A stretch of 49,836 nt of DNA, taken from contig PLUM01000027.1 of NCBI GenBank assembly GCA_003165465.1, forward strand, positions 1-49,836, written 5' to 3'. Every line of letters begins with the position of its first letter. Within the stretch, counting starts at the first letter, position 1. The notes beneath the pieces are model-generated. The model made no database searches. It worked only from the letters and a program-made list of their open reading frames with translations, and was not told where the DNA came from. Source of the stretch: Acidobacteriota bacterium. Its GTDB lineage: Bacteria; Acidobacteriota; Terriglobia; Acidiferrales; UBA7541. Positions 1-49,836 of this stretch are shown piece after piece. Both the position numbers and the translations under genes were made by a program.

Positions 1-117
1 TTTATACTGCGTCGTCTTCTCGGAAACTGGCTTCTTGAGTCTCGCCCCACAACGAGAAGCGCGGCTCTCAGATTGAAGCGGAAGTTCCAGCGGATTATGC
101 GCCCACGAAATCCATAA
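1..117 (+). CDS. C-terminal end of a gene cut by the window edge
   Basis: Frame 1 is open from the first base for 38 codons and stops at TAA 115-117. The encoded tail is strongly basic (many Arg and Lys, ending RIMRPRNP), as often seen at the end of a membrane-associated or nucleic-acid-binding protein. It would be transcribed towards the convergent PrpD-like gene. With only 38 residues no family can be named, and a chance open frame is possible. Confidence 0.35.
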   Translation, partial: FILRRLLGNWLLESRPTTRSAALRLKRKFQRIMRPRNP

Positions 118-145
118 ATGGTTGCGCACTTTGGGTGTGTCGCCG

Positions 146-171
146 TAGGGGCACGGCATGCCGTGCCCCTA
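146..171. repeat. Perfect 26-bp palindrome, REP-like
   Basis: TAGGGGCACGGCA is followed directly by its reverse complement, with no spacer. It lies between the end of the upstream frame and the convergent PrpD-like gene. A related, less perfect copy (GTAGGGG...CCCCTAC) is at 6700-6728. It may act as a terminator or a REP element; which is not decidable from sequence. Confidence 0.7.
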
Positions 172-209
172 TGGACAAATCGCGAACTCATGTGCGCTCC
201 GCCGCTCGA

Positions 210-1703
210 TCAAACTTTTTGTAGCACGCTGCGCAGTTCGCGGATGTCTTTCACTTTTTCGAGGCCGAGAATTTTGTCGATCAGGCTGGTGCAGCTTGCC
301 TTGCCGAGGACTGGCTCGACGAGGTCGCGGCATTTCTGGACCACTTCTTCGCGCGTCATCGGATTATCGACCGTGCCGCGCACATCCTTCACGTGGTCGG
401 AGAGAACGGTTCCGTCATTGAGCGTGATTTCGACAATGGCTTGCCGCGCCGGCTCCATTTTTTCCAGCTCTTCATTGGGAACGAGTTGCACCTTGGTGCG
501 AACGGCGAGGACGGCCGGGTCCTTCATGCGCGGCTTGTCGTGCGCGGCGTGGAACGACGCGGTTTTATCCAGCAGCATTACGGACACCATGTGCTGGAGG
601 CAGATATCGGGCATTTCACGATTGTCGACCACGCGCGCTTCGCTATTGGCAAGGCGCACGACGATTGACTTCACGTCGTCGGGATTTACCGGGCGCTTTT
701 TCAGAATGTTGTACATGCAATCGAGCGGCGCCTGGATCGGCGATCCCACGGTCCATTTTTTGATATTGGTGCGGGCAATTTCGTAGCGCTCGCCCAGCTG
801 CGAGACGAGTTCCTCTTTATTGGCATTGGGAGCGTAGGCGTCGAAGTAGTTGTCCACGCCCGAAAAAATGTCGTCGATGCCGTCAAATCCAGCGTGAACC
901 ACGAGAGCGGAAGTAACGCCGTTGCGCGCGCTCATGCCCGCAAAAACAAAAGCTTTTTCGATGTGTTCGGTATCGCGGTTCCACGCGCCGATGCCCGAGG
1001 ATTGCTGCGCGGTGTAATCCAAGAGCCAGCGCATCTGCTGCGCGTTCAAGCCCGCCGCGCAGCCCGCCGCGGCCGCCGAACCGAACACGCCGGAAATGGC
1101 ATGAGTGCTCTTGTGGCTGTGGTTCCGAAAATCGAGCGCGCCAAAGCTGATGGTCATGCGCGGGCCGATGTCGTAGCCAAGCGTCACGGCGCGCAGAAAA
1201 CGCGTTCCGTCGATGCCGAACTTTTCTCCGGTGGCGAGCGTGGCGGGCACGACCGAGCAGCCGGGATGCGACTGCGAAAATTCGTTCGAGTCGTCGGTTT
1301 CGTCGGAGTGCGCGAGCATGCCGTTGACGAACGCCGCCTCGGGCGGGGTCGCCGTCATTTTCGATGCGACGATGGTCGCGGTCTTGTCAGTATTGAAATC
1401 GCGCGCGTAAGTGAACGCTGCGCGCGCCGGAGGCAGGTCCGAGCCGGAGATCATGGCGGCAAACGTGTCGAGGATGTGGTGCTTGGCTTTCTCGATCACC
1501 TCGTCGGGCAGAGCGCGGCCGGCGGCTTCGCTCATGTATGCGCTGAGCTTGGCCATTACGGGGCTGACGCTCTCGGCGGCAAACACACTGGCGGGAATGG
1601 CCGCCGCCGCGACGGTCCACCCGGCGCGCTGCAGAAGGCTGCGCCGGCTCAGGTTTCCCATGCCGCGCGCGGACGAATTCTTCGTACCTCGACGATGTCG
1701 CAT
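210..1703 (-). CDS. Tat-exported MmgE/PrpD family protein
   Basis: A 497-residue member of the MmgE/PrpD fold, whose known members include 2-methylcitrate dehydratase, cis-aconitate decarboxylase and immune-responsive protein homologues. The family core starts near residue 50; the SHPG and H-x-D-x-x-D-D type stretch (HSDETDDSNEFSQSHPG) matches the conserved active-site region. The N-terminus carries SRRSLLQ followed by an Ala-rich hydrophobic stretch ending near FAAE, a Tat signal, so the enzyme should work outside the cytoplasm, which is unusual for the family. The ATG at 1703 is chosen because GGGAG lies 7 nt upstream; a TTG/ATG 9 codons earlier lacks one. It stands alone, convergent with the fragment at the window start. 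The substrate is not predictable. Confidence 0.88.
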   Translation of the reverse strand: MRHRRGTKNSSARGMGNLSRRSLLQRAGWTVAAAAIPASVFAAESVSPVMAKLSAYMSEAAGRALPDEVIEKAKHHILDTFAAMISGSDLPPARAAFTYARDFNTDKTATIVASKMTATPPEAAFVNGMLAHSDETDDSNEFSQSHPGCSVVPATLATGEKFGIDGTRFLRAVTLGYDIGPRMTISFGALDFRNHSHKSTHAISGVFGSAAAAGCAAGLNAQQMRWLLDYTAQQSSGIGAWNRDTEHIEKAFVFAGMSARNGVTSALVVHAGFDGIDDIFSGVDNYFDAYAPNANKEELVSQLGERYEIARTNIKKWTVGSPIQAPLDCMYNILKKRPVNPDDVKSIVVRLANSEARVVDNREMPDICLQHMVSVMLLDKTASFHAAHDKPRMKDPAVLAVRTKVQLVPNEELEKMEPARQAIVEITLNDGTVLSDHVKDVRGTVDNPMTREEVVQKCRDLVEPVLGKASCTSLIDKILGLEKVKDIRELRSVLQKV

Positions 1704-1868
1704 ATTGTTTCTCCCGCGAAATCCTAACATGCAATCGGCGGCTTGCGGAAGGCCATGCCGGGGAAGGATTTTCCAGGTCGCGTACGCGCCGTCCTAGGAT
1801 TTCGTCTATAATCTGGGCCGGGTCGTGGGTGCGGCTCGTGTGCGCAATTTCGGGCAAATAGATCAACG

Positions 1869-2612
1869 ATGCGATTTCTCCTGCTGAGCGACATTCACGC
1901 CAACGCCACCGCGCTCGATGCCGCCCTTCGCGCGGTCGAGGGGCGCTGGGACAGCGTTCTCTGCCTCGGCGACCTGGTCGATTACGGACCAGACCCGAAC
2001 GAAGCGACCGAGCGCGTGAAGGCGCTTTCTCCCATCATCATTCGCGGCAATCACGATAAGGCCGTCGCGGGATTGACCGACCTGGAGGATTTCAATCCCA
2101 TCGCGAAAATCGCGGCGCAATGGACGACCCAGGAAATCCTGCCGGACAATCTAAAATACATCGCGCAATTGCCCGCCGGTCCGATTTCCGTGAATGGTTT
2201 TACAATGGTTCACGGAGCGGTTCAGGATGAGGACGAATACGTTTTCGTGCCCGGGCAGGCCATCGAAGGGCTTCTCGAATCGCCCACCGACATCACATTT
2301 TTTGGGCACACGCATCATCAGGGCGGATTTGCGTATCGCGCCGGGCAAGTCGCCTTGATTCAAATGCGGCCGGAGCCTGGGCCGAAGTTCACGGTCCTGC
2401 AACTCGAAGCGGGAACGCGGTATTTGCTCAATCCCGGATCGATTGGCCAGCCGAGGGATGGAGATCCGCGCGCCGCGTTTGCCATCGTCGATCCGGATCA
2501 TCAGACCGTCGAATTCTGGCGCGTGCCGTATGATATTGCCGCGGTCCAAAAGCGCATGGAGCTGGCCGCGTTGCCTCGCCCGCTGATCGAGCGGCTCGCG
2601 GCGGGGCGGTAG
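1869..2612 (+). CDS. Calcineurin-like metallophosphoesterase
   Basis: A 247-residue protein of the calcineurin-like (YfcE/MPP) phosphoesterase family. The metal-binding series is complete: DIHAN near residue 8, GDLVDYGPDP near 36, GNHD near 58, and GHTHHQG near 155, giving the Asp/His/Asn ligands of a di-metal centre. It is probably a cytosolic phosphodiesterase or phosphatase; members act on cyclic nucleotides or other phosphoesters, and the substrate cannot be told. The start codon sits right after the gap to the divergent PrpD-like gene; the ribosome-binding site is weak. The stop overlaps a REP fragment (AGCCTGTGCCACT) that is repeated after the next gene. Confidence 0.9.
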   Translation: MRFLLLSDIHANATALDAALRAVEGRWDSVLCLGDLVDYGPDPNEATERVKALSPIIIRGNHDKAVAGLTDLEDFNPIAKIAAQWTTQEILPDNLKYIAQLPAGPISVNGFTMVHGAVQDEDEYVFVPGQAIEGLLESPTDITFFGHTHHQGGFAYRAGQVALIQMRPEPGPKFTVLQLEAGTRYLLNPGSIGQPRDGDPRAAFAIVDPDHQTVEFWRVPYDIAAVQKRMELAALPRPLIERLAAGR

Positions 2613-2696
2613 CCTGTGCCACTGGAAAGCCCGCCAGGCTCTCTGTAAGGATTCGGCGGGACGAGATCAAAAGAAACAATCAGGAGGATTTCCGAC

Positions 2697-3173
2697 TTGA
2701 TCCCCACCCAAGAACGCAGCCGGCTGCCGATCGCATTTCTGGCCGGAATTGTCATTGTGGCGTTGCTCGCTGGCGGAGCCGTGCTGTACAGCCGGTATGC
2801 GACTCCGGCCGGTTCGGAAGACGATAAGCCGCTGCCTGTGGGATCGGCCGAATTGGCTTACGCGCCGCAAATCCATTTCCTCGAACCCAAGATGAGCCGC
2901 GCGGCGAATTTCCTGAATCAGGAAGTGACGTACGTATTTTGCACGGTCGAGAACGGCGGCGACCGCAAGATTCACCAGATTGAAATCACGCTCGAATTCC
3001 GCGACCCTTTCAAGCAAGTCATCCTGCGCGACAAGCAGCGGCTGTTTCTGCCGGCGGCCGCGCCCTTCCTTCCTGGCCAGCAGCGCGATGTCCAGATCCC
3101 GTACGAACACATTCCTCCGCAGTGGGACAACGCATTTCCGTCGATCGTCGTGAGCGGCGTAGCGTTTCAGTAG
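2697..3173 (+). CDS. Membrane-anchored protein with an extracytoplasmic Ig-like domain, function unknown
   Basis: A 158-residue protein with one transmembrane segment (about residues 11-30, AFLAGIVIVALLAGGAVLY) and an exported C-terminal domain of alternating beta strands (TYVFCTVENGGDRKIHQIEI, then DVQIPYEHIP). This resembles the FxLYD/DUF2393-type beta-sandwich found in acidobacterial membrane proteins, but I cannot name it with certainty. The start is TTG at 2697, fixed by a perfect AGGAGG at 2682-2687, 9 nt upstream. It follows the phosphoesterase gene by 84 bp in the same direction and may be co-transcribed. The stop again overlaps the AGCCTGTGCCACT repeat fragment. Confidence 0.75.
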   Translation: MIPTQERSRLPIAFLAGIVIVALLAGGAVLYSRYATPAGSEDDKPLPVGSAELAYAPQIHFLEPKMSRAANFLNQEVTYVFCTVENGGDRKIHQIEITLEFRDPFKQVILRDKQRLFLPAAAPFLPGQQRDVQIPYEHIPPQWDNAFPSIVVSGVAFQ

Positions 3174-3255
3174 CCTGTGCCACTAAAACCGATTTCACCT
3201 CTTGTCACTAAATATGTCTTTCTCTTTTCGCACGGCTATCTGATAATTCGCGCCA

Positions 3256-4734
3256 ATGGAACTGGCCGCCGAACTGCGACGGGCCCTCGATGCGCTGTGC
3301 GCCACGGCCGCGCCCGAAGTGCGCGAAAATGGCGAGTGGCTGGCCGGCCTCGAAGGCGTGCAATACGAAGTGCGCGCGCAGGGTGACGCGGCGCTTCTGC
3401 ATTTGTGGAGCGCCCGGCAATCGCTGGTTCGCCGCGTCCTCCGCGTCGCGGAAGAATCGCGCGAACGCGTTGTGCTCGAGGTCGCGCGCTTTGGCCACGC
3501 GCGGCCCGCACAGCTTGAATTTGTCGCGGGTGGCTCACCGCGTGAAACCCGCCGCGTCGATCGCGAACAGTTTTCCGGCCGTCTGCGACGCATATTGACC
3601 GACCGTTTTCCGGATGAAATCGTCGAGTCCCTCGTAACTGGCGCCGACCTGAGCCGTTCGATTTCTGGGTCGTACACGCGAGGAATCGTGCGGCGCGGCT
3701 CGCAAGCCTTTGCCGTGTTCGGCGCTTCGCCCAGCGAAGATAGCGCCACGATTGACGGCATTCTCACGTTTGGCCTGATCTGGCTGCATCACGCGCGGGA
3801 ACGCGCGCGGCGCTATTCGGTTCAGGGATTGCGCCTGTTCGTGCCGCGCGGCAGCGCGTCGATCACGGCGCATCGCATGGCCGCCCTCGCTTCTCCGCAG
3901 GAAGTTGAGCTGTACGAATATGAGCCGCTGTACTGGCGCATCCGACGAATCGCCCGGTCCGACGCGGGCAATCTGGACACTTGGATTGTGCCGCGCCGCG
4001 AAATCGAGCAGGCCATCGCCGCAGCCATGCCGATGGCCGAGCGCATTCAGCGCCTTGCTCCGGACGCGATCCATATCGGAGTGGCTCCGGCAACGCAGGA
4101 AGTAACCTTGCGGTTTCGCGGACTGGAGTTCGCGCGTTGGCGGCTTGGCGCGATGTGGTATGGGCTCGCGGACCATCAGGATATTTTGACGCCCGGAAAA
4201 TGGCCCGCACTGGAAACGCTTGTCCGTCAATTGGAAACGCACCGTCATCCGCTGGCGACCGACACAAAACACCGCCTCTATCGCGCGCAGCCCGAACGCT
4301 GGCTGGAAACCATGGTTGCGGACGACCCTGCGAGAATCGATGCACGGCTCGATCCGCGGCAAATCTATGCGCAGGTTCCCGCATTTTCTTCCGGCGACCG
4401 CGGAATCGTCGATTTACTTGGAGTCACGCGGGATCGGCGGCTAGCTATTCTTGAATTAAAAGCTTCCGAGGACATTCATCTGGCTATGCAGGCCGTGGAC
4501 TACTGGCTCCGCGTGCGCTGGCACCACGAGCGGGATGATTTCCGCCGGTACGGCTATTTCCCGGAAGTTCCGCTCAACACGAAACCTCCGCTGCTGTTTC
4601 TGGTCGCCCCCGGATTCCGTTTTCATCCCGCCCTGGATATCGTATTGCGATACATATCTCCGGAAATACAAATTGTGCGCGTCGCGCTCGCGGAAAAGTG
4701 GCGCTGCGGCTTGCACGTTGTCTTCCGGCAATGA
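3256..4734 (+). CDS. Uncharacterised protein with C-terminal PD-(D/E)XK nuclease-like domain
   Basis: A 492-residue cytosolic protein with no signal peptide. The first ~360 residues are Arg-rich and not recognised. The last ~110 contain a nuclease-like signature: IVDLLGV (Asp about 387), then AILELKA (Glu about 400, Lys about 402) and MQAVDYW, i.e. D-x(12)-E-x-K followed by a Q-A-x-x-Y/W helix as in RecB/Cas4-type PD-(D/E)XK folds. This gives a complete-looking active site. The role is not known; DNA repair, defence or a non-catalytic nucleic-acid-binding role are all possible. It has no obvious operon partner. The ATG at 3256 is the first plausible start; there is no strong Shine-Dalgarno sequence. 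Confidence 0.7.
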   Translation: MELAAELRRALDALCATAAPEVRENGEWLAGLEGVQYEVRAQGDAALLHLWSARQSLVRRVLRVAEESRERVVLEVARFGHARPAQLEFVAGGSPRETRRVDREQFSGRLRRILTDRFPDEIVESLVTGADLSRSISGSYTRGIVRRGSQAFAVFGASPSEDSATIDGILTFGLIWLHHARERARRYSVQGLRLFVPRGSASITAHRMAALASPQEVELYEYEPLYWRIRRIARSDAGNLDTWIVPRREIEQAIAAAMPMAERIQRLAPDAIHIGVAPATQEVTLRFRGLEFARWRLGAMWYGLADHQDILTPGKWPALETLVRQLETHRHPLATDTKHRLYRAQPERWLETMVADDPARIDARLDPRQIYAQVPAFSSGDRGIVDLLGVTRDRRLAILELKASEDIHLAMQAVDYWLRVRWHHERDDFRRYGYFPEVPLNTKPPLLFLVAPGFRFHPALDIVLRYISPEIQIVRVALAEKWRCGLHVVFRQ

Positions 4735-4763
4735 GGATGTTTTCTCCGCGCTTTTCTCAGCGC

Positions 4764-4851
4764 CTTCTATGTCCTCTGTGTTCTCCGTGTTAAATGTTTT
4801 GCGGTTTTCCAGATGAAAGGCTTAACACAGAGGACACAGAGGGCACGGAGA
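4764..4851. repeat. Inverted pair of ACACAGAGG repeats
   Basis: The left arm (4764-4793) reads, on the minus strand, TTAACACGGAGAACACAGAGG plus a few bases; the right arm (4822-4851) reads TTAACACAGAGGACACAGAGG-like on the plus strand. A third copy is at 39649-39678. They are not coding and follow the end of the PD-(D/E)XK gene, so this is a dispersed intergenic repeat family in this genome. Confidence 0.7.
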
Positions 4852-4909
4852 ATTCGGCGAGGCCAGCTATTCTTCCGTGGTGGAACGATTATTCCGCAAA
4901 AAAGTGCGT

Positions 4910-4949
4910 AAAAAAAGGAAGCAGCCTTGGCAGAGCCAACGCTGCTTCC
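4910..4949 (-). terminator. Rho-independent terminator of the comF-HNH operon
   Basis: Read on the minus strand, a 9-bp stem GGAAGCAGC/GCTGCTTCC (4917-4925 with 4941-4949) stacks on an inner TTGGC/GCCAA stem with an AGA loop, and is followed by seven T (A run 4910-4916 on plus). It lies about 140 bp past the stop of the HNH gene, the only minus-strand gene that can use it. The sequence between (4950-5088) is A/T-richer and shows no gene. Confidence 0.85.
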
Positions 4950-5088
4950 CGGGGTGTGTCCTTGAAGTGGTTTGTCTAATTAGACGCTACGAATATGAAA
5001 AGGTTGCTCAAAGTAGATCAATTTTAGGTGAATGCCAAATCGTTACTTCCAGAATGAAACAAAGGCGGGTCCTGCGAAAATGTAAGCC

Positions 5089-5712
5089 TCAGTAAAACAA
5101 ATACTTACGCCATTTCTCGTCCTTGTTGCCAATCAGGCGCATAAGCTGCCGCGAGGTGTGAAGCGTAAACGGCCGGGGTCTGCGCGCCAGGGCCAGACCG
5201 GCTTCTTCCGGTGTGCGGTCGCCCTTGCGGTTATTGCACTGGTAGCAGCAGGCCACAAGATTCTCCCACGAAGAGCGGCCGCCTCGGGAGCGGGGCATCA
5301 CGTGGTCCAGGGTCAGCTCGGACGCGGGAAGAATGCGCCGGCAGAACTGGCAGGTGTTGCGGTCTCGCATCAGGATATTCTTGCGCGAGAGGGCGCGCGT
5401 CTGTTGCGGAATGTGCCGGTAGGCCAGCAGGCGAATCACGGACGGCACAGCAAGCGCGCGAGAAGCCGAGTGCACATGGGTGTGGTTAATTTCTTCCGCC
5501 TGGGCCACCCCCTTGAGCATTAGGACCATGGCGCGGCGAACGGCGGTGACGTTGATGGGTTCGAAGGTTGCGTTCAGGACGAGGACCGGCTCCTGCATAA
5601 TCGCCGGCTTTTGCACGGCCGGGCGTACGGAGCCCGGTGGGCGCGCCTCGCCAGAGGCTTCCGGCGAGAGCTTCGGCCGGGGAGGTCTACCGCTATGGCC
5701 TGGTGCTTTCAT
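5089..5712 (-). CDS. HNH endonuclease family protein
   Basis: A 207-residue protein with an HNH zinc-finger nuclease domain: RNTCQFC near residue 117, the catalytic [11 protein letters not shown] near 133, then [20 protein letters not shown] near 149, giving two CxxC pairs around the DH motif. The N-terminal half has [13 protein letters not shown], the usual opening of the chromosomal single-gene HNH family common in acidobacteria and cyanobacteria, whose biological role is not settled. The start at 5712 overlaps the comF stop as ATGA (5709-5712), so translation is probably coupled. An internal ATG at 5598, just before VLVLNA, would give the usual family length and is an alternative; the 38-residue leader is Pro/Arg-rich. 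Confidence 0.88.
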
Positions 5713-6530
5713 TCCCCAAGGTTCCGATCTTGCAAGGCCGCCTCCGGAGGCAGATACAGAGACAGGGCTCTGGCAACGGTCAGACCCACCACCCGGGCGG
5801 CCCCGGCCCGCTTAAGGGCCTTCGAACAGGCGTCCAGCGTCGCGCCAGAGGTGAATACATCATCTACCAGTAAAACACGCAGCTTGTCAACCTCAGCCGC
5901 TTTATGCGTAGCATAAGCGCCACGAACGGTTTCCCAGCGCTCCAACCGTGTTAGACGGAGATGGTTTGGCCGAGGCCGTGTGCGCACCAACAGATAGGAT
6001 CGAAAAGGGATGCCGAGCAGCCGCGCCAGGGGCTTGGCAATGTGCTCGGCCTGGTTATAGCCCCGCTCGCGCAACCGCTCTGCGTCGAGCGGCACGGGCA
6101 CAACTGCATCCACTGCAAAATCTTGCGGTTGGCGCTCGACCAGATCGGCCAGCCGGCGGGCAAACCACGCTCCCAGAGGAGTGACGTTGCCGTACTTGAG
6201 CAGCAGAATGGCGCGAGACATCGGGGGCGTGTAGGCGGCAAAACTGCGCGCGAAGTCAAACGCGTAGGTCCCGGCGCGGCAAAAGTAGCAGCGAGGTGGC
6301 TCAATCCCCTGCGTCACGGCGGTGGAAACAATGGGCCGGCCGCATTGGGCGCATAGCGGCTCGCGCAGCGGTTCGGAGAGCGCCGCAAGGCACGCGCGGC
6401 AAAAGGGGATCGCGCTGCCCGTATCGAGCATGCGGTCGCAGATCCGGCACGGCGCGGGAAGCAGGAGCGAAGCAAGCGCCTCGCACATCCCTCGAAAATG
6501 AGAGCGAACGGAATCGGCGGCTCGGGCCAC
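5709..6530 (-). CDS. comF: ComF family phosphoribosyltransferase-like protein
   Basis: A 273-residue ComF homologue. The N-terminus has the double zinc-finger ([31 protein letters not shown], residues about 28-90) and the C-terminal half the phosphoribosyltransferase fold with the PRPP loop [17 protein letters not shown] (about 218-234) and the PVPL...RGYNQA stretch typical of ComF/GntX. Family members take part in uptake or processing of single-stranded DNA during natural transformation and interact with helicases such as PriA. It is the first gene of a two-gene operon with the HNH endonuclease, an intriguing pairing for DNA handling. The start is the first ATG of the frame. Confidence 0.9.
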
Positions 6531-6699
6531 GGTGCGCCAAGCCTACGCCAGCCACGCTTTCAGGGGAAGAGGAAAATCCACGAGCTGGCACCATTCATGC
6601 CTTCACGAAAATAAGAAGCCGTCCCCAAATTCTCTCAAACTTGCCGTGGATCCCGGCATTTGTGGACGAATGACTTTGCATTTTGCAGGCGTCGAAGAT

Positions 6700-6728
6700 G
6701 TAGGGGGAGGGCAATGCCGTGCCCCTAC
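6700..6728. repeat. Degenerate copy of the TAGGGGCAC palindrome
   Basis: GTAGGGG (6700-6706) and CCCCTAC (6722-6728) flank GCAATGCCGTG, related to the perfect palindrome at 146-171. It lies in the gene-free stretch 6531-6906 upstream of comF; apart from this and the terminator at 6822-6879 I see nothing else in that stretch. Confidence 0.55.
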
Positions 6729-6821
6729 GCGAGCCTATGAACCAGCGGCTTCCTCAACGGATCTGCGTCAAAACTAAATTGCTCGCACATTGCTTGCAAG
6801 AAGGGCGGGTGAACAGGTTTC

Positions 6822-6879
6822 CAAAACACAGCGGCGGGCGGGATTCGATGAATCGCTCATCGAATCCCGCCCGCCGCTG
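6822..6879 (-). terminator. Very long perfect hairpin after the porin-cytochrome gene
   Basis: A 23-bp perfect stem (6829-6851 with 6857-6879) closes a 5-nt loop ATCGC. On the minus strand it is followed by TGTGTTTTGG. It begins 28 bp past the stop of the porin-cytochrome gene and is probably its terminator; the perfect length is well above what termination needs, so it may also stabilise the mRNA 3' end. Confidence 0.8.
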
Positions 6880-6906
6880 AAAAGCGCGAATTATTTTCCG
6901 GCCGCT

Positions 6907-8301
6907 TTAAAAAACGAAGCGCGCCACTAGATAAAGCGTGTTGTTGGAGTCGGCATTCCGTCCCGCTCCATCATAGTTTGTGGCCGCTCCATTGAAACGC
7001 GTGTAGCCCGTGTACTGAAGCGAGAGTCCGATGTTCTGGACCGGCCACCACGAGAGATTGCCGATGAAGCCGGTGCTGCGCGGATCGCCGTTCGCACTTC
7101 CGGTCACAGGGAGCGGGGGGAGCGACCCTGCATTGAATAACAATGGATCGGGCGTTCCGTTGACGTTGAAAAATCCGACGGTGGCGGCGTATTTGTCGCC
7201 GAGGTGATACTCGGCGTTGGCCTGGATGGTATTGAGGTGATGCTGGACGAAGTTCGATCCCGAGGGGAACGTCGCGACCAGCGCGGAATTTTCGCGAATA
7301 TACGTGCCGCGAATCGAGAGGACGTCGCCCTTGAATTGAGGTATGGTCCGGTCGTACTGGAAATCGGCGGCCCAATCGGTGTAGCTGTCTTCTAGGCCCG
7401 TGATAGCCCCCGGCGTCGTTTTCACGTGCATGCCGTAAGTGCCAATCTCCAGGTTGTTGTTCTTCGAGTTTTGCTGCCAGGCCACGCGCCAGTAGGGAGC
7501 AATCCCGCGAATGTTGACGCTAAGCGACCCTCCGCCATTGTCCAACCCAGTATTTGGCTGATTAACCCCGATATGCGCTGACCGGTAACCCGTCGCCGCA
7601 AGATACAAATGATTGTTCCACATGGCGTATCCGCCGAGCCCCGCCACGTCCTGCGCCAGCCCTCCATTGATGATGGCCCCCGCGGTCGGTCCGGGCGCCC
7701 AATCGCTGTTCACCCACGGAAAGCCCCAAGCCGGAGTGCTGTTCCAGAGATCCTCCACGGTCGGATTGTTGTTCAGCGTGATCCCGTACGCGAGGTCCTT
7801 ATTGAAAAGCTTTGTGGAATTGGCGTAACGGATGTCGGAGTTATCCCAGGTGAAATGATCGCCCTGGCTGGTATAGGTCACCTGCACGAAGCTGCCGACA
7901 TGGGTGGCCCAGGCACCGGCCAAAAAGAGCGAGGCCTGCTGGGGAAGCTGAAAACTCCCGTTCTGGGACGCCGGTTGCGGAGATTTCAATGATGTGATGG
8001 ATGTATCCAGCATTACAGAAAGTGGGAATGATTCCAATATGCTGAGGCCGCTCGTGTTTCCCTTGCCCGGCGACGTGACGGTTGGTTTCCCCGCCATGGT
8101 GTAGCCGTTCAGCTTGAACGCCCGGCCAAGCGGCGTCAATTCAGGCGGCATATAATGACAGGACTTGCACGGAAACCCGGTCTGCCGCGCGTAACTTGGA
8201 ATCGCGGAAGCCGTCGGTACTTGAAAGAATAGAGTTATAAGAAGTGCAAAGAATGACCCTATGACAGTGGTCCCATGGAAGTGCATCCTCTTAGCATTCA
8301 T
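6907..8301 (-). CDS. Fused monohaem cytochrome c/outer-membrane beta-barrel, Cyc2-like
   Basis: A 464-residue secreted protein. After a signal peptide (residues 1-33, ending PTASA) comes IPSYARQTGFPCKSCHY with haem motif C45-x-x-C48-H49, then LGRAFKLNGYTM. The order 'P-(A/S)-(F/Y)-ARQTG-x-x-C-x-x-CH...FGR-x-FK-x-x-GYT' is the N-terminal pattern of Cyc2-type fused cytochrome-porins, which oxidise Fe(II) at the outer membrane; here the Cyc2 'FQHFP' stretch reads MPPELTP. The remaining ~380 residues are alternating amphipathic strands ending in Phe (YLVARFVF), as in a 16-stranded porin. The ATG at 8301 has GGGGA upstream. The small cytochrome c at 8463-8840 lies just upstream in the same direction. 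True Cyc2 or a relative with another donor cannot be told. Confidence 0.8.
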   Translation of the reverse strand: MNAKRMHFHGTTVIGSFFALLITLFFQVPTASAIPSYARQTGFPCKSCHYMPPELTPLGRAFKLNGYTMAGKPTVTSPGKGNTSGLSILESFPLSVMLDTSITSLKSPQPASQNGSFQLPQQASLFLAGAWATHVGSFVQVTYTSQGDHFTWDNSDIRYANSTKLFNKDLAYGITLNNNPTVEDLWNSTPAWGFPWVNSDWAPGPTAGAIINGGLAQDVAGLGGYAMWNNHLYLAATGYRSAHIGVNQPNTGLDNGGGSLSVNIRGIAPYWRVAWQQNSKNNNLEIGTYGMHVKTTPGAITGLEDSYTDWAADFQYDRTIPQFKGDVLSIRGTYIRENSALVATFPSGSNFVQHHLNTIQANAEYHLGDKYAATVGFFNVNGTPDPLLFNAGSLPPLPVTGSANGDPRSTGFIGNLSWWPVQNIGLSLQYTGYTRFNGAATNYDGAGRNADSNNTLYLVARFVF

Positions 8302-8383
8302 GACTGGCTTTCCCCTTTCTATCAATCACTTCTAATCTAGAATTGAGACACCCTCACCTACCCACATCGATTGACACTTGTCT

Positions 8384-8411
8384 GGGCCGTGCGGGGCGCC
8401 CCGCACGGCCC
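8384..8411. repeat. Perfect 28-bp GC palindrome
   Basis: GGGCCGTGCGGGGC is followed at once by its reverse complement. It lies between the cytochrome c gene and the porin-cytochrome gene, and could separate their transcripts or lower expression of the second gene. Confidence 0.7.
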
Positions 8412-8462
8412 TATCCTGGTAACCATGGCGGCTGGTTCAAAAATGCCGCCGGAAAGCAGACC

Positions 8463-8840
8463 TTAGCTTGGCTTCTTGGCGCCCGCCTTCTTGCCAAACT
8501 CGCGGATAACCGGGATCAAGCTGTCAATCTGCGCCTTGTTCAAGGTTCCTCCGAATGGAGGCATGTTCCCCTTGCCCTGATCGATCTGCGCGGCGATTTC
8601 GGCGTTGGTCAGCTTCTTCGATTCCGCCCCACCCAAATCCTTCGCCCCAACCGCTTTTCCGACGACTGTGCTGCCGGTTCCATCGGGACCGTGGCACTTG
8701 GCGCAGTTTGTGTCGTAAAGTTTCTGGCCTTCATCGGTCTTGGCCGTCTGCGCCGCGGTCGTATGCGAAATGGCGAACAGAAACAGCGGGAGCAGAGCGA
8801 CAGCGCCGAGCTTATATTTCGTTGTGATTCTCGTGAACAT
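8463..8840 (-). CDS. Periplasmic monohaem cytochrome c (class I)
   Basis: A 125-residue protein: signal peptide to about residue 31 (TAAQ), haem motif C46-AK-C49-H50, and a Met ligand in GNMPPF (Met93). The size and the KLYDTNCAKCHGPDG opening fit a small soluble class I electron carrier. It is followed by the Cyc2-like gene, so it could carry electrons from the outer membrane towards the oxidase at 12-16 kb; that link is inference. The start has GAGGG 4-5 nt upstream. A CRP-like palindrome is 99 bp upstream (8939-8954). Confidence 0.92.
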   Translation of the reverse strand: MFTRITTKYKLGAVALLPLFLFAISHTTAAQTAKTDEGQKLYDTNCAKCHGPDGTGSTVVGKAVGAKDLGGAESKKLTNAEIAAQIDQGKGNMPPFGGTLNKAQIDSLIPVIREFGKKAGAKKPS

Positions 8841-8938
8841 TTTCCCTCGCAGAGTTTAGAGAATACGTGCCCAATAAATTGCACCCACTATTTGGCACGA
8901 AAGCTAGTCTATCATCCGTGACCAGCCGCACAATATGC

Positions 8939-8954
8939 TGTGATATAGGTCACA
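8939..8954. promoter_or_regulatory. CRP/FNR-type operator
   Basis: TGTGATATAGGTCACA is a perfect TGTGA-N6-TCACA palindrome, the consensus of CRP-family regulators. It lies 99 bp before the cytochrome c gene (minus) and 380 bp before pckG (plus), in a 493-bp gene-free stretch (8841-9333). A second perfect site at 11101-11116 supports it being real. Confidence 0.65.
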
Positions 8955-9333
8955 ATGCCGAAAGTCACTAAGATCTGGTTGCAAAGCCAGCCACTTAGAG
9001 CGGGAATCGTCATGGCTCTCCAATCGCAAAACCTTGCGGCCAGCCCTGTCCAGAGCCATTGTCCGCAATACGCCTCATTCAGCGGGAAACGATGCGGTCC
9101 CTTTCGGTTCCTATCGGCTTCCAAGCGCGGTTCATGACTGGTACCGTTTTCGCCGGCGCATTCGCATGAAATGTTGCCTTTCCAGCACTACCTTTTTTCG
9201 CCGATTGCTTGCGTTTGCATCATGCGTGCCTTAAACTTTTTATTCGGTGTGTATTTGCCGCTTGATTTGCTGCGCACTGCCGCTCCAGCCGTAAATTCTC
9301 CCGCTGGCACGCCGGAAAAATGGAGGAAGTTTC

Positions 9334-11094
9334 ATGTCTACGCCCCTGGAACAATGGGTAGAATCCGCTGCGCGCATGACGCGCCCCGCGCACATTCAAT
9401 GGTGCGATGGGTCCGAAGAGGAAGACGCCCGCATCAAGGAACAAATGATTCGCGAGGGGAGCACGTTTCCTCTGAATGAGAAGACGTATCCAAACTCGTT
9501 TCTCCACCGCAGCGATCCAAGCGACGTGGCGCGCACGGAAAAAGTAACATTTATCTGCTCGCAAGATCCAGGCGAAGCCGGACCCACCAACAACTGGCTG
9601 GCTCCCGCCGAAGCCAAGAAGACGGTGGGCGCGCTGTTCGAAGGCTCGATGAAGGGCCGCACGATGTACGTTGTGCCCTACATCCTGGGACCGGCATCTT
9701 CGCCGCAGAGCCGCGTCGGCGTCGAGATCACGGACAGCGCCTACGTGGTCGCCAGCATGAAGATCATGTCCCGCATGGGAAAGGTTGCGCTGGACCGCCT
9801 GGGCAGCTCATCGGATTTCGTTCCAGGACTTCATTCCCTGGGCGATCTGAGCCCGGACCGCCGTTACGTCGTGCACTTCCCCGAAGAAAATTTGATTTGG
9901 AGCATTGGCTCGGGCTACGGCGGCAATGCGCTGCTGGGCAAAAAGTGTTTTGCCCTGCGCATTGCCAGCTCGATGGCGCGCAAACAAGGCTGGATGGCCG
10001 AGCATATGCTTATCCTGGGCATGGAAGCGCCTGATGGGAAAGTAACGTACATGGCGGCGGCTTTTCCGAGCGCCTGCGGCAAGACCAACCTGTCCATGAT
10101 GGTTTCGGCCTTGAAAAACGAGGGTTACCGCGTCTGGACCGTGGGCGACGATATCGCCTGGATGCAGGTTGGCGCGGACGGCTACCTGCACGCGATCAAT
10201 CCGGAGGCCGGCTTCTTCGGCGTGGCTCCCGGCACGAACGACAAAACCAATCCGAACGTAATGGCGGCGCTTCGGAAAAACACGCTTTTCACGAATACCG
10301 CAATGACTCCGCAGCGCGAACCCTGGTGGGAAGGCATGAGCAGCAATGTCCCCACAGACATGTTGGATTGGCAGGGCCGTGCCTGGAATCCATCGAACGG
10401 CCCGGCGGCACAGGCGAATTCGCGGTATACGGTGCCGGCTGTTCAGGCGCCTTCGATCTCTCCACGCTGGGACGATCCGGCTGGGGTGCCAATCTCCGCG
10501 TTTATTTTTGGCGGCCGCCGCGCACGGCTGGCTCCGCTCGTGTACGAAGCGATGAACTGGCAGCACGGCGTGTATGTCGCCGCGACGATGGCGTCGGAAA
10601 CAACCGCGGCGATCACCGGAGCTGTGGGCGTTACGCGGCGCGACCCCATGGCCATGCTCCCCTTCTGCGGCTACAACATGGCCGATTATTTCGGGCACTG
10701 GTTCGAGATGGGCAGGAACATCCCGCATCCGCCGAAGATTTTTCACGTGAATTGGTTCCGCAAGGGCGCCGATGGAAAATTCTTGTGGCCCGGCTATGGA
10801 GAAAATGCCCGCGTCCTGAAATGGATGCTCGAACGCATCCAAGGAAAAGGCGCGGCGACCGAAACACCGATTGGCGCCGTTCCCGCTCCCAACGCAATTA
10901 CGCTTGACGGCCTTGACGTGTCCCGCGAAACGATGAGTGAATTGTTGCGCGTCGATCCCTCGGACTGGATCAAGGAACATGCCGACGTCGGAAATTTCTT
11001 CGAAAGATTCGGCGATCGCCTGCCGGAGGGAATTTCCGAGCAGCACAAGGGCCTCGGCGCACGCCTCCAGCGCACGACCGTTGGCCCAAAATAG
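9334..11094 (+). CDS. pckG: Phosphoenolpyruvate carboxykinase (GTP)
   Basis: A 586-residue GTP-dependent PEP carboxykinase, which converts oxaloacetate and GTP to phosphoenolpyruvate, CO2 and GDP in gluconeogenesis. The kinase-1 loop FPSACGKTNLSMM (about residues 240-252) carries the reactive Cys of the GTP class; GDDIAWM (about 271) is the metal-binding kinase-2 region; FGGRRA (about 391) and the C-terminal FGHWFEMG (about 452) are also present. The length matches the family. AGGAGGAAG-like sequence (GGAGGAAG) lies 5 nt before the ATG. It is monocistronic: a CRP-like site begins 7 bp after its stop, followed by the cytochrome operon. The 493 bp upstream hold only the CRP-like site at 8939. 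Confidence 0.97.
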   Translation: MSTPLEQWVESAARMTRPAHIQWCDGSEEEDARIKEQMIREGSTFPLNEKTYPNSFLHRSDPSDVARTEKVTFICSQDPGEAGPTNNWLAPAEAKKTVGALFEGSMKGRTMYVVPYILGPASSPQSRVGVEITDSAYVVASMKIMSRMGKVALDRLGSSSDFVPGLHSLGDLSPDRRYVVHFPEENLIWSIGSGYGGNALLGKKCFALRIASSMARKQGWMAEHMLILGMEAPDGKVTYMAAAFPSACGKTNLSMMVSALKNEGYRVWTVGDDIAWMQVGADGYLHAINPEAGFFGVAPGTNDKTNPNVMAALRKNTLFTNTAMTPQREPWWEGMSSNVPTDMLDWQGRAWNPSNGPAAQANSRYTVPAVQAPSISPRWDDPAGVPISAFIFGGRRARLAPLVYEAMNWQHGVYVAATMASETTAAITGAVGVTRRDPMAMLPFCGYNMADYFGHWFEMGRNIPHPPKIFHVNWFRKGADGKFLWPGYGENARVLKWMLERIQGKGAATETPIGAVPAPNAITLDGLDVSRETMSELLRVDPSDWIKEHADVGNFFERFGDRLPEGISEQHKGLGARLQRTTVGPK

Positions 11095-11100
11095 TATTCG

Positions 11101-11116
11101 TGTGACGCAGATCACA
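11101..11116. promoter_or_regulatory. CRP/FNR-type operator upstream of the cytochrome oxidase operon
   Basis: TGTGACGCAGATCACA is a second perfect TGTGA-N6-TCACA palindrome. It is 7 bp after the pckG stop and about 150 bp before the dihaem cytochrome start, in the only space where the promoter of the oxidase operon can lie. Confidence 0.65.
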
Positions 11117-11268
11117 GACTCGACGGCCCAACAGTAAGAAAGTCCCTCGTTTTGGTCTTCGTTGAATTGGTCTGCCCGATTTCACTCCACATTTTATGCA
11201 AGTTCCGCTTGTTTTCGATTTTGTCTGCTGCTAGTATCCGCGCCTTGGGAAACCATTTCCAAATTCAT

Positions 11269-11931
11269 ATGAGCAAATTTCGAACAATGGGTCCCCAGCG
11301 ACTCGCGGTTTGCGCGGCGTTCCTCGCTTTCTGCGGATTCACTCTCGCCGGATGCAGCATGGGCAAAACGGATGCGGCCACGCGGGGCCGCGATGTGTTC
11401 GAGACCTGCGTTCCCTGCCACAATTCGGATGGATCGGGAAATCGGGAGGTTGGCGCGCCGAATATTGCCGGAATGAACGAGTGGTACGTCGAGGAAGAGC
11501 TTGATAAATTTCGCGCTGGAGTTCGTGGCCTGCAATTCAATGACATGGAAGGCATGCGCATGGGGCCGATGGCGCTCAGCTTGACTTCCGAGGATGATGT
11601 GAAGGCCGTGGCGCATTATGTGGAAACCTTGCCCGTTGTGCGGCACGCAGCCTCGCTGCCCGGCGATCCAAAGGCCGGAGAGGCGTTGTACGCGACGTGC
11701 GGCGCATGTCACGGGGATCAAGGCGCGGGCAATCCGGATCTGAAAGCGCCGCGCATTGCCGGAGTGGACGACTGGTACCTCGTCACGGAACTGAGAAAAT
11801 TCAGGAGCGGAGTGCGCGGCGCGAACCCCAAGGATATGCAGGGCCGATTGATGCGCCCCATGGCGCGGACGTTGGCCAACGAAGATGCTATTCGTAATGT
11901 CGTCGCCTATATCGGCACGCTCAAGCCTTAG
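11269..11931 (+). CDS. Dihaem c-type cytochrome lipoprotein (c4-like)
   Basis: A 220-residue lipoprotein: signal with lipobox LAGC (Cys29), then two tandem class I cytochrome domains with haem motifs C47-VP-C50-H51 and C144-GA-C147-H148. Each domain repeats the pattern N/APRIAG-(M/V)-x-(E/D)-WY...KFR-x-GVRG...M-x-x-MA, so one domain arose by duplication. This is the cytochrome c4/c553 architecture, a membrane-tethered donor to cytochrome oxidase; subunit II of this operon has no haem domain of its own. It is the first gene of the oxidase operon. The frame is open upstream to 11152, but a start there would bury the lipobox; the ATG at 11269 gives a normal n-region, though it lacks a strong Shine-Dalgarno sequence. 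Confidence 0.9.
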   Translation: MSKFRTMGPQRLAVCAAFLAFCGFTLAGCSMGKTDAATRGRDVFETCVPCHNSDGSGNREVGAPNIAGMNEWYVEEELDKFRAGVRGLQFNDMEGMRMGPMALSLTSEDDVKAVAHYVETLPVVRHAASLPGDPKAGEALYATCGACHGDQGAGNPDLKAPRIAGVDDWYLVTELRKFRSGVRGANPKDMQGRLMRPMARTLANEDAIRNVVAYIGTLKP

Positions 11932-11959
11932 GATTGAAATAATCGGAGAGACACATTCC

Positions 11960-12067
11960 ATGAATCATGCCGAGACATCGCCGGAGCAGGTGGCCAAAGT
12001 AATTTTTTGGATTATTGCGGTGTCTTCGCTGGCTTTTATTGCGGGAGTAATCATTCTAATCCGGTAG
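11960..12067 (+). CDS. 35-residue single-span membrane peptide of the oxidase operon
   Basis: A 35-residue peptide: a short polar N-terminus (MNHAETSPEQVAKV) and one transmembrane helix ending IILIR. GGAGAG is 10 nt before the ATG, and the gene fits exactly between the dihaem cytochrome (28 bp) and coxB (15 bp). Small one-helix subunits of this size (CcoQ- or CtaH-like) accompany many haem-copper oxidases and help assembly or stability; which class this belongs to is not clear from sequence. Confidence 0.75.
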   Translation: MNHAETSPEQVAKVIFWIIAVSSLAFIAGVIILIR

Positions 12068-12082
12068 CTGGCTGGAGCCTCT

Positions 12083-12823
12083 ATGCTGGAGCGGTACCTA
12101 ACGGCGGCATCGACTTACGCGCACAGTATCGATCACCTGTTCATCCTGATCGGGGCGATTGTGGGATTCTGGTTGATTGCCGCCGAGACGATGATGTTTA
12201 CGCTCATCTTCAAGTTCCGGGCCAAGGATGGGCGCCCGACGCAGTACATCACGGGCGAAGAGAAACACCTGAAGCGCTGGATCACCATCCCTCACATGCT
12301 GGTTCTCGTGTGCGACGTCGTCATCATCATCGGCGCGATCACGGTCTGGTACGACATCAAGCAAAACATGCCCGTGGCTGATGAGACGGTGCGCGTGATC
12401 GGCCAGCAATGGGCCTGGAGTTTTCAGCAGCCCGGCCCCGACGGCGTTCTGGACACGGCCGACGACATACGCACGGTGGGCGAATTGCACGTCAAGGTGG
12501 ATACCACGTATCGCTTTGAGCTGGTCTCGCGCGACGTGGTGCACAGCTTTGCCATCCCGGCCTTTCGCCTGAAGCAGGACGCGCTGCCCGGCCGGACGAT
12601 CTCCGGATGGTTTCGCCCCAATCGCGTTGGCACCTACGACATTCAATGCACGCAGATGTGCGGCCTCGGCCACGGCCTGATGGCAGGCCGAATTATCGTC
12701 GAGACGCCCGCGGCCCATGCCGCATGGCTGCTGCGCAACTCCAGCCCGTCAGAGGCTCCACAACAAGCTGCACAGTCGCCCGCCAACAAAGGGCCTACAA
12801 CGATCGCGGAGGTGCGGCGATGA
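12083..12823 (+). CDS. coxB: Cytochrome c oxidase subunit II
   Basis: A 246-residue subunit II: two N-terminal membrane helices (about 13-37 and 70-94), then the periplasmic cupredoxin domain. The CuA ligands are all present: His in VVHSFAIPAF (about 154) and CTQMCGLGHGLM (about 189-200, C-x3-C-x3-H-x2-M, with Gln in place of the usual Glu). The electron entry Trp region QQWAWSFQQPGPDG (about 112) is present. There is no fused haem domain, so electrons must come from a separate cytochrome such as the lipoprotein encoded upstream. GGAG lies 5 nt before the ATG. Its stop overlaps the coxA start by ATGA. Confidence 0.96.
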   Translation: MLERYLTAASTYAHSIDHLFILIGAIVGFWLIAAETMMFTLIFKFRAKDGRPTQYITGEEKHLKRWITIPHMLVLVCDVVIIIGAITVWYDIKQNMPVADETVRVIGQQWAWSFQQPGPDGVLDTADDIRTVGELHVKVDTTYRFELVSRDVVHSFAIPAFRLKQDALPGRTISGWFRPNRVGTYDIQCTQMCGLGHGLMAGRIIVETPAAHAAWLLRNSSPSEAPQQAAQSPANKGPTTIAEVRR

Positions 12824-14496
12824 GCGCGGAAGTGCAACACGCCGAACCGGGAATGTTCCAGAAATACTTCTGGTCCACCGACCACAAGATGATCGCCATG
12901 CAGTATTTGTTTACCGGCATGGCCATGGCGCTGCTCGGCGGATTTTTCGCGTACGGATTCCGTATGCAGCAAGCCTTCCCGAACCAGAATGTTCCGGGCC
13001 TGGGGCTGATTACGCCGGGCAAGTACAATGCGCTCGTCACCATGCACGGCAGCATCATGATTTTCTGGGTGGCCATGCCCGTGCTCATCGCGGCGTTCGG
13101 AAATTTTCTGATTCCGCTGATGATCGGATGCGATGACATGGCGTTTCCGCGCATCAATCGCCTTTCCTACCAGATTTTCCTTTTGAGCGCGCTGGTTCTT
13201 CTCTCCTCTTTTCTCGTGAAGGGCGGCCCGTTTGGCGGCGCCTGGACCGCGTATCCGCCGCTTTCCGCGAACGGCGCCTACAACCTGACGCCCATCGGCG
13301 CGGTGCTGTGGCTGGTTGCGGTGGCGCTCGAATTCGTCGCGTTTCTCTTGGGCGGCATCAACTTTACCGTGACCACGATGAACAGCCGCGCGCCGGGAAT
13401 GAAAATGTTCGATATCCCGCTGCTTGTCTGGATGATCGTTCTGGCCAGCGTCATCTTCATGGCTTCGGTCGGGCCGCTGATCGCCGGCGCGGTCATGCTG
13501 CTGTTTGACCAGACGATGTCCACCGGCTTTTACGATCCCACGCGCGGCGGCGATCCGCTGTTGTGGCAGCACCTTTTCTGGTTCTTCGGCCATCCCGAGG
13601 TGTACGTCGTATTGCTTCCGGCCATGGGGATTGTGGCGGAAGTCATCGCCGTGTTCGCCCGCAAAAAAATCTTCGGCTACAAAACGGTTCTGTACACGAC
13701 CTGGGCCGTTGGGTTCCTGAGCTTCGTGGTGTGGGCGCACCACCAGTTTGTGGCGGGCATCGACCCGCGCATGGCCAATATTTTTTCGGTCACGACGCTG
13801 CTGATTTCCGTTCCCATCACGGAAATGATTTTCCTGTACATCGCCACGCTTTACGGCGGATCGGTTCGCCTGGATACGCCCATGCTCTGGGCGCTGGGAT
13901 TCGTGGCCGAATTCATGATCGGCGGCGTGACCGGAATTTTCCTGGGCTCGTCGGGCACGGACATCTATCTGCACGACACGTATTTCGTGATCGCGCATTT
14001 CCATTACACGTTCGTGCCCATCGCGATTATTTCCGTGTTTGCGGGCATCACCTTCTGGTATCCGAAAATGTTTGGCCGCATGTTGAACGAGACGCTCGGA
14101 AAAATTCATTTCTGGGGCACGGTGATTCCCTTTAACGTGATCTTCATTCCGCTGTTCATCACGGGCACGGCCGGCGATCAGCGGCGCGTGTACAGCTATG
14201 CGCAATTCGCGGAAGAGTCGCGGCCCGCGCTGCAACACTTGCGCACCACCTCGACCATCGCGCTGCTCTTCATGCTGGCGTTCCAACTGGTCTTTTTGTT
14301 TAATTTTTTCTGGAGCCTGCGCAACGGCAAGCGCGCCGGGGCCAATCCGTGGCGCTCGTCCACGCTCGAATGGACGGTCGCATCACCGCCGCCGCACGGC
14401 AACTTTGCCGAACTGCCGACCGTCTACCGCGGCCCCTATGAATATGGCACGCCGGGACGCGCGGACGATTATTTTCCGCAGGACGTTCCCGAATAG
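12820..14496 (+). CDS. coxA: Cytochrome c oxidase subunit I (A1-type haem-copper oxidase)
   Basis: A 558-residue, 12-helix subunit I. The low-spin haem His is in MHGSIMIFW (about 75); GHPEVY (about 257-262) holds the CuB His, the D-channel Glu and the cross-linked Tyr, which places it in the A1 family; VWAHHQF (about 306-307) gives the two other CuB His; HFHYTF (about 393-395) gives the haem a3 and a ligands. NFLIPLMIGCDDMAFPRIN supplies the D-channel entry. The frame is open further upstream, but ATG 12820 is chosen for GGAGGTG 5 nt before it and the ATGA overlap with coxB. It pumps protons while reducing O2 to water in the inner membrane. Confidence 0.97.
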   Translation: MSAEVQHAEPGMFQKYFWSTDHKMIAMQYLFTGMAMALLGGFFAYGFRMQQAFPNQNVPGLGLITPGKYNALVTMHGSIMIFWVAMPVLIAAFGNFLIPLMIGCDDMAFPRINRLSYQIFLLSALVLLSSFLVKGGPFGGAWTAYPPLSANGAYNLTPIGAVLWLVAVALEFVAFLLGGINFTVTTMNSRAPGMKMFDIPLLVWMIVLASVIFMASVGPLIAGAVMLLFDQTMSTGFYDPTRGGDPLLWQHLFWFFGHPEVYVVLLPAMGIVAEVIAVFARKKIFGYKTVLYTTWAVGFLSFVVWAHHQFVAGIDPRMANIFSVTTLLISVPITEMIFLYIATLYGGSVRLDTPMLWALGFVAEFMIGGVTGIFLGSSGTDIYLHDTYFVIAHFHYTFVPIAIISVFAGITFWYPKMFGRMLNETLGKIHFWGTVIPFNVIFIPLFITGTAGDQRRVYSYAQFAEESRPALQHLRTTSTIALLFMLAFQLVFLFNFFWSLRNGKRAGANPWRSSTLEWTVASPPPHGNFAELPTVYRGPYEYGTPGRADDYFPQDVPE

Positions 14497-14518
14497 TTTT
14501 TTTCGGAGACAAGAACTC

Positions 14519-15100
14519 ATGAGCACAAGCGCCAAGCCAGTTGCCAATACACGAAGCGCCACGGGAATTCCGAGCGCGCGGCTGATTACCTGGTGGGTGA
14601 TCGCCTCGGAAATCGTGATCTTCGGCGGCCTGCTGGCCTCGTACATCATGCATCGGCTGGGGCATCCGGAATGGGCCGACGCCGCGTCGCACACCAATAC
14701 GCTGGCGGGAGCCTTCAACACGTTCGTGCTGCTCACCTCCAGCCTGTGCGCGGTGCTCGCGCACAAAGCGGCGGACGCGCATGACGGACCGCGCGCAGCG
14801 AAGCTGCTTCGCCTCACAGCGCTTGGCGGGCTGATCTTCCTGTGCGTCAAGGGATTTGAATGGGCGAAGGACATTCACGAAGGCTTCGTGCTTTCGTCCG
14901 GCGGCTTTTGGTCGTTCTATTACACGCTGACGGGGCTGCACGGCCTGCACGTGCTCGCGGGAATGGTCATCATGCTGATCATCGCGTCGGACGCCGCGAA
15001 AAACGAGGAATTGCAGCGCGTGGAATGTATCGGGCTGTATTGGCACTTCGTCGATATCGTATGGATTTTCCTGTTTCCGTTGCTGTACATTGCCCGGTGA
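14519..15100 (+). CDS. coxC: Cytochrome c oxidase subunit III, first copy
   Basis: A 193-residue, five-helix short-form subunit III. The ITWWVIASEIVIFGGLLASY opening, the FNTFVLLTSSL helix and the closing GLHGLHVLAGM...ECIGLYWHFVDIVWIFLFPL are diagnostic; the last contains the family's conserved HFVDxVWxF. Subunit III supports sustained proton uptake by subunit I. The frame is open from 14198, but the ATG at 14519 has GGAG 10 nt upstream and gives the proper N-terminus. It follows coxA by 22 bp. Confidence 0.93.
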   Translation: MSTSAKPVANTRSATGIPSARLITWWVIASEIVIFGGLLASYIMHRLGHPEWADAASHTNTLAGAFNTFVLLTSSLCAVLAHKAADAHDGPRAAKLLRLTALGGLIFLCVKGFEWAKDIHEGFVLSSGGFWSFYYTLTGLHGLHVLAGMVIMLIIASDAAKNEELQRVECIGLYWHFVDIVWIFLFPLLYIAR

Positions 15101-15152
15101 CGCAGCCCGTTGAGTCATTGTTGAGCCATTGTTGAGTGCTGATCGAGGAATT

Positions 15153-15500
15153 ATGACCACTGCCGAATCTCACGTTCATCATCCGAATTACGTCAAGATC
15201 TGGGCCATCCTGGTGGTGTTGCTCCTTGTGAGCGTCGTCGGCTCGATGTCCCACATCCGCGAGGTGGTGTTGATCGCCGCGTTTGGCGTCGCGCTGGTCA
15301 AGGCGTATATGGTGGCCAAGAATTTCATGCACATCACGGTGGAAAAGCGCTGGGTGCCGTATCTGCTGATCGTTTGCCTGCTGTTTGTCGCGATTCTGTT
15401 CGCGGGCGTTGCTCCCGACGTGATGAAGCAAAGCGGCCTGAACTGGACGAAGAATCCGCCGGCGCAGTCCGGCTCGAACGCTGCCGTGAAACATGAGTAG
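15153..15500 (+). CDS. Prokaryotic cytochrome c oxidase subunit IV
   Basis: A 115-residue protein with three membrane helices (about 16-36, 40-58, 72-92). YVKIWAILVVLLLVSVVGS followed by VVLIAAFGVALVKAYMVAKNFMHI is the pattern of the bacterial COX4/CyoD family, a small accessory subunit of terminal oxidases. An upstream TTG (15129) is possible, but ATG 15153 with GAGGA close by is preferred. Its end overlaps the next gene by 8 bp. Confidence 0.9.
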   Translation: MTTAESHVHHPNYVKIWAILVVLLLVSVVGSMSHIREVVLIAAFGVALVKAYMVAKNFMHITVEKRWVPYLLIVCLLFVAILFAGVAPDVMKQSGLNWTKNPPAQSGSNAAVKHE

Positions 15501-16095
15501 CCCGACGACCATCATCGAATCGCGCGCGGCGAGCGCCACTCCGGCCGCGAACAAGCGCCTGCCGAACTCCGTCCTGGGCATGATTATTTTTGTCATCGCC
15601 GAGGTTATGTTTTTCGCGGCGCTGATGAGCGCCCATACCATTGCGCGCGCCACGGTGCTGGGCGGAGTGTGGCCTCCCGCCGGCCAGCCGCGCCTGCCGA
15701 TCGGGCGCACGGCATTCAACACGGCCATTCTGCTGCTCAGCGGCGCGTTGTTGTTTCTGTCGAGCCGCCGCGCGCGCGACGGCTACGACAAGGCTCTCTC
15801 GTATCTGGCGGGCGCCATCGTCACGGGCATCGCTTTTGTGCTGCTGCAAGGCGTGGAATGGCTTGCGCTCCTCCGCGAAGGGTTGACGATGCAGTCCAGC
15901 ACGCACGGAGCGTTTTTCTACCTGATTGTTGGCGCGCACGCGCTGCACGCGCTGGTTGCCATCGTGCTGCTCGTGGCAATCTATTTCCCGATGCGGCGCG
16001 GAACGCTTGCGCCTGCAACGTTCACGGCAATGCAGGTGTTCTGGTATTTCGTGGTCCTGCTGTGGCCGGTGATTTATTTGCGCGTGTATTTGTGA
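15493..16095 (+). CDS. Cytochrome c oxidase subunit III, second copy
   Basis: A 200-residue, five-helix subunit III homologue, clearly different from the first copy: LGMIIFVIAEVMFFAALMSA at the start, FNTAILLLSGALLFLSSRRA, then GAHALHALVAIVLL and TAMQVFWYFVVLLWPVIY near the end, where YFVVLLWP replaces HFVDIVWIF. The gene overlaps subunit IV by 8 bp, implying coupled translation. Two divergent subunit III proteins in one operon may form a four-helix-bundle pair around subunit I, or one may replace the missing N-terminal helices of the other. Confidence 0.9.
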   Translation: MSSPTTIIESRAASATPAANKRLPNSVLGMIIFVIAEVMFFAALMSAHTIARATVLGGVWPPAGQPRLPIGRTAFNTAILLLSGALLFLSSRRARDGYDKALSYLAGAIVTGIAFVLLQGVEWLALLREGLTMQSSTHGAFFYLIVGAHALHALVAIVLLVAIYFPMRRGTLAPATFTAMQVFWYFVVLLWPVIYLRVYL

Positions 16096-16131
16096 GGCGT
16101 TTGCATTGGTGAGGGTATTGGTGAAAGAACG

Positions 16132-16338
16132 ATGCGTGGTCTAAATTTTACGGCGCGTTTTGTTGCCGCCACGGCTGGCGCGGCGCTCGTCCCCGGCGCG
16201 GCGTGGGCTTGCCCCGCCTGCATGGTGGGCGACCCGAAAACCGCCGGAACCTACCTCGGAATGACGCTGGTCATGAGCGCGCTGCCGATTCTGCTCGTCT
16301 GCGGCCTCGGCTATTGGCTGTGGCGCCGGCATTCGTAG
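16132..16338 (+). CDS. Small secreted/membrane protein with CPxC motif
   Basis: A 68-residue protein with a signal peptide (to GAAWA, about residue 26), then CPACMVGDP and one membrane helix (about 41-62) ending WLWRRHS. The CPxC motif right after the cleavage site recalls copper- or thiol-handling proteins. As the last gene of the oxidase operon (36 bp after the second subunit III) a role in copper delivery or assembly is plausible but not shown. Confidence 0.7.
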   Translation: MRGLNFTARFVAATAGAALVPGAAWACPACMVGDPKTAGTYLGMTLVMSALPILLVCGLGYWLWRRHS

Positions 16339-16355
16339 GATCGCCCGCGGAAAAC

Positions 16356-16375
16356 CCCGCCTCTGAAGAGGCGGG
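16356..16375. terminator. Hairpin after the oxidase operon
   Basis: CCCGCCTCT/AGAGGCGGG stem with a 2-nt turn, 17 bp past the last oxidase gene. The same core, extended by A5/T5, forms the bidirectional terminator at 23512-23551. Here the T run is missing, so termination may be weaker or the element may act as a REP sequence. Confidence 0.6.
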
Positions 16376-16414
16376 CTACAGTAAATCGGCATTGCTCGCA
16401 CAATGCCATCCCCT

Positions 16415-17035
16415 TCAAATCCAGAGGTACGCGCCGGAATCTCCGTAGGGCGAGTTGACGTAGAAGAGATTCGCCTCGGGCACGTTACCGAGGGCCTCGC
16501 ACAATTTTGCGGCGCCGTGCTTTGCACAAAAAAGGCCGCCGGGCGAAGTTTCGATTCGCTCGGTCTGATCGAGGCTCGACACTTCGCGCCGTGAAATCCA
16601 GAGCCAAGTTGCCGGATTGCCGCAGTCGCCGCACTCGCCCTTCAAGTTCTTGAGGCGTGATTCAATCGCGGTGGCTATTTCCGGGCGCAGGCCGGCGGCG
16701 ACGAAATCCTCGCGGCCCACGAAGAAATATTGCGTGAACGTCTCGCCGTCCGGTTCAAATGCCATCACGCGGCTCGTGCAGGACGCGAGTTCCGGGAGCA
16801 GGAGGCTGGCCAGGCAATCGTAGCAGACGGAAACTTCCGGCCGCGCAGGTTCGCGGCGCACCCTCGGCTTGCCGCGCAGGTACAGCGTGTCCGGGATGTA
16901 CGTGGCCATCCAGTGATGCCCGTTTTCCAGATGCACGCACTCCGCGGGCCAGCGCATCAGCCGCGCCCACAACCCGCGCGAACGCGCGCGAATCGATATT
17001 CCCGGATAGGCCTGCTCCACGCTCATTCGCGACAT
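16415..17035 (-). CDS. Conserved-looking cysteine-rich protein, function unknown
   Basis: A 206-residue cytosolic protein with paired cysteines that could bind zinc: CYDC (about 71-74), CGDC (about 136-139) and FCAKH (about 170-174). No catalytic motif is recognised and there is no signal peptide. It is convergent with the oxidase operon and divergent from the peroxiredoxin. The start may be the ATG at 17035 or the one at 17026; neither has a strong Shine-Dalgarno sequence. The clean open frame and cysteine spacing support a real gene. Confidence 0.7.
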   Translation of the reverse strand: MSRMSVEQAYPGISIRARSRGLWARLMRWPAECVHLENGHHWMATYIPDTLYLRGKPRVRREPARPEVSVCYDCLASLLLPELASCTSRVMAFEPDGETFTQYFFVGREDFVAAGLRPEIATAIESRLKNLKGECGDCGNPATWLWISRREVSSLDQTERIETSPGGLFCAKHGAAKLCEALGNVPEANLFYVNSPYGDSGAYLWI

Positions 17036-17105
17036 GTCGCGGCATGGTACCAGAATCCACGGCGGCGTTCGAAAAAATCCATTATCTCCGTTATCATGGG
17101 ACGGT

Positions 17106-17181
17106 TAGTGGCACAGGCTTCAGCCTGTGTGGGTTAGGCTTGGCACGGACCAAACCACACAGGCTGAAGCCTGTGCTACTA
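17106..17181. repeat. REP-like inverted repeat (GGCTTCAGCC family)
   Basis: Left arm (17106-17132) with core CACAGGCTTCAGCCTGTG and right arm (17155-17181) with the same core in reverse, separated by 22 nt. Each core is itself a palindrome (AGGCT-TC-AGCCT). Related copies are at 18399, 19591, 27555, 34183, 40210 and 41285, all intergenic. Confidence 0.85.
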
Positions 17182-17242
17182 AAACGCATCGCTCGCCCCG
17201 CGCGACATGCCAATCATTTCGTTTCAATTATGAGGAGGCTTC

Positions 17243-17704
17243 ATGCCGATTACCGTGGGACAGACCGCTCCCGAATTCACGCTGAAGGATCAGTCGCAAA
17301 AGGAGATCAAGCTTTCCGACTATGCCGGCAAACGCAACGTCGTGCTGATTTTCTATCCGCTCGATTTCAGCCCCACCTGCACGACCGAGCACGCCTGCTT
17401 CGTGAACGATCTGAAGCAATTTGAAGCGCTCGACGCGCAAGTTCTCGGCCTGAGCGTGGACAGCGCCTGGGCGCACAAAGCATTTGCCGAAAAAATGCGC
17501 ATCACCTACCCGCTCCTCGCCGACTTTCAACCGCGTGGCGAGGTGGGCGACAAATACGGCGTCTACCACGCCGATAAGGGAATCACGGGGCGCGCCATCG
17601 CCATCATCAACAAGGCTGGAAAAATCGCCTGGTTCAAGAATTACGATTTCGGGGTCGTGCCGGATATGAAGGAAGTGGGGCAGGCTCTCGCGGCAATCAA
17701 GTAG
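17243..17704 (+). CDS. Peroxiredoxin (AhpE/Bcp type)
   Basis: A 153-residue thioredoxin-fold peroxidase that reduces H2O2 and organic peroxides. The peroxidatic Cys46 is in FSPTCTTE (P-x-x-x-T-x-x-C active site), and Cys52 six residues on is the only other Cys, so it is either 1-Cys (AhpE-like) or uses an unusual nearby resolving Cys. The downstream Trp/Arg region (GRAIAIINKAGKIAW) completes the site. AGGAGG lies 6 nt before the ATG. It is monocistronic with its own terminator and sits between cytochrome genes, fitting protection against respiratory oxidants. Confidence 0.94.
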   Translation: MPITVGQTAPEFTLKDQSQKEIKLSDYAGKRNVVLIFYPLDFSPTCTTEHACFVNDLKQFEALDAQVLGLSVDSAWAHKAFAEKMRITYPLLADFQPRGEVGDKYGVYHADKGITGRAIAIINKAGKIAWFKNYDFGVVPDMKEVGQALAAIK

Positions 17705-17736
17705 AGGGCAAGTAAAGGGCAAGTAAGGAGCAAATC

Positions 17737-17793
17737 GGGGCGCGGCTGCGATGTTTCTTTGAAAACCTCACGGGCGCCGCGCCCCTGTTTTTC
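17737..17793 (+). terminator. Terminator of the peroxiredoxin gene
   Basis: GGGGCGCGGC (17737-17746) pairs perfectly with GCCGCGCCCC (17776-17785) over a 29-nt loop and is followed by TGTTTTTC. It lies 33 bp after the stop and before the convergent cytochrome gene. Just before it GGGCAAGTAA is repeated in tandem. Confidence 0.8.
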
Positions 17794-17812
17794 GGCCTCG
17801 TGCGGTTTGGAA

Positions 17813-18265
17813 CTACTTCGCGGCGTCCTTGGTCAGCTTGCGAATGTAGCCCACCAGTTCCCAGCGTTCCTTTTCCGTCAGGGTTTCCTTCCACGAAGGC
17901 ATGGGACCGCGGCCCTCGGACATCTTCCAGAACAGCGCTCCATCGGTTTCCGCCGCCATCAACTTTGCGTCGGTAAAGTTTGCGGGCTTTACCTTGATGG
18001 CCTTTGCGCCGGGCCCATCGCCGATGCCCTTTTCGCCGTGGCAAAGCGAACAATTGTCCGTGAAAAGGTCCTGCGCGGCGGCCAACGTTTCCTGAGTGGG
18101 CGGGATAGGATTTTTAACTTTCTTTGCGTCTTCCGGCACCACCCAGGGCGCGGGCGTGTCGTCGGCTGCAACACGCCGTCCCACGAATGCAACCATTCCC
18201 ACCAACAGGCAGACGCCCGCGACGCGCGCCAGCCACAAAGAAGCTCCTTTATTGAGTGCTATCAT
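17813..18265 (-). CDS. Monohaem cytochrome c, membrane-anchored or secreted
   Basis: A 150-residue class I cytochrome: hydrophobic N-terminal segment (about 9-28, uncleaved anchor or signal), haem motif C72-SL-C75-H76 followed by GEKGIGDGPGAKAI, and Met122 in RGPMPSW as sixth ligand. The GDGPGA-KPANFTD pattern is that of cytochromes linked to oxidases and to alternative complex III or quinol oxidation modules. The start at 18265 is fixed by GGAGG 7 nt upstream; an ATG six codons earlier overlaps that site. Confidence 0.92.
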   Translation of the reverse strand: MIALNKGASLWLARVAGVCLLVGMVAFVGRRVAADDTPAPWVVPEDAKKVKNPIPPTQETLAAAQDLFTDNCSLCHGEKGIGDGPGAKAIKVKPANFTDAKLMAAETDGALFWKMSEGRGPMPSWKETLTEKERWELVGYIRKLTKDAAK

Positions 18266-18346
18266 TCCGAGGCCTCCAGTCAAATCGAGATTTGCGAGAA
18301 CCTCGAAAGTTTGCCATAAGACACGACATATTTCACCTGCTAAACC

Positions 18347-18372
18347 TTACACCGGATCGTAATGAGGTGTAA
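18347..18372. promoter_or_regulatory. Inverted repeat TTACACC-N12-GGTGTAA
   Basis: Two 7-bp arms in inverted order, about 80-105 bp upstream of the cytochrome c start at 18265, in the position of an operator or promoter element. No known regulator consensus is matched, so it is only a candidate. The rest of 18266-18571 holds one REP pair and no gene. Confidence 0.4.
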
Positions 18373-18398
18373 CGAAAATATACGTGCGAGGCGCATTG

Positions 18399-18483
18399 CA
18401 GTGGCACACGCTTCAGCCTGTGTAGCTTTGATTTGCCGCCAGGCTAAAAATCAAAAGAACACAGGCTGAAGCCTATGCTACTG
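18399..18483. repeat. REP-like inverted repeat (GGCTTCAGCC family)
   Basis: Arms CAGTGGCACACGCTTCAGCC... (left, one mismatch in the core) and CACAGGCTGAAGCCTATGCT (right) flank about 38 nt. Same family as 17106-17181. Confidence 0.8.
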
Positions 18484-18571
18484 AAAACAGCCCGCGCCAC
18501 GATTCCCTGGAATATGGTAGTGTCGGAAACGAAGCGTTTGAATGAAAACATTTTCCATGGACGGAGGACTC

Positions 18572-18877
18572 ATGGCGCAAGCCGGTGGCGAGCAGGTGCA
18601 AGTTCAGATCAAGGCGGATGAAAAGGAATTGGTCGGCCAATTTTCCAACCTGGTGATGTTTCACCACACGGCCGAGGAGTTTACGGCGCATTTCATTTAC
18701 GTGTTTCCGAATGTGCCGCAGGGCAAGCTGGTTTCGAGCGTGATTGTCAGCCCGGGACACGCCAAGCGGATCTTGCACGCGCTGGAGGAAAATATCCGGC
18801 GCTACGAGAAGCAGTTCGGTCCCATACGCGAAGCTCCCGAACCGACTCCCGTCCCCAACGTGGGTTTCGTCCAATAG
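18572..18877 (+). CDS. DUF3467 protein
   Basis: A 101-residue protein matching the DUF3467 pattern: VQVQIKADEKELVGQFSNLV, then HHTAEEFTAHFIYVFP and SVIVSPGHAKRILHALEENI with a YEKQFGPI end. The family is widespread, small and of unknown function. ATG 18572 is chosen for GGAGG 4 nt upstream; the frame also opens at 18542. It is a single gene followed by an inverted repeat. Confidence 0.88.
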   Translation: MAQAGGEQVQVQIKADEKELVGQFSNLVMFHHTAEEFTAHFIYVFPNVPQGKLVSSVIVSPGHAKRILHALEENIRRYEKQFGPIREAPEPTPVPNVGFVQ

Positions 18878-18911
18878 GCCGCCGCGCCCTGTGCGGAGTG
18901 GGCAAGCGATC

Positions 18912-18967
18912 TGGCGCGGGCGCCTGTCCGGCGGGACAGTACTCTCTGCGAAACCCCGCCCGCGCCA
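18912..18967. repeat. Inverted repeat TGGCGCGGGCG with inner hairpin
   Basis: Perfect 11-bp arms (18912-18922 and 18957-18967) enclosing a smaller CTGTCC/GGGACAG hairpin, 35 bp after the DUF3467 gene. It may terminate that transcript. The right flank (CAAGTCCTT) is shared with the hairpin at 23668-23711. Confidence 0.65.
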
Positions 18968-19028
18968 AGTCCTTCGAGCATGGAGCGATCGTGCTAGATT
19001 TAGTTGAGGAACCCTAGGGTCCGAAGCA

Positions 19029-19577
19029 ATGAAAGCAGCATGTTCCAATTGTGGTGCACAGCACTCCCTGCCAGACGCACAATTCAAGGATCATCCCCGC
19101 GTGCAATTTCAGTGCGCGAAATGCGGTAAAAACACCATTGTTGAACTTAAGGCCGCTGCCGGCGAAACGCAGGTCCTGACGCCCGTGCCCGGGTTTGCTC
19201 GCAGCGCAGGCGCTCCCCGGCTTGCGGGAAGCGGCCCCGAGGAGAGTTCCCTGCACTTGCCCACGGGGAAAACCATAGCGCTTTCCGTGATCGCCGGCCC
19301 TTCGCGCGGAGTTGTTTTTCAGGTGACGAAACCTCGCGTGGTGCTCGGAAGGGCGGACGCCGACGTCATTATCGACGACAAGGAAATTTCGCGCTGGCAT
19401 TGCTCCATTGAAATCAAGGGGGACGTCATCCGCTTGCGCGACATGGAATCGACCAATGGCACCTACTTCGACGATGAACGCGTGCGGGTCGCGGAGTTGA
19501 ATCACCTCTCGGAATTCCGCATCGGCACAACCGTTATTCTCATCAGCGTCACGTCCAAGCTCGCCCCCACGCGTTAA
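19029..19577 (+). CDS. Zinc-ribbon/FHA domain protein
   Basis: A 182-residue cytosolic protein. Residues 1-40 form an MJ0042-type zinc ribbon (CSNCGAQHSLP...FQCAKCGKNT). Residues about 85-175 form a forkhead-associated domain: LGRADADVIIDDKEISRWHC contains the conserved G-R, S and H, and MESTNGTYF the N-G. FHA domains bind phosphothreonine and usually read Ser/Thr kinase signals. No kinase is in the window, so its partner is elsewhere. Confidence 0.9.
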   Translation: MKAACSNCGAQHSLPDAQFKDHPRVQFQCAKCGKNTIVELKAAAGETQVLTPVPGFARSAGAPRLAGSGPEESSLHLPTGKTIALSVIAGPSRGVVFQVTKPRVVLGRADADVIIDDKEISRWHCSIEIKGDVIRLRDMESTNGTYFDDERVRVAELNHLSEFRIGTTVILISVTSKLAPTR

Positions 19578-19590
19578 CCGCCGTGGCATG

Positions 19591-19664
19591 AGTAGCGCGG
19601 GCTTCAGCCTGCGGGGTTTGGTCCGTGCAAGGACTAAAACCCGCAGGCTGAAGCCTGTGCTACT
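19591..19664. repeat. REP-like inverted repeat (GGCTTCAGCC family)
   Basis: Arms AGTAGCGCGGGCTTCAGCCT... and ...AGGCTGAAGCCTGTGCTACT with GGTCC/GGACT at the tip, between the FHA gene and the glycosyltransferase gene. A shortened copy is at 34183-34240. Confidence 0.85.
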
Positions 19665-19727
19665 GCGCGCCACTACCAAACCTCACACCCGCCGCATTTC
19701 GTGTTACCGTACCCGATTGGATTTTCC

Positions 19728-20516
19728 ATGCCCAATCTGACCGTGACTCTGATTGCATACAACGAGGAACTGGACTTGCCGCGGGCGCTCGCCTCGCTCG
19801 CGGGAATTGCCGACGAAATCGTTCTGGTGGACTCGGGTTCGACGGACCGCACCTGCGAAATCGCCCGCGAATTTGGCGCTCGCGTATATACGCGCAAAAT
19901 GGACGGCTTTGCCGAACAAAGGAATTACGCCGCGTCCCTGGCCTCGAACGACTGGGTTCTGGTCATCGCCGGCGACCATGAATTGAGCCCCGAACTGCGC
20001 GCCTCGATCCTTGCGTGGAAACAGCAAACTCCCGAACAAACCGTCTATCAAATTCTTCAGTTGACGAATTATCTTGGCGGGTGGATCCGGCATTCCGGCT
20101 GGTATCCTGAATATCAGGAACTTCTCTACCGGCGCGACAAATGCAAATTTGCCGGGGCTCTCCATGAGCGCCTCCAGGTGGAAGGTCCGGTGGGCCGCTT
20201 GCCTGGACAGCTGTTTCATTACACGGTTCGGTCCTTCGCCGAGCACAGAGCGAAGGTCGACGTCATGACCACGCTGGCGGCGGAAGACCTGTTTGCGCGC
20301 GGGCGCAAAAGCTGGCGCGGCGCAATGATGTTTGCTCCGCCGTGGACGATCGTACAAAAGCTGGTGTTCCAGCTTGGCTTCCTCGACGGCTGGCGCGGCG
20401 GGCTGATCGCGTGGATGGCGGCGGTCTACATTTATCGAAAATACCGCAAGCTGGGGCGGCTGCTCGCGGGAGAAACGCTCACGCACCGCTCCTGGCCGCA
20501 GGCCGGAGAGGAATAG
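19728..20516 (+). CDS. Family 2 glycosyltransferase, WaaE/KdtX-like
   Basis: A 262-residue GT-A enzyme. The opening LTVTLIAYNEELDLPRALASL and IVLVDSGSTDRTCEIA are typical of the WaaE-like branch that adds sugars to the lipopolysaccharide inner core. The metal-binding DXD region is changed: the family's DADE reads IAGDHE here. The rest (WYPEYQELLYRR, GALHERL) is conserved. A C-terminal amphipathic/hydrophobic segment (FLDGWRGGLIAWMAAVYIY) suggests membrane association. ATG 19728 is preferred to a GTG nine codons earlier because it starts at the beta strand. It precedes another glycosyltransferase by 2 bp. Confidence 0.88.
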   Translation: MPNLTVTLIAYNEELDLPRALASLAGIADEIVLVDSGSTDRTCEIAREFGARVYTRKMDGFAEQRNYAASLASNDWVLVIAGDHELSPELRASILAWKQQTPEQTVYQILQLTNYLGGWIRHSGWYPEYQELLYRRDKCKFAGALHERLQVEGPVGRLPGQLFHYTVRSFAEHRAKVDVMTTLAAEDLFARGRKSWRGAMMFAPPWTIVQKLVFQLGFLDGWRGGLIAWMAAVYIYRKYRKLGRLLAGETLTHRSWPQAGEE

Positions 20517-20518
20517 AC

Positions 20519-21637
20519 GTGCGCCCGCTACTCGTCGACCTCGGCCGCGACTATCGTGGAGGACAGCATCAGGCGTTGCTCCTTTTGCGGGGCTTGCTGG
20601 AACGCGGCCACGCTCCGGAATTGATCGCCATTCAGGATTCTCTTCTCGCTCAGCGCGCGCAAGGCGCCGGCGTATGCGTGCACGTCGTAAACCGGCGCTG
20701 GCGACGTCTCGCCGCGTCATTTGTCATCCGCAATTTGCTGTCGCGGCGCAGCGTGGAAATCGTCCACGCCAATGAACCGCACGCGCTGACCTCGGCGTGG
20801 CTTGCCAGAGCGCATCGCCGAGCGCCCCTCATTGCCTCGCGCCGCGTCATCTTTCCGCTTTCGCAAGGCGTCATTTCCCTTGCCCGCTACCGCGCCGCCG
20901 CGCGAATTGTGGCCGTGTCGCAGTGCGTCGCGTCCGCCGTGGCGGCCTCGGGTCTGCCGCCCGGCCGGATTATGGTCATTCCCGACGGCGTGCCCATACC
21001 GGGAGCGGTGACAACGGAGAAGCGTGAAGCGGCGCGGCGCAGCCTGGGAATCGAATCGAACGCCCCGCTCGTCGGCTGCGTGGCTGCGTTAACGCCCGAT
21101 AAGGGACAGGAAATTCTGATTCGGGCGCTTCCCGCCATCCGCGCGCGGTTTCCAGGTTGCCGGCTTCTGCTCGCCGGAAATGGGCCATGCCGCGCCACGC
21201 TCGCGGCAATGGCGCATGACCTTGGCATCGATCGCGAGGTCCATTTTGCGGGATTTGTCGAGGACGTCGACCGTGTCTACGAGGCCATCGATGTGTTTGC
21301 TTTCCCTGCGCAGACTGAGGCGCTGGGTACCGCATTGCTATCCGCGATGGCGCACGGCCTGCCCGTCGCGGCCATCGCGCGCGGTGGAATTCCCGAAGTC
21401 GTGGAAGACGGCAAAAATGGCTTGCTGGTGATGGATCCCGACCCCGACGCGTTTGCTTCCGCCCTCGTGAGTCTCCTCGCGCATCCCGAAGAGGCCATGC
21501 GCCTCGGCAGCGCCGCCCGCGAAACGGTCATGGCACGTTTTTCCGAAGGTCGCATGGTGGAGGAAACGTCTCTCCTCTACGAACAACTGGTGGCTGCGGA
21601 GCGCGCGAATTTCCCTCAGGAAAACTCCCTGAAATGA
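20519..21637 (+). CDS. Family 4 glycosyltransferase (GT-B fold)
   Basis: A 372-residue GT-B glycosyltransferase. N-terminal acceptor domain begins VRPLLVDLGRDYRGGQHQ; the C-terminal nucleotide-sugar domain has LVGCVAALTPDKGQEILI, then PAQTEALGTALLSAMAHGLP and GGIPEVVEDGKNGLLV with the E-x7-E motif of family 4. The start is GTG 20519 with GGAGAGG about 9 nt upstream; the frame stays open further back but overlaps the GT2 gene. With that gene it probably builds lipopolysaccharide core or another cell-surface glycan. Its stop overlaps the chromate transporter start by ATGA. Confidence 0.9.
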   Translation: MRPLLVDLGRDYRGGQHQALLLLRGLLERGHAPELIAIQDSLLAQRAQGAGVCVHVVNRRWRRLAASFVIRNLLSRRSVEIVHANEPHALTSAWLARAHRRAPLIASRRVIFPLSQGVISLARYRAAARIVAVSQCVASAVAASGLPPGRIMVIPDGVPIPGAVTTEKREAARRSLGIESNAPLVGCVAALTPDKGQEILIRALPAIRARFPGCRLLLAGNGPCRATLAAMAHDLGIDREVHFAGFVEDVDRVYEAIDVFAFPAQTEALGTALLSAMAHGLPVAAIARGGIPEVVEDGKNGLLVMDPDPDAFASALVSLLAHPEEAMRLGSAARETVMARFSEGRMVEETSLLYEQLVAAERANFPQENSLK

Positions 21638-22875
21638 CGAAACACGATCAAGGACGGAACAAAATGTCCGGCGAGGGGAAACGTGGTTCGTTGAAGGAAC
21701 TGGCGTTCTTCTTTCTGCGTCTGGGGATCACCGCGTTTGGAGGACCTGCGGCGCATATCGCGATCATGGAAGATGAACTGGTCCGCCGCCGAAAATGGCT
21801 TTCCCGCGAAACGTTTCTCGACCTGCTGGGCGCAAGCAGCGTGATTCCCGGCCCTAGTTCGAGCGAACTGGCCATCCACATCGGCTATTTGCGCGCGGGC
21901 TGGGCGGGGCTGTTCATCGGCGGCGCATGTTTCATTTTTCCTTCGGCCATGATCGTCGGGGGCATTGCCTGGGCGTACGTGCGCTTTGGGCATTTGCCGG
22001 CGGTTGCCGCGCTGCTATACGGCGTCAAGCCCGTGGTGATTGTCGTGATTCTGCAAGCGCTCTGGGGGCTGGGCCGCACGGCGGTCAAGAGCATGGCGCT
22101 CGCGATAGCCGGCCTGATTTGCGTGGCGCTCAATTTCGCGCAGGTGAATGTTCTGCTCATCCTGTTTGGAATGGGCGCGATCCATGCCGGCATTCAGGCG
22201 CTGTCCCGGCGCAGAACGGGAAATCAAGCGGCAGGCGCGCTGACTTTTGTCTCGGTGTGGCGCGGAGCGCGCGCGGGCCTGGCGCGCGTTTTCCCATGGG
22301 CGGGAGCGTCGGGCGTGGCGTCGGGGGTGGCGGCGGGTGTCACAACGATGATTCCCGGCATGTGGCCGATGTTTCTGGTGTTTCTGAGAATCGGTTCCGT
22401 GGTGTTCGGCAGCGGTTACGTTTTGCTCGCGTTTCTGCGCGCCGACCTCGTCGTGCATCGCGCGTGGGTGACCGATGCGCAACTGGTCGATGCCGTCGCC
22501 ATCGGGCAGGTGACGCCGGGGCCGGTGTTCACGACGGCCACTTTTCTTGGCTACCTGTTGCGAGGCCCCGCGGGGGCGGTTGCCGCCACGGTCGGAATTT
22601 TTCTTCCGGCATTTATCCTTGTGGCCATCAGCGGACCGTTCCTTCCGCTGCTGCGCCGGTCCGCGACGGCCGGGGCTTTTCTCGACGGAGTGAATGTGGC
22701 ATCGCTCGCGCTCATGGCCGTCGTCAGCTACCAGCTCGGGCGCTCGTCGATTGTCGATGGGCCGACCATTGTTCTCGCCATCGTTAGCGCGTGGTTGCTA
22801 TTCCGCTATCGAATCAATTCGGCGTGGCTGGTGCTCGGCGGAGCGCTCATCGGTTTCGCCGCCCGGCTGCAGTAA
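21634..22875 (+). CDS. chrA: Chromate transporter (CHR family, two-domain form)
   Basis: A 413-residue membrane protein with the duplicated CHR domain. Each half carries the signature: FLRLGITAFGGPAAHIA...PGPSSSELAIHIGY in the first (about 28-95) and FLRIGSVVFGSGYVLLAFL...QVTPGPVFTTATFLGYLL in the second (about 250-310). Long CHR proteins export chromate by proton motive force, but many homologues have unproven substrates. The ATG at 21634 overlaps the upstream glycosyltransferase stop. Confidence 0.92.
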   Translation: MTKHDQGRNKMSGEGKRGSLKELAFFFLRLGITAFGGPAAHIAIMEDELVRRRKWLSRETFLDLLGASSVIPGPSSSELAIHIGYLRAGWAGLFIGGACFIFPSAMIVGGIAWAYVRFGHLPAVAALLYGVKPVVIVVILQALWGLGRTAVKSMALAIAGLICVALNFAQVNVLLILFGMGAIHAGIQALSRRRTGNQAAGALTFVSVWRGARAGLARVFPWAGASGVASGVAAGVTTMIPGMWPMFLVFLRIGSVVFGSGYVLLAFLRADLVVHRAWVTDAQLVDAVAIGQVTPGPVFTTATFLGYLLRGPAGAVAATVGIFLPAFILVAISGPFLPLLRRSATAGAFLDGVNVASLALMAVVSYQLGRSSIVDGPTIVLAIVSAWLLFRYRINSAWLVLGGALIGFAARLQ

Positions 22876-22945
22876 GGCGGCTTGTTTGGATATTTCACCA
22901 AAGAATTGCGTGGCCACATCGTACGAGCGGCGTGGCCCGTAATAT

Positions 22946-23027
22946 TTTGTAGCGCCGGCGTCTCGCCGGCAGATTTTGCGATCCATGGAGATCGAACAAA
23001 TTGCCGGCGAGACGCCGGGGCTACAAA
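22946..23027. repeat. Inverted repeat, GCCGGCGTCTCGCCGGC family
   Basis: Left arm TTTGTAGCGCCGGCG... (22946-22971) and right arm ...GGGGCTACAAA (23002-23027) are near-perfect reverse complements separated by 30 nt. Unlike the GGCTTCAGCC family in core, but the same overall plan (TAGC...GCTA ends). It fills the space 22876-23075 between two convergent genes. Confidence 0.8.
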
Positions 23028-23075
23028 GAACTTTCGTTCCGCCGCTCGGAATTGTGGAAAGAAATCCAGCCAGAA

Positions 23076-23462
23076 TTATTCTTTCGCGGGCAGGTCCGGC
23101 TGCCTGGGTTTGATCCAGAAATCGATTCCCAGCCAGAAGCTGTACGCGTGCCGCACGAACAATAGAGACACCGCGACGGCAAAAACCATCCAAAGAAAAA
23201 CCTTGGAATTCGTCGAAAGCGTTGTGAAATCCGGAAACAGCAGCGACAAAAGAAAGATCGTCACGACCACGGCCGTGGTGGCCGCGTAATTAACGATCAT
23301 GGCGCCGAGGTAGTATCCCTGCTCGGGAAAATACGAAAGTCCGCATTCCGGGCAGCGTGGAAACATGCGGAAGATGCCGCGAAACAGCCGACCTTGCCCG
23401 CAATGCGGGCAGCGCCAGTGCGCGGCGCGGTGCACGATCTGCCTGAGTGGAGGTCGTAGCAT
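23076..23462 (-). CDS. DUF983 membrane protein with two zinc ribbons
   Basis: A 128-residue protein: RCPHCGQGRLFRGIF (about 17-31) and RCPECGLSYF (about 36-45) form a zinc knuckle pair, followed by two membrane helices (about 53-75 and 86-107) and WLGIDFWIKP. This is the DUF983 pattern; family members occur near oxidase genes in some bacteria, but the role is not established. It is convergent with chrA. Confidence 0.88.
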   Translation of the reverse strand: MLRPPLRQIVHRAAHWRCPHCGQGRLFRGIFRMFPRCPECGLSYFPEQGYYLGAMIVNYAATTAVVVTIFLLSLLFPDFTTLSTNSKVFLWMVFAVAVSLLFVRHAYSFWLGIDFWIKPRQPDLPAKE

Positions 23463-23511
23463 GGATTACGTTGTCTGCGCTCAGTGTCACACAGAATTGG
23501 CTGGCGACTAA

Positions 23512-23551
23512 GCGGAAAAACCCCGCCTCTTCAGAGGCGGGGTTTTTCCGC
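23512..23551. terminator. Bidirectional terminator
   Basis: GCGGAAAAACCCCGCCTCT (23512-23530) pairs with AGAGGCGGGGTTTTTCCGC (23533-23551): a 19-bp perfect arm pair giving a GC stem flanked by A5 and T5, able to stop transcripts on both strands. It lies upstream of the DUF983 gene (minus) and downstream of the TonB-like gene (minus), so it would end the latter. Confidence 0.8.
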
Positions 23552-23667
23552 TGTCATGCGACAGCTTCAATCGAAGCAATGCCAATGCCCCAAATAAAAA
23601 TCGAGCGAATGATTTCGCCATCACACGAGTTTTTCAAGGGAAAAAGGGCGGGCGCAGGCGAAGGAGA

Positions 23668-23711
23668 GACTTGCGCGCGGCGCAGCCAGGCTGCCGCACC
23701 GCGCGCAAGTC
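23668..23711. repeat. 13-bp inverted repeat with inner hairpin
   Basis: GACTTGCGCGCGG (23668-23680) and its perfect reverse complement (23699-23711) around GCAGCC-A-GGCTGC. It starts 20 bp after the TonB-like stop. The stretch 23552-23667 shows no gene. Confidence 0.65.
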
Positions 23712-23730
23712 CTTGGCGGAAAGACGCGGG

Positions 23731-24570
23731 TCACGATATGAAGTTGACCTCCACTCGCAGATTCACGGGAGTGGGTTCACCATCGAGGATCGTGGGTTCA
23801 TATTTTCGGAGCGATACGGCCTTGAGCGCCGCTTGCAGCAGCAAGGGATGTCCGCTGACGGCCTTTTCTTCGACGACGTTTCCGTGTTCATCGATGATGG
23901 CGTCGATCACCACCATTCCATGGACGTGCGACTGACTGGCCAGGATCGGATACACCGCCGCGGGGCCGTAGATGAGGCGCGGCGGCCTTACGTTTCCGCC
24001 GATGCGCACGGGCCGTTTCGGCCCTTCGGCGGCGGGCGCGGCCACCACGGGAGCCGCAACGCTCGGCATTCCGCCGACGATGCCGCCAATCTGTCCTCCT
24101 GGGACGCCACCGGCGATCCCTGCCGACAACGTTTCCTCCGGGGGAGTCGCGTCGCTGGAAGATGCCGCCGGAACGGCCTTCGGAACGAACATAGGCGCGA
24201 TCAGTTTTCCAGGAGTGAACACTTTCGGCGCAACTTTAACCGCACGTGCCATTGAAGCCGGAGGCGGGGGCGGCGCGGCCAGCGGCGGCATAGGTGCGAC
24301 GAGGAGCGTCGTTTGCAATCTCCTCATGTCAATCCCTTGCGAGAAATAGAGCGGAAGAAATAGCAGCACGAACAGGATGGCAAAATGAATGAAAAACGAA
24401 AGGGCCCAGTCCATCGGGCTGCGGCGCTGGCGCGCCGTGGAATTCTCCAGCATGGCCTCGGCAAAAACGCGGGTTTGCGCCGCTGTTTTGGACGGAGGCA
24501 GAATCACCGCGCTTTTCGGTCTGCCGCCCTGGTACACATTTTCCAGAAAGAGATATTGTTCACTCAGCAT
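23731..24570 (-). CDS. TonB-like energy transducer
   Basis: A 279-residue protein: cytoplasmic N-terminus of about 55 residues, one membrane helix (SFFIHFAILFVLLFLPLYF), a Pro-rich periplasmic spacer (PPLAAPPPPPASMA) then Gly-rich (IAGGVPGGQIGGIVGG), and a C-terminal TonB domain (AVYPILASQSHVHGMVVI...LRKYEPTILDGEP). It should pass inner-membrane energy (from ExbBD, not in the window) to outer-membrane TonB-dependent receptors. The start is ATG 24570 with AGGAGG 4 nt upstream; the longer frame to 24687 lacks a site. Confidence 0.9.
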   Translation of the reverse strand: MLSEQYLFLENVYQGGRPKSAVILPPSKTAAQTRVFAEAMLENSTARQRRSPMDWALSFFIHFAILFVLLFLPLYFSQGIDMRRLQTTLLVAPMPPLAAPPPPPASMARAVKVAPKVFTPGKLIAPMFVPKAVPAASSSDATPPEETLSAGIAGGVPGGQIGGIVGGMPSVAAPVVAAPAAEGPKRPVRIGGNVRPPRLIYGPAAVYPILASQSHVHGMVVIDAIIDEHGNVVEEKAVSGHPLLLQAALKAVSLRKYEPTILDGEPTPVNLRVEVNFIS

Positions 24571-24729
24571 GAAGCCTCCTATCGATGTTTCCTGCATGTA
24601 TTTCCCGCAAAATCTTTCCGGCAAACGAATACACCAACGCACAGATTTCGAAAGTCGCTCGAAATAAACTGTCGCTTGCCAGGACACAACGGAGTGTCTG
24701 AAACAGCTTTACTACCGAAGGAAAACCCG

Positions 24730-24741
24730 GGGAACGTTCCC
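24730..24741. other. 12-bp palindrome GGGAACGTTCCC
   Basis: Perfect palindrome in the 423-bp divergent intergenic region between the TonB-like gene and the ThDP enzyme gene (24571-24993); a possible operator. Nothing else coding is visible there. Confidence 0.4.
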
Positions 24742-24897
24742 TTTCGTCATGGAAGAGAGGTGTTTAATCCAACGCTTCTAAATCTTTTCCTCCTGATCCA
24801 TCCTGCCCCAGGTATGCACGGAAGACAAATTCAAAGTTTGAATCGTTCGCTTCCAAACATGTAATCCATCAGCCAGACACAATCATCCGGGCGCGGC

Positions 24898-24926
24898 TTG
24901 ACACTCGCCGGGCAGCGGCATTAAGG
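24898..24926 (+). promoter_or_regulatory. Possible promoter of the ThDP enzyme gene
   Basis: TTGACA at 24898-24903, then a 17-nt spacer and TTAAGG at 24921. The -35 box is perfect and the spacing ideal, but the -10 box matches poorly. It is 68 bp upstream of the ATG at 24994. Confidence 0.3.
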
Positions 24927-24993
24927 TGGCACGACACCAAGAAAAAACGGCGGGAACAAGTCAAATCTCCCGGCAAGATGGGCGGAAACCATA

Positions 24994-26931
24994 ATGCGAA
25001 AATCCCAAAAAGATTCGATCGATCGCCGCAAGTTTCTGAAGGGCGCGGCGGCGGGCGCAGCAGCCCTCGCGTCGATTCCCGCGGCGGCGGGCGCTCGTCA
25101 AGCCGAGTCTCCCCGAGCGGGCACCGCGCAGCCCATGCCGAAAGAGCCGGAGACCGGAACGCCGGCCGAGCTGGAAGTTCTGACCGAGGGCCGCTCCGGA
25201 TCCGACTTCATGGTGGACGTGCTCAAGTCGCTGGGCATCGAGTATGTGGCGTCCAACCCGGGATCGAGTTTTCGCGGCCTGCACGAATCGGTGATCAATT
25301 ACGGCGGAAACAAAAATCCGGAGTTCATCACCTGCTGCCACGAAGAGTCGGCCGTGGCCATGGCCCACGGCTATTCGAAAATCGAAGGCAAGCCGATGGC
25401 GGTTTTTCTTCACAGCGATGTTGGCTTGCAGCACGGATCGATGGCCATTTACAACGCGTTTTGCGATCGCGCGCCCGTCTACCTGATTGCGGGCAACGCG
25501 CTGGAAATCAATTCGCGGCGTCCGGGAGTCGAGTGGGACCACAGCGCGCAGGACGATGCAGCCATCGTCCGCGATTGCCTGAAGTGGGACGACATGCCGA
25601 TGTCGCTCGATCACTTCGCGGAATCCGCCGCGCGCGCTTATAAAATTGCGATGACGCCGCCCATGGCACCCGTGCTGCTGGTCGCGGACGGAGAGCTGCA
25701 GGAAAGCCCGGTTCCGGACGACGCCAAACTGCGCGTCGCGAAACTGACGCACGCCATGCCGCCGCAGGGCGATTCAGGCTCGGTTGCGGAAGCGGCGCGC
25801 ATGCTGGTCGCAGCCGAAAATCCCGTCATCTTGCTGGAGCGCACCGCGCGCACGGCCGATGGATTGAAGTACGCCATCGAACTGGCCGAAACGCTGCAAG
25901 CGCCCGTCGTGGATTTGGTGGCGCGCATGAATTTCCCCTCGCAGCATCCCCTGAATCAGACGGAACGAACGCGTGCGGTGATCGGCGCGGCGGACGTGAT
26001 CCTTGGCCTCGAAGCGGTGAATTTCTGGGGCACGATCAATTCCTACCGCGATCAGGTGCACCGCACTTCCGAGCCCATCACCAAAAAAGGCGTGAAGCTC
26101 ATCAGCATTACCGCCAGCGATCTCTACATGAAAAGCAATTACCAGGATTTCCAGCGCTACACCGAAGTGGATCTGGCCATGGCGGCGGACGCCGAGACGA
26201 CGCTGCCCTCGCTGATCGAGGCCGTGAAACTTTTGCTGACGGACGACCGCAAGCGGATATTCGCGGATCGCGGAAAAAAACTTGCCGCGCAGCATGAGGA
26301 AGCCCTGCGCCGCGCCCGCGATGAAGCGGCCTACGCCTGGGACGCCAGCCCCATCACCACGGCGCGCCTGTGCGCGGAAATCTGGGGCGCGATAAAGAAT
26401 GAAGACTGGTCGCTCGCCTGCGAAGTTTCTCCCTGGGTGAACCGCTGGCCGCTGCGCCTGTGGAATTTCGACAAGTATCACCAGTACATTGGCAATTCGG
26501 GCGGATTCGGCGTGGGCTACGGCGCGCCCGCCGCGCTCGGAGCGGCGCTGGCCAACAAGAAGCATGGCCGCCTGACCGTCACCATACAGAACGACGGTGA
26601 CTTGATGTACGCGCCGGGAGTGCTGTGGACTTCGGCGCATCACCATATTCCGCTGCTCAGCGTCATGCACAACAATCGCGCGTATCATCAGGAAGTGATG
26701 CACGTGCAGCGCATGGCCGACCGGCACAGCCGCGGCATCGATCGCGCCGGAATCGGCACTACACTCACCGATCCCAACATCGACTTCGCCATCGTCGCCA
26801 AAGGCATGGGCGTGTATTCCGAAGGCCCGATTACGGACCCGAAGGATCTCGGTCCGGCAATCAAGCGCGCGATGGAAGTCGTCAAGCGCGGCGAACCGGC
26901 GCTGGTCGACGCCGTCACGCAGCCGCGCTGA
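24994..26931 (+). CDS. Tat-exported thiamine diphosphate-dependent enzyme
   Basis: A 645-residue enzyme of the benzoylformate decarboxylase/acetolactate synthase fold. The N-terminus has DRRKFLKGAAAGAAALAS, a canonical Tat signal, so it is folded with its cofactor in the cytoplasm and then exported. Domains: PYR (about 65-225, catalytic Glu in CCHEESAVAMAHGYSK), central (about 245-370), and PP (about 455-640) with NDGDLMY...SVMHNN, where the classic GDG is GDL. Decarboxylation of a 2-keto acid or carboligation is possible; the substrate is unknown. It is followed by a convergent cytochrome c gene and by other exported catabolic enzymes. Confidence 0.9.
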   Translation: MRKSQKDSIDRRKFLKGAAAGAAALASIPAAAGARQAESPRAGTAQPMPKEPETGTPAELEVLTEGRSGSDFMVDVLKSLGIEYVASNPGSSFRGLHESVINYGGNKNPEFITCCHEESAVAMAHGYSKIEGKPMAVFLHSDVGLQHGSMAIYNAFCDRAPVYLIAGNALEINSRRPGVEWDHSAQDDAAIVRDCLKWDDMPMSLDHFAESAARAYKIAMTPPMAPVLLVADGELQESPVPDDAKLRVAKLTHAMPPQGDSGSVAEAARMLVAAENPVILLERTARTADGLKYAIELAETLQAPVVDLVARMNFPSQHPLNQTERTRAVIGAADVILGLEAVNFWGTINSYRDQVHRTSEPITKKGVKLISITASDLYMKSNYQDFQRYTEVDLAMAADAETTLPSLIEAVKLLLTDDRKRIFADRGKKLAAQHEEALRRARDEAAYAWDASPITTARLCAEIWGAIKNEDWSLACEVSPWVNRWPLRLWNFDKYHQYIGNSGGFGVGYGAPAALGAALANKKHGRLTVTIQNDGDLMYAPGVLWTSAHHHIPLLSVMHNNRAYHQEVMHVQRMADRHSRGIDRAGIGTTLTDPNIDFAIVAKGMGVYSEGPITDPKDLGPAIKRAMEVVKRGEPALVDAVTQPR

Positions 26932-26961
26932 GCGTTGCAGGCCCGCGCCACTACGGATCGC

Positions 26962-27411
26962 CTACTGATTGAGCAGTGAAATATCCTTGGACGGCGCGGG
27001 TTTTGGCCTCGATTGCAAGTACGCGTACATGTCGGCGAGTTCCTGGCTGGAGATGACTTTGCTCGTGTAGGGCGGCATCTGAGCAGTGGGCTGGCGAATG
27101 TAGTTGGTGAACGCCTCGAAGGAAAGTTGTGTCGGACCGATGCGCGGCCCCGCTCCCTGCGCCGCGCCTTGGCCTTCGCGGCCATGGCATTCGTAGCAGC
27201 CGTCTTTCGTGAAAATCTTTTTGCCGGTTTCCGCGTTTCCCGAGAGTGCCGCTTCGCCCTTCTCGTTACGCTGCGCGGCAGCGGCATTTTGCGCTCGCAA
27301 GGCAGGGGCCGCAAGCAGAAGAATCGCGGCCAACGTGGGGAGAGCGACGCTCCAGATCATCCAAGGCCGCCGATGCCCAACCGCATTCTCGGAAAATAAA
27401 AATGTGTTCAC
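26962..27411 (-). CDS. Monohaem cytochrome c
   Basis: A 149-residue class I cytochrome: N-terminal hydrophobic signal/anchor (about 18-40, ending LRAQ), haem motif C72-YE-C75-H76 in DGCYECHGREGQG, and Met112 in AQMPPY. The pattern is that of small secreted cytochromes found beside periplasmic dehydrogenases. GTG start at 27411 with GGAGA upstream. Its 3' end faces the ThDP enzyme gene at 30 bp. Confidence 0.92.
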   Translation of the reverse strand: MNTFLFSENAVGHRRPWMIWSVALPTLAAILLLAAPALRAQNAAAAQRNEKGEAALSGNAETGKKIFTKDGCYECHGREGQGAAQGAGPRIGPTQLSFEAFTNYIRQPTAQMPPYTSKVISSQELADMYAYLQSRPKPAPSKDISLLNQ

Positions 27412-27554
27412 GGATTCTCCTTTTGCGCCATTGTGCCATAGGACCGTTTTCCGCCGGCAAGCAATCTAACCTGCATTTTTCACAAAATGGAATAATTTAC
27501 TTTTGAAAGTAAGTTTCTCATGGCGCCATGCGGTTTTGGGGATGAAGGGTTTGC

Positions 27555-27581
27555 GTGGCATAGGCTGAAGCCTGTGCTACT
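27555..27581. repeat. Single half of the GGCTTCAGCC repeat
   Basis: GTGGCATAGGCTGAAGCCTG followed by TGCTACT: one arm only. It lies in the 254-bp gap (27412-27665) between the divergent cytochrome and amidohydrolase genes; no other element is seen there. Confidence 0.7.
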
Positions 27582-27665
27582 TTTGCGTTGTTTGCGCGAG
27601 CGGCGGGGTGTAGATTTTCGTCCGGCGGAAGATGAGAAGATCGCAGCTCGACGGAGGGCGCACCC

Positions 27666-28802
27666 ATGCGGCATCGCAATTCCGGAAACAGAAACGCCAC
27701 GGTTGAAATTGTCCGTGAGCATGTTGGTGAAGAAGACGGCTCGCGGCCCGGAATCGATTCCGAATCCTCGCGCCGAAAAATTCTGCAATGGCTGGCGATG
27801 GCCGGAGCGGGTTCGTTCCTTCCAGGCGGCAAATTACTGGCGCGGGCTGCAATGCCCGCCGCCGCGCCCACGGGCCGAATCGACGTGCACACGCACACCG
27901 TGCCACCCTTCTACACAAAAGTGATGGAGAAAGAAATTTTAGCGACGGGGCATCCGCTTCCGTCGTGGTCGCCGGCCGCGGCGATTGAAATGATGGACAA
28001 AACCGGCGTTGCCACATCCATGCTTTCGCCGATGACGCGCGTCGTGCAGGATTCGTTTTCCGACAAGACGGAGCGCGCGCGCAAACTCGCGCGCCAAAAC
28101 AACGACTACACCCAGCAACTTGTTCGAGATTACCCCGGCCGCTTCGGACACTTTGCGGCGCTCCCGCTGCCGGACACGGAGGGCAGCTTGCGCGAAATCG
28201 AATACGCGCTCGACACGCTCAAGGCGGACGGCATCGGCCTGTGGACGAGCTACCTCGACAAGTGGCCCGGCGATCCTATTTTCGCGCCCGTGTACGAGGA
28301 GCTGAACCGCCGCAAGACCATCATTTTCTTGCACTCCGCGCCGCCCAGCTGCTGCCGCACGCTGCAGCCCGGCGTGGCCGACAGCGTCGTGGAATACGAT
28401 TTCGATATCGCGCGGGCCGTGGTCAGCTACCTGAAAAGCGATTCGTTCCGCCGCTACTCGAACATACGCTTCATCTTCCCGCATTCCGGAGGCACGCTGC
28501 CGGTGCTCGCCAACCGCGTGAGCGAAACCCTGCCCGAAAAACGTTCCGAGAAGGACTCCGCCGAAATCCTGGACGAATTGAAGCAAGTGTATTTCGACGT
28601 CGCGCACGCGGCCTACCCCGCGCCGCTCGCTGCGATCACCAAAGTGATTCCCATTTCGCAACTCCTGTTCGGCAGCGACTATCCTATATTTCCTCCTCCG
28701 GTCACCGAGGGGCCTCTTGACCATTTTGGATTCTCGAAAAGCGATCTGCAGGCAATCAATCGCGGAAATGCCGAGCGATTGTTTCCTCGGTTGAAGGCGT
28801 AA
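27666..28802 (+). CDS. Amidohydrolase 2 family protein (ACMSD/6-MSA decarboxylase-like), probably exported
   Basis: A 378-residue TIM-barrel metallo-enzyme of the amidohydrolase-related family that includes ACMSD, gamma-resorcylate and 6-methylsalicylate decarboxylases. Metal ligands: IDVHTHT (His75, His77), His in IIFLHSAPP (about 221) and FIFPHSGGTLP (about 271), and Asp in LFGSDYP (about 340). Ahead of the barrel is a long 34-residue polar leader, then SSRRKILQWLAMAGAGSFL, a Tat-like twin-Arg signal. The start has GGAGGG 7 nt upstream. It is 28 bp ahead of an exported hydrolase, with which it probably forms an operon, and follows the exported ThDP enzyme: the set looks like periplasmic breakdown of an aromatic or keto acid. 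Confidence 0.88.
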   Translation: MRHRNSGNRNATVEIVREHVGEEDGSRPGIDSESSRRKILQWLAMAGAGSFLPGGKLLARAAMPAAAPTGRIDVHTHTVPPFYTKVMEKEILATGHPLPSWSPAAAIEMMDKTGVATSMLSPMTRVVQDSFSDKTERARKLARQNNDYTQQLVRDYPGRFGHFAALPLPDTEGSLREIEYALDTLKADGIGLWTSYLDKWPGDPIFAPVYEELNRRKTIIFLHSAPPSCCRTLQPGVADSVVEYDFDIARAVVSYLKSDSFRRYSNIRFIFPHSGGTLPVLANRVSETLPEKRSEKDSAEILDELKQVYFDVAHAAYPAPLAAITKVIPISQLLFGSDYPIFPPPVTEGPLDHFGFSKSDLQAINRGNAERLFPRLKA

Positions 28803-28830
28803 GCATTTCAATACATTCATGGAGGTACTT

Positions 28831-30033
28831 ATGAATCGACGAATTGTTAGAACTCTACTGGCAACATTTTCGATGGTGGCGCTCGCCCTGCTGTCCGGCG
28901 CGCGGCTCGGCGCGCAAACCGGCACCGCAAAAAACTCGGCGATGCCGCCCGCTTCCATTCCCACGTTTTCGATGGACAACGTCGCGCGCGAAGGTTTTTT
29001 CTACGTGGGCGGAAAGTATGAGGGACCGACGGGCAAGGAAGTGATGCACGGCGCGATGTACGTCGAAGTCATGGTGCCGAAGCAGATCAAGCAAAAATAT
29101 CCCATCGTGTTTTTCCACGGAAACGGGCAGAGCGGCACGGTCTGGAAGCAAACGCCCGATGGGCGTCCGGGCTGGGCCTACTACCTGATCAACCAGGGCT
29201 ACGTCGTTTACATGGTGGACTATCCGGCGCGCGGGCGCTCACCGTACGTGCCTGACCTGGACGGCAAATTGGGCCTGCGTACGGCGCTCGATCTCGAGCA
29301 GATCTGGACCGGCCCCATGCTATCGGGCGGAGATTTCCCGCGCAAAAATCTATACACGCAGTGGCCGAGCGACTCGCCGAAAAAAGGCACGATGGGCGAT
29401 CCGGTGTTCGATAACTTCATCAAGGGCCAGTTGCAGTTCATCGCGGGCCAGGCTGAACTCGCCGTGCCCGCGGGAGTCGCTCTGCTCGATCAGATCGGCA
29501 GCCCGGTCATCCTGATCACGCATTCGCAGGGCGGCGGCATCGGCTTCAATGTCGCCGATCAGCGCCCGAATCTCGTGGCGGGCATGGTGGCGATCGAGCC
29601 CGGCGGGCCGGAGATTGGCGCCGTGGACACGGCCAAGGTGGCGTACACGGGCAAGATTGGATTTGCGTGGGGAATCACCAACATGCCCATGCACTACGAT
29701 CCGCCGGTCAACAGCCCCGACGATTTGAAAACGTACCTCGAGGAAAAATCGGAGCGCTCGGATGAAGTTCCCTGTTACATGCAGAAGGAGCCCGTGCACA
29801 AGCTGGTAAGCCTGGCGAACCTGCGCATCCTGTCGATCTCCGCCGAGGGCACGTATCACCGCGTGTTCGACTCGTGCATTCCCAAGTGGCTCAATCAGGC
29901 GGGCGTGAAGGACGAGTTTGTCCGGCTGGAAGATGTAGGTATCCACGGCAACATGCACGAAATGTTCCTCGACAAGAACAGCGACGTGGTCATCAAGTTC
30001 ATCGACGAATGGATTCGCAAAAACGTGAAATAG
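28831..30033 (+). CDS. Secreted alpha/beta hydrolase
   Basis: A 400-residue secreted hydrolase. Signal peptide to about GARLGAQ; oxyanion region VFFHGNGQSG; nucleophile elbow THSQGGGIG (Ser about 223); probable catalytic His in GIHGNMHEMF near 374, the pattern of a distinct esterase family seen in soil bacteria. It should hydrolyse an ester or lactone in the periplasm. ATG 28831 is chosen for GGAGG 5 nt upstream; the frame begins four codons earlier. It follows the amidohydrolase gene by 28 bp. Confidence 0.88.
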   Translation: MNRRIVRTLLATFSMVALALLSGARLGAQTGTAKNSAMPPASIPTFSMDNVAREGFFYVGGKYEGPTGKEVMHGAMYVEVMVPKQIKQKYPIVFFHGNGQSGTVWKQTPDGRPGWAYYLINQGYVVYMVDYPARGRSPYVPDLDGKLGLRTALDLEQIWTGPMLSGGDFPRKNLYTQWPSDSPKKGTMGDPVFDNFIKGQLQFIAGQAELAVPAGVALLDQIGSPVILITHSQGGGIGFNVADQRPNLVAGMVAIEPGGPEIGAVDTAKVAYTGKIGFAWGITNMPMHYDPPVNSPDDLKTYLEEKSERSDEVPCYMQKEPVHKLVSLANLRILSISAEGTYHRVFDSCIPKWLNQAGVKDEFVRLEDVGIHGNMHEMFLDKNSDVVIKFIDEWIRKNVK

Positions 30034-30184
30034 ATTGGGCGCCCCGCCCTTGGGCGCGAGGGCAGACAAGGACGGGCTTTTGGTTGACGTGGCTGCGGCC
30101 AAAGAACTGCGAAGCCAGTATCGGTGAGATCGCGGTGCAAGCATCCGGCATTGTGACATTCGGCGGCAATTGGTAGGATATGGC

Positions 30185-30397
30185 ATGGTCTTTCATGTGA
30201 CGCTCGACAAGGTGGAAGATGGTTGGGTAGTTGCCGAATGTCCTGCCTTGCCCGGCTGTGTGTCTCAAGGGAAGGACGAACAAGAGGCTCTCGCCAATAT
30301 CAAGGAAGCGATCGCCGCATGGCTTTGGGCGGAAGATCAGAAGGCCATGTCCAGCGACCCGCACCGAAAGCAACCTGAAATTCTTGTCTCAGTCTAG
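30185..30397 (+). CDS. hicB: HicB-like antitoxin
   Basis: A 70-residue HicB/UPF0150 protein: MVFHVTLDKVEDGWVVAECPALPGCVSQGKDEQEAL-type partial RNase H fold (in shorter pieces: GWVVAECPALPGCVSQG, EALANIKEAIAAWL). It lacks an obvious C-terminal DNA-binding domain, so autoregulation may be weak. The ATG at 30185 has TAGGAT upstream. The toxin gene starts 5 bp after its stop. Confidence 0.87.
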   Translation: MVFHVTLDKVEDGWVVAECPALPGCVSQGKDEQEALANIKEAIAAWLWAEDQKAMSSDPHRKQPEILVSV

Positions 30398-30401
30398 CCT
30401 G

Positions 30402-30623
30402 ATGGCCCGGCTTGCCAACATTTCCGGCAAGGATGCTGCGAAGGCCTTTCAGAAGGCGGGATGGCAGACCATCGGTCAAGTCGGAAGCCATCTCGTAATG
30501 TCGAAATCTGGGCTGCGCGTCAACCTTTCGATTCCACAGCACAAAGAGTTATCGGTAGGCACTCTTCGCGCCCTCATACGCCATGCCGAAATGACCGTCG
30601 AGGAATTCCTTGCTCTTCTTTAA
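30402..30623 (+). CDS. hicA: HicA-like mRNA interferase toxin
   Basis: A 73-residue HicA protein with the dsRBD-like fold: ISGKDAAKAFQKAGW, the catalytic His30 in GSHLVM, then HKELSVGTLRALIRHA and an EEFLALL end. HicA cleaves mRNA and is neutralised by HicB. The order antitoxin-toxin is the reverse of the classical hicAB. ATG 30402 chosen because the family begins at MARLANISG; the frame is open further upstream within hicB. Confidence 0.88.
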   Translation: MARLANISGKDAAKAFQKAGWQTIGQVGSHLVMSKSGLRVNLSIPQHKELSVGTLRALIRHAEMTVEEFLALL

Positions 30624-30757
30624 AGTAGTTCGGCGATTCGAGCCGCCTTGAGAAAAGCGGTCACCGTTGCGCGCGTCCATCTACCGGCGCGCCACTTTTT
30701 TGCGCTTTGCATTCGGTGAATTGCGGTTTTATACTTCTCGGCGCTTCACATTGTTCG

Positions 30758-30779
30758 GCAGGGGCGGCAGCGCCCCTGC
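30758..30779 (+). terminator. Hairpin GCAGGGGCG/CGCCCCTGC, terminator-like
   Basis: A 9-bp perfect stem with GCAG loop followed by TTTCTTAATC. It is 135 bp past hicA and 47 bp before the DinB gene, so it either ends the hicBA transcript or is a 5' leader structure of the DinB gene. Confidence 0.65.
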
Positions 30780-30825
30780 TTTCTTAATCGCTTTATTACG
30801 CCAGGATCGAAATAGGGAGGCTCCA

Positions 30826-31326
30826 ATGGCTCTGACTGTCGAACATGCAAAGGTACTTGCCCAATCCACTCTCGCCGACTATGAGCATGAGCGCGCCGCC
30901 ACCAAACGCGTGATCACCGCCGTTCCCGCCTCCGGGAATGACTACGCGCCGGATGCCCGGAGCATGAAGGCTCTCGATCTCGCCTGGCATGTGGCCATCA
31001 CCGAACTGTTTTTTCTGAACGCCGTTTGCACTGGCCAATTCAGTCGCGGAGAAAACAAGCGACCGGACGATATTCGCAACGCGCAGGATGTATTGGCATG
31101 GTACGAGAAAAACACTTTGCCTGCCCTGGAACGCGCCAAAGGCCTTTCCGGCGAGCAACTGGCCAAGGTGGTCGACTTCTTCGGGCAGATACAGTTGCCC
31201 GCCGTGTCGTTCCTGAGCCTCATGGTCCGGCACGGCGTTCATCACCGGGGCCAGCTCTCAGCCTACCTGCGTCCCATGGGCGCCAAAGTGCCCAGCATCT
31301 ACGGCCCCAGCGGTGACAGCAAGTAA
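30826..31326 (+). CDS. DinB family metal-binding protein
   Basis: A 166-residue four-helix bundle of the DinB/YfiT family. Metal-binding His triad: His55 (DLAWHVAI), His136 and His140 (MVRHGVHHRGQ). Such proteins include thiol-dependent transferases (bacillithiol/mycothiol type) and proteins of unknown use. AGGGAGG 5 nt before the ATG decides the start. The frame extends back to 30667 but without a site. Confidence 0.9.
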   Translation: MALTVEHAKVLAQSTLADYEHERAATKRVITAVPASGNDYAPDARSMKALDLAWHVAITELFFLNAVCTGQFSRGENKRPDDIRNAQDVLAWYEKNTLPALERAKGLSGEQLAKVVDFFGQIQLPAVSFLSLMVRHGVHHRGQLSAYLRPMGAKVPSIYGPSGDSK

Positions 31327-31358
31327 ACCCGCTAGACCCGCGCACCGCGAAGTTTCGC

Positions 31359-32156
31359 TTACTTCGCGGCCGCCGGCTCCAGGCCGCTCTTCCGGATGGC
31401 AGCGTACCCGGCTGGCGACGCGAGCCACTGAATGAGCGCTCTCGCCGCTTCCGGATGTTTTGATATAGCCGGAATGCCCGCGGCAAACACCGTAATTCTC
31501 TGCGCTCCGGGCGGCAACGGTCCCACGATGTCAATGCCCTTCACGGGACGCAGCTCGCTGATCTGCTGAAAACCGATCTCAAACTCTCCCGTCGCGACGA
31601 CTCCGCCTACGGGGTCGGCTTCGATTTTCTTGCTCTTGCCTTTGATCTGGTCGGCAATCCCGAGTTTCGGAAACAATTCCGTGGAGAGATAGACGCCGCT
31701 GGCGCTATCCGAATAGGCAATCGACTTCGCCGCGAGCAGCGTGCGTTTCAGCGCGTCCACGGTGCTGATATCGGGCTGGGGCGCGCCCGCCTTGACGGCC
31801 ATGCCGATGTACGACTTAACCAGGTCCACGCGGCTGCCCGCTCGCACCTTGCCCTGCTGGATCAACTCGTCCAGCGCCGGCCCCGCCATGATCACGACGT
31901 CGATCTCTTCTCCGCGATCGAGGCGTATGGGAATGGCGTTGTGCGTCGTTCCCATCGAGGGGCCGAACTCGGTCGACAGTTTATTGTGCGTGGCGGCTTC
32001 GTACTGGGGAACCAATTCCAGATAGGCGGCCGTGAAGCCGCCGGATGTCACGACTTTGATCTCGTCCGCGCGCGCCGCGCCGGCGACTCCAAGAAGCGCG
32101 CAGATCAAAAGCAGGGCCATCAGCCTCGCAAATTTCGCCCGGCAAATCGTCTTCAT
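31359..32156 (-). CDS. Periplasmic molybdate-type substrate-binding protein (ModA-like)
   Basis: A 265-residue periplasmic protein: signal peptide to ARA (about residue 29), then IKVVTSGGFTAAYLELVPQYEA and a two-lobed PBP_like_2/ModA fold with SDSASGVYLSTELFPKLGI and GEFEIGFQQISELRPVKG. It would bind an oxyanion or small acid. There is no permease or ATPase next to it, so it may be an orphan or serve another transporter or a signal role. ATG 32156 with AAGGA upstream is chosen over a much longer frame to 32573 that would include a repeat. Confidence 0.88.
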   Translation of the reverse strand: MKTICRAKFARLMALLLICALLGVAGAARADEIKVVTSGGFTAAYLELVPQYEAATHNKLSTEFGPSMGTTHNAIPIRLDRGEEIDVVIMAGPALDELIQQGKVRAGSRVDLVKSYIGMAVKAGAPQPDISTVDALKRTLLAAKSIAYSDSASGVYLSTELFPKLGIADQIKGKSKKIEADPVGGVVATGEFEIGFQQISELRPVKGIDIVGPLPPGAQRITVFAAGIPAISKHPEAARALIQWLASPAGYAAIRKSGLEPAAAK

Positions 32157-32324
32157 AAAATTCCTTCCCCGCGCGCGTCCCGCGCGGATCAAATAAGCGC
32201 CACGATCATAAGACATTTCGACTTCTCGTGAAATCGGCAAATCCCGGATGCTGCTCCTGATCCGTATTTCGCATGTAGCACAGGCTCTGAAGCGCCTGTG
32301 GGGCAACTCAACTCCGGAAGATCT

Positions 32325-32446
32325 GGGTGCCCCATCCTTCGCGTCTTTTGCGAAGGGTGGGTCCGTGACGGAGGATCCACATAGGGAGCGGGAAGTAGGG
32401 AGCAAGACCCCCACCCTTCGCAAAAGGCGCGAAGGATGGGACACCC
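32325..32446. repeat. Large imperfect inverted repeat with CACCCTTCGC arms
   Basis: Arms of about 38-41 nt (32325-32362 and 32406-32446; cores CCATCCTTCGCG and CGCGAAGGATGG, GCGAAGGGTGGG and CCCACCCTTCGC) enclose 43 nt. It occupies the 471-bp gap between the ModA-like gene and the MBL gene (32157-32627), next to a partial GGCTTCAGCC-type copy at about 32275-32301. No gene is visible in the gap. Confidence 0.75.
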
Positions 32447-32627
32447 AAGGAAAAAAACAAACCCACGGAAACGCATCCCTGGCGCGATTGGCCGTCCGGC
32501 GATAGAAACTTATCGCAGAGTCATTGCGTTCCGAAGCCGTCGGATGTATGTTTGCCCACAGCTCGGAAGTCAAAATAGAAATTCTCGTTCAACGACACAA
32601 TCACAATCGAACCATGGAGGAATTCCA

Positions 32628-34178
32628 ATGAAATACGCTTTGTGGGTAGCCGCGTTTCTGCTGGCGATGTTTCAATTGCAGCCGGCCCTGGCTCAGGGAA
32701 ATGCGGAAAATCTCGTCAAGCAGGCCGTTGCCGCGGAAGGCGGCGCCGATGCGCTGCGCGGCTTGCAGGGCCTGGCGATCAAGGGCGACGCCAAATTCTG
32801 GGAGCCCGGCCAATCCTTCGCGCCCGACGGCGAGCCGCGCTTTCTCGGCAACGCGACGTTTGCAATCACCTGGGATCTGGCCAATGGCAGCGCCCGCATT
32901 GACTGGGTGCGCGACCAGAAATATCCGGACCCGATCATTCTGAAGTATGTGGAGACCCTCACGCCCACACTCGGCTACGTCACGGACGAGAAGGGCAGCC
33001 AGCCCATGTCCGGCATCCGTGAGGCCGCGCAGTTGCGCGAACTCGAGCGCACCTCACCGGGGCTCCTGGTGAAAGCCCTGAACGATTCGAAAAATGTGAC
33101 CGATGCGGGATCGCAGAAGCTCGGCGCGCGATCGCTTCCGGCCGTTTCCTTTGCCGATGGCGGGACGACGTTCATCGTCCTTTTCGACCCTAAAACGCAT
33201 CTGCCCGCCGCCATCCGCACGCGCGATGACGACAACATTCATGGCGATTCAAACTACGATCTCGTGCTCGGCGGCTGGAAGGCCGTCAAGGGCGCGCAAA
33301 TCGCGGAGTCGCTCTCGTATCGAATCGGCGATGTCGAAGTCGCGAAACTCGACTACAGCGACGTTTCCGCCAATCCAGCCATCGCGGCCGATACGTTTGC
33401 CGTGCCGGACGCGGTGAAAGCGGCGGCGAAGCCCGTGGCGACCAGCAACGTGCCATATCAATGGGTCCTGCGGCGGCTTTTCCTGACGCGCTTTACCGAC
33501 ACCGACAACGTATTTTTCCCCAACGGCGGTGGCCTCAAGCTGGTGGAACTCGCGCCCAACATTCAACACGCGCAAACCGGAACGGCCAATAATCTGATCA
33601 TCGAGATGAAGGATTACCTCGTGGTCTTCGACGCTCCGTATGGCGAATTGCAATCGCACGCGGCCATCGCCGCGGCGAAGGCGAAATATCCCGGCAAGCC
33701 CATCAAATATCTCATCCTGACGCATCAGCACATGGACCACACCGGCGGCATGAGAACCTACGTGGCTGAAGGCGCAACGGTGATCGTGCCGGCTCCGGAC
33801 AAAGCGTATTTTGAGAAGGATGTCAAAGCGCCCCACACGGTCGTGCCCGATGATCTGCAGAAGAAGCCGCGCACTCCGGAAATCATCGAGGTCAAGGACC
33901 AGATGACGATCAAGGACGACACAACGGAGATTCGCCTCTACTTCATTACCAACCCGCACGTCGTGGGCATGCTCATCGCCAACGTGATCGCCCCGAACAC
34001 AAACATCGTGTACGTCACCGATCTAATTTCTCCACGCGGCCCGATTGAGCGCACCGAAGGCACGGCCGCCGTCGGCACGTTCCTGCGGAAAAACAACATC
34101 ACCGGCGCGCTGATCGTCGGCGGCCACGGCACAACGGTCAAGCAAGCCGACATGACCGAGCAACTAGCCGCGAAGTAG
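32628..34178 (+). CDS. Secreted metallo-beta-lactamase-fold hydrolase
   Basis: A 516-residue secreted protein: signal peptide (LAMFQLQPALAQG), an N-terminal ~280-residue region with LolA/outer-membrane-lipoprotein-carrier-like beta strands, then an MBL domain with LTHQHMDHTGG (H-x-H-x-D-H, about 365-370). The later ligands appear less typical (NPHVVGML, then HGTT at the C-terminus), so hydrolase, lactonase or redox-relay function (SoxH-like) are all possible. GGAGG 7 nt before ATG 32628 decides the start; the frame extends back to 32436. Confidence 0.85.
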   Translation: MKYALWVAAFLLAMFQLQPALAQGNAENLVKQAVAAEGGADALRGLQGLAIKGDAKFWEPGQSFAPDGEPRFLGNATFAITWDLANGSARIDWVRDQKYPDPIILKYVETLTPTLGYVTDEKGSQPMSGIREAAQLRELERTSPGLLVKALNDSKNVTDAGSQKLGARSLPAVSFADGGTTFIVLFDPKTHLPAAIRTRDDDNIHGDSNYDLVLGGWKAVKGAQIAESLSYRIGDVEVAKLDYSDVSANPAIAADTFAVPDAVKAAAKPVATSNVPYQWVLRRLFLTRFTDTDNVFFPNGGGLKLVELAPNIQHAQTGTANNLIIEMKDYLVVFDAPYGELQSHAAIAAAKAKYPGKPIKYLILTHQHMDHTGGMRTYVAEGATVIVPAPDKAYFEKDVKAPHTVVPDDLQKKPRTPEIIEVKDQMTIKDDTTEIRLYFITNPHVVGMLIANVIAPNTNIVYVTDLISPRGPIERTEGTAAVGTFLRKNNITGALIVGGHGTTVKQADMTEQLAAK

Positions 34179-34182
34179 CGCA

Positions 34183-34240
34183 AGTAGCGCGGGCTTCAGC
34201 CTGCGGGGTTTCGCCCATGCAAGGACGATCACCCGCAGGC
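34183..34240. repeat. Shortened GGCTTCAGCC repeat pair
   Basis: Left arm AGTAGCGCGGGCTTCAGCCT... matches 19591 almost exactly; the right arm is cut after ACCCGCAGGC, where A/T-richer sequence starts. This looks like a repeat broken by an insertion or deletion at about 34240. Confidence 0.7.
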
Positions 34241-34291
34241 GCGTGGCCCACGTTTTGAGATGTTGTTGATCTTTCGGGCGACCAATCCGTC

Positions 34292-34504
34292 GTGGGTTTC
34301 GAGGGGTCGGTGTTTTTACTTCTCACTTTGTTTGCGACTCAATCAAAGAAAAGTCAAGAACCCGACCCTTTAAATAAAAGCAAAAGGGTCGGCCAACCCG
34401 AAAGAACTAAACCCACAACTCTGCGTGGAGATACTGGAGGAATATCATTCAACAGTTTGGATTCGCCAAAAGGACGGGCCACCCTCCCCAATATATTCAT
34501 ATGA
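34292..34504 (+). CDS. Small hypothetical protein coupled to the next gene
   Basis: A 70-residue frame with a hydrophobic start (SVFLLLTLFATQS) and a polar rest. Its TGA overlaps the ATG of the next gene as ATGA, the main reason to list it. It contains the inverted repeat CCGACCCTTT-N11-AAAGGGTCGG (34362-34392), unusual inside a gene, and codon use is A/T-rich. It may be non-coding leader instead. Confidence 0.3.
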   Translation: MGFEGSVFLLLTLFATQSKKSQEPDPLNKSKRVGQPERTKPTTLRGDTGGISFNSLDSPKGRATLPNIFI

Positions 34505-35088
34505 TATTGCTTTGCCTTAACGTCGCGTTTGCCCTCATTCTAAAACAATCTTTGACATCGTCTTTTTTCTTGGAGATGGGGCTTCAGTACAGAATCAACG
34601 CCTATTTGCATTTGCACCCCCACAACACTACTGGTGGCTATCTCGCAACCCTTGGTTTGGCATTGGGTTTGGCTTTATGTATTTTCCTTGGATTACAGTT
34701 ATTGCGATACGTGAGCCCCCCTCTGATGAACGAATTCCTTCGGTTAGGTGGGGTACTGTCACTTCTCGCTCTGCCAGCTTGCTGGTTTTATGTTTTTCGG
34801 GCAACGGAACGTCGGATGGATGGAATCGAATCGCGGGCTTGGCTCATGGTCGAAGTGGGCATAGTCACTGTGCTCGCCTTTCTGCACTTATTCGCTAGTT
34901 GGAGGATTCCGAGTTGGGTTGGTGTTGTTTTTCTCATTCTGCACAACTGGTTCTGGGGATGGCAATTTTTTGGGCGCGGAGCAATACTATATACTCCGGC
35001 GTTGATCTTCCCACTGCTTGGTTTCTGTTCTTCGCTTGCTTGGGCAATTTATGTAGCTCATGAGCGACAAGTGCTGAACGAATTGTAA
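34501..35088 (+). CDS. Polytopic membrane protein, function unknown, likely transferred
   Basis: A 195-residue protein with five to six hydrophobic helices (about 5-20, 46-68, 82-99, 115-133, 138-152, 160-183). No family is recognised. Base composition is plainly A/T-richer than in neighbours and codons such as TTT, ATT and TTG are frequent, which points to recent transfer. The start ATG overlaps the preceding small frame; no clear Shine-Dalgarno sequence is seen. Confidence 0.65.
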   Translation: MILLCLNVAFALILKQSLTSSFFLEMGLQYRINAYLHLHPHNTTGGYLATLGLALGLALCIFLGLQLLRYVSPPLMNEFLRLGGVLSLLALPACWFYVFRATERRMDGIESRAWLMVEVGIVTVLAFLHLFASWRIPSWVGVVFLILHNWFWGWQFFGRGAILYTPALIFPLLGFCSSLAWAIYVAHERQVLNEL

Positions 35089-35165
35089 ATTAACTCACTG
35101 GCGGGTAGCACATCTTCTGAAGCGGCGGGTGGACCAGCCTTTAGGCGATTCGGCAATTGGGGTGG

Positions 35166-35220
35166 CGCACCCTTTGAGGGTTTGATTTATCAAAGGGTGC
35201 GGGTTTATCTTCTTTTTTCT
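35166..35220 (+). terminator. Terminator after the membrane protein gene
   Basis: CGCACCCTTTGA (35166-35177) pairs perfectly with TCAAAGGGTGCG (35190-35201), 12-nt loop, then GGTTTATCTTCTTTTTTCTT. It lies 77 bp after the stop and 5 bp before the convergent gene end. Confidence 0.75.
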
Positions 35221-35224
35221 TACG

Positions 35225-36028
35225 CTACTTCTTTTCAGGTTTGCCATAGCCCAAGCCCGGCAGTTTATCGGCGTGATTCAACTTTTCGTCGTATTCCTTG
35301 ATTGCGGATAGCGTGCAGGGATGCGCGTCGAGCGTCCAATCCTTTTTCAATTTCCAGAATCCTGTGATCGACCACGGCTTCGTGTAATTCTTCGGATCGT
35401 CGAATGTGAAAACAATTTTCAACGTGTCCTGATCGACGCGCTGCCAGCGTTCCGTCTGGTGCATGGATTCGCTGATGGGGAAACCTTGCCAGGTGAGAAA
35501 CGCCTTGCCGTTGTAGGCGGCGGAATCGACGACGAACGTGTCTCCTTCCCACCGGCCGATGGAGTAGCCCATGTACTCGGGATCGGCATCGGCGGGAATT
35601 TTCCGCCCGTCGGTCCAGATTTCGCGCCAGTTGTCGTAATACTCGAAGTGCTGCACGAGCCTGTCGCGCGTCAAAAGAATTTCAAACGGGCGCGGCGTGA
35701 AAAAATTGCGTGACGTGCCGAAGGGATCGCAATCGAGCACGGCGCCGGCGGCGATAAACTTCGCGTTGGCCAGATACTTCGCCTCGCCCGCGGGCGTAAA
35801 AGGCGGCAGCGGATTGGGATGTCCGCGGAGATCGAGCGGATTCACTTCGCCCTTCGGCTGCATGAAAGGCGCGGGGTTCCAAACGCCGGCGAAATCATGC
35901 GGGTCGAACGCAAGAGGCCGGGCATCGGCCTTCGCCGCGCCCGTGTGATCCGCCTGGGCGCGCACCACCAACAGGAAGGCAAACGATGCGCCCAACACAA
36001 CCACGGCGCCTAATAGCCATTTTCGCAT
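35225..36028 (-). CDS. Secreted protein of an acidobacterial-type family, function unknown
   Basis: A 267-residue secreted protein with signal/anchor (WLLGAVVVLGASFAFLLVV). The body has the run GRWEGDTFVVDSAAYNG, HQTERWQRVDQDTLKI and DDPKNYTKPWSI, a pattern I recognise from a large family of secreted proteins abundant in acidobacteria and often near TonB-dependent or hydrolase genes; its function is unknown. ATG 36028 with AGGAG 7 nt upstream is chosen; 19 codons further upstream remain open. Confidence 0.82.
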   Translation of the reverse strand: MRKWLLGAVVVLGASFAFLLVVRAQADHTGAAKADARPLAFDPHDFAGVWNPAPFMQPKGEVNPLDLRGHPNPLPPFTPAGEAKYLANAKFIAAGAVLDCDPFGTSRNFFTPRPFEILLTRDRLVQHFEYYDNWREIWTDGRKIPADADPEYMGYSIGRWEGDTFVVDSAAYNGKAFLTWQGFPISESMHQTERWQRVDQDTLKIVFTFDDPKNYTKPWSITGFWKLKKDWTLDAHPCTLSAIKEYDEKLNHADKLPGLGYGKPEKK

Positions 36029-36123
36029 CCCGCTACTCCTTTTCTCGTTCCACGATCGCACAATCGGAAATCTCGCTTGCGTCACTTCAGTGGCTAAAGC
36101 TCTGCCGATTCCCGAAACTTTAC

Positions 36124-36143
36124 GGCACGGCTGAAGCCGTGCC
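36124..36143. repeat. GGCACGGCT-GA-AGCCGTGCC hairpin
   Basis: A 9-bp perfect stem with a 2-nt turn, a variant of the GGCTTCAGCC repeat. The whole gap 36029-36783 has no convincing gene; besides this repeat it holds only the CRP-like sites near its end. Confidence 0.65.
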
Positions 36144-36633
36144 CTACAAGCGTCATGCCAATTTCATGCCATTCATCCTCAACTGGAAAAACGGCGTTGC
36201 CGGCATTTCCACGCGCGTTCCCTTTTTGCTGGAATTGAATTTCGCGCCTGACGGAAACCTGCAATGGGAATTAAACCATGATAATCAAAATATCGCCCCG
36301 AGGGGAATAGGAAATCTCCGTACGCCATGCGGCGCCTGACGCAGGACAAACGCCAGCCCGGCATCCGTTTCCTGAAGTCCTTGAAGTAGTGACCTGCGAA
36401 AAGTGAGGGCCTAAAATTCAGGAAGGGGAGACCTGGCGATCCCCCCTCCCGACGTTCTGGCTTTTGCGTTGCGGCGTTTCGGCTGCCTCGCGGACGCCTG
36501 ACAACGCACCTGCGATGAATCGACTAAATTTGGACTTCTCTTGCTTTGCTTCCAAGCTCGGCGGAACCTCTTTCCTTTCCGCTAGTCCACAAGCTTGCAT
36601 GCTTTTTTTACAATTATTTCGCAATCGCGCAAA

Positions 36634-36669
36634 TGACGTGGGTCACTGTTTCGCGTGACCGTGGTCACG
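36634..36669. promoter_or_regulatory. Two tandem CRP/FNR-like half-palindrome sites
   Basis: TGACGTGGGTCA (36634-36645) and CGTGACCGTGGTCACG (36654-36669) both fit (G)TGA-N6-TCA(C). Their centres are 22 bp apart, two helical turns, so two dimers would sit on the same face. They are about 115-150 bp before the O-methyltransferase start. Confidence 0.5.
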
Positions 36670-36783
36670 AGCTATGTTCCGGAAAAGCCGGGCGGAAGGA
36701 TTGCCTTTCGGGGTGGTTGGTTATATCTTGCCGAATGGACTGTAAATCGCCAGGAAAACCGTGATGCAATCGAGGGCATATTC

Positions 36784-37380
36784 ATGCTGAACGCAGCGAT
36801 GGACCAACATCTGCGCGAGTTATTGCGGGAATTGGAAGAGCACGGCCGGGAGAACGACGCGCGCGTCACCGAGCGCCCGCGTATGATGCTCAATCTCGAT
36901 CCCGCCACCGCGCAACTTGTCAGCATTCTCGTGCGCGCCAGCGGCGTGACGCGCGCCGTCGAGATCGGCACGTCAAACGCCTACAGCACCATTTGGCTTG
37001 CGTGGTCGCTGGGGCCCGCCGGCGGCCGCATCGTCAGCATCGACCGCAATCCCGACAAGCACACGCTGGCGCGCGACAATCTCCGGCGCGCGGGTTTGCT
37101 CGACCGCGTCGAATTGCACACCGGCGACGCCACTGCAATTGTCCGCCAGCTTGCCGGCCCGTTCGACCTAGTGTTTCTCGATGCTGACCGCCGGAATTTT
37201 CCCGAGCAGATACAAATCCTTCTGCCCAAGCTCGCCGCAAAAGCCCTCCTGATCGCCGATAACGTCCTCTCGCATCCGGAGGAGATTGCCGAGTACTTGG
37301 AATTCGTTTCCGGCCTCGCGGACTTCCAGCACACAACCGTGCCGATCGGCAAGGGACTTAGCATCGCCTATCGCGGATAA
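36784..37380 (+). CDS. Class I SAM-dependent O-methyltransferase
   Basis: A 198-residue enzyme of the catechol-type methyltransferase_3 family. The SAM-binding strand AVEIGTSNAYSTIWLA (about 58-73), acidic loop SIDRNPDK (about 88-95), TGDATAI (about 115) and FDLVFLDADRRNFP (about 126-139, metal-binding Asp) with ADNVLSH (about 158) are all present. It methylates a small hydroxylated acceptor, unknown here. ATG 36784 is preferred to GTG 36655, which would place the start inside the CRP-like site. Expressed probably under CRP-family control. Confidence 0.88.
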   Translation: MLNAAMDQHLRELLRELEEHGRENDARVTERPRMMLNLDPATAQLVSILVRASGVTRAVEIGTSNAYSTIWLAWSLGPAGGRIVSIDRNPDKHTLARDNLRRAGLLDRVELHTGDATAIVRQLAGPFDLVFLDADRRNFPEQIQILLPKLAAKALLIADNVLSHPEEIAEYLEFVSGLADFQHTTVPIGKGLSIAYRG

Positions 37381-37387
37381 CATTTAG

Positions 37388-37412
37388 TTGCCAGTGACAC
37401 ACCACGAGGAAA
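37388..37412. repeat. 25-bp direct repeat, left copy
   Basis: Begins TTGCCAGTGACACACCACG. It matches 46820-46844 at 24 of 25 positions, and similarity continues weakly to a shared GGCGCGG. The other copy lies 50 bp upstream of the recombinase gene. Confidence 0.7.
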
Positions 37413-37467
37413 TGCCGGTATTAGGCGCGGTTGACGCTATCGAGGGGGCCAGCCAGCGCCCTGGTTG

Positions 37468-37488
37468 ACGCGAGTATGCAACTCGCGT
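37468..37488 (+). other. Hairpin just before a small gene
   Basis: ACGCGAGT-ATGCA-ACTCGCGT, an 8-bp perfect stem with a 5-nt loop, ending 11 nt before the ATG at 37500, where it would overlap the ribosome landing zone. It could be an operator or a translational control structure. Confidence 0.5.
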
Positions 37489-37499
37489 ACTCTGCAATC

Positions 37500-37661
37500 A
37501 TGGCCAAGAAAAAGAGCGCTCGGAAAAATCCAAAGAGCACGCCTCTCGGTAATCTGGATCGCCTTGGCGGAAAAAAATTGATGCAGCATGGCGCCGAGGA
37601 ATTCTCCCGCGTAAAGGAATCGCGCAAGCACTCCGTCGGCGGCGGCCGCAAGTCCGGCTAA
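37500..37661 (+). CDS. 53-residue basic protein, function unknown
   Basis: A small Lys/Arg-rich protein: MAKKKSARKNPKS, then LGNLDRLGGKKLMQHGAEEF and SRKHSVGGGRKSG. The basic ends around a short amphipathic middle suggest nucleic-acid binding. No family is recognised. The start is the ATG after the hairpin; upstream in-frame starts would include that hairpin. Confidence 0.5.
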   Translation: MAKKKSARKNPKSTPLGNLDRLGGKKLMQHGAEEFSRVKESRKHSVGGGRKSG

Positions 37662-37801
37662 CCGGCATTTCACGCAAACGGATTATATTGCTCCACCGGT
37701 GGTCGAAGCCTGTCCTGCGACGATCGTGGAACGCACCTTGCGCAGGTTTTCAAACAACAAGAATAGAAAATTGCGATGTTTGTGGTGAAATATCTAGCGG
37801 C

Positions 37802-39598
37802 ATGAACGATCCTTCCCTCCACACTGGCTCGGAGAACCAGACACTTCCGCCGCACCTCGTATTTTCTCCACACGCGGGCCGCCATGCGCGGAGCGTCGCG
37901 CCATCGGTGCTTTTGTTTTGCCTCGTTTTCGCTCTGCTGATGGCAAGGGACTGGCACACGATAGCCGCCAGGGATTTGTACGTCTGGGACGAGTCCACAA
38001 ACTCCACGGTTTCTGCCAACCTCACGCGCCGCGCTTTTCCGGCCATGCTCCGAATCAACTCTCTGTTGGACGAGCAGGGCGAGAGGAAGTTCTCCGGCTC
38101 CTGGATGGAAGGCCCCTATTGGCAGCATATTCCACCGCTGTTTGCCTACATACCTCTTCCCCTGTTTGCGATCGACGGCCGCGTGACCATTGAAATGAAG
38201 CGGCTGGCCTACGCCCTGGTCTTGCTCCTCAGCGGAATCGGCTTCATCGTTTCGGTTTCGCGCTTCGACCGCAGCCGGCTCGCAAACGCATCGGCCACGT
38301 TTGCGGCAATCCTTTGGATCATGAATCCTTTCACGCGGGGCCTGATCTCGGGAAGAAATTTCGGTGTATCCGACGTCGTGCTGGCCGGCACGACAATACT
38401 TTGCCTGTGGGCCATGCTCCGCTATCTGGCGCAGTCGCCCGCAATCCGCGCCGCTTACCCGGCAGGCAAGGTCGCTCAAATCGCCGCTGTCATGGCCCTT
38501 CCCATCCTGGTCAAGAGCGCTCTGGGATTGATTCCCGCCGCGGCTTTCTTCACCCTCCTCGTTTGGGACCGGAAGAAACCCGATCGCACGTTGGTCATTT
38601 CCTGCGTGGCTTTTTTGGGCGTAATCGCCTTTTGCTTTGCGCCTCTTTACTTCAGCTCGCCCGAAACATTCCGAAGCGGAATTATTGTTCCCATGGCGCA
38701 TACGGGAAATCTGGAAGGCTGGGCAAAGCCCTGGTATTTTTTCGTCGTCTCCTACCTGCCCGTCTATTATTTTCCAAACTGGACGCGCGTTGCGTATGAC
38801 ATATTTCTTTTCAGCCTGGCTCTTCTGCTCGACAAGCGGATACAGGGGCGGTCCCGAACCATTCTGGCCATGTGCGCCGGATGGTTTGTGTGGAACCTGA
38901 TCGCCGTCTCCTCGATCAGCTCGAAATCTCCCAATTTCATGTTTCAAAGTCTTCTGCCCTTTTTATTTTTCTGCATATACGGTCCCGTCCGATGGCTGGA
39001 ATTGAATGGCGGCTTCTCTCCCGTCATCGCAACGTACGCCGAAAAGCTGCGCGCGAATTGGCCCGCCGGGCTTAAGCTCGCCACGACCATCATTTCCGTG
39101 CTTGCTTTTGCCGGCTTTGCGTTTTGGGCCTACAGAATTCACCGGGAAAGAACCACGCCCTATTTTTACTACACCACGCACGAACTGTTCTATCAGTTCG
39201 CCGAAGCCGAGCAGGCCGCCGGAGCGAATACGAACGATCTGTTTATTCTGAACAGTTCGGTGGAGGATTGCTGGTTCCGGTATTACGTTTTGTTTCTCAC
39301 CGGATCGGATGCGAGAACGCTGAGTGAGATGGTCTCCTACGATGTGGCGGCAAAAGATGTTCAGGCCAAATATGCCAGGATTCACTTTGTGCTGCCCGAG
39401 CCGGACACGCCTCCGGAAATCGCCACGGCCATGAACATGGGCGTTTTGAATCGCTATCGAACCCTGTCTTTCGATGCGCGCGAATTAAAACCGGACTACG
39501 CGGCAATCTTGAAATCATGGGCCGCGGAATCCCCGCGCAACCGGCTCTACCCTCCCGCCAGTTCCTGCACATGGCCTCCATTCGCCGCGAAACGCTAG
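37802..39598 (+). CDS. GT39-type integral membrane glycosyltransferase
   Basis: A 598-residue membrane protein with about ten or more helices. The first periplasmic loop has ARDLYVWDESTNSTV, the Asp-Glu region used by the ArnT/PMT (GT39, GT83) family for polyprenyl-linked sugar transfer. The C-terminal ~180 residues form a soluble periplasmic domain. It may add a sugar to lipid A, protein or a surface glycan. The GT39/83 assignment rests on the topology and DE motif only. ATG 37802 is chosen before the first helix; the frame is open to 37688. It is a single gene. Confidence 0.75.
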   Translation: MNDPSLHTGSENQTLPPHLVFSPHAGRHARSVAPSVLLFCLVFALLMARDWHTIAARDLYVWDESTNSTVSANLTRRAFPAMLRINSLLDEQGERKFSGSWMEGPYWQHIPPLFAYIPLPLFAIDGRVTIEMKRLAYALVLLLSGIGFIVSVSRFDRSRLANASATFAAILWIMNPFTRGLISGRNFGVSDVVLAGTTILCLWAMLRYLAQSPAIRAAYPAGKVAQIAAVMALPILVKSALGLIPAAAFFTLLVWDRKKPDRTLVISCVAFLGVIAFCFAPLYFSSPETFRSGIIVPMAHTGNLEGWAKPWYFFVVSYLPVYYFPNWTRVAYDIFLFSLALLLDKRIQGRSRTILAMCAGWFVWNLIAVSSISSKSPNFMFQSLLPFLFFCIYGPVRWLELNGGFSPVIATYAEKLRANWPAGLKLATTIISVLAFAGFAFWAYRIHRERTTPYFYYTTHELFYQFAEAEQAAGANTNDLFILNSSVEDCWFRYYVLFLTGSDARTLSEMVSYDVAAKDVQAKYARIHFVLPEPDTPPEIATAMNMGVLNRYRTLSFDARELKPDYAAILKSWAAESPRNRLYPPASSCTWPPFAAKR

Positions 39599-39648
39599 CC
39601 TGAAATCTCATCACGATTGGGAAATAAGGGTGAAACAGACTGAAATGT

Positions 39649-39678
39649 TTCAACACGGAGAACACAGAGGGCGCAGAG
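39649..39678. repeat. ACACAGAGG repeat, third copy
   Basis: TTCAACACGGAGAACACAGA and the following GGGCGCAGAGAA match the arms at 4764-4851. It is followed by a loose inverted partner (ACTCCGTGCCTCCGTGG, 39711-39727), just before the end of acpS. Confidence 0.65.
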
Positions 39679-39746
39679 AAGAGCCTCGGAGAAAAAATAT
39701 TTCCCCTCCTTACTCCGTGCCTCCGTGGCAAATCCTTCCGCGTAAT

Positions 39747-40124
39747 TTACGATTCGAAGATGACTTGCGCGAGGGCCGTGTTGCCGTCATGCGTGATGGT
39801 GAGGGCGATATTTTTCACGCCGAGGCGGTCGGCAATGGCGCGCGTCGCGCCGGAGAGTTTCAATGTGGGCTTGCCGCTCGGTTCGCGAACCACTTCGATA
39901 TCGCGCCAGCGCACTCCGCGCGCCCAGCCGGTTCCGAGGGCTTTCATCGCCGCTTCCTTGGCGGCAAAACGTCCGGCGAAGCGTTCGGCGCGGTTGCGAT
40001 GCTTTTCGCAGTAGGCGATTTCGGAAGGCGTAAACAGGCGCTCGAGTAATGCGCGACCGCGGCGGGCGATGGCCGCTTCGATGCGATCGATTTGAGTGAT
40101 GTCCACTCCCAAGCCGATAATCAT
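39747..40124 (-). CDS. acpS: Holo-[acyl-carrier-protein] synthase
   Basis: A 125-residue AcpS that moves 4'-phosphopantetheine from CoA to the acyl carrier protein. IIGLGVDITQIDRIEAAI at the N-terminus gives the metal-binding Asp; RFAAKEAAMKALGTG (about 53-67) has the Glu and Lys; ITHDGNTALAQV closes the fold, with the family's usual S/T-H-[DCS]. ATG 40124 with GAGGAG 5 nt upstream is chosen over GTG 40130. Confidence 0.95.
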   Translation of the reverse strand: MIIGLGVDITQIDRIEAAIARRGRALLERLFTPSEIAYCEKHRNRAERFAGRFAAKEAAMKALGTGWARGVRWRDIEVVREPSGKPTLKLSGATRAIADRLGVKNIALTITHDGNTALAQVIFES

Positions 40125-40209
40125 TTGCACTCCTCGAATTTCCCGTGGGTTTCCGCGTGAATCGCTTTCCGAACACGCGGAATAATCCGAATGCCCGTAG
40201 TCGAAACCA

Positions 40210-40235
40210 GTGGAGTAGGCTGAAGCCTACACCAC
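40210..40235. repeat. GGCTTCAGCC-family single hairpin
   Basis: GTGGAGTAGGCTGAAGCCTA followed by CACCAC: AGTAGGCT/AGCCTAC stem with a GA turn, in the divergent gap between acpS and pgeF (40125-40317). Confidence 0.7.
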
Positions 40236-40317
40236 TAACTAAATTATACAGCGCCCCTAGGGGGCAGACAGAAGCCGATGCGTTACGCTAAAGTGAAGAG
40301 TAGGACACACGACAAAC

Positions 40318-41271
40318 ATGGCGCGAGCGATTAAAACTCGATCATCAGGACGCAATCCGGCGGCGCGAGGCGCTCGCGCGGCGCATCGCAGCGGCAACTC
40401 CGCGTGGTCCATTCGACGGGCGCGCGGCGTGCAGGTGATGGAGTCGCGCGCGCTGGCCAGGCTGGGCTGGCTCGTGCACGGGTTCAGCACACGGCCTGGC
40501 GGCGCAAGCGAAATCGAAGGAAAGCCCGCGCTGAATCTGGGCTTTACGGAGTGGGACGAGCGCACGCGCGTCGAGGCGAATCGCAAAAAATTCCTGGCTG
40601 CGCTGGACGCTCGCAAAATGCCGCTGGTCACGCTGCGGCAATTTCACTCGGACGCGATACACCTCGCGGGCGCGCCCATCGCCGAGCCTCCGAATGCGGA
40701 CGCGCTGATCACCAGCACGCCGGGCTTGCTGCTGGGCGTGCAGACGGCCGACTGCGTTCCCATCCTTCTTGTGGACACGCGGCGGCGCGTGGTGGCGGCA
40801 ATTCACGCGGGCTGGCGCGGCACGCTCGCGCGCATCGCGGTAAAAACACTGGGGCGGATGCGTATGGAATTCGGAACGAGTTCGCGCGATATCGTCGCCG
40901 CGCTGGGGCCCTCGATTGGCCGCTGCTGCTTTGAAGTCGGCCCCGAAGTAGCGCAGGCTTTTTCAACGCAATTTCCTCCCGCGGCGGACTGGTTTGACGG
41001 GCCGTTCGAGCAATTGGCGCATGGCGAGGAGCCGCTCTGGCTGCCCTGGCTGACGATGATGCCGCCGGGACACGTGCCTCCGCCGCCGCGCGTGCAACTC
41101 GATCTGCGCGCGTCGAATCGCTGGCAGTTGATCGATGCCGGCGTGCCGGGAAAGCAAATCGATGTGAGCGATGCATGCACCGTGTGCCAAGCCGATCTGC
41201 TGTTCAGCTATCGCCGCGAAGGCGCAAAAGCAGGCCGAATGATGGCGTCCATCGGAATGCGCAAGCCGTAG
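40318..41271 (+). CDS. pgeF: Purine nucleoside phosphorylase/laccase-domain protein (YfiH, PgeF)
   Basis: A 317-residue YfiH family protein. Signature metal ligands: QFHSDAIH (about 110-117), QTADCVPILLVD (about 142-153) and AIHAGWRGTL (about 161-170), i.e. His/Cys/His, followed by GPSIGRCCFEVG (about 198). Members act on purine nucleosides and help peptidoglycan editing. An N-terminal basic extension of about 40 residues is unusual and might be due to a too early start; an ATG at 40438 (MESRALARLGW) is the likelier start. Confidence 0.9.
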   Translation: MARAIKTRSSGRNPAARGARAAHRSGNSAWSIRRARGVQVMESRALARLGWLVHGFSTRPGGASEIEGKPALNLGFTEWDERTRVEANRKKFLAALDARKMPLVTLRQFHSDAIHLAGAPIAEPPNADALITSTPGLLLGVQTADCVPILLVDTRRRVVAAIHAGWRGTLARIAVKTLGRMRMEFGTSSRDIVAALGPSIGRCCFEVGPEVAQAFSTQFPPAADWFDGPFEQLAHGEEPLWLPWLTMMPPGHVPPPPRVQLDLRASNRWQLIDAGVPGKQIDVSDACTVCQADLLFSYRREGAKAGRMMASIGMRKP

Positions 41272-41284
41272 AAAAGGGTTTCCG

Positions 41285-41308
41285 TAGCACAGGCTTCAGC
41301 CTGTGTTC
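41285..41308. repeat. GGCTTCAGCC-family repeat
   Basis: GTAGCACAGGCTTCAGCCTG then TGTT, followed at 41359 by a degenerate partner AGCAGGCTAAAGCTAC, between convergent pgeF and the PilZ gene. Confidence 0.7.
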
Positions 41309-41375
41309 TTTTGACTTTAAAGCTTCTGTTTCGCTGCGGCGATTGTGAACTTCTTGTGAGAAAAGCAGGCTAAAG

Positions 41376-42080
41376 CTACGAACCGAATCGATTCGTGCCC
41401 GGATCGCGGGGAGCGCCCTCGGTGGGCGGAAATTCGATGGGCCAGAAGGCCTGACTCAGCGAAATGAACGCGAGCCCCACCTTCCATGCGTTGCCATCCG
41501 CTTCGTGATGCACAACCATGCATTCCGCTGTCTTCTTGTTCTGCAGGTTGAAAAGGACGAGCCGTTGTCCCCTGTTGACCGGGGTTTTAAGGGTCACCGA
41601 ACCGCCAAAATTATTGATCTCCACCGTGTGCGTATCTTCCATGAAGCGCGTTCCCTGGGAGTTGTATCCGGAAACCTTTACCTGGATCTGCATGGCGATT
41701 CGTTGTGTTCTTCGCCGGCTTGCCGCGGCCCACGATGCCACGATATACGTGGATAGCCAGAAATCGAGAATGCGAAATCCCTCTCCCTCCATGGACGTAA
41801 ATTCCAGGGCCAGGCCCTCGTGAGGGATCACCCGCACAACGCTTGCCCGCGCCTTTACAAAATCGCCGCTCTTCGAGAGCGTCAGCATCACTTCGGTTTC
41901 GTTCGGCAGCACGGTCTCGGTTTCGACGAAGCATCCTCCGCGGCTTAAGTCGGCGAGGCGCGCCTTGAACGGCACCCTGCCTTCTCCATGAAGAATCTCG
42001 ACGTCGGGAGGCGATGACAAACGATAACGCGCATTGGCGCGATTTTCGACTGTCTTGTTTGAGTTGTCCTGTCGGTCCAT
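41376..42080 (-). CDS. Protein with two tandem PilZ-like domains
   Basis: A 234-residue protein. The first domain (about 10-110) has NRANARYR and LADLSRGGCFV, the R-x3-R and D-x-S-x2-G elements that bind cyclic di-GMP. The second (about 120-215) starts RRRTQRIAM and has EINNFGGSV, where the Ser is replaced by Phe, so it may not bind the ligand. Such proteins pass c-di-GMP signals to motility or surface systems. ATG 42080 chosen over 42116 by family start. Confidence 0.85.
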   Translation of the reverse strand: MDRQDNSNKTVENRANARYRLSSPPDVEILHGEGRVPFKARLADLSRGGCFVETETVLPNETEVMLTLSKSGDFVKARASVVRVIPHEGLALEFTSMEGEGFRILDFWLSTYIVASWAAASRRRTQRIAMQIQVKVSGYNSQGTRFMEDTHTVEINNFGGSVTLKTPVNRGQRLVLFNLQNKKTAECMVVHHEADGNAWKVGLAFISLSQAFWPIEFPPTEGAPRDPGTNRFGS

Positions 42081-42136
42081 TCCAGTCACCCCGCGATCAC
42101 AGGCGAATCTAAACACGGTGTCACGACGGAGTCAAG

Positions 42137-42241
42137 ATGCTGAAGAAATACGGAAAGTTTTACGCCGACTGGACCGACGAGCTCGGCAAACGAAAACGCA
42201 AAGCATTCACCACGAAGGAGGCGGCGCGAGCCGCTACCTAA
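42137..42241 (+). pseudogene. Remnant of a tyrosine recombinase N-terminus
   Basis: A 34-codon frame, MLKKYGKFYADWTDELGKRK then AFTTKEAARAAT and stop. It matches the first ~30 residues of the recombinase at 46894 (MMKKYGKYYADWTDEHGKRR) in protein and DNA, including a Shine-Dalgarno-like GGAG upstream. No catalytic part follows: the sequence runs straight into the 3' end of the convergent gene at 42250. It is a leftover of a related element. Confidence 0.8.
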
Positions 42242-42249
42242 AAGAGGAT

Positions 42250-42981
42250 TTATTCGCGTTCGATGACGGCATTCGAGGAGGGCACTTCGAGGCGCATCAT
42301 GCGGCGGCTTGCGTCCACATAAATCATGATTTCCAGGTCCGTGGAACTGACGCGCAAAGCTTCGTATTTTCCGTTTCCCGCCTGACGCAGACCGAGCGAT
42401 TCGGCCGAAATGCTTCCCGGAACCATATCCTGCGGGATGACCACGGGAAAGGTCTGCTTGCCGCCGGCCTTCCAATCGTAAATCCGCACGAGAACCGCAA
42501 ACTGGTAGTAGAGATTGTTGTCGAGCACCGCGATGCGCGGCGACGGGAATACAAAATCCCTGCGGAATGGAGACGCCGCGCCCATGTCCACGGAACATTT
42601 CGCGGTCCCATTCACAAAATCAACCGCGCCACTCCCCTTTTTCTGCGCTTCCGCCGACCAATCGTAACGAATCGGCGCTCCGTCGGCGGAGAGCTTGAGC
42701 TGGCCCGAGGCCTTGATCTCGGCGCCGCCGGGCGCGTGCGCGCTCATCGAACCGCGCGCGATCCACTCCTTCCCGGACGAGGAAATCGTGAACTCCTCAT
42801 TGCCCACCGTCTGCCCGTTAATCGTGATGCGCAGTTTTCCCTTGTCAGCGGCAAACACCGCGGCCGTGTCCGCGGGACGGGGCGAAGCCGGAGCGGCATG
42901 GATGCCCAATATTCCCGCCGCCAGCGACAACGCCAGCGCGGCCGCTAAATGCATTTTCAATGGGGTTCGATCGACACTCAT
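42250..42981 (-). CDS. Secreted beta-rich protein, function unknown
   Basis: A 243-residue secreted protein with a signal peptide (HLAAALALSLAAGILGIHA). The body alternates short strands (KLRITINGQTVGNEEFTIS, KGSGAVDFVNGTAKCSVD) like periplasmic DUF-type beta-barrels or LolA-like lipocalins, without a recognised motif. Its start overlaps the aroK stop by ATGA (42978-42981), so it is the last gene of that operon. Confidence 0.75.
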   Translation of the reverse strand: MSVDRTPLKMHLAAALALSLAAGILGIHAAPASPRPADTAAVFAADKGKLRITINGQTVGNEEFTISSSGKEWIARGSMSAHAPGGAEIKASGQLKLSADGAPIRYDWSAEAQKKGSGAVDFVNGTAKCSVDMGAASPFRRDFVFPSPRIAVLDNNLYYQFAVLVRIYDWKAGGKQTFPVVIPQDMVPGSISAESLGLRQAGNGKYEALRVSSTDLEIMIYVDASRRMMRLEVPSSNAVIERE

Positions 42982-43604
42982 GTTATCGGCGCTCCGGGAA
43001 GATTTCCGTCCGAGGGAGAATTCGCGACACGCCCCAAAATTCCCAGGGCCAGGATTTGTTCGACCACACGCATGGGTTCTCCGCCGCTCTCCACTCGATA
43101 ATCGGCCTGCCGATAGTACGGCAAGCGTTCCTCGTAGAGTTTACGAAAACTTGCTTCGTCGCGGAAGAGAGGCCGGTCCCCCATGAGTACACACCTTCGC
43201 AGAAGTTCCTCCGCCGGGCAATCCAGCCAGACGACGGCGCCATGCGGCAGTGCGTCCGGTTCGCGAATGAGCGCGGCGTTGCGCGCTTGCGTGAACGTGC
43301 CGCCGCCGAGCGCCAGAATCAATCGCGTGTTTCGCTCCGACGCCGATCCCAGCACGCGCTTCAGGCATTCGTGTTCGATGTCGCGAAACACGGCTTCGCC
43401 CTGCCGCGCGAAAATTTGCGAAACCGTCAGTCCGGATTCGCGCTCGATTTCCGTGTCCAGATCGGCGAAGCGCCAGGCCAGCTGAGCGGCGAGCAAGCGC
43501 CCAATCGTGCTCTTGCCCGAGCCCATGAATCCGGTCAGGCAGACCACACGGCGCTCCGGGACAGGCCCCGATGGGGGCGTGTTTGATGGGGATGAATCCT
43601 GCAA
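42978..43604 (-). CDS. aroK: Shikimate kinase
   Basis: A 208-residue kinase that phosphorylates shikimate for aromatic amino acid synthesis. P-loop GFMGSGKST (25-33), DLDTEIE (Asp48, Asp50) for shikimate and Mg binding, FRDIEHECL, LALGGGTF and the lid Arg in GDRPLF are all in order. An 18-residue leader and ~20-residue tail (VANSPSDGNLPGAPIT) are longer than usual. It lies 15 bp after the DUF4097 gene. Confidence 0.94.
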   Translation of the reverse strand: MQDSSPSNTPPSGPVPERRVVCLTGFMGSGKSTIGRLLAAQLAWRFADLDTEIERESGLTVSQIFARQGEAVFRDIEHECLKRVLGSASERNTRLILALGGGTFTQARNAALIREPDALPHGAVVWLDCPAEELLRRCVLMGDRPLFRDEASFRKLYEERLPYYRQADYRVESGGEPMRVVEQILALGILGRVANSPSDGNLPGAPIT

Positions 43605-43619
43605 GCGATTCCGCGAGCG

Positions 43620-44489
43620 TTAGTCACGCTTCAGAATTTTGATTGTACCACTAAAGGAAGTGAGCTCGACCTTCGCGTGCCCGTCGTTCATCGTGCCCAG
43701 CAGGCTGTGCCCCCATTTCGAGGCGGGGCGAGGGCTCCCGTGCGTGTCGGGTTTGAAGGATGCCTGGTTAATCACGTCGCCCTTGAGGGAGGCGGCGTTC
43801 ACGTCGAACGAATCGCTCGAGGAGAAATGCACTTCGATCGTGCCGCTGAAATTTTTCATGATGTAAATGCCGCGGCTCAGAAAGCTGCCGTCAAACAGGA
43901 TGTTCCCGGAAGAAGTTTGCACGCGCACGCTGTCCAGCGCCGGTTGAACCATTTGCACATTGCCGCTGATCGAATTGGCTTCCAGCTTTCCGGAACACCG
44001 CGTGCAAATGAGCGAGCCGTCGATCGTCTTGACCACCATGTAGCCGTTCACGTCGGAGAGTTGGAGATTTCCGCCAACCGTGTCAAAGGTCATGTCGCCA
44101 TGAACGCTGTCGACCGTCACGTTTCCGGAGTCCGTCCGCACGTTGAGTTCGCTTTCGGCGGGAACGGTAATCTCGAAGTCCGTCTTATTGTCGTCCGCCG
44201 AATCGCCATTCTCGATCGGCCGCGTCGCCACTTCCACGCGGTTTCCGGCCTGTTCGGTTTCCACCACCGCTTTTCCGCTCGCATTGGTCCAGGCGACCAG
44301 CACTTCATTCCTGGACCAGGACTTCACCTGAATACGCCCGCTCGAATTTCGCACGGTGATCTTCGGCTTGTTCTGCACCAGAAAATGTTTTTCGATGCGA
44401 TCGGCATGAGCGGGAGAAGCGGCGAGAACGAATCCCGCCATCACCGCGCCCAGAGCGCTTACACGCAATATCTTGGAAGTTGTGTTCAC
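43620..44489 (-). CDS. DUF4097 secreted beta-repeat protein
   Basis: A 289-residue exported protein: signal peptide ending SPAHA, then a right-handed beta-solenoid-like region with short repeats of the form T-x-x-G-N-(V/L)-x-(V/L) (SGNVTVDSV, GGNLQLSDV, SGNVQMVQP, SGNILFDGS), which is the DUF4097/adhesin-like pattern. The family is often controlled by an ECF sigma/anti-sigma pair, as here. Its ATG overlaps the anti-sigma stop (44486-44489). Confidence 0.85.
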   Translation of the reverse strand: MNTTSKILRVSALGAVMAGFVLAASPAHADRIEKHFLVQNKPKITVRNSSGRIQVKSWSRNEVLVAWTNASGKAVVETEQAGNRVEVATRPIENGDSADDNKTDFEITVPAESELNVRTDSGNVTVDSVHGDMTFDTVGGNLQLSDVNGYMVVKTIDGSLICTRCSGKLEANSISGNVQMVQPALDSVRVQTSSGNILFDGSFLSRGIYIMKNFSGTIEVHFSSSDSFDVNAASLKGDVINQASFKPDTHGSPRPASKWGHSLLGTMNDGHAKVELTSFSGTIKILKRD

Positions 44490-45184
44490 TGCAGTCCCCC
44501 CGGAATGCTGCGATTCATGGCCGTGGCCAAAAGCTCCGCCTTCTGTTGATAGGCTCCGTACAGATATTCCCGCGCCATCGGATTGTCAGGCTCTTCGCGG
44601 ACGCTCTTTTCACATACTTGAATAAAGTTGTCAACAATCCCGAGGTTTCGCCGGATGGAATCGCTTACGGCGGTGTCTTGCCTTTGCAGCCCCACAATCG
44701 AATCGCTGCCCACGGTTAAAATTTCTTCCTTAAAAACGCTGTCCGCCGAAGGAACGGGAGAAGTCTCCTGCTGGGCCGCCAATTGCGGCTGCATTGCCGT
44801 CTGCGGAGAATTCGACCAGTAGCCGACCGTGACGGACGCGGCGAGCACCAGCCCCAGAAACGCGCCGGCAACGGCGGGGCGCTGAAAAACGGTCCACCAG
44901 CCCGCGCCCGTGCTCGGTGGGGCCGCCTGTGGATCGTGAGTCAGGCCGCGAGTCAGTTCACGAATCAGGCCCTCCGCTTCCAACTGGTTGCGCACCGAAA
45001 TCCACACGCGCTCGGGAGGAGCAATCCCCTCGGCGCCCAACTCCAAAGCCACATCACGGATGGCTCCGAAATCCGCCAGGAGCGCGCGACACGGCTCGCA
45101 GGCTTCCACGTGCATGATCGCCGGATCTGGTAGCGCGCCGCCGTCCTGCTCTTCCAATATTTGTTCGAATTGTTCGCACTGCAT
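44486..45184 (-). CDS. Anti-sigma factor with zinc-finger HC2 domain
   Basis: A 232-residue membrane protein. The N-terminus has the ZAS/HC2 zinc site, HVEACEPC (H-x3-C-x2-C, about 25-32) with Cys3; one membrane helix (AVAGAFLGLVLAASVTVGYW, about 103-122) and a periplasmic helical domain of about 100 residues. It should hold the ECF sigma factor encoded 81 bp upstream until an envelope or redox signal acts. Confidence 0.85.
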   Translation of the reverse strand: MQCEQFEQILEEQDGGALPDPAIMHVEACEPCRALLADFGAIRDVALELGAEGIAPPERVWISVRNQLEAEGLIRELTRGLTHDPQAAPPSTGAGWWTVFQRPAVAGAFLGLVLAASVTVGYWSNSPQTAMQPQLAAQQETSPVPSADSVFKEEILTVGSDSIVGLQRQDTAVSDSIRRNLGIVDNFIQVCEKSVREEPDNPMAREYLYGAYQQKAELLATAMNRSIPGGLQ

Positions 45185-45265
45185 GTTCGTTGTCCTTACC
45201 TTTGCGCAAACATTGACTTAAACTTCGACTTAAACTTCCAGCGTTGTTTCCAACAGCCCTCAGCC

Positions 45266-45928
45266 CTAGTTCGCTTCGCCGGCCTTTGCCTCATGGCGTT
45301 CCTGCCGCGCCAGATCCCGCAATGTTTCCTGCAACAGTTCCCGCAATCGCATACGGGCCTTGTGCAACTGCGATTTGGAGTTCCCGATCGAGCAATCCAT
45401 CAGCTTGGCGATCTCATTGTGCTCAAACCCCTGCACGTCATGCAGCAGGAAGATCTGCCGGTAGCCTGGCGGCAACTGCTCCACGGCGCGCTCCAAGTGG
45501 ACCCGGTCAATCGAGCCGGTAAGCAACAGGTCGGGGCCGCCCAGCTCTCTCCGCGGCGCGCTCGACTCGTCCTCCGGATCAATGGTTTCCTCCAGCGACG
45601 TCTCCGGAAGTTTTTTCTTCCGCAGCTTCATCAGGACCACGTTCACGGTCATCCGATGCAGCCAGGTGGAAAACGCCGATTCCCCGCGAAACGTTGCAAT
45701 CTTGCGAAATAGCTGCAAGAAAGCGTCCTGGGCCAGGTCCTCTGCCTCGGCCGGATTTCCGACCATGCGCAGACACAATGCGTAAACCCGTCGGTTGTGA
45801 AGCCGATAGATTCGCTCAAAGGCGCCAGCATCGCCCCGTTGGGCGAGGCGTATGGCCTCAGCCTCGTTCATCTCGCTGGTGTCTGTGCGTCTCGTGCGGG
45901 TCACCGTGCCCGTTCGGGACGTATCCAC
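45266..45928 (-). CDS. ECF-type RNA polymerase sigma factor
   Basis: A 220-residue sigma-70 family protein. Region 2 (about 40-110) has [29 protein letters not shown] and region 4 (about 150-205) [26 protein letters not shown] then [16 protein letters not shown], the usual -10 and -35 readers. It probably drives its own operon (anti-sigma, DUF4097). GTG 45928 is assigned by frame length; ATG 45871 (MNEAEAIRL) begins the conserved core and is the likelier start; neither has a good Shine-Dalgarno sequence. Confidence 0.9.
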
Positions 45929-46050
45929 AATTTCTGGGATGCGGCCCTTACTCCTTAAGTTGCACGCTTCCGATATCGAATGTGCTGGATTGCCATCGGC
46001 CTCATCCGCGCGCGATGGCTGGCCTAAAAGACCAGTGGATTCGCAAGCCT

Positions 46051-46758
46051 CTATTTACTATCGAACGATCGCATCTGTCCAGGATTAGCCATAAGGCGGG
46101 ACGGGATAGTGTCCGCAAGCCTCTTTCGGAAGGCCTCCAGCTCTTCCGGCGGCAAGGCGCAGAAAAACGACTTCAAAATGACGGTCGTCTCCACCATGCA
46201 CGTATTTAGATCATAAACAAGGACTTCCAGATGCCGCCAAGCCAGGTCCGGGGAGGGGGAGGCGCTCTCGCAGAGGTCGGCGACGATCCAGTGCGCTTCA
46301 TTTTGCAAATCTTCAATGATCTCGCCGAGGGATGATAGCTTGTGGAAAAAACGCGTCCTTCCCCGGAATAGCACCTTGGCGAGCAGGTTGTTCGTCACGG
46401 CCACATTTTGAGCTGCCGTTCCCCGAAAATTGGAGGGCTCAAGTGGATTCACGTTGGGCAGCGTGCCAAAATGGGAGCCGTGGTCTTTGATTGTCCGAAT
46501 GACGTGCACCACGCGAAGCGTCAGGAGGTCGAACAATGCACTGAATATCCGCGCCATTTCCCTGGAGGATTCGAATTGCCCTTCCGCGCAGAGAGAAAAT
46601 GCCTCGTCCAACGTAACGCTCAACATGAAGTTTGAGGATTCCAGGTCATTGCGGGTCGAGCCGAAAAGCTCGTCCATCTCGTTGGGGATCCATGCAAACC
46701 AATCTTCGCGCACGGTTTGTTTGCGCTGGATAGCGCGTTTCGTGCGCGGTTCTTTCAT
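46051..46758 (-). CDS. Helical protein of unknown function
   Basis: A 235-residue cytosolic protein rich in amphipathic helices ([39 protein letters not shown]) and without recognised catalytic motifs or signals. A family of similar-sized proteins is found in acidobacteria; no function is known to me. The ATG at 46758 directly follows a G9 tract on the coding strand, which serves as Shine-Dalgarno. A TTG six codons upstream would be translated through the tract. Confidence 0.7.
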
Positions 46759-46760
46759 GG

Positions 46761-46769
46761 CCCCCCCCC
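46761..46769. other. Homopolymer tract C9 at a gene start
   Basis: Nine C on plus (G9 on the coding strand), 2 nt before the ATG of the minus-strand gene ending at 46051. Such tracts change length by slippage, altering Shine-Dalgarno spacing or, from the upstream TTG, the reading frame. Confidence 0.6.
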
Positions 46770-46819
46770 GACACAACTAAGCCGCCATCCTATCACAACG
46801 GTGCAAGTTTCAGGCTTTC

Positions 46820-46844
46820 TTGCCAGTGGCACACCACGAGGAAA
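46820..46844. repeat. 25-bp direct repeat, right copy
   Basis: Starts TTGCCAGTGGCACACCACG; 24 of 25 bases as at 37388-37412. Located 50 bp before the recombinase start, where an attachment site is often found, but the partner copy does not bound a plausible island (the space between contains acpS and aroK). Confidence 0.6.
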
Positions 46845-46893
46845 AGCAACCCGGCGCGGCAAAACCAAGCACGGTGACAGGAAGGTGACACCC

Positions 46894-47867
46894 ATGATGA
46901 AAAAGTACGGGAAGTACTACGCCGACTGGACCGACGAGCACGGCAAGCGGAGACGAAAAGCGTTCCCCACAGCGAAGGGAGCGCAACAGCACCAGACCAA
47001 GGAAGCCCGCCGCGCCGCCTTAAAAAAAGCCCCAGCCTCGGCACCGTCGCGGCAATCGTCGAGGCGTGGCAAACCGCCAAAAGCCCGCCGCGCGACAGAA
47101 GTGTCGCCCGCCAAGTGACCGACATGTGCGGACCACTCACGCCGCACCAGTTCACCGAGAAGCACATCGAACTGCTGGTGACAGGCTGGAAAAAGCGTTA
47201 CGCGCGAGCCACGCTCTACGGCTCGCAAATCATCCTGCGCCGAATCGTCGCCGCCATCGGAGCCGCAAGCGGTCGGCCCTACATCCATCAGGAAGTCAAA
47301 TTCGGGCGGGCACCCACCGCCCGCAAAACCATCGCCACGCCGGAAGAGATCGCCGCACTACTCGCGGCGTCGCCCGCGTGGATTCGGCTCCTCATCTTCC
47401 TCGGCGCTCACGCGGGCTTTCGCATCAGCGATTGCATGCGCGTCGCGCCAATCCATTTCAACCGCGCCAGCTCCACCATCACCATCGAGCAGCAAAAAAA
47501 CGGCAGGCCCGTCACCGTCCCGGCGACCGCCGCGCTGCAAGCCTACTTCCACGAAGAGTGGGACGGCTCGCACCAGCCCCTCTACATCCACTTCCGCGGA
47601 AAACGCATCAGCAAAACCGCATTCAACAAAAAGTGGGCGGCCCTGAAAAGAAAAACCGGAGTCAACCCGAACCTGTGGTTCCACGACCTGCGGCGCACGC
47701 TGGCCGTTTCCCTCTACGAACTCACAAAAGATCTCCGCGTCGTCGAGCAAATGCTCGGCCACGAGTCGCTCGCATCCACCATCCACTATCTGGAGCACCG
47801 CGACCCGGCCAAACTGAAGCCGTACCTCGCCGCACTCTTCACCCCCAAAACGGCGGTGATCCAATGA
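46894..47867 (+). CDS. Tyrosine recombinase (integrase) made by -1 frameshift
   Basis: The gene is split over two frames. Frame 1 (46894-47118, 74 residues) gives MMKKYGKYYADWTDEHGKRR, an AP2/arm-type DNA-binding start. The other frame continues from the A7 run at 47022 with LKKSPSLGTVAAIVEAWQTA (SAM-like core-binding domain, its natural start lying upstream of the ATG at 47115) and a catalytic domain with HAGFRISD (Arg about 176), HDLRRT (His264, Arg267), LGHES (His about 290) and the nucleophile Tyr about 299 in TIHYLEH. A -1 slip on A-AAA-AAA joins both into a 324-residue enzyme of normal length. It would integrate or excise the element occupying 46.8 kb onward. A truncated relative is at 42137. 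A simple indel in the A run is the alternative. Confidence 0.85.
47022..47065 (+). promoter_or_regulatory. Candidate -1 programmed frameshift signal
   Basis: Slippery heptamer A-AAA-AAA (47022-47028) in phase with frame 1 (TTA AAA AAA), a 6-nt spacer (47029-47034), then a stem GCCTCGGC/GTCGAGGC (47035-47042 with 47058-47065, one G-U pair) holding an inner CCG/CGG. Spacer and stem positions are those of known signals such as dnaX and IS3/IS1-type elements. Confidence 0.65.
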
Positions 47868-48211
47868 GGCGCATCTGCGCGTGGTGCGGAAAAAACCTCG
47901 GGTTCAAATGCCCGCATTGCAGCCGCCCGCTCACCATCATCGAAAACCCGCGCGGCGAGGGAAAGGTTCTCGCGTGCGTCGCGGACGGCCTCACCGGAAA
48001 AACCACAATCGTATTCGGCCCGCAGGTCGCCCGCGACTGGCAAACCACCCACGGCATCTGCACCGACTGCACCAACCGCGAAGCTTTCAACGCCAAGCAC
48101 GAACCGGAAATGACGCTGGAAGACATCGCCAACCTGCACGCCTACTTCACCGAGCCGTCCGACCCCGACGACATCGCCGAACTCGAATCAAAGATCGACG
48201 GGGACAAGTGA
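47864..48211 (+). CDS. Zinc-ribbon protein of the element
   Basis: A 115-residue protein with three Cys pairs: CAWCG (5-8), CPHC (16-19) and, after about 50 residues, CTDC (about 68-71), a likely zinc-binding fold; the C-terminus is acidic (EPEMTLEDIANLHAY, DPDDIAELE). No known family is recognised. The ATG overlaps the recombinase stop by ATGA, so it is translated with the recombinase. Confidence 0.7.
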   Translation: MRRICAWCGKNLGFKCPHCSRPLTIIENPRGEGKVLACVADGLTGKTTIVFGPQVARDWQTTHGICTDCTNREAFNAKHEPEMTLEDIANLHAYFTEPSDPDDIAELESKIDGDK

Positions 48212-48296
48212 CGCCGATCAGCGAGCGCGACGAAAGAAGCATCGCCGCGCTCGATGGGCTCGGCAACCGTGGCGAACGCCACAGAGAGGAAACAAA

Positions 48297-48524
48297 ATGC
48301 TCGACCGAATCGAAAGAGCAAAAGCAAGAATCGCCACGCTTCACCTTGACACCACCAGCGAGCGCGACCGCGAATTGCGGCGCGTCACCGTCGATGAAAC
48401 GGACTCCATCGAAACGCTGCTGACGGAGCTTCACCGTCTCCACATCGCCATCAGCGTACAAGGAGCCGAACTCGCCGTCCTGAACGGAACGCTCGCGGGC
48501 AAAAAGGCCACCGCGAAAAAATGA
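48297..48524 (+). CDS. Small coiled-coil protein
   Basis: A 75-residue protein predicted helical throughout (RIERAKARIATLHLDTTSER, SIETLLTELHRLHIAISVQG) with a basic tail (GKKATAKK). The start has GAGGAAACAAA upstream. Unknown function; it overlaps the next gene by ATGA. In the 85 bp before it a GTG frame from 48208 is open but unconvincing. Confidence 0.6.
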   Translation: MLDRIERAKARIATLHLDTTSERDRELRRVTVDETDSIETLLTELHRLHIAISVQGAELAVLNGTLAGKKATAKK

Positions 48525-48772
48525 CCGAGACAACATCACAGGCCGTCGCCATGGCGACGGCAGCAATCACGGACGCCATCTCGGAGATGATCTCCTACTC
48601 CTACCGAATGCGCGGCCAACAAATGCAACTCACCGAGCCCCAGTTCCGGCGAATCATCGCCGGATACTTCGAGCAAAAAACCCTAAAAGACTGGTGCGAT
48701 ACCTTCGGCGTCGAACCAACCGAAAACGACGAAGCCGCCAGCAACACAGGCAAACGCTTCCGAGCCAACTAA
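48521..48772 (+). CDS. Small helical protein of the element
   Basis: An 83-residue protein (AVAMATAAITDAISEMISYS, then QLTEPQFRRIIAGYFEQKTL) with no recognised motif. Its start overlaps the previous gene by ATGA. The ordered overlaps of this gene chain suggest one transcript from the recombinase on. Confidence 0.6.
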   Translation: MTETTSQAVAMATAAITDAISEMISYSYRMRGQQMQLTEPQFRRIIAGYFEQKTLKDWCDTFGVEPTENDEAASNTGKRFRAN

Positions 48773-48852
48773 AAAAAAGGTACCACGGGGGTACACAAAG
48801 AGGCACGGGAACCCGTCCAGACGACGCCCGCAAAAGAGACGGCACACCCGCT

Positions 48853-48879
48853 GACACCGCGCCGCGCAGGCGCGGTGTC
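48853..48879. other. Hairpin GACACCGCGCC/GGCGCGGTGTC
   Basis: An 11-bp perfect stem with a 5-nt loop GCGCA between two element genes, without a T run. It is 19 bp before the next ATG (48898), so it may limit transcription or translation of that gene. Confidence 0.65.
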
Positions 48880-48897
48880 GGCAGAAAGGAAAACAAA

Positions 48898-49125
48898 ATG
48901 ATCGTCAACAAAGAACAGATCACACTCCGCGAGGCCCGGAAGCAAATCAGCAAAATCCTAGCAGCGGGCCAAACGGTCGCCATCGGCAAGCCGTACGAGA
49001 ACGTCCGAGGCTTCATCGTCGGAGTACCCACGCACGACCGCCGGAACAAATCCGCGAAAGCAAAAGCGTTCAAAGAAGCGAAGGCGCGATTCATCGCCGC
49101 ATGGAGCGAGCAGAGCAAGGACTGA
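48898..49125 (+). CDS. 75-residue basic protein
   Basis: Begins MIVNKEQITLREARKQISKI and ends in a Lys/Ala-rich helix (SAKAKAFKEAKARFIAAWSE). It is probably DNA-binding given its charge and position just before the palindrome array, but no fold is recognised. AAAGGAAAACAAA precedes ATG 48898. The upstream frame is open to 48694 without a start signal. Confidence 0.6.
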   Translation: MIVNKEQITLREARKQISKILAAGQTVAIGKPYENVRGFIVGVPTHDRRNKSAKAKAFKEAKARFIAAWSEQSKD

Positions 49126-49139
49126 CGCGCCAGCTCAGC

Positions 49140-49217
49140 GTGTACACATCGCGGCGCCACCCTCGATCACCAGCGTGTACACAAAAGCGGCCGGAAGCTC
49201 CAGCTCACCGTGTACAC
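49140..49217. repeat. Three GTGTACAC palindromes at exact 35-bp spacing
   Basis: GTGTACAC at 49140-49147, 49175-49182 and 49210-49217: start-to-start distance is 35 bp both times. Each is preceded by CAGC or CACC (CAGCTCAGC, CACCAGC, CAGCTCACC), so the repeat unit is longer than the 8-mer. A 14-bp palindrome GCGCGGATCCGCGC follows at 49223-49236. This looks like an iteron or operator array in the gene-free end of the element. Confidence 0.7.
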
Positions 49218-49367
49218 GCGCCGCGCGGATCCGCGCAGCTCGCGGATCGCCGCCCACGTCGCCGCGCGGACACTCCCGCAAACCGTCGCCTGCCCAACCG
49301 CGTCACGCGCCGTGCAAAAAGAAAAAACGCACGTCACGTGCCGCTTCACTCGTAGCGAACGCCGACG

Positions 49368-49651
49368 CAAACCGGGCGCGCGAAAAACGCGCTTCCCACG
49401 AAGGCCCACCCACCCTTGAGCATCTGTCCCGGGCTTCGCGAGCAGCCCGGCAATGCTGCTGCGGCGGCGATACGCCGCCTCACTTGCCTCAGGGCGCTCC
49501 GCGCCCGTGGTTCCTGAACGTTGCGCAGGCAAGGGGCTACGCCCCCTGCACCCCTGCCCGACGTGCCACACCGGGCGCGCACAAATCGCGCTCCCCACCA
49601 AAACCGGGCGCACACACCGCTACCCAGGCAAACCGGGCGCTTCGCTACCCA
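49368..49651. repeat. Four imperfect direct repeats/stem-loops (ACCGGGCGC...CGCT-CCCA)
   Basis: Units at 49368-49398, 49568-49597, 49601-49626 and 49629-49651 share (A)ACCGGGCGC at the left and CGC-T-x-CCCA at the right, and each can fold so that GGGCG pairs with CGCxxCCC. The last three are in tandem. Between the first two lie further hairpins (CCGGGC/GCCCGG, GGGCGC/GCGCCC, GGGGC/GCCCC). No gene is convincing from 49126 to the window end. Confidence 0.6.
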
Positions 49652-49685
49652 ACACCGGACCTGATCGGCGCGGATCGTGCAGCCC

Positions 49686-49773
49686 ACATAATTGGACGTT
49701 ACCGGAGCGCCGCTGCGCTGGCCGAAAAGCGCGGCCAGCGCAAAACGCGCCGTCCGGTAACGCGCAATTATGT
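49686..49773. repeat. Bipartite inverted repeat (cruciform) near the window end
   Basis: Three nested arm pairs: ACATAATTG/CAATTATGT (49686-49694 and 49765-49773), CGTTACCGG/CCGGTAACG (49697-49705 and 49754-49762) and TGCGCTGGCCG/CGGCCAGCGCA (49714-49724 and 49732-49742), with a 7-nt tip loop. It has the plan of a recombination or replication site. It does not match the AAC/GTT orientation of integron attC. Confidence 0.7.
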
Positions 49774-49836
49774 CAGGGGGGCACGCCCCACGCCGATCAG
49801 GGAAAGCTTCCGAACGACGCCGATGGCGCGGGCTGG

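Follow-up and report, generated by a model that had tools for sequence, protein, structure and literature searches.

How is an integrase produced from a gene whose two halves lie in different reading frames? This question was raised by a locus in the window studied here, a stretch of 49,836 nucleotides corresponding to positions 1-49836 (forward strand) of contig PLUM01000027.1 (C34), which belongs to an acidobacterial MAG of 4.6 Mb in 121 contigs (89% complete, 6.9% contamination) with kin in the class Terriglobia. A reading-frame check of the window indicated that the ATG at 46894 starts an N-terminal frame of 74 codons, with its stop at 47116-47118, and that the remainder of the recombinase is encoded in the -1 frame, closed by a TGA at 47865-47867. 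The earlier note had claimed that the two frames meet at A-AAA-AAA (47022-47028), that an 8-bp stem follows after 6 nt (47035-47065), and that the joined product of 324 residues carries all catalytic residues. The run of seven A was found at exactly those coordinates and the arms and spacing of the stem were correct. A -1 slip would join 45 residues to 279, giving a product of 324 residues, and the catalytic R, H, R, H and Y are invariant, and the K nearly so, in 27 relatives. The arms of the stem, GCCTCGGC (47035-47042) and GTCGAGGC (47058-47065), form 8 of 8 pairs including one G-U. The features of the locus are as follows.

46816 to 46831, no strand: attL core TTTCTTGCCAGTGGCA, the left member of an exact pair of 16-bp direct repeats; the right member lies outside the window, at contig positions 51506-51521.
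46873 to 46889, plus strand: two GGTGAC boxes (46873-46878 and 46884-46889) by the start codon, predicted arm-type sites from box counts against shuffles.
46894 to 47118, plus strand: N-terminal frame of 74 aa and stop, with a predicted DNA-binding domain at about residues 1-45 (frame read, profile in 29 distinct loci, beta-beta-beta-alpha model).
47022 to 47028, plus strand: slippery heptamer A AAA AAA, read as AAA AAA AGC in the -1 frame (from the sequence, compared across loci).
47028 to 47867, plus strand: tyrosine-recombinase catalytic part, read in the -1 frame, with 279 aa behind the slip plus stop (PF00589).
47035 to 47065, plus strand: stem-loop starting 6 nt 3' of the heptamer, a predicted stimulator (helix tests, compensatory changes in relatives).
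47864 to 48211, plus strand: next ORF, 115 aa, zinc-ribbon-like, whose ATG overlaps the integrase stop (ATGA).
49660 to 49836, no strand: left part of a hairpin-rich stretch, which continues past an NN gap at contig position 49837 (from the sequence).

The catalytic part matched PF00589 with 84.3 bits against a curated cut-off of 27.1, which places it among the tyrosine recombinases. R98, H218, R221, H244 and Y253 were invariant and K156 nearly invariant in 27 aligned sequences; we take these six residues to have the catalytic roles described for tyrosine recombinases. We also considered an identity as an IS1 or IS3 transposon and rejected it, the catalytic part being PF00589 and the DDE families unmatched; the likeness to these elements lies in the way of working only. 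The N domain is predicted to fold as beta-beta-beta-alpha, and the model bears a weak resemblance to the DNA-binding domain of Tn916 Int. Foldseek returned no match for it at E ≤ 0.001, and a sequence search of the PDB gave no convincing match.

The split was found to recur in the same genome and well beyond it. A same-genome search identified a second copy in contig C21 (55% identity) and a third, truncated copy in C18, both with an N frame, seven A followed by GCC, and the remainder in the -1 frame. The truncated third copy (L009, G000:C18, minus strand) consists of the N part, the seven A and the start of the -1 frame; it lies behind what we take, by eye, to be a dksA-like gene and runs into an apparent NUDIX-type gene. 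Relatives were collected from sets of genomes, with matches in 8 of 300 near genomes (own included), 21 of 399 from the class, 17 of 300 from a single family and, under a more permissive limit, 24 of 396 from the phylum. An N-part profile built from 14 copies was searched in all frames of these loci and was found in 40, reduced to 29 distinct loci by removing 10 that had been re-fetched (same place or scores) and 1 identical copy. The window locus and the C21 copy were counted among the 29, the truncated C18 copy (L004) was not, and 16 of the 29 lie outside the seed set of the profile. The catalytic frame was the N frame -1 at every one of these loci with both parts; none was in frame and none at +1. 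Four single-contig genomes of 4.4-6.8 Mb (G260, G290, G337 and G369) carry the split gene, and at least one locus, L035, looks decayed, with an internal TAG. The alignment of homologues proposed as a check in the earlier note thus yielded the same split throughout, A AAA AAA at 12 of 29 loci and a recurring stem with compensatory changes; uninterrupted close homologues, named there as the contrary case, were absent from the 29 distinct loci and from 70 protein homologues (E < 0.1).

Searches in wider circles delimited the family. The N part was not found at L003, L005-L007, L010, L039, L046, L049 and L052-L072, with all frames searched; the last group was added by the phylum search, and no member of it matched the N-part profile. 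Inspection by eye of nine loci without the N part revealed no additional split gene. Distant integrases of about 24-32% identity (P0069, L003 and L053) keep an ordinary N domain in one frame, as judged by eye, and the split is therefore a mark of this integrase family and not of all integrases. Scans of genome contigs gave nothing at first and then L018, which scored the same as L011; scans of viral contigs gave one distant locus and then none, and phage records gave none.

If ribosomes join the frames, a slip site is expected where they overlap. We counted heptamers of the form X XXY YYZ in the N frame of the overlap at the 29 loci, with 1000 codon shuffles as a control. There were 28 such heptamers spread over 26 of the 29 loci, whereas the shuffles had a heptamer at 8.2 loci on average and at 16 at most; of the other two frames of the same stretches, one contained 17 heptamers at 15 loci and the other 6 at 6 loci. 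At 24 loci a heptamer lay at the end of the N domain, 100-140 nt into the N part: A AAA AAA at 12, C CCA AAA at 8, G GGA AAA at 2, and A AAC CCT and A AAA AAC at 1 each, with second sites at two of the C CCA AAA loci. The three commonest types together account for 22 of the 29. Among the remaining loci, C CCA AAC occurs at nt 155 in L044, the sole heptamer of L038 is at nt 173, and L017 and L042 lack one. L038, L017 and L042 have C CCT in the linker, a tetramer that, in a passage of PMC4066793, is shift-prone in E. coli when a stimulator is present. L050 is an exception, its split not being explained by a slip site. The best tree built from 28 catalytic parts, with poor support for 10 of its 25 inner branches, requires 9 changes of site type (the minimum for seven types being 6) while the split stayed constant. 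One heptamer replaced by another with the split persisting is the expectation under selection for frameshifting.

A stem behind the slip site also recurred. At 28 loci we ranked the best helix immediately behind the site against phase-matched positions in the same gene. It fell within the top 5% of in-gene positions at 20 of the 28 (median 2.1%), with a Fisher p of 3.5e-20 that is indicative only, because the loci are related and the control positions overlap. The stem in the window was matched or exceeded at 2.4% of the phase-matched positions in its gene. Duplex energies after the site gave a mean z of -2.2, with 16 of 28 loci in the top 5%; plain folding z-scores, computed for 60 nt of downstream sequence, did not distinguish the site from controls. 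Covariation was assessed in an ungapped alignment with all but one of the 8 CCCAAAA loci. L028 was excluded because its stem, by eye, is one codon wider, and L025 and L036 were retained with their off-register stems scored as partly unpaired. These seven loci share a 9-pair stem that is 79% paired, with 6 pairs altered on both sides. Its covariation was 0.439 against a shuffled mean of 0.132, none of 500 shuffles scored as high, and every slid register scored below the true one. A MAFFT alignment of 28 junctions was dropped for the pair counts as too gapped, and a set of ten was also gapped. A passage of PMC4066793 gives, as the hairpin criterion for IS3 elements, a start 4-10 nt past the motif; the putative stimulatory structure of the window, at 6 nt, lies within this range. 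Rfam gave no match at the gathering threshold in L073:2700-7600.

Both signals bear on the possibility that RNA polymerase, and not the ribosome, stutters on the seven A, the joined protein then being translated from mRNA with an altered A count. AAAAAAA may make RNA polymerase slip (a passage of PMC4066793), such slippage is favoured for several transposase families (in the part consulted of PMC3711429), and seven A are present at 12 of the 29 loci. Against this, the 8 CCCAAAA and 2 GGGAAAA loci have only four A in the heptamer (six A running at L034), a stem with compensatory changes lies downstream of the site, and the direction is -1 at 29 of 29 loci, which the same part of PMC3711429 gives as a mark of ribosomal frameshifting. 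We therefore regard transcriptional slippage as improbable here.

In public databases the two halves appear apart. Homologues of the catalytic part numbered 70. Of these, 60 do not exceed 292 residues, and 8 of the 10 longer ones (P0011, P0014, P0015, P0017, P0021, P0022, P0028 and P0060) extend beyond the junction on its upstream side, still in the -1 frame, judged by KKSP or KKRP there. None of the 70 matched the N-domain profile at E < 0.1, the best being P0021 at E 0.1. Residues 1-60 of the joined protein as a query gave 7 candidates and none at E ≤ 1, in a search whose reach is limited by the need for shared five-residue words. The N-part profile found 23 proteins of 43-129 residues each, eligible candidates measuring up to about 130; the N part of one relative belongs to Silvibacterium acidisoli. 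Short catalytic homologues and small N-part proteins together indicate that public annotation treats the halves as separate genes.

Such annotation corresponds to an arrangement of two genes, one for an N-terminal DNA-binding protein and one for a shorter recombinase started within the second frame, for example at GTG 47115. Gene callers do place the recombinase start there (P0001, 250 aa), the length of 60 of the 70 homologues agrees with it, and an early start codon is found at a few loci (L011 +27, L033 +30, L034 +24, L048 +36). However, the second frame is conserved from the heptamer to 47115, and the window's -1 frame contains no possible start codon (ATG, GTG or TTG) from its upstream stop to that position. 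Six of the 29 loci lack all three codons in this frame as far as 120 nt beyond the profile start, a start codon upstream of the slip site occurs at only 4 of 29, and the heptamer and stem would be left without purpose. Independent translation of two genes is accordingly highly improbable.

The chance that a sequencing or assembly error or gene decay accounts for the split, with a true A run other than seven, is close to nil: the window does come from a MAG, homopolymers are prone to errors and at least L035 looks decayed, but independent identical errors would be required at 29 loci with the same split direction, the single-contig genomes among them, the seven A stand at the same place in two other copies within the source genome, distant relatives keep the -1 split with CCCAAAA or GGGAAAA and only four A, and the catalytic residues are preserved.

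Conserved -1 programmed ribosomal frameshifting of the integrase, as in IS1 and IS3 transposases, is thus the best reading and is supported by the comparison of sequences. For the window itself, we consider it very probable that the integrase gene at 46894-47867 is split and that its frames are joined by ribosomes slipping by -1 to give a tyrosine recombinase of 324 residues, carried on an element of 4.69 kb.

The element is bounded by the exact 16-nt repeat and adjoins lysS. In two genomes of the same genus (G004 and G005) the site is empty: the flanking gene and lysS are adjacent, with TTCCTTGCCAGCC...TATACT between them. The remaining three kin genomes were searched for the empty site without a match. 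With a direct repeat at either end and genomes in which the site is empty, it qualifies as a site-specific integrative element. The C21 copy is flanked by 13-nt repeats 4.81 kb apart, and the split integrase gene was found in other elements of the class Terriglobia, five of which measure 3.0-4.8 kb. Among six further elements, four span 3.05, 3.24, 3.04 and 4.78 kb and are bracketed by repeats of 53, 29, 55 and 26 nt, respectively, three of the repeats sit at tRNA-Met or tRNA-Arg genes, and the G369 element, one of the six, was searched for a direct repeat and none was found. L080 (G189:C6:47000-66000), the last of the six, holds a tandem pair of elements 3527 nt apart with identical integrase regions. 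With regard to relaxase or transfer genes, the four ORFs after the integrase (47864-49122) had no curated Pfam match. In 25 of 27 loci the integrase stop and the start codon of a following small ORF, of at least 50 aa, share bases (ATGA, GTGA or TTGA), and these ORFs vary between lineages.

Boxes like those next to the start codon are a recurrent feature. In the 70 nt that precede the N part, 19 of 29 loci have at least two GGTGAC or GGTGTC boxes, on either strand, against a mean of 0.1 in shuffles, and GGTGAC-type boxes are also present at the right ends of the window and C21 elements. These right ends are nearly identical over about 90 bp (L073:7387-7475 and L074:5091-5179), with integrases 55% identical. 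They hold GTCACC/GGTGAC boxes and a TTGACAC, which would face the integrase in an excised circle. The hairpin-rich stretch (window 49660-49836, L073:5661-5874; L074:3459-3625) ends in a palindrome with 36-nt arms and an NN centre. The window ends exactly at this centre, and the C21 copy has the same layout, with N on each side of the centre. On the lysS side, a predicted lysS promoter (TTGCCA-17-TATACT, L073:7511-7539, contig 51510-51538) has its -35-like TTGCCA preserved in the right repeat, so insertion would restore this promoter; the kin genomes have the same promoter-like sequence uninterrupted.

We propose that a ribosome translating the integrase may slip by -1 at A-AAA-AAA, probably aided by the stem, and so yield the full recombinase, while ribosomes that do not slip would yield the 74-residue N-terminal part only. 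This part is predicted to bind the GGTGAC-type boxes by the start codon and at the element ends, and would thereby probably restrain integration, excision or its own expression. More broadly, we think it likely, with less confidence than for the window, that an entire family of bacterial tyrosine recombinases is made solely via -1 frameshifting and that these IS-sized elements of Terriglobia reached the design of IS1 and IS3 independently; the ribosome would set the ratio of DNA-binding regulator to integrase, and shifted ribosomes would also turn on the next gene through the ATGA overlap.

Integrases of Tn916 and lambda, which combine an arm-binding N domain with core-binding and catalytic domains, are encoded in one uninterrupted frame, unlike the acidobacterial N domain and remainder. 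Similarly to the acidobacterial enzyme, the tyrosine-type site-specific recombinase of the Euplotes mobile element Tec2 was reportedly described by Doak et al. in 2003 as needing a programmed frameshift. Euplotes is a ciliate in which +1 frameshifting occurs in many genes (abstracts of PMC4759687 and PMC5011710), whereas the present case is bacterial, -1, and has slippery heptamers and a stem. In IS1 and IS3-family transposases, a -1 frameshift likewise fuses an upstream DNA-binding ORF with a catalytic ORF; theirs is a DDE transposase and not a tyrosine recombinase, and the acidobacterial element differs in integrating at one site with direct repeats, often at a tRNA gene. PMC5009743, in the part consulted, describes frameshifting in IS transposases and, in FseA of a Mesorhizobium ICE, frameshifting that controls excision of the element. 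The FseA shift is +1 and lies in a transcriptional activator, whereas the acidobacterial shift lies in the recombinase itself. The earlier note had called frameshift control familiar for IS1 and IS3 and unusual for tyrosine recombinases. In agreement with this view, no bacterial tyrosine recombinase made by frameshifting was found among the matches listed, from a literature mostly without subscription papers. The word 'integrase' is absent from the main texts of PMC3711429 and PMC4066793 and from the first 300,000 of the 475,107 characters of PMC5009743, and in PMC10111431 the one relevant frameshift passage is about a phage gene. As far as the literature searched goes, the mechanism is known, and the enzyme class and the kind of tiny element are new for programmed frameshifting.

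The frame split turns database entries into a short 'hypothetical protein' and a truncated 'integrase', so these elements are easily overlooked. They are tiny and present in the named species Silvibacterium acidisoli, and the claim is therefore directly testable. In the literature searched, frameshift control of bacterial mobile elements comprises transposases and one ICE activator. Conserved frameshifting in site-specific tyrosine recombinases, if true, would imply that an unrelated class of enzymes had acquired the same brake.
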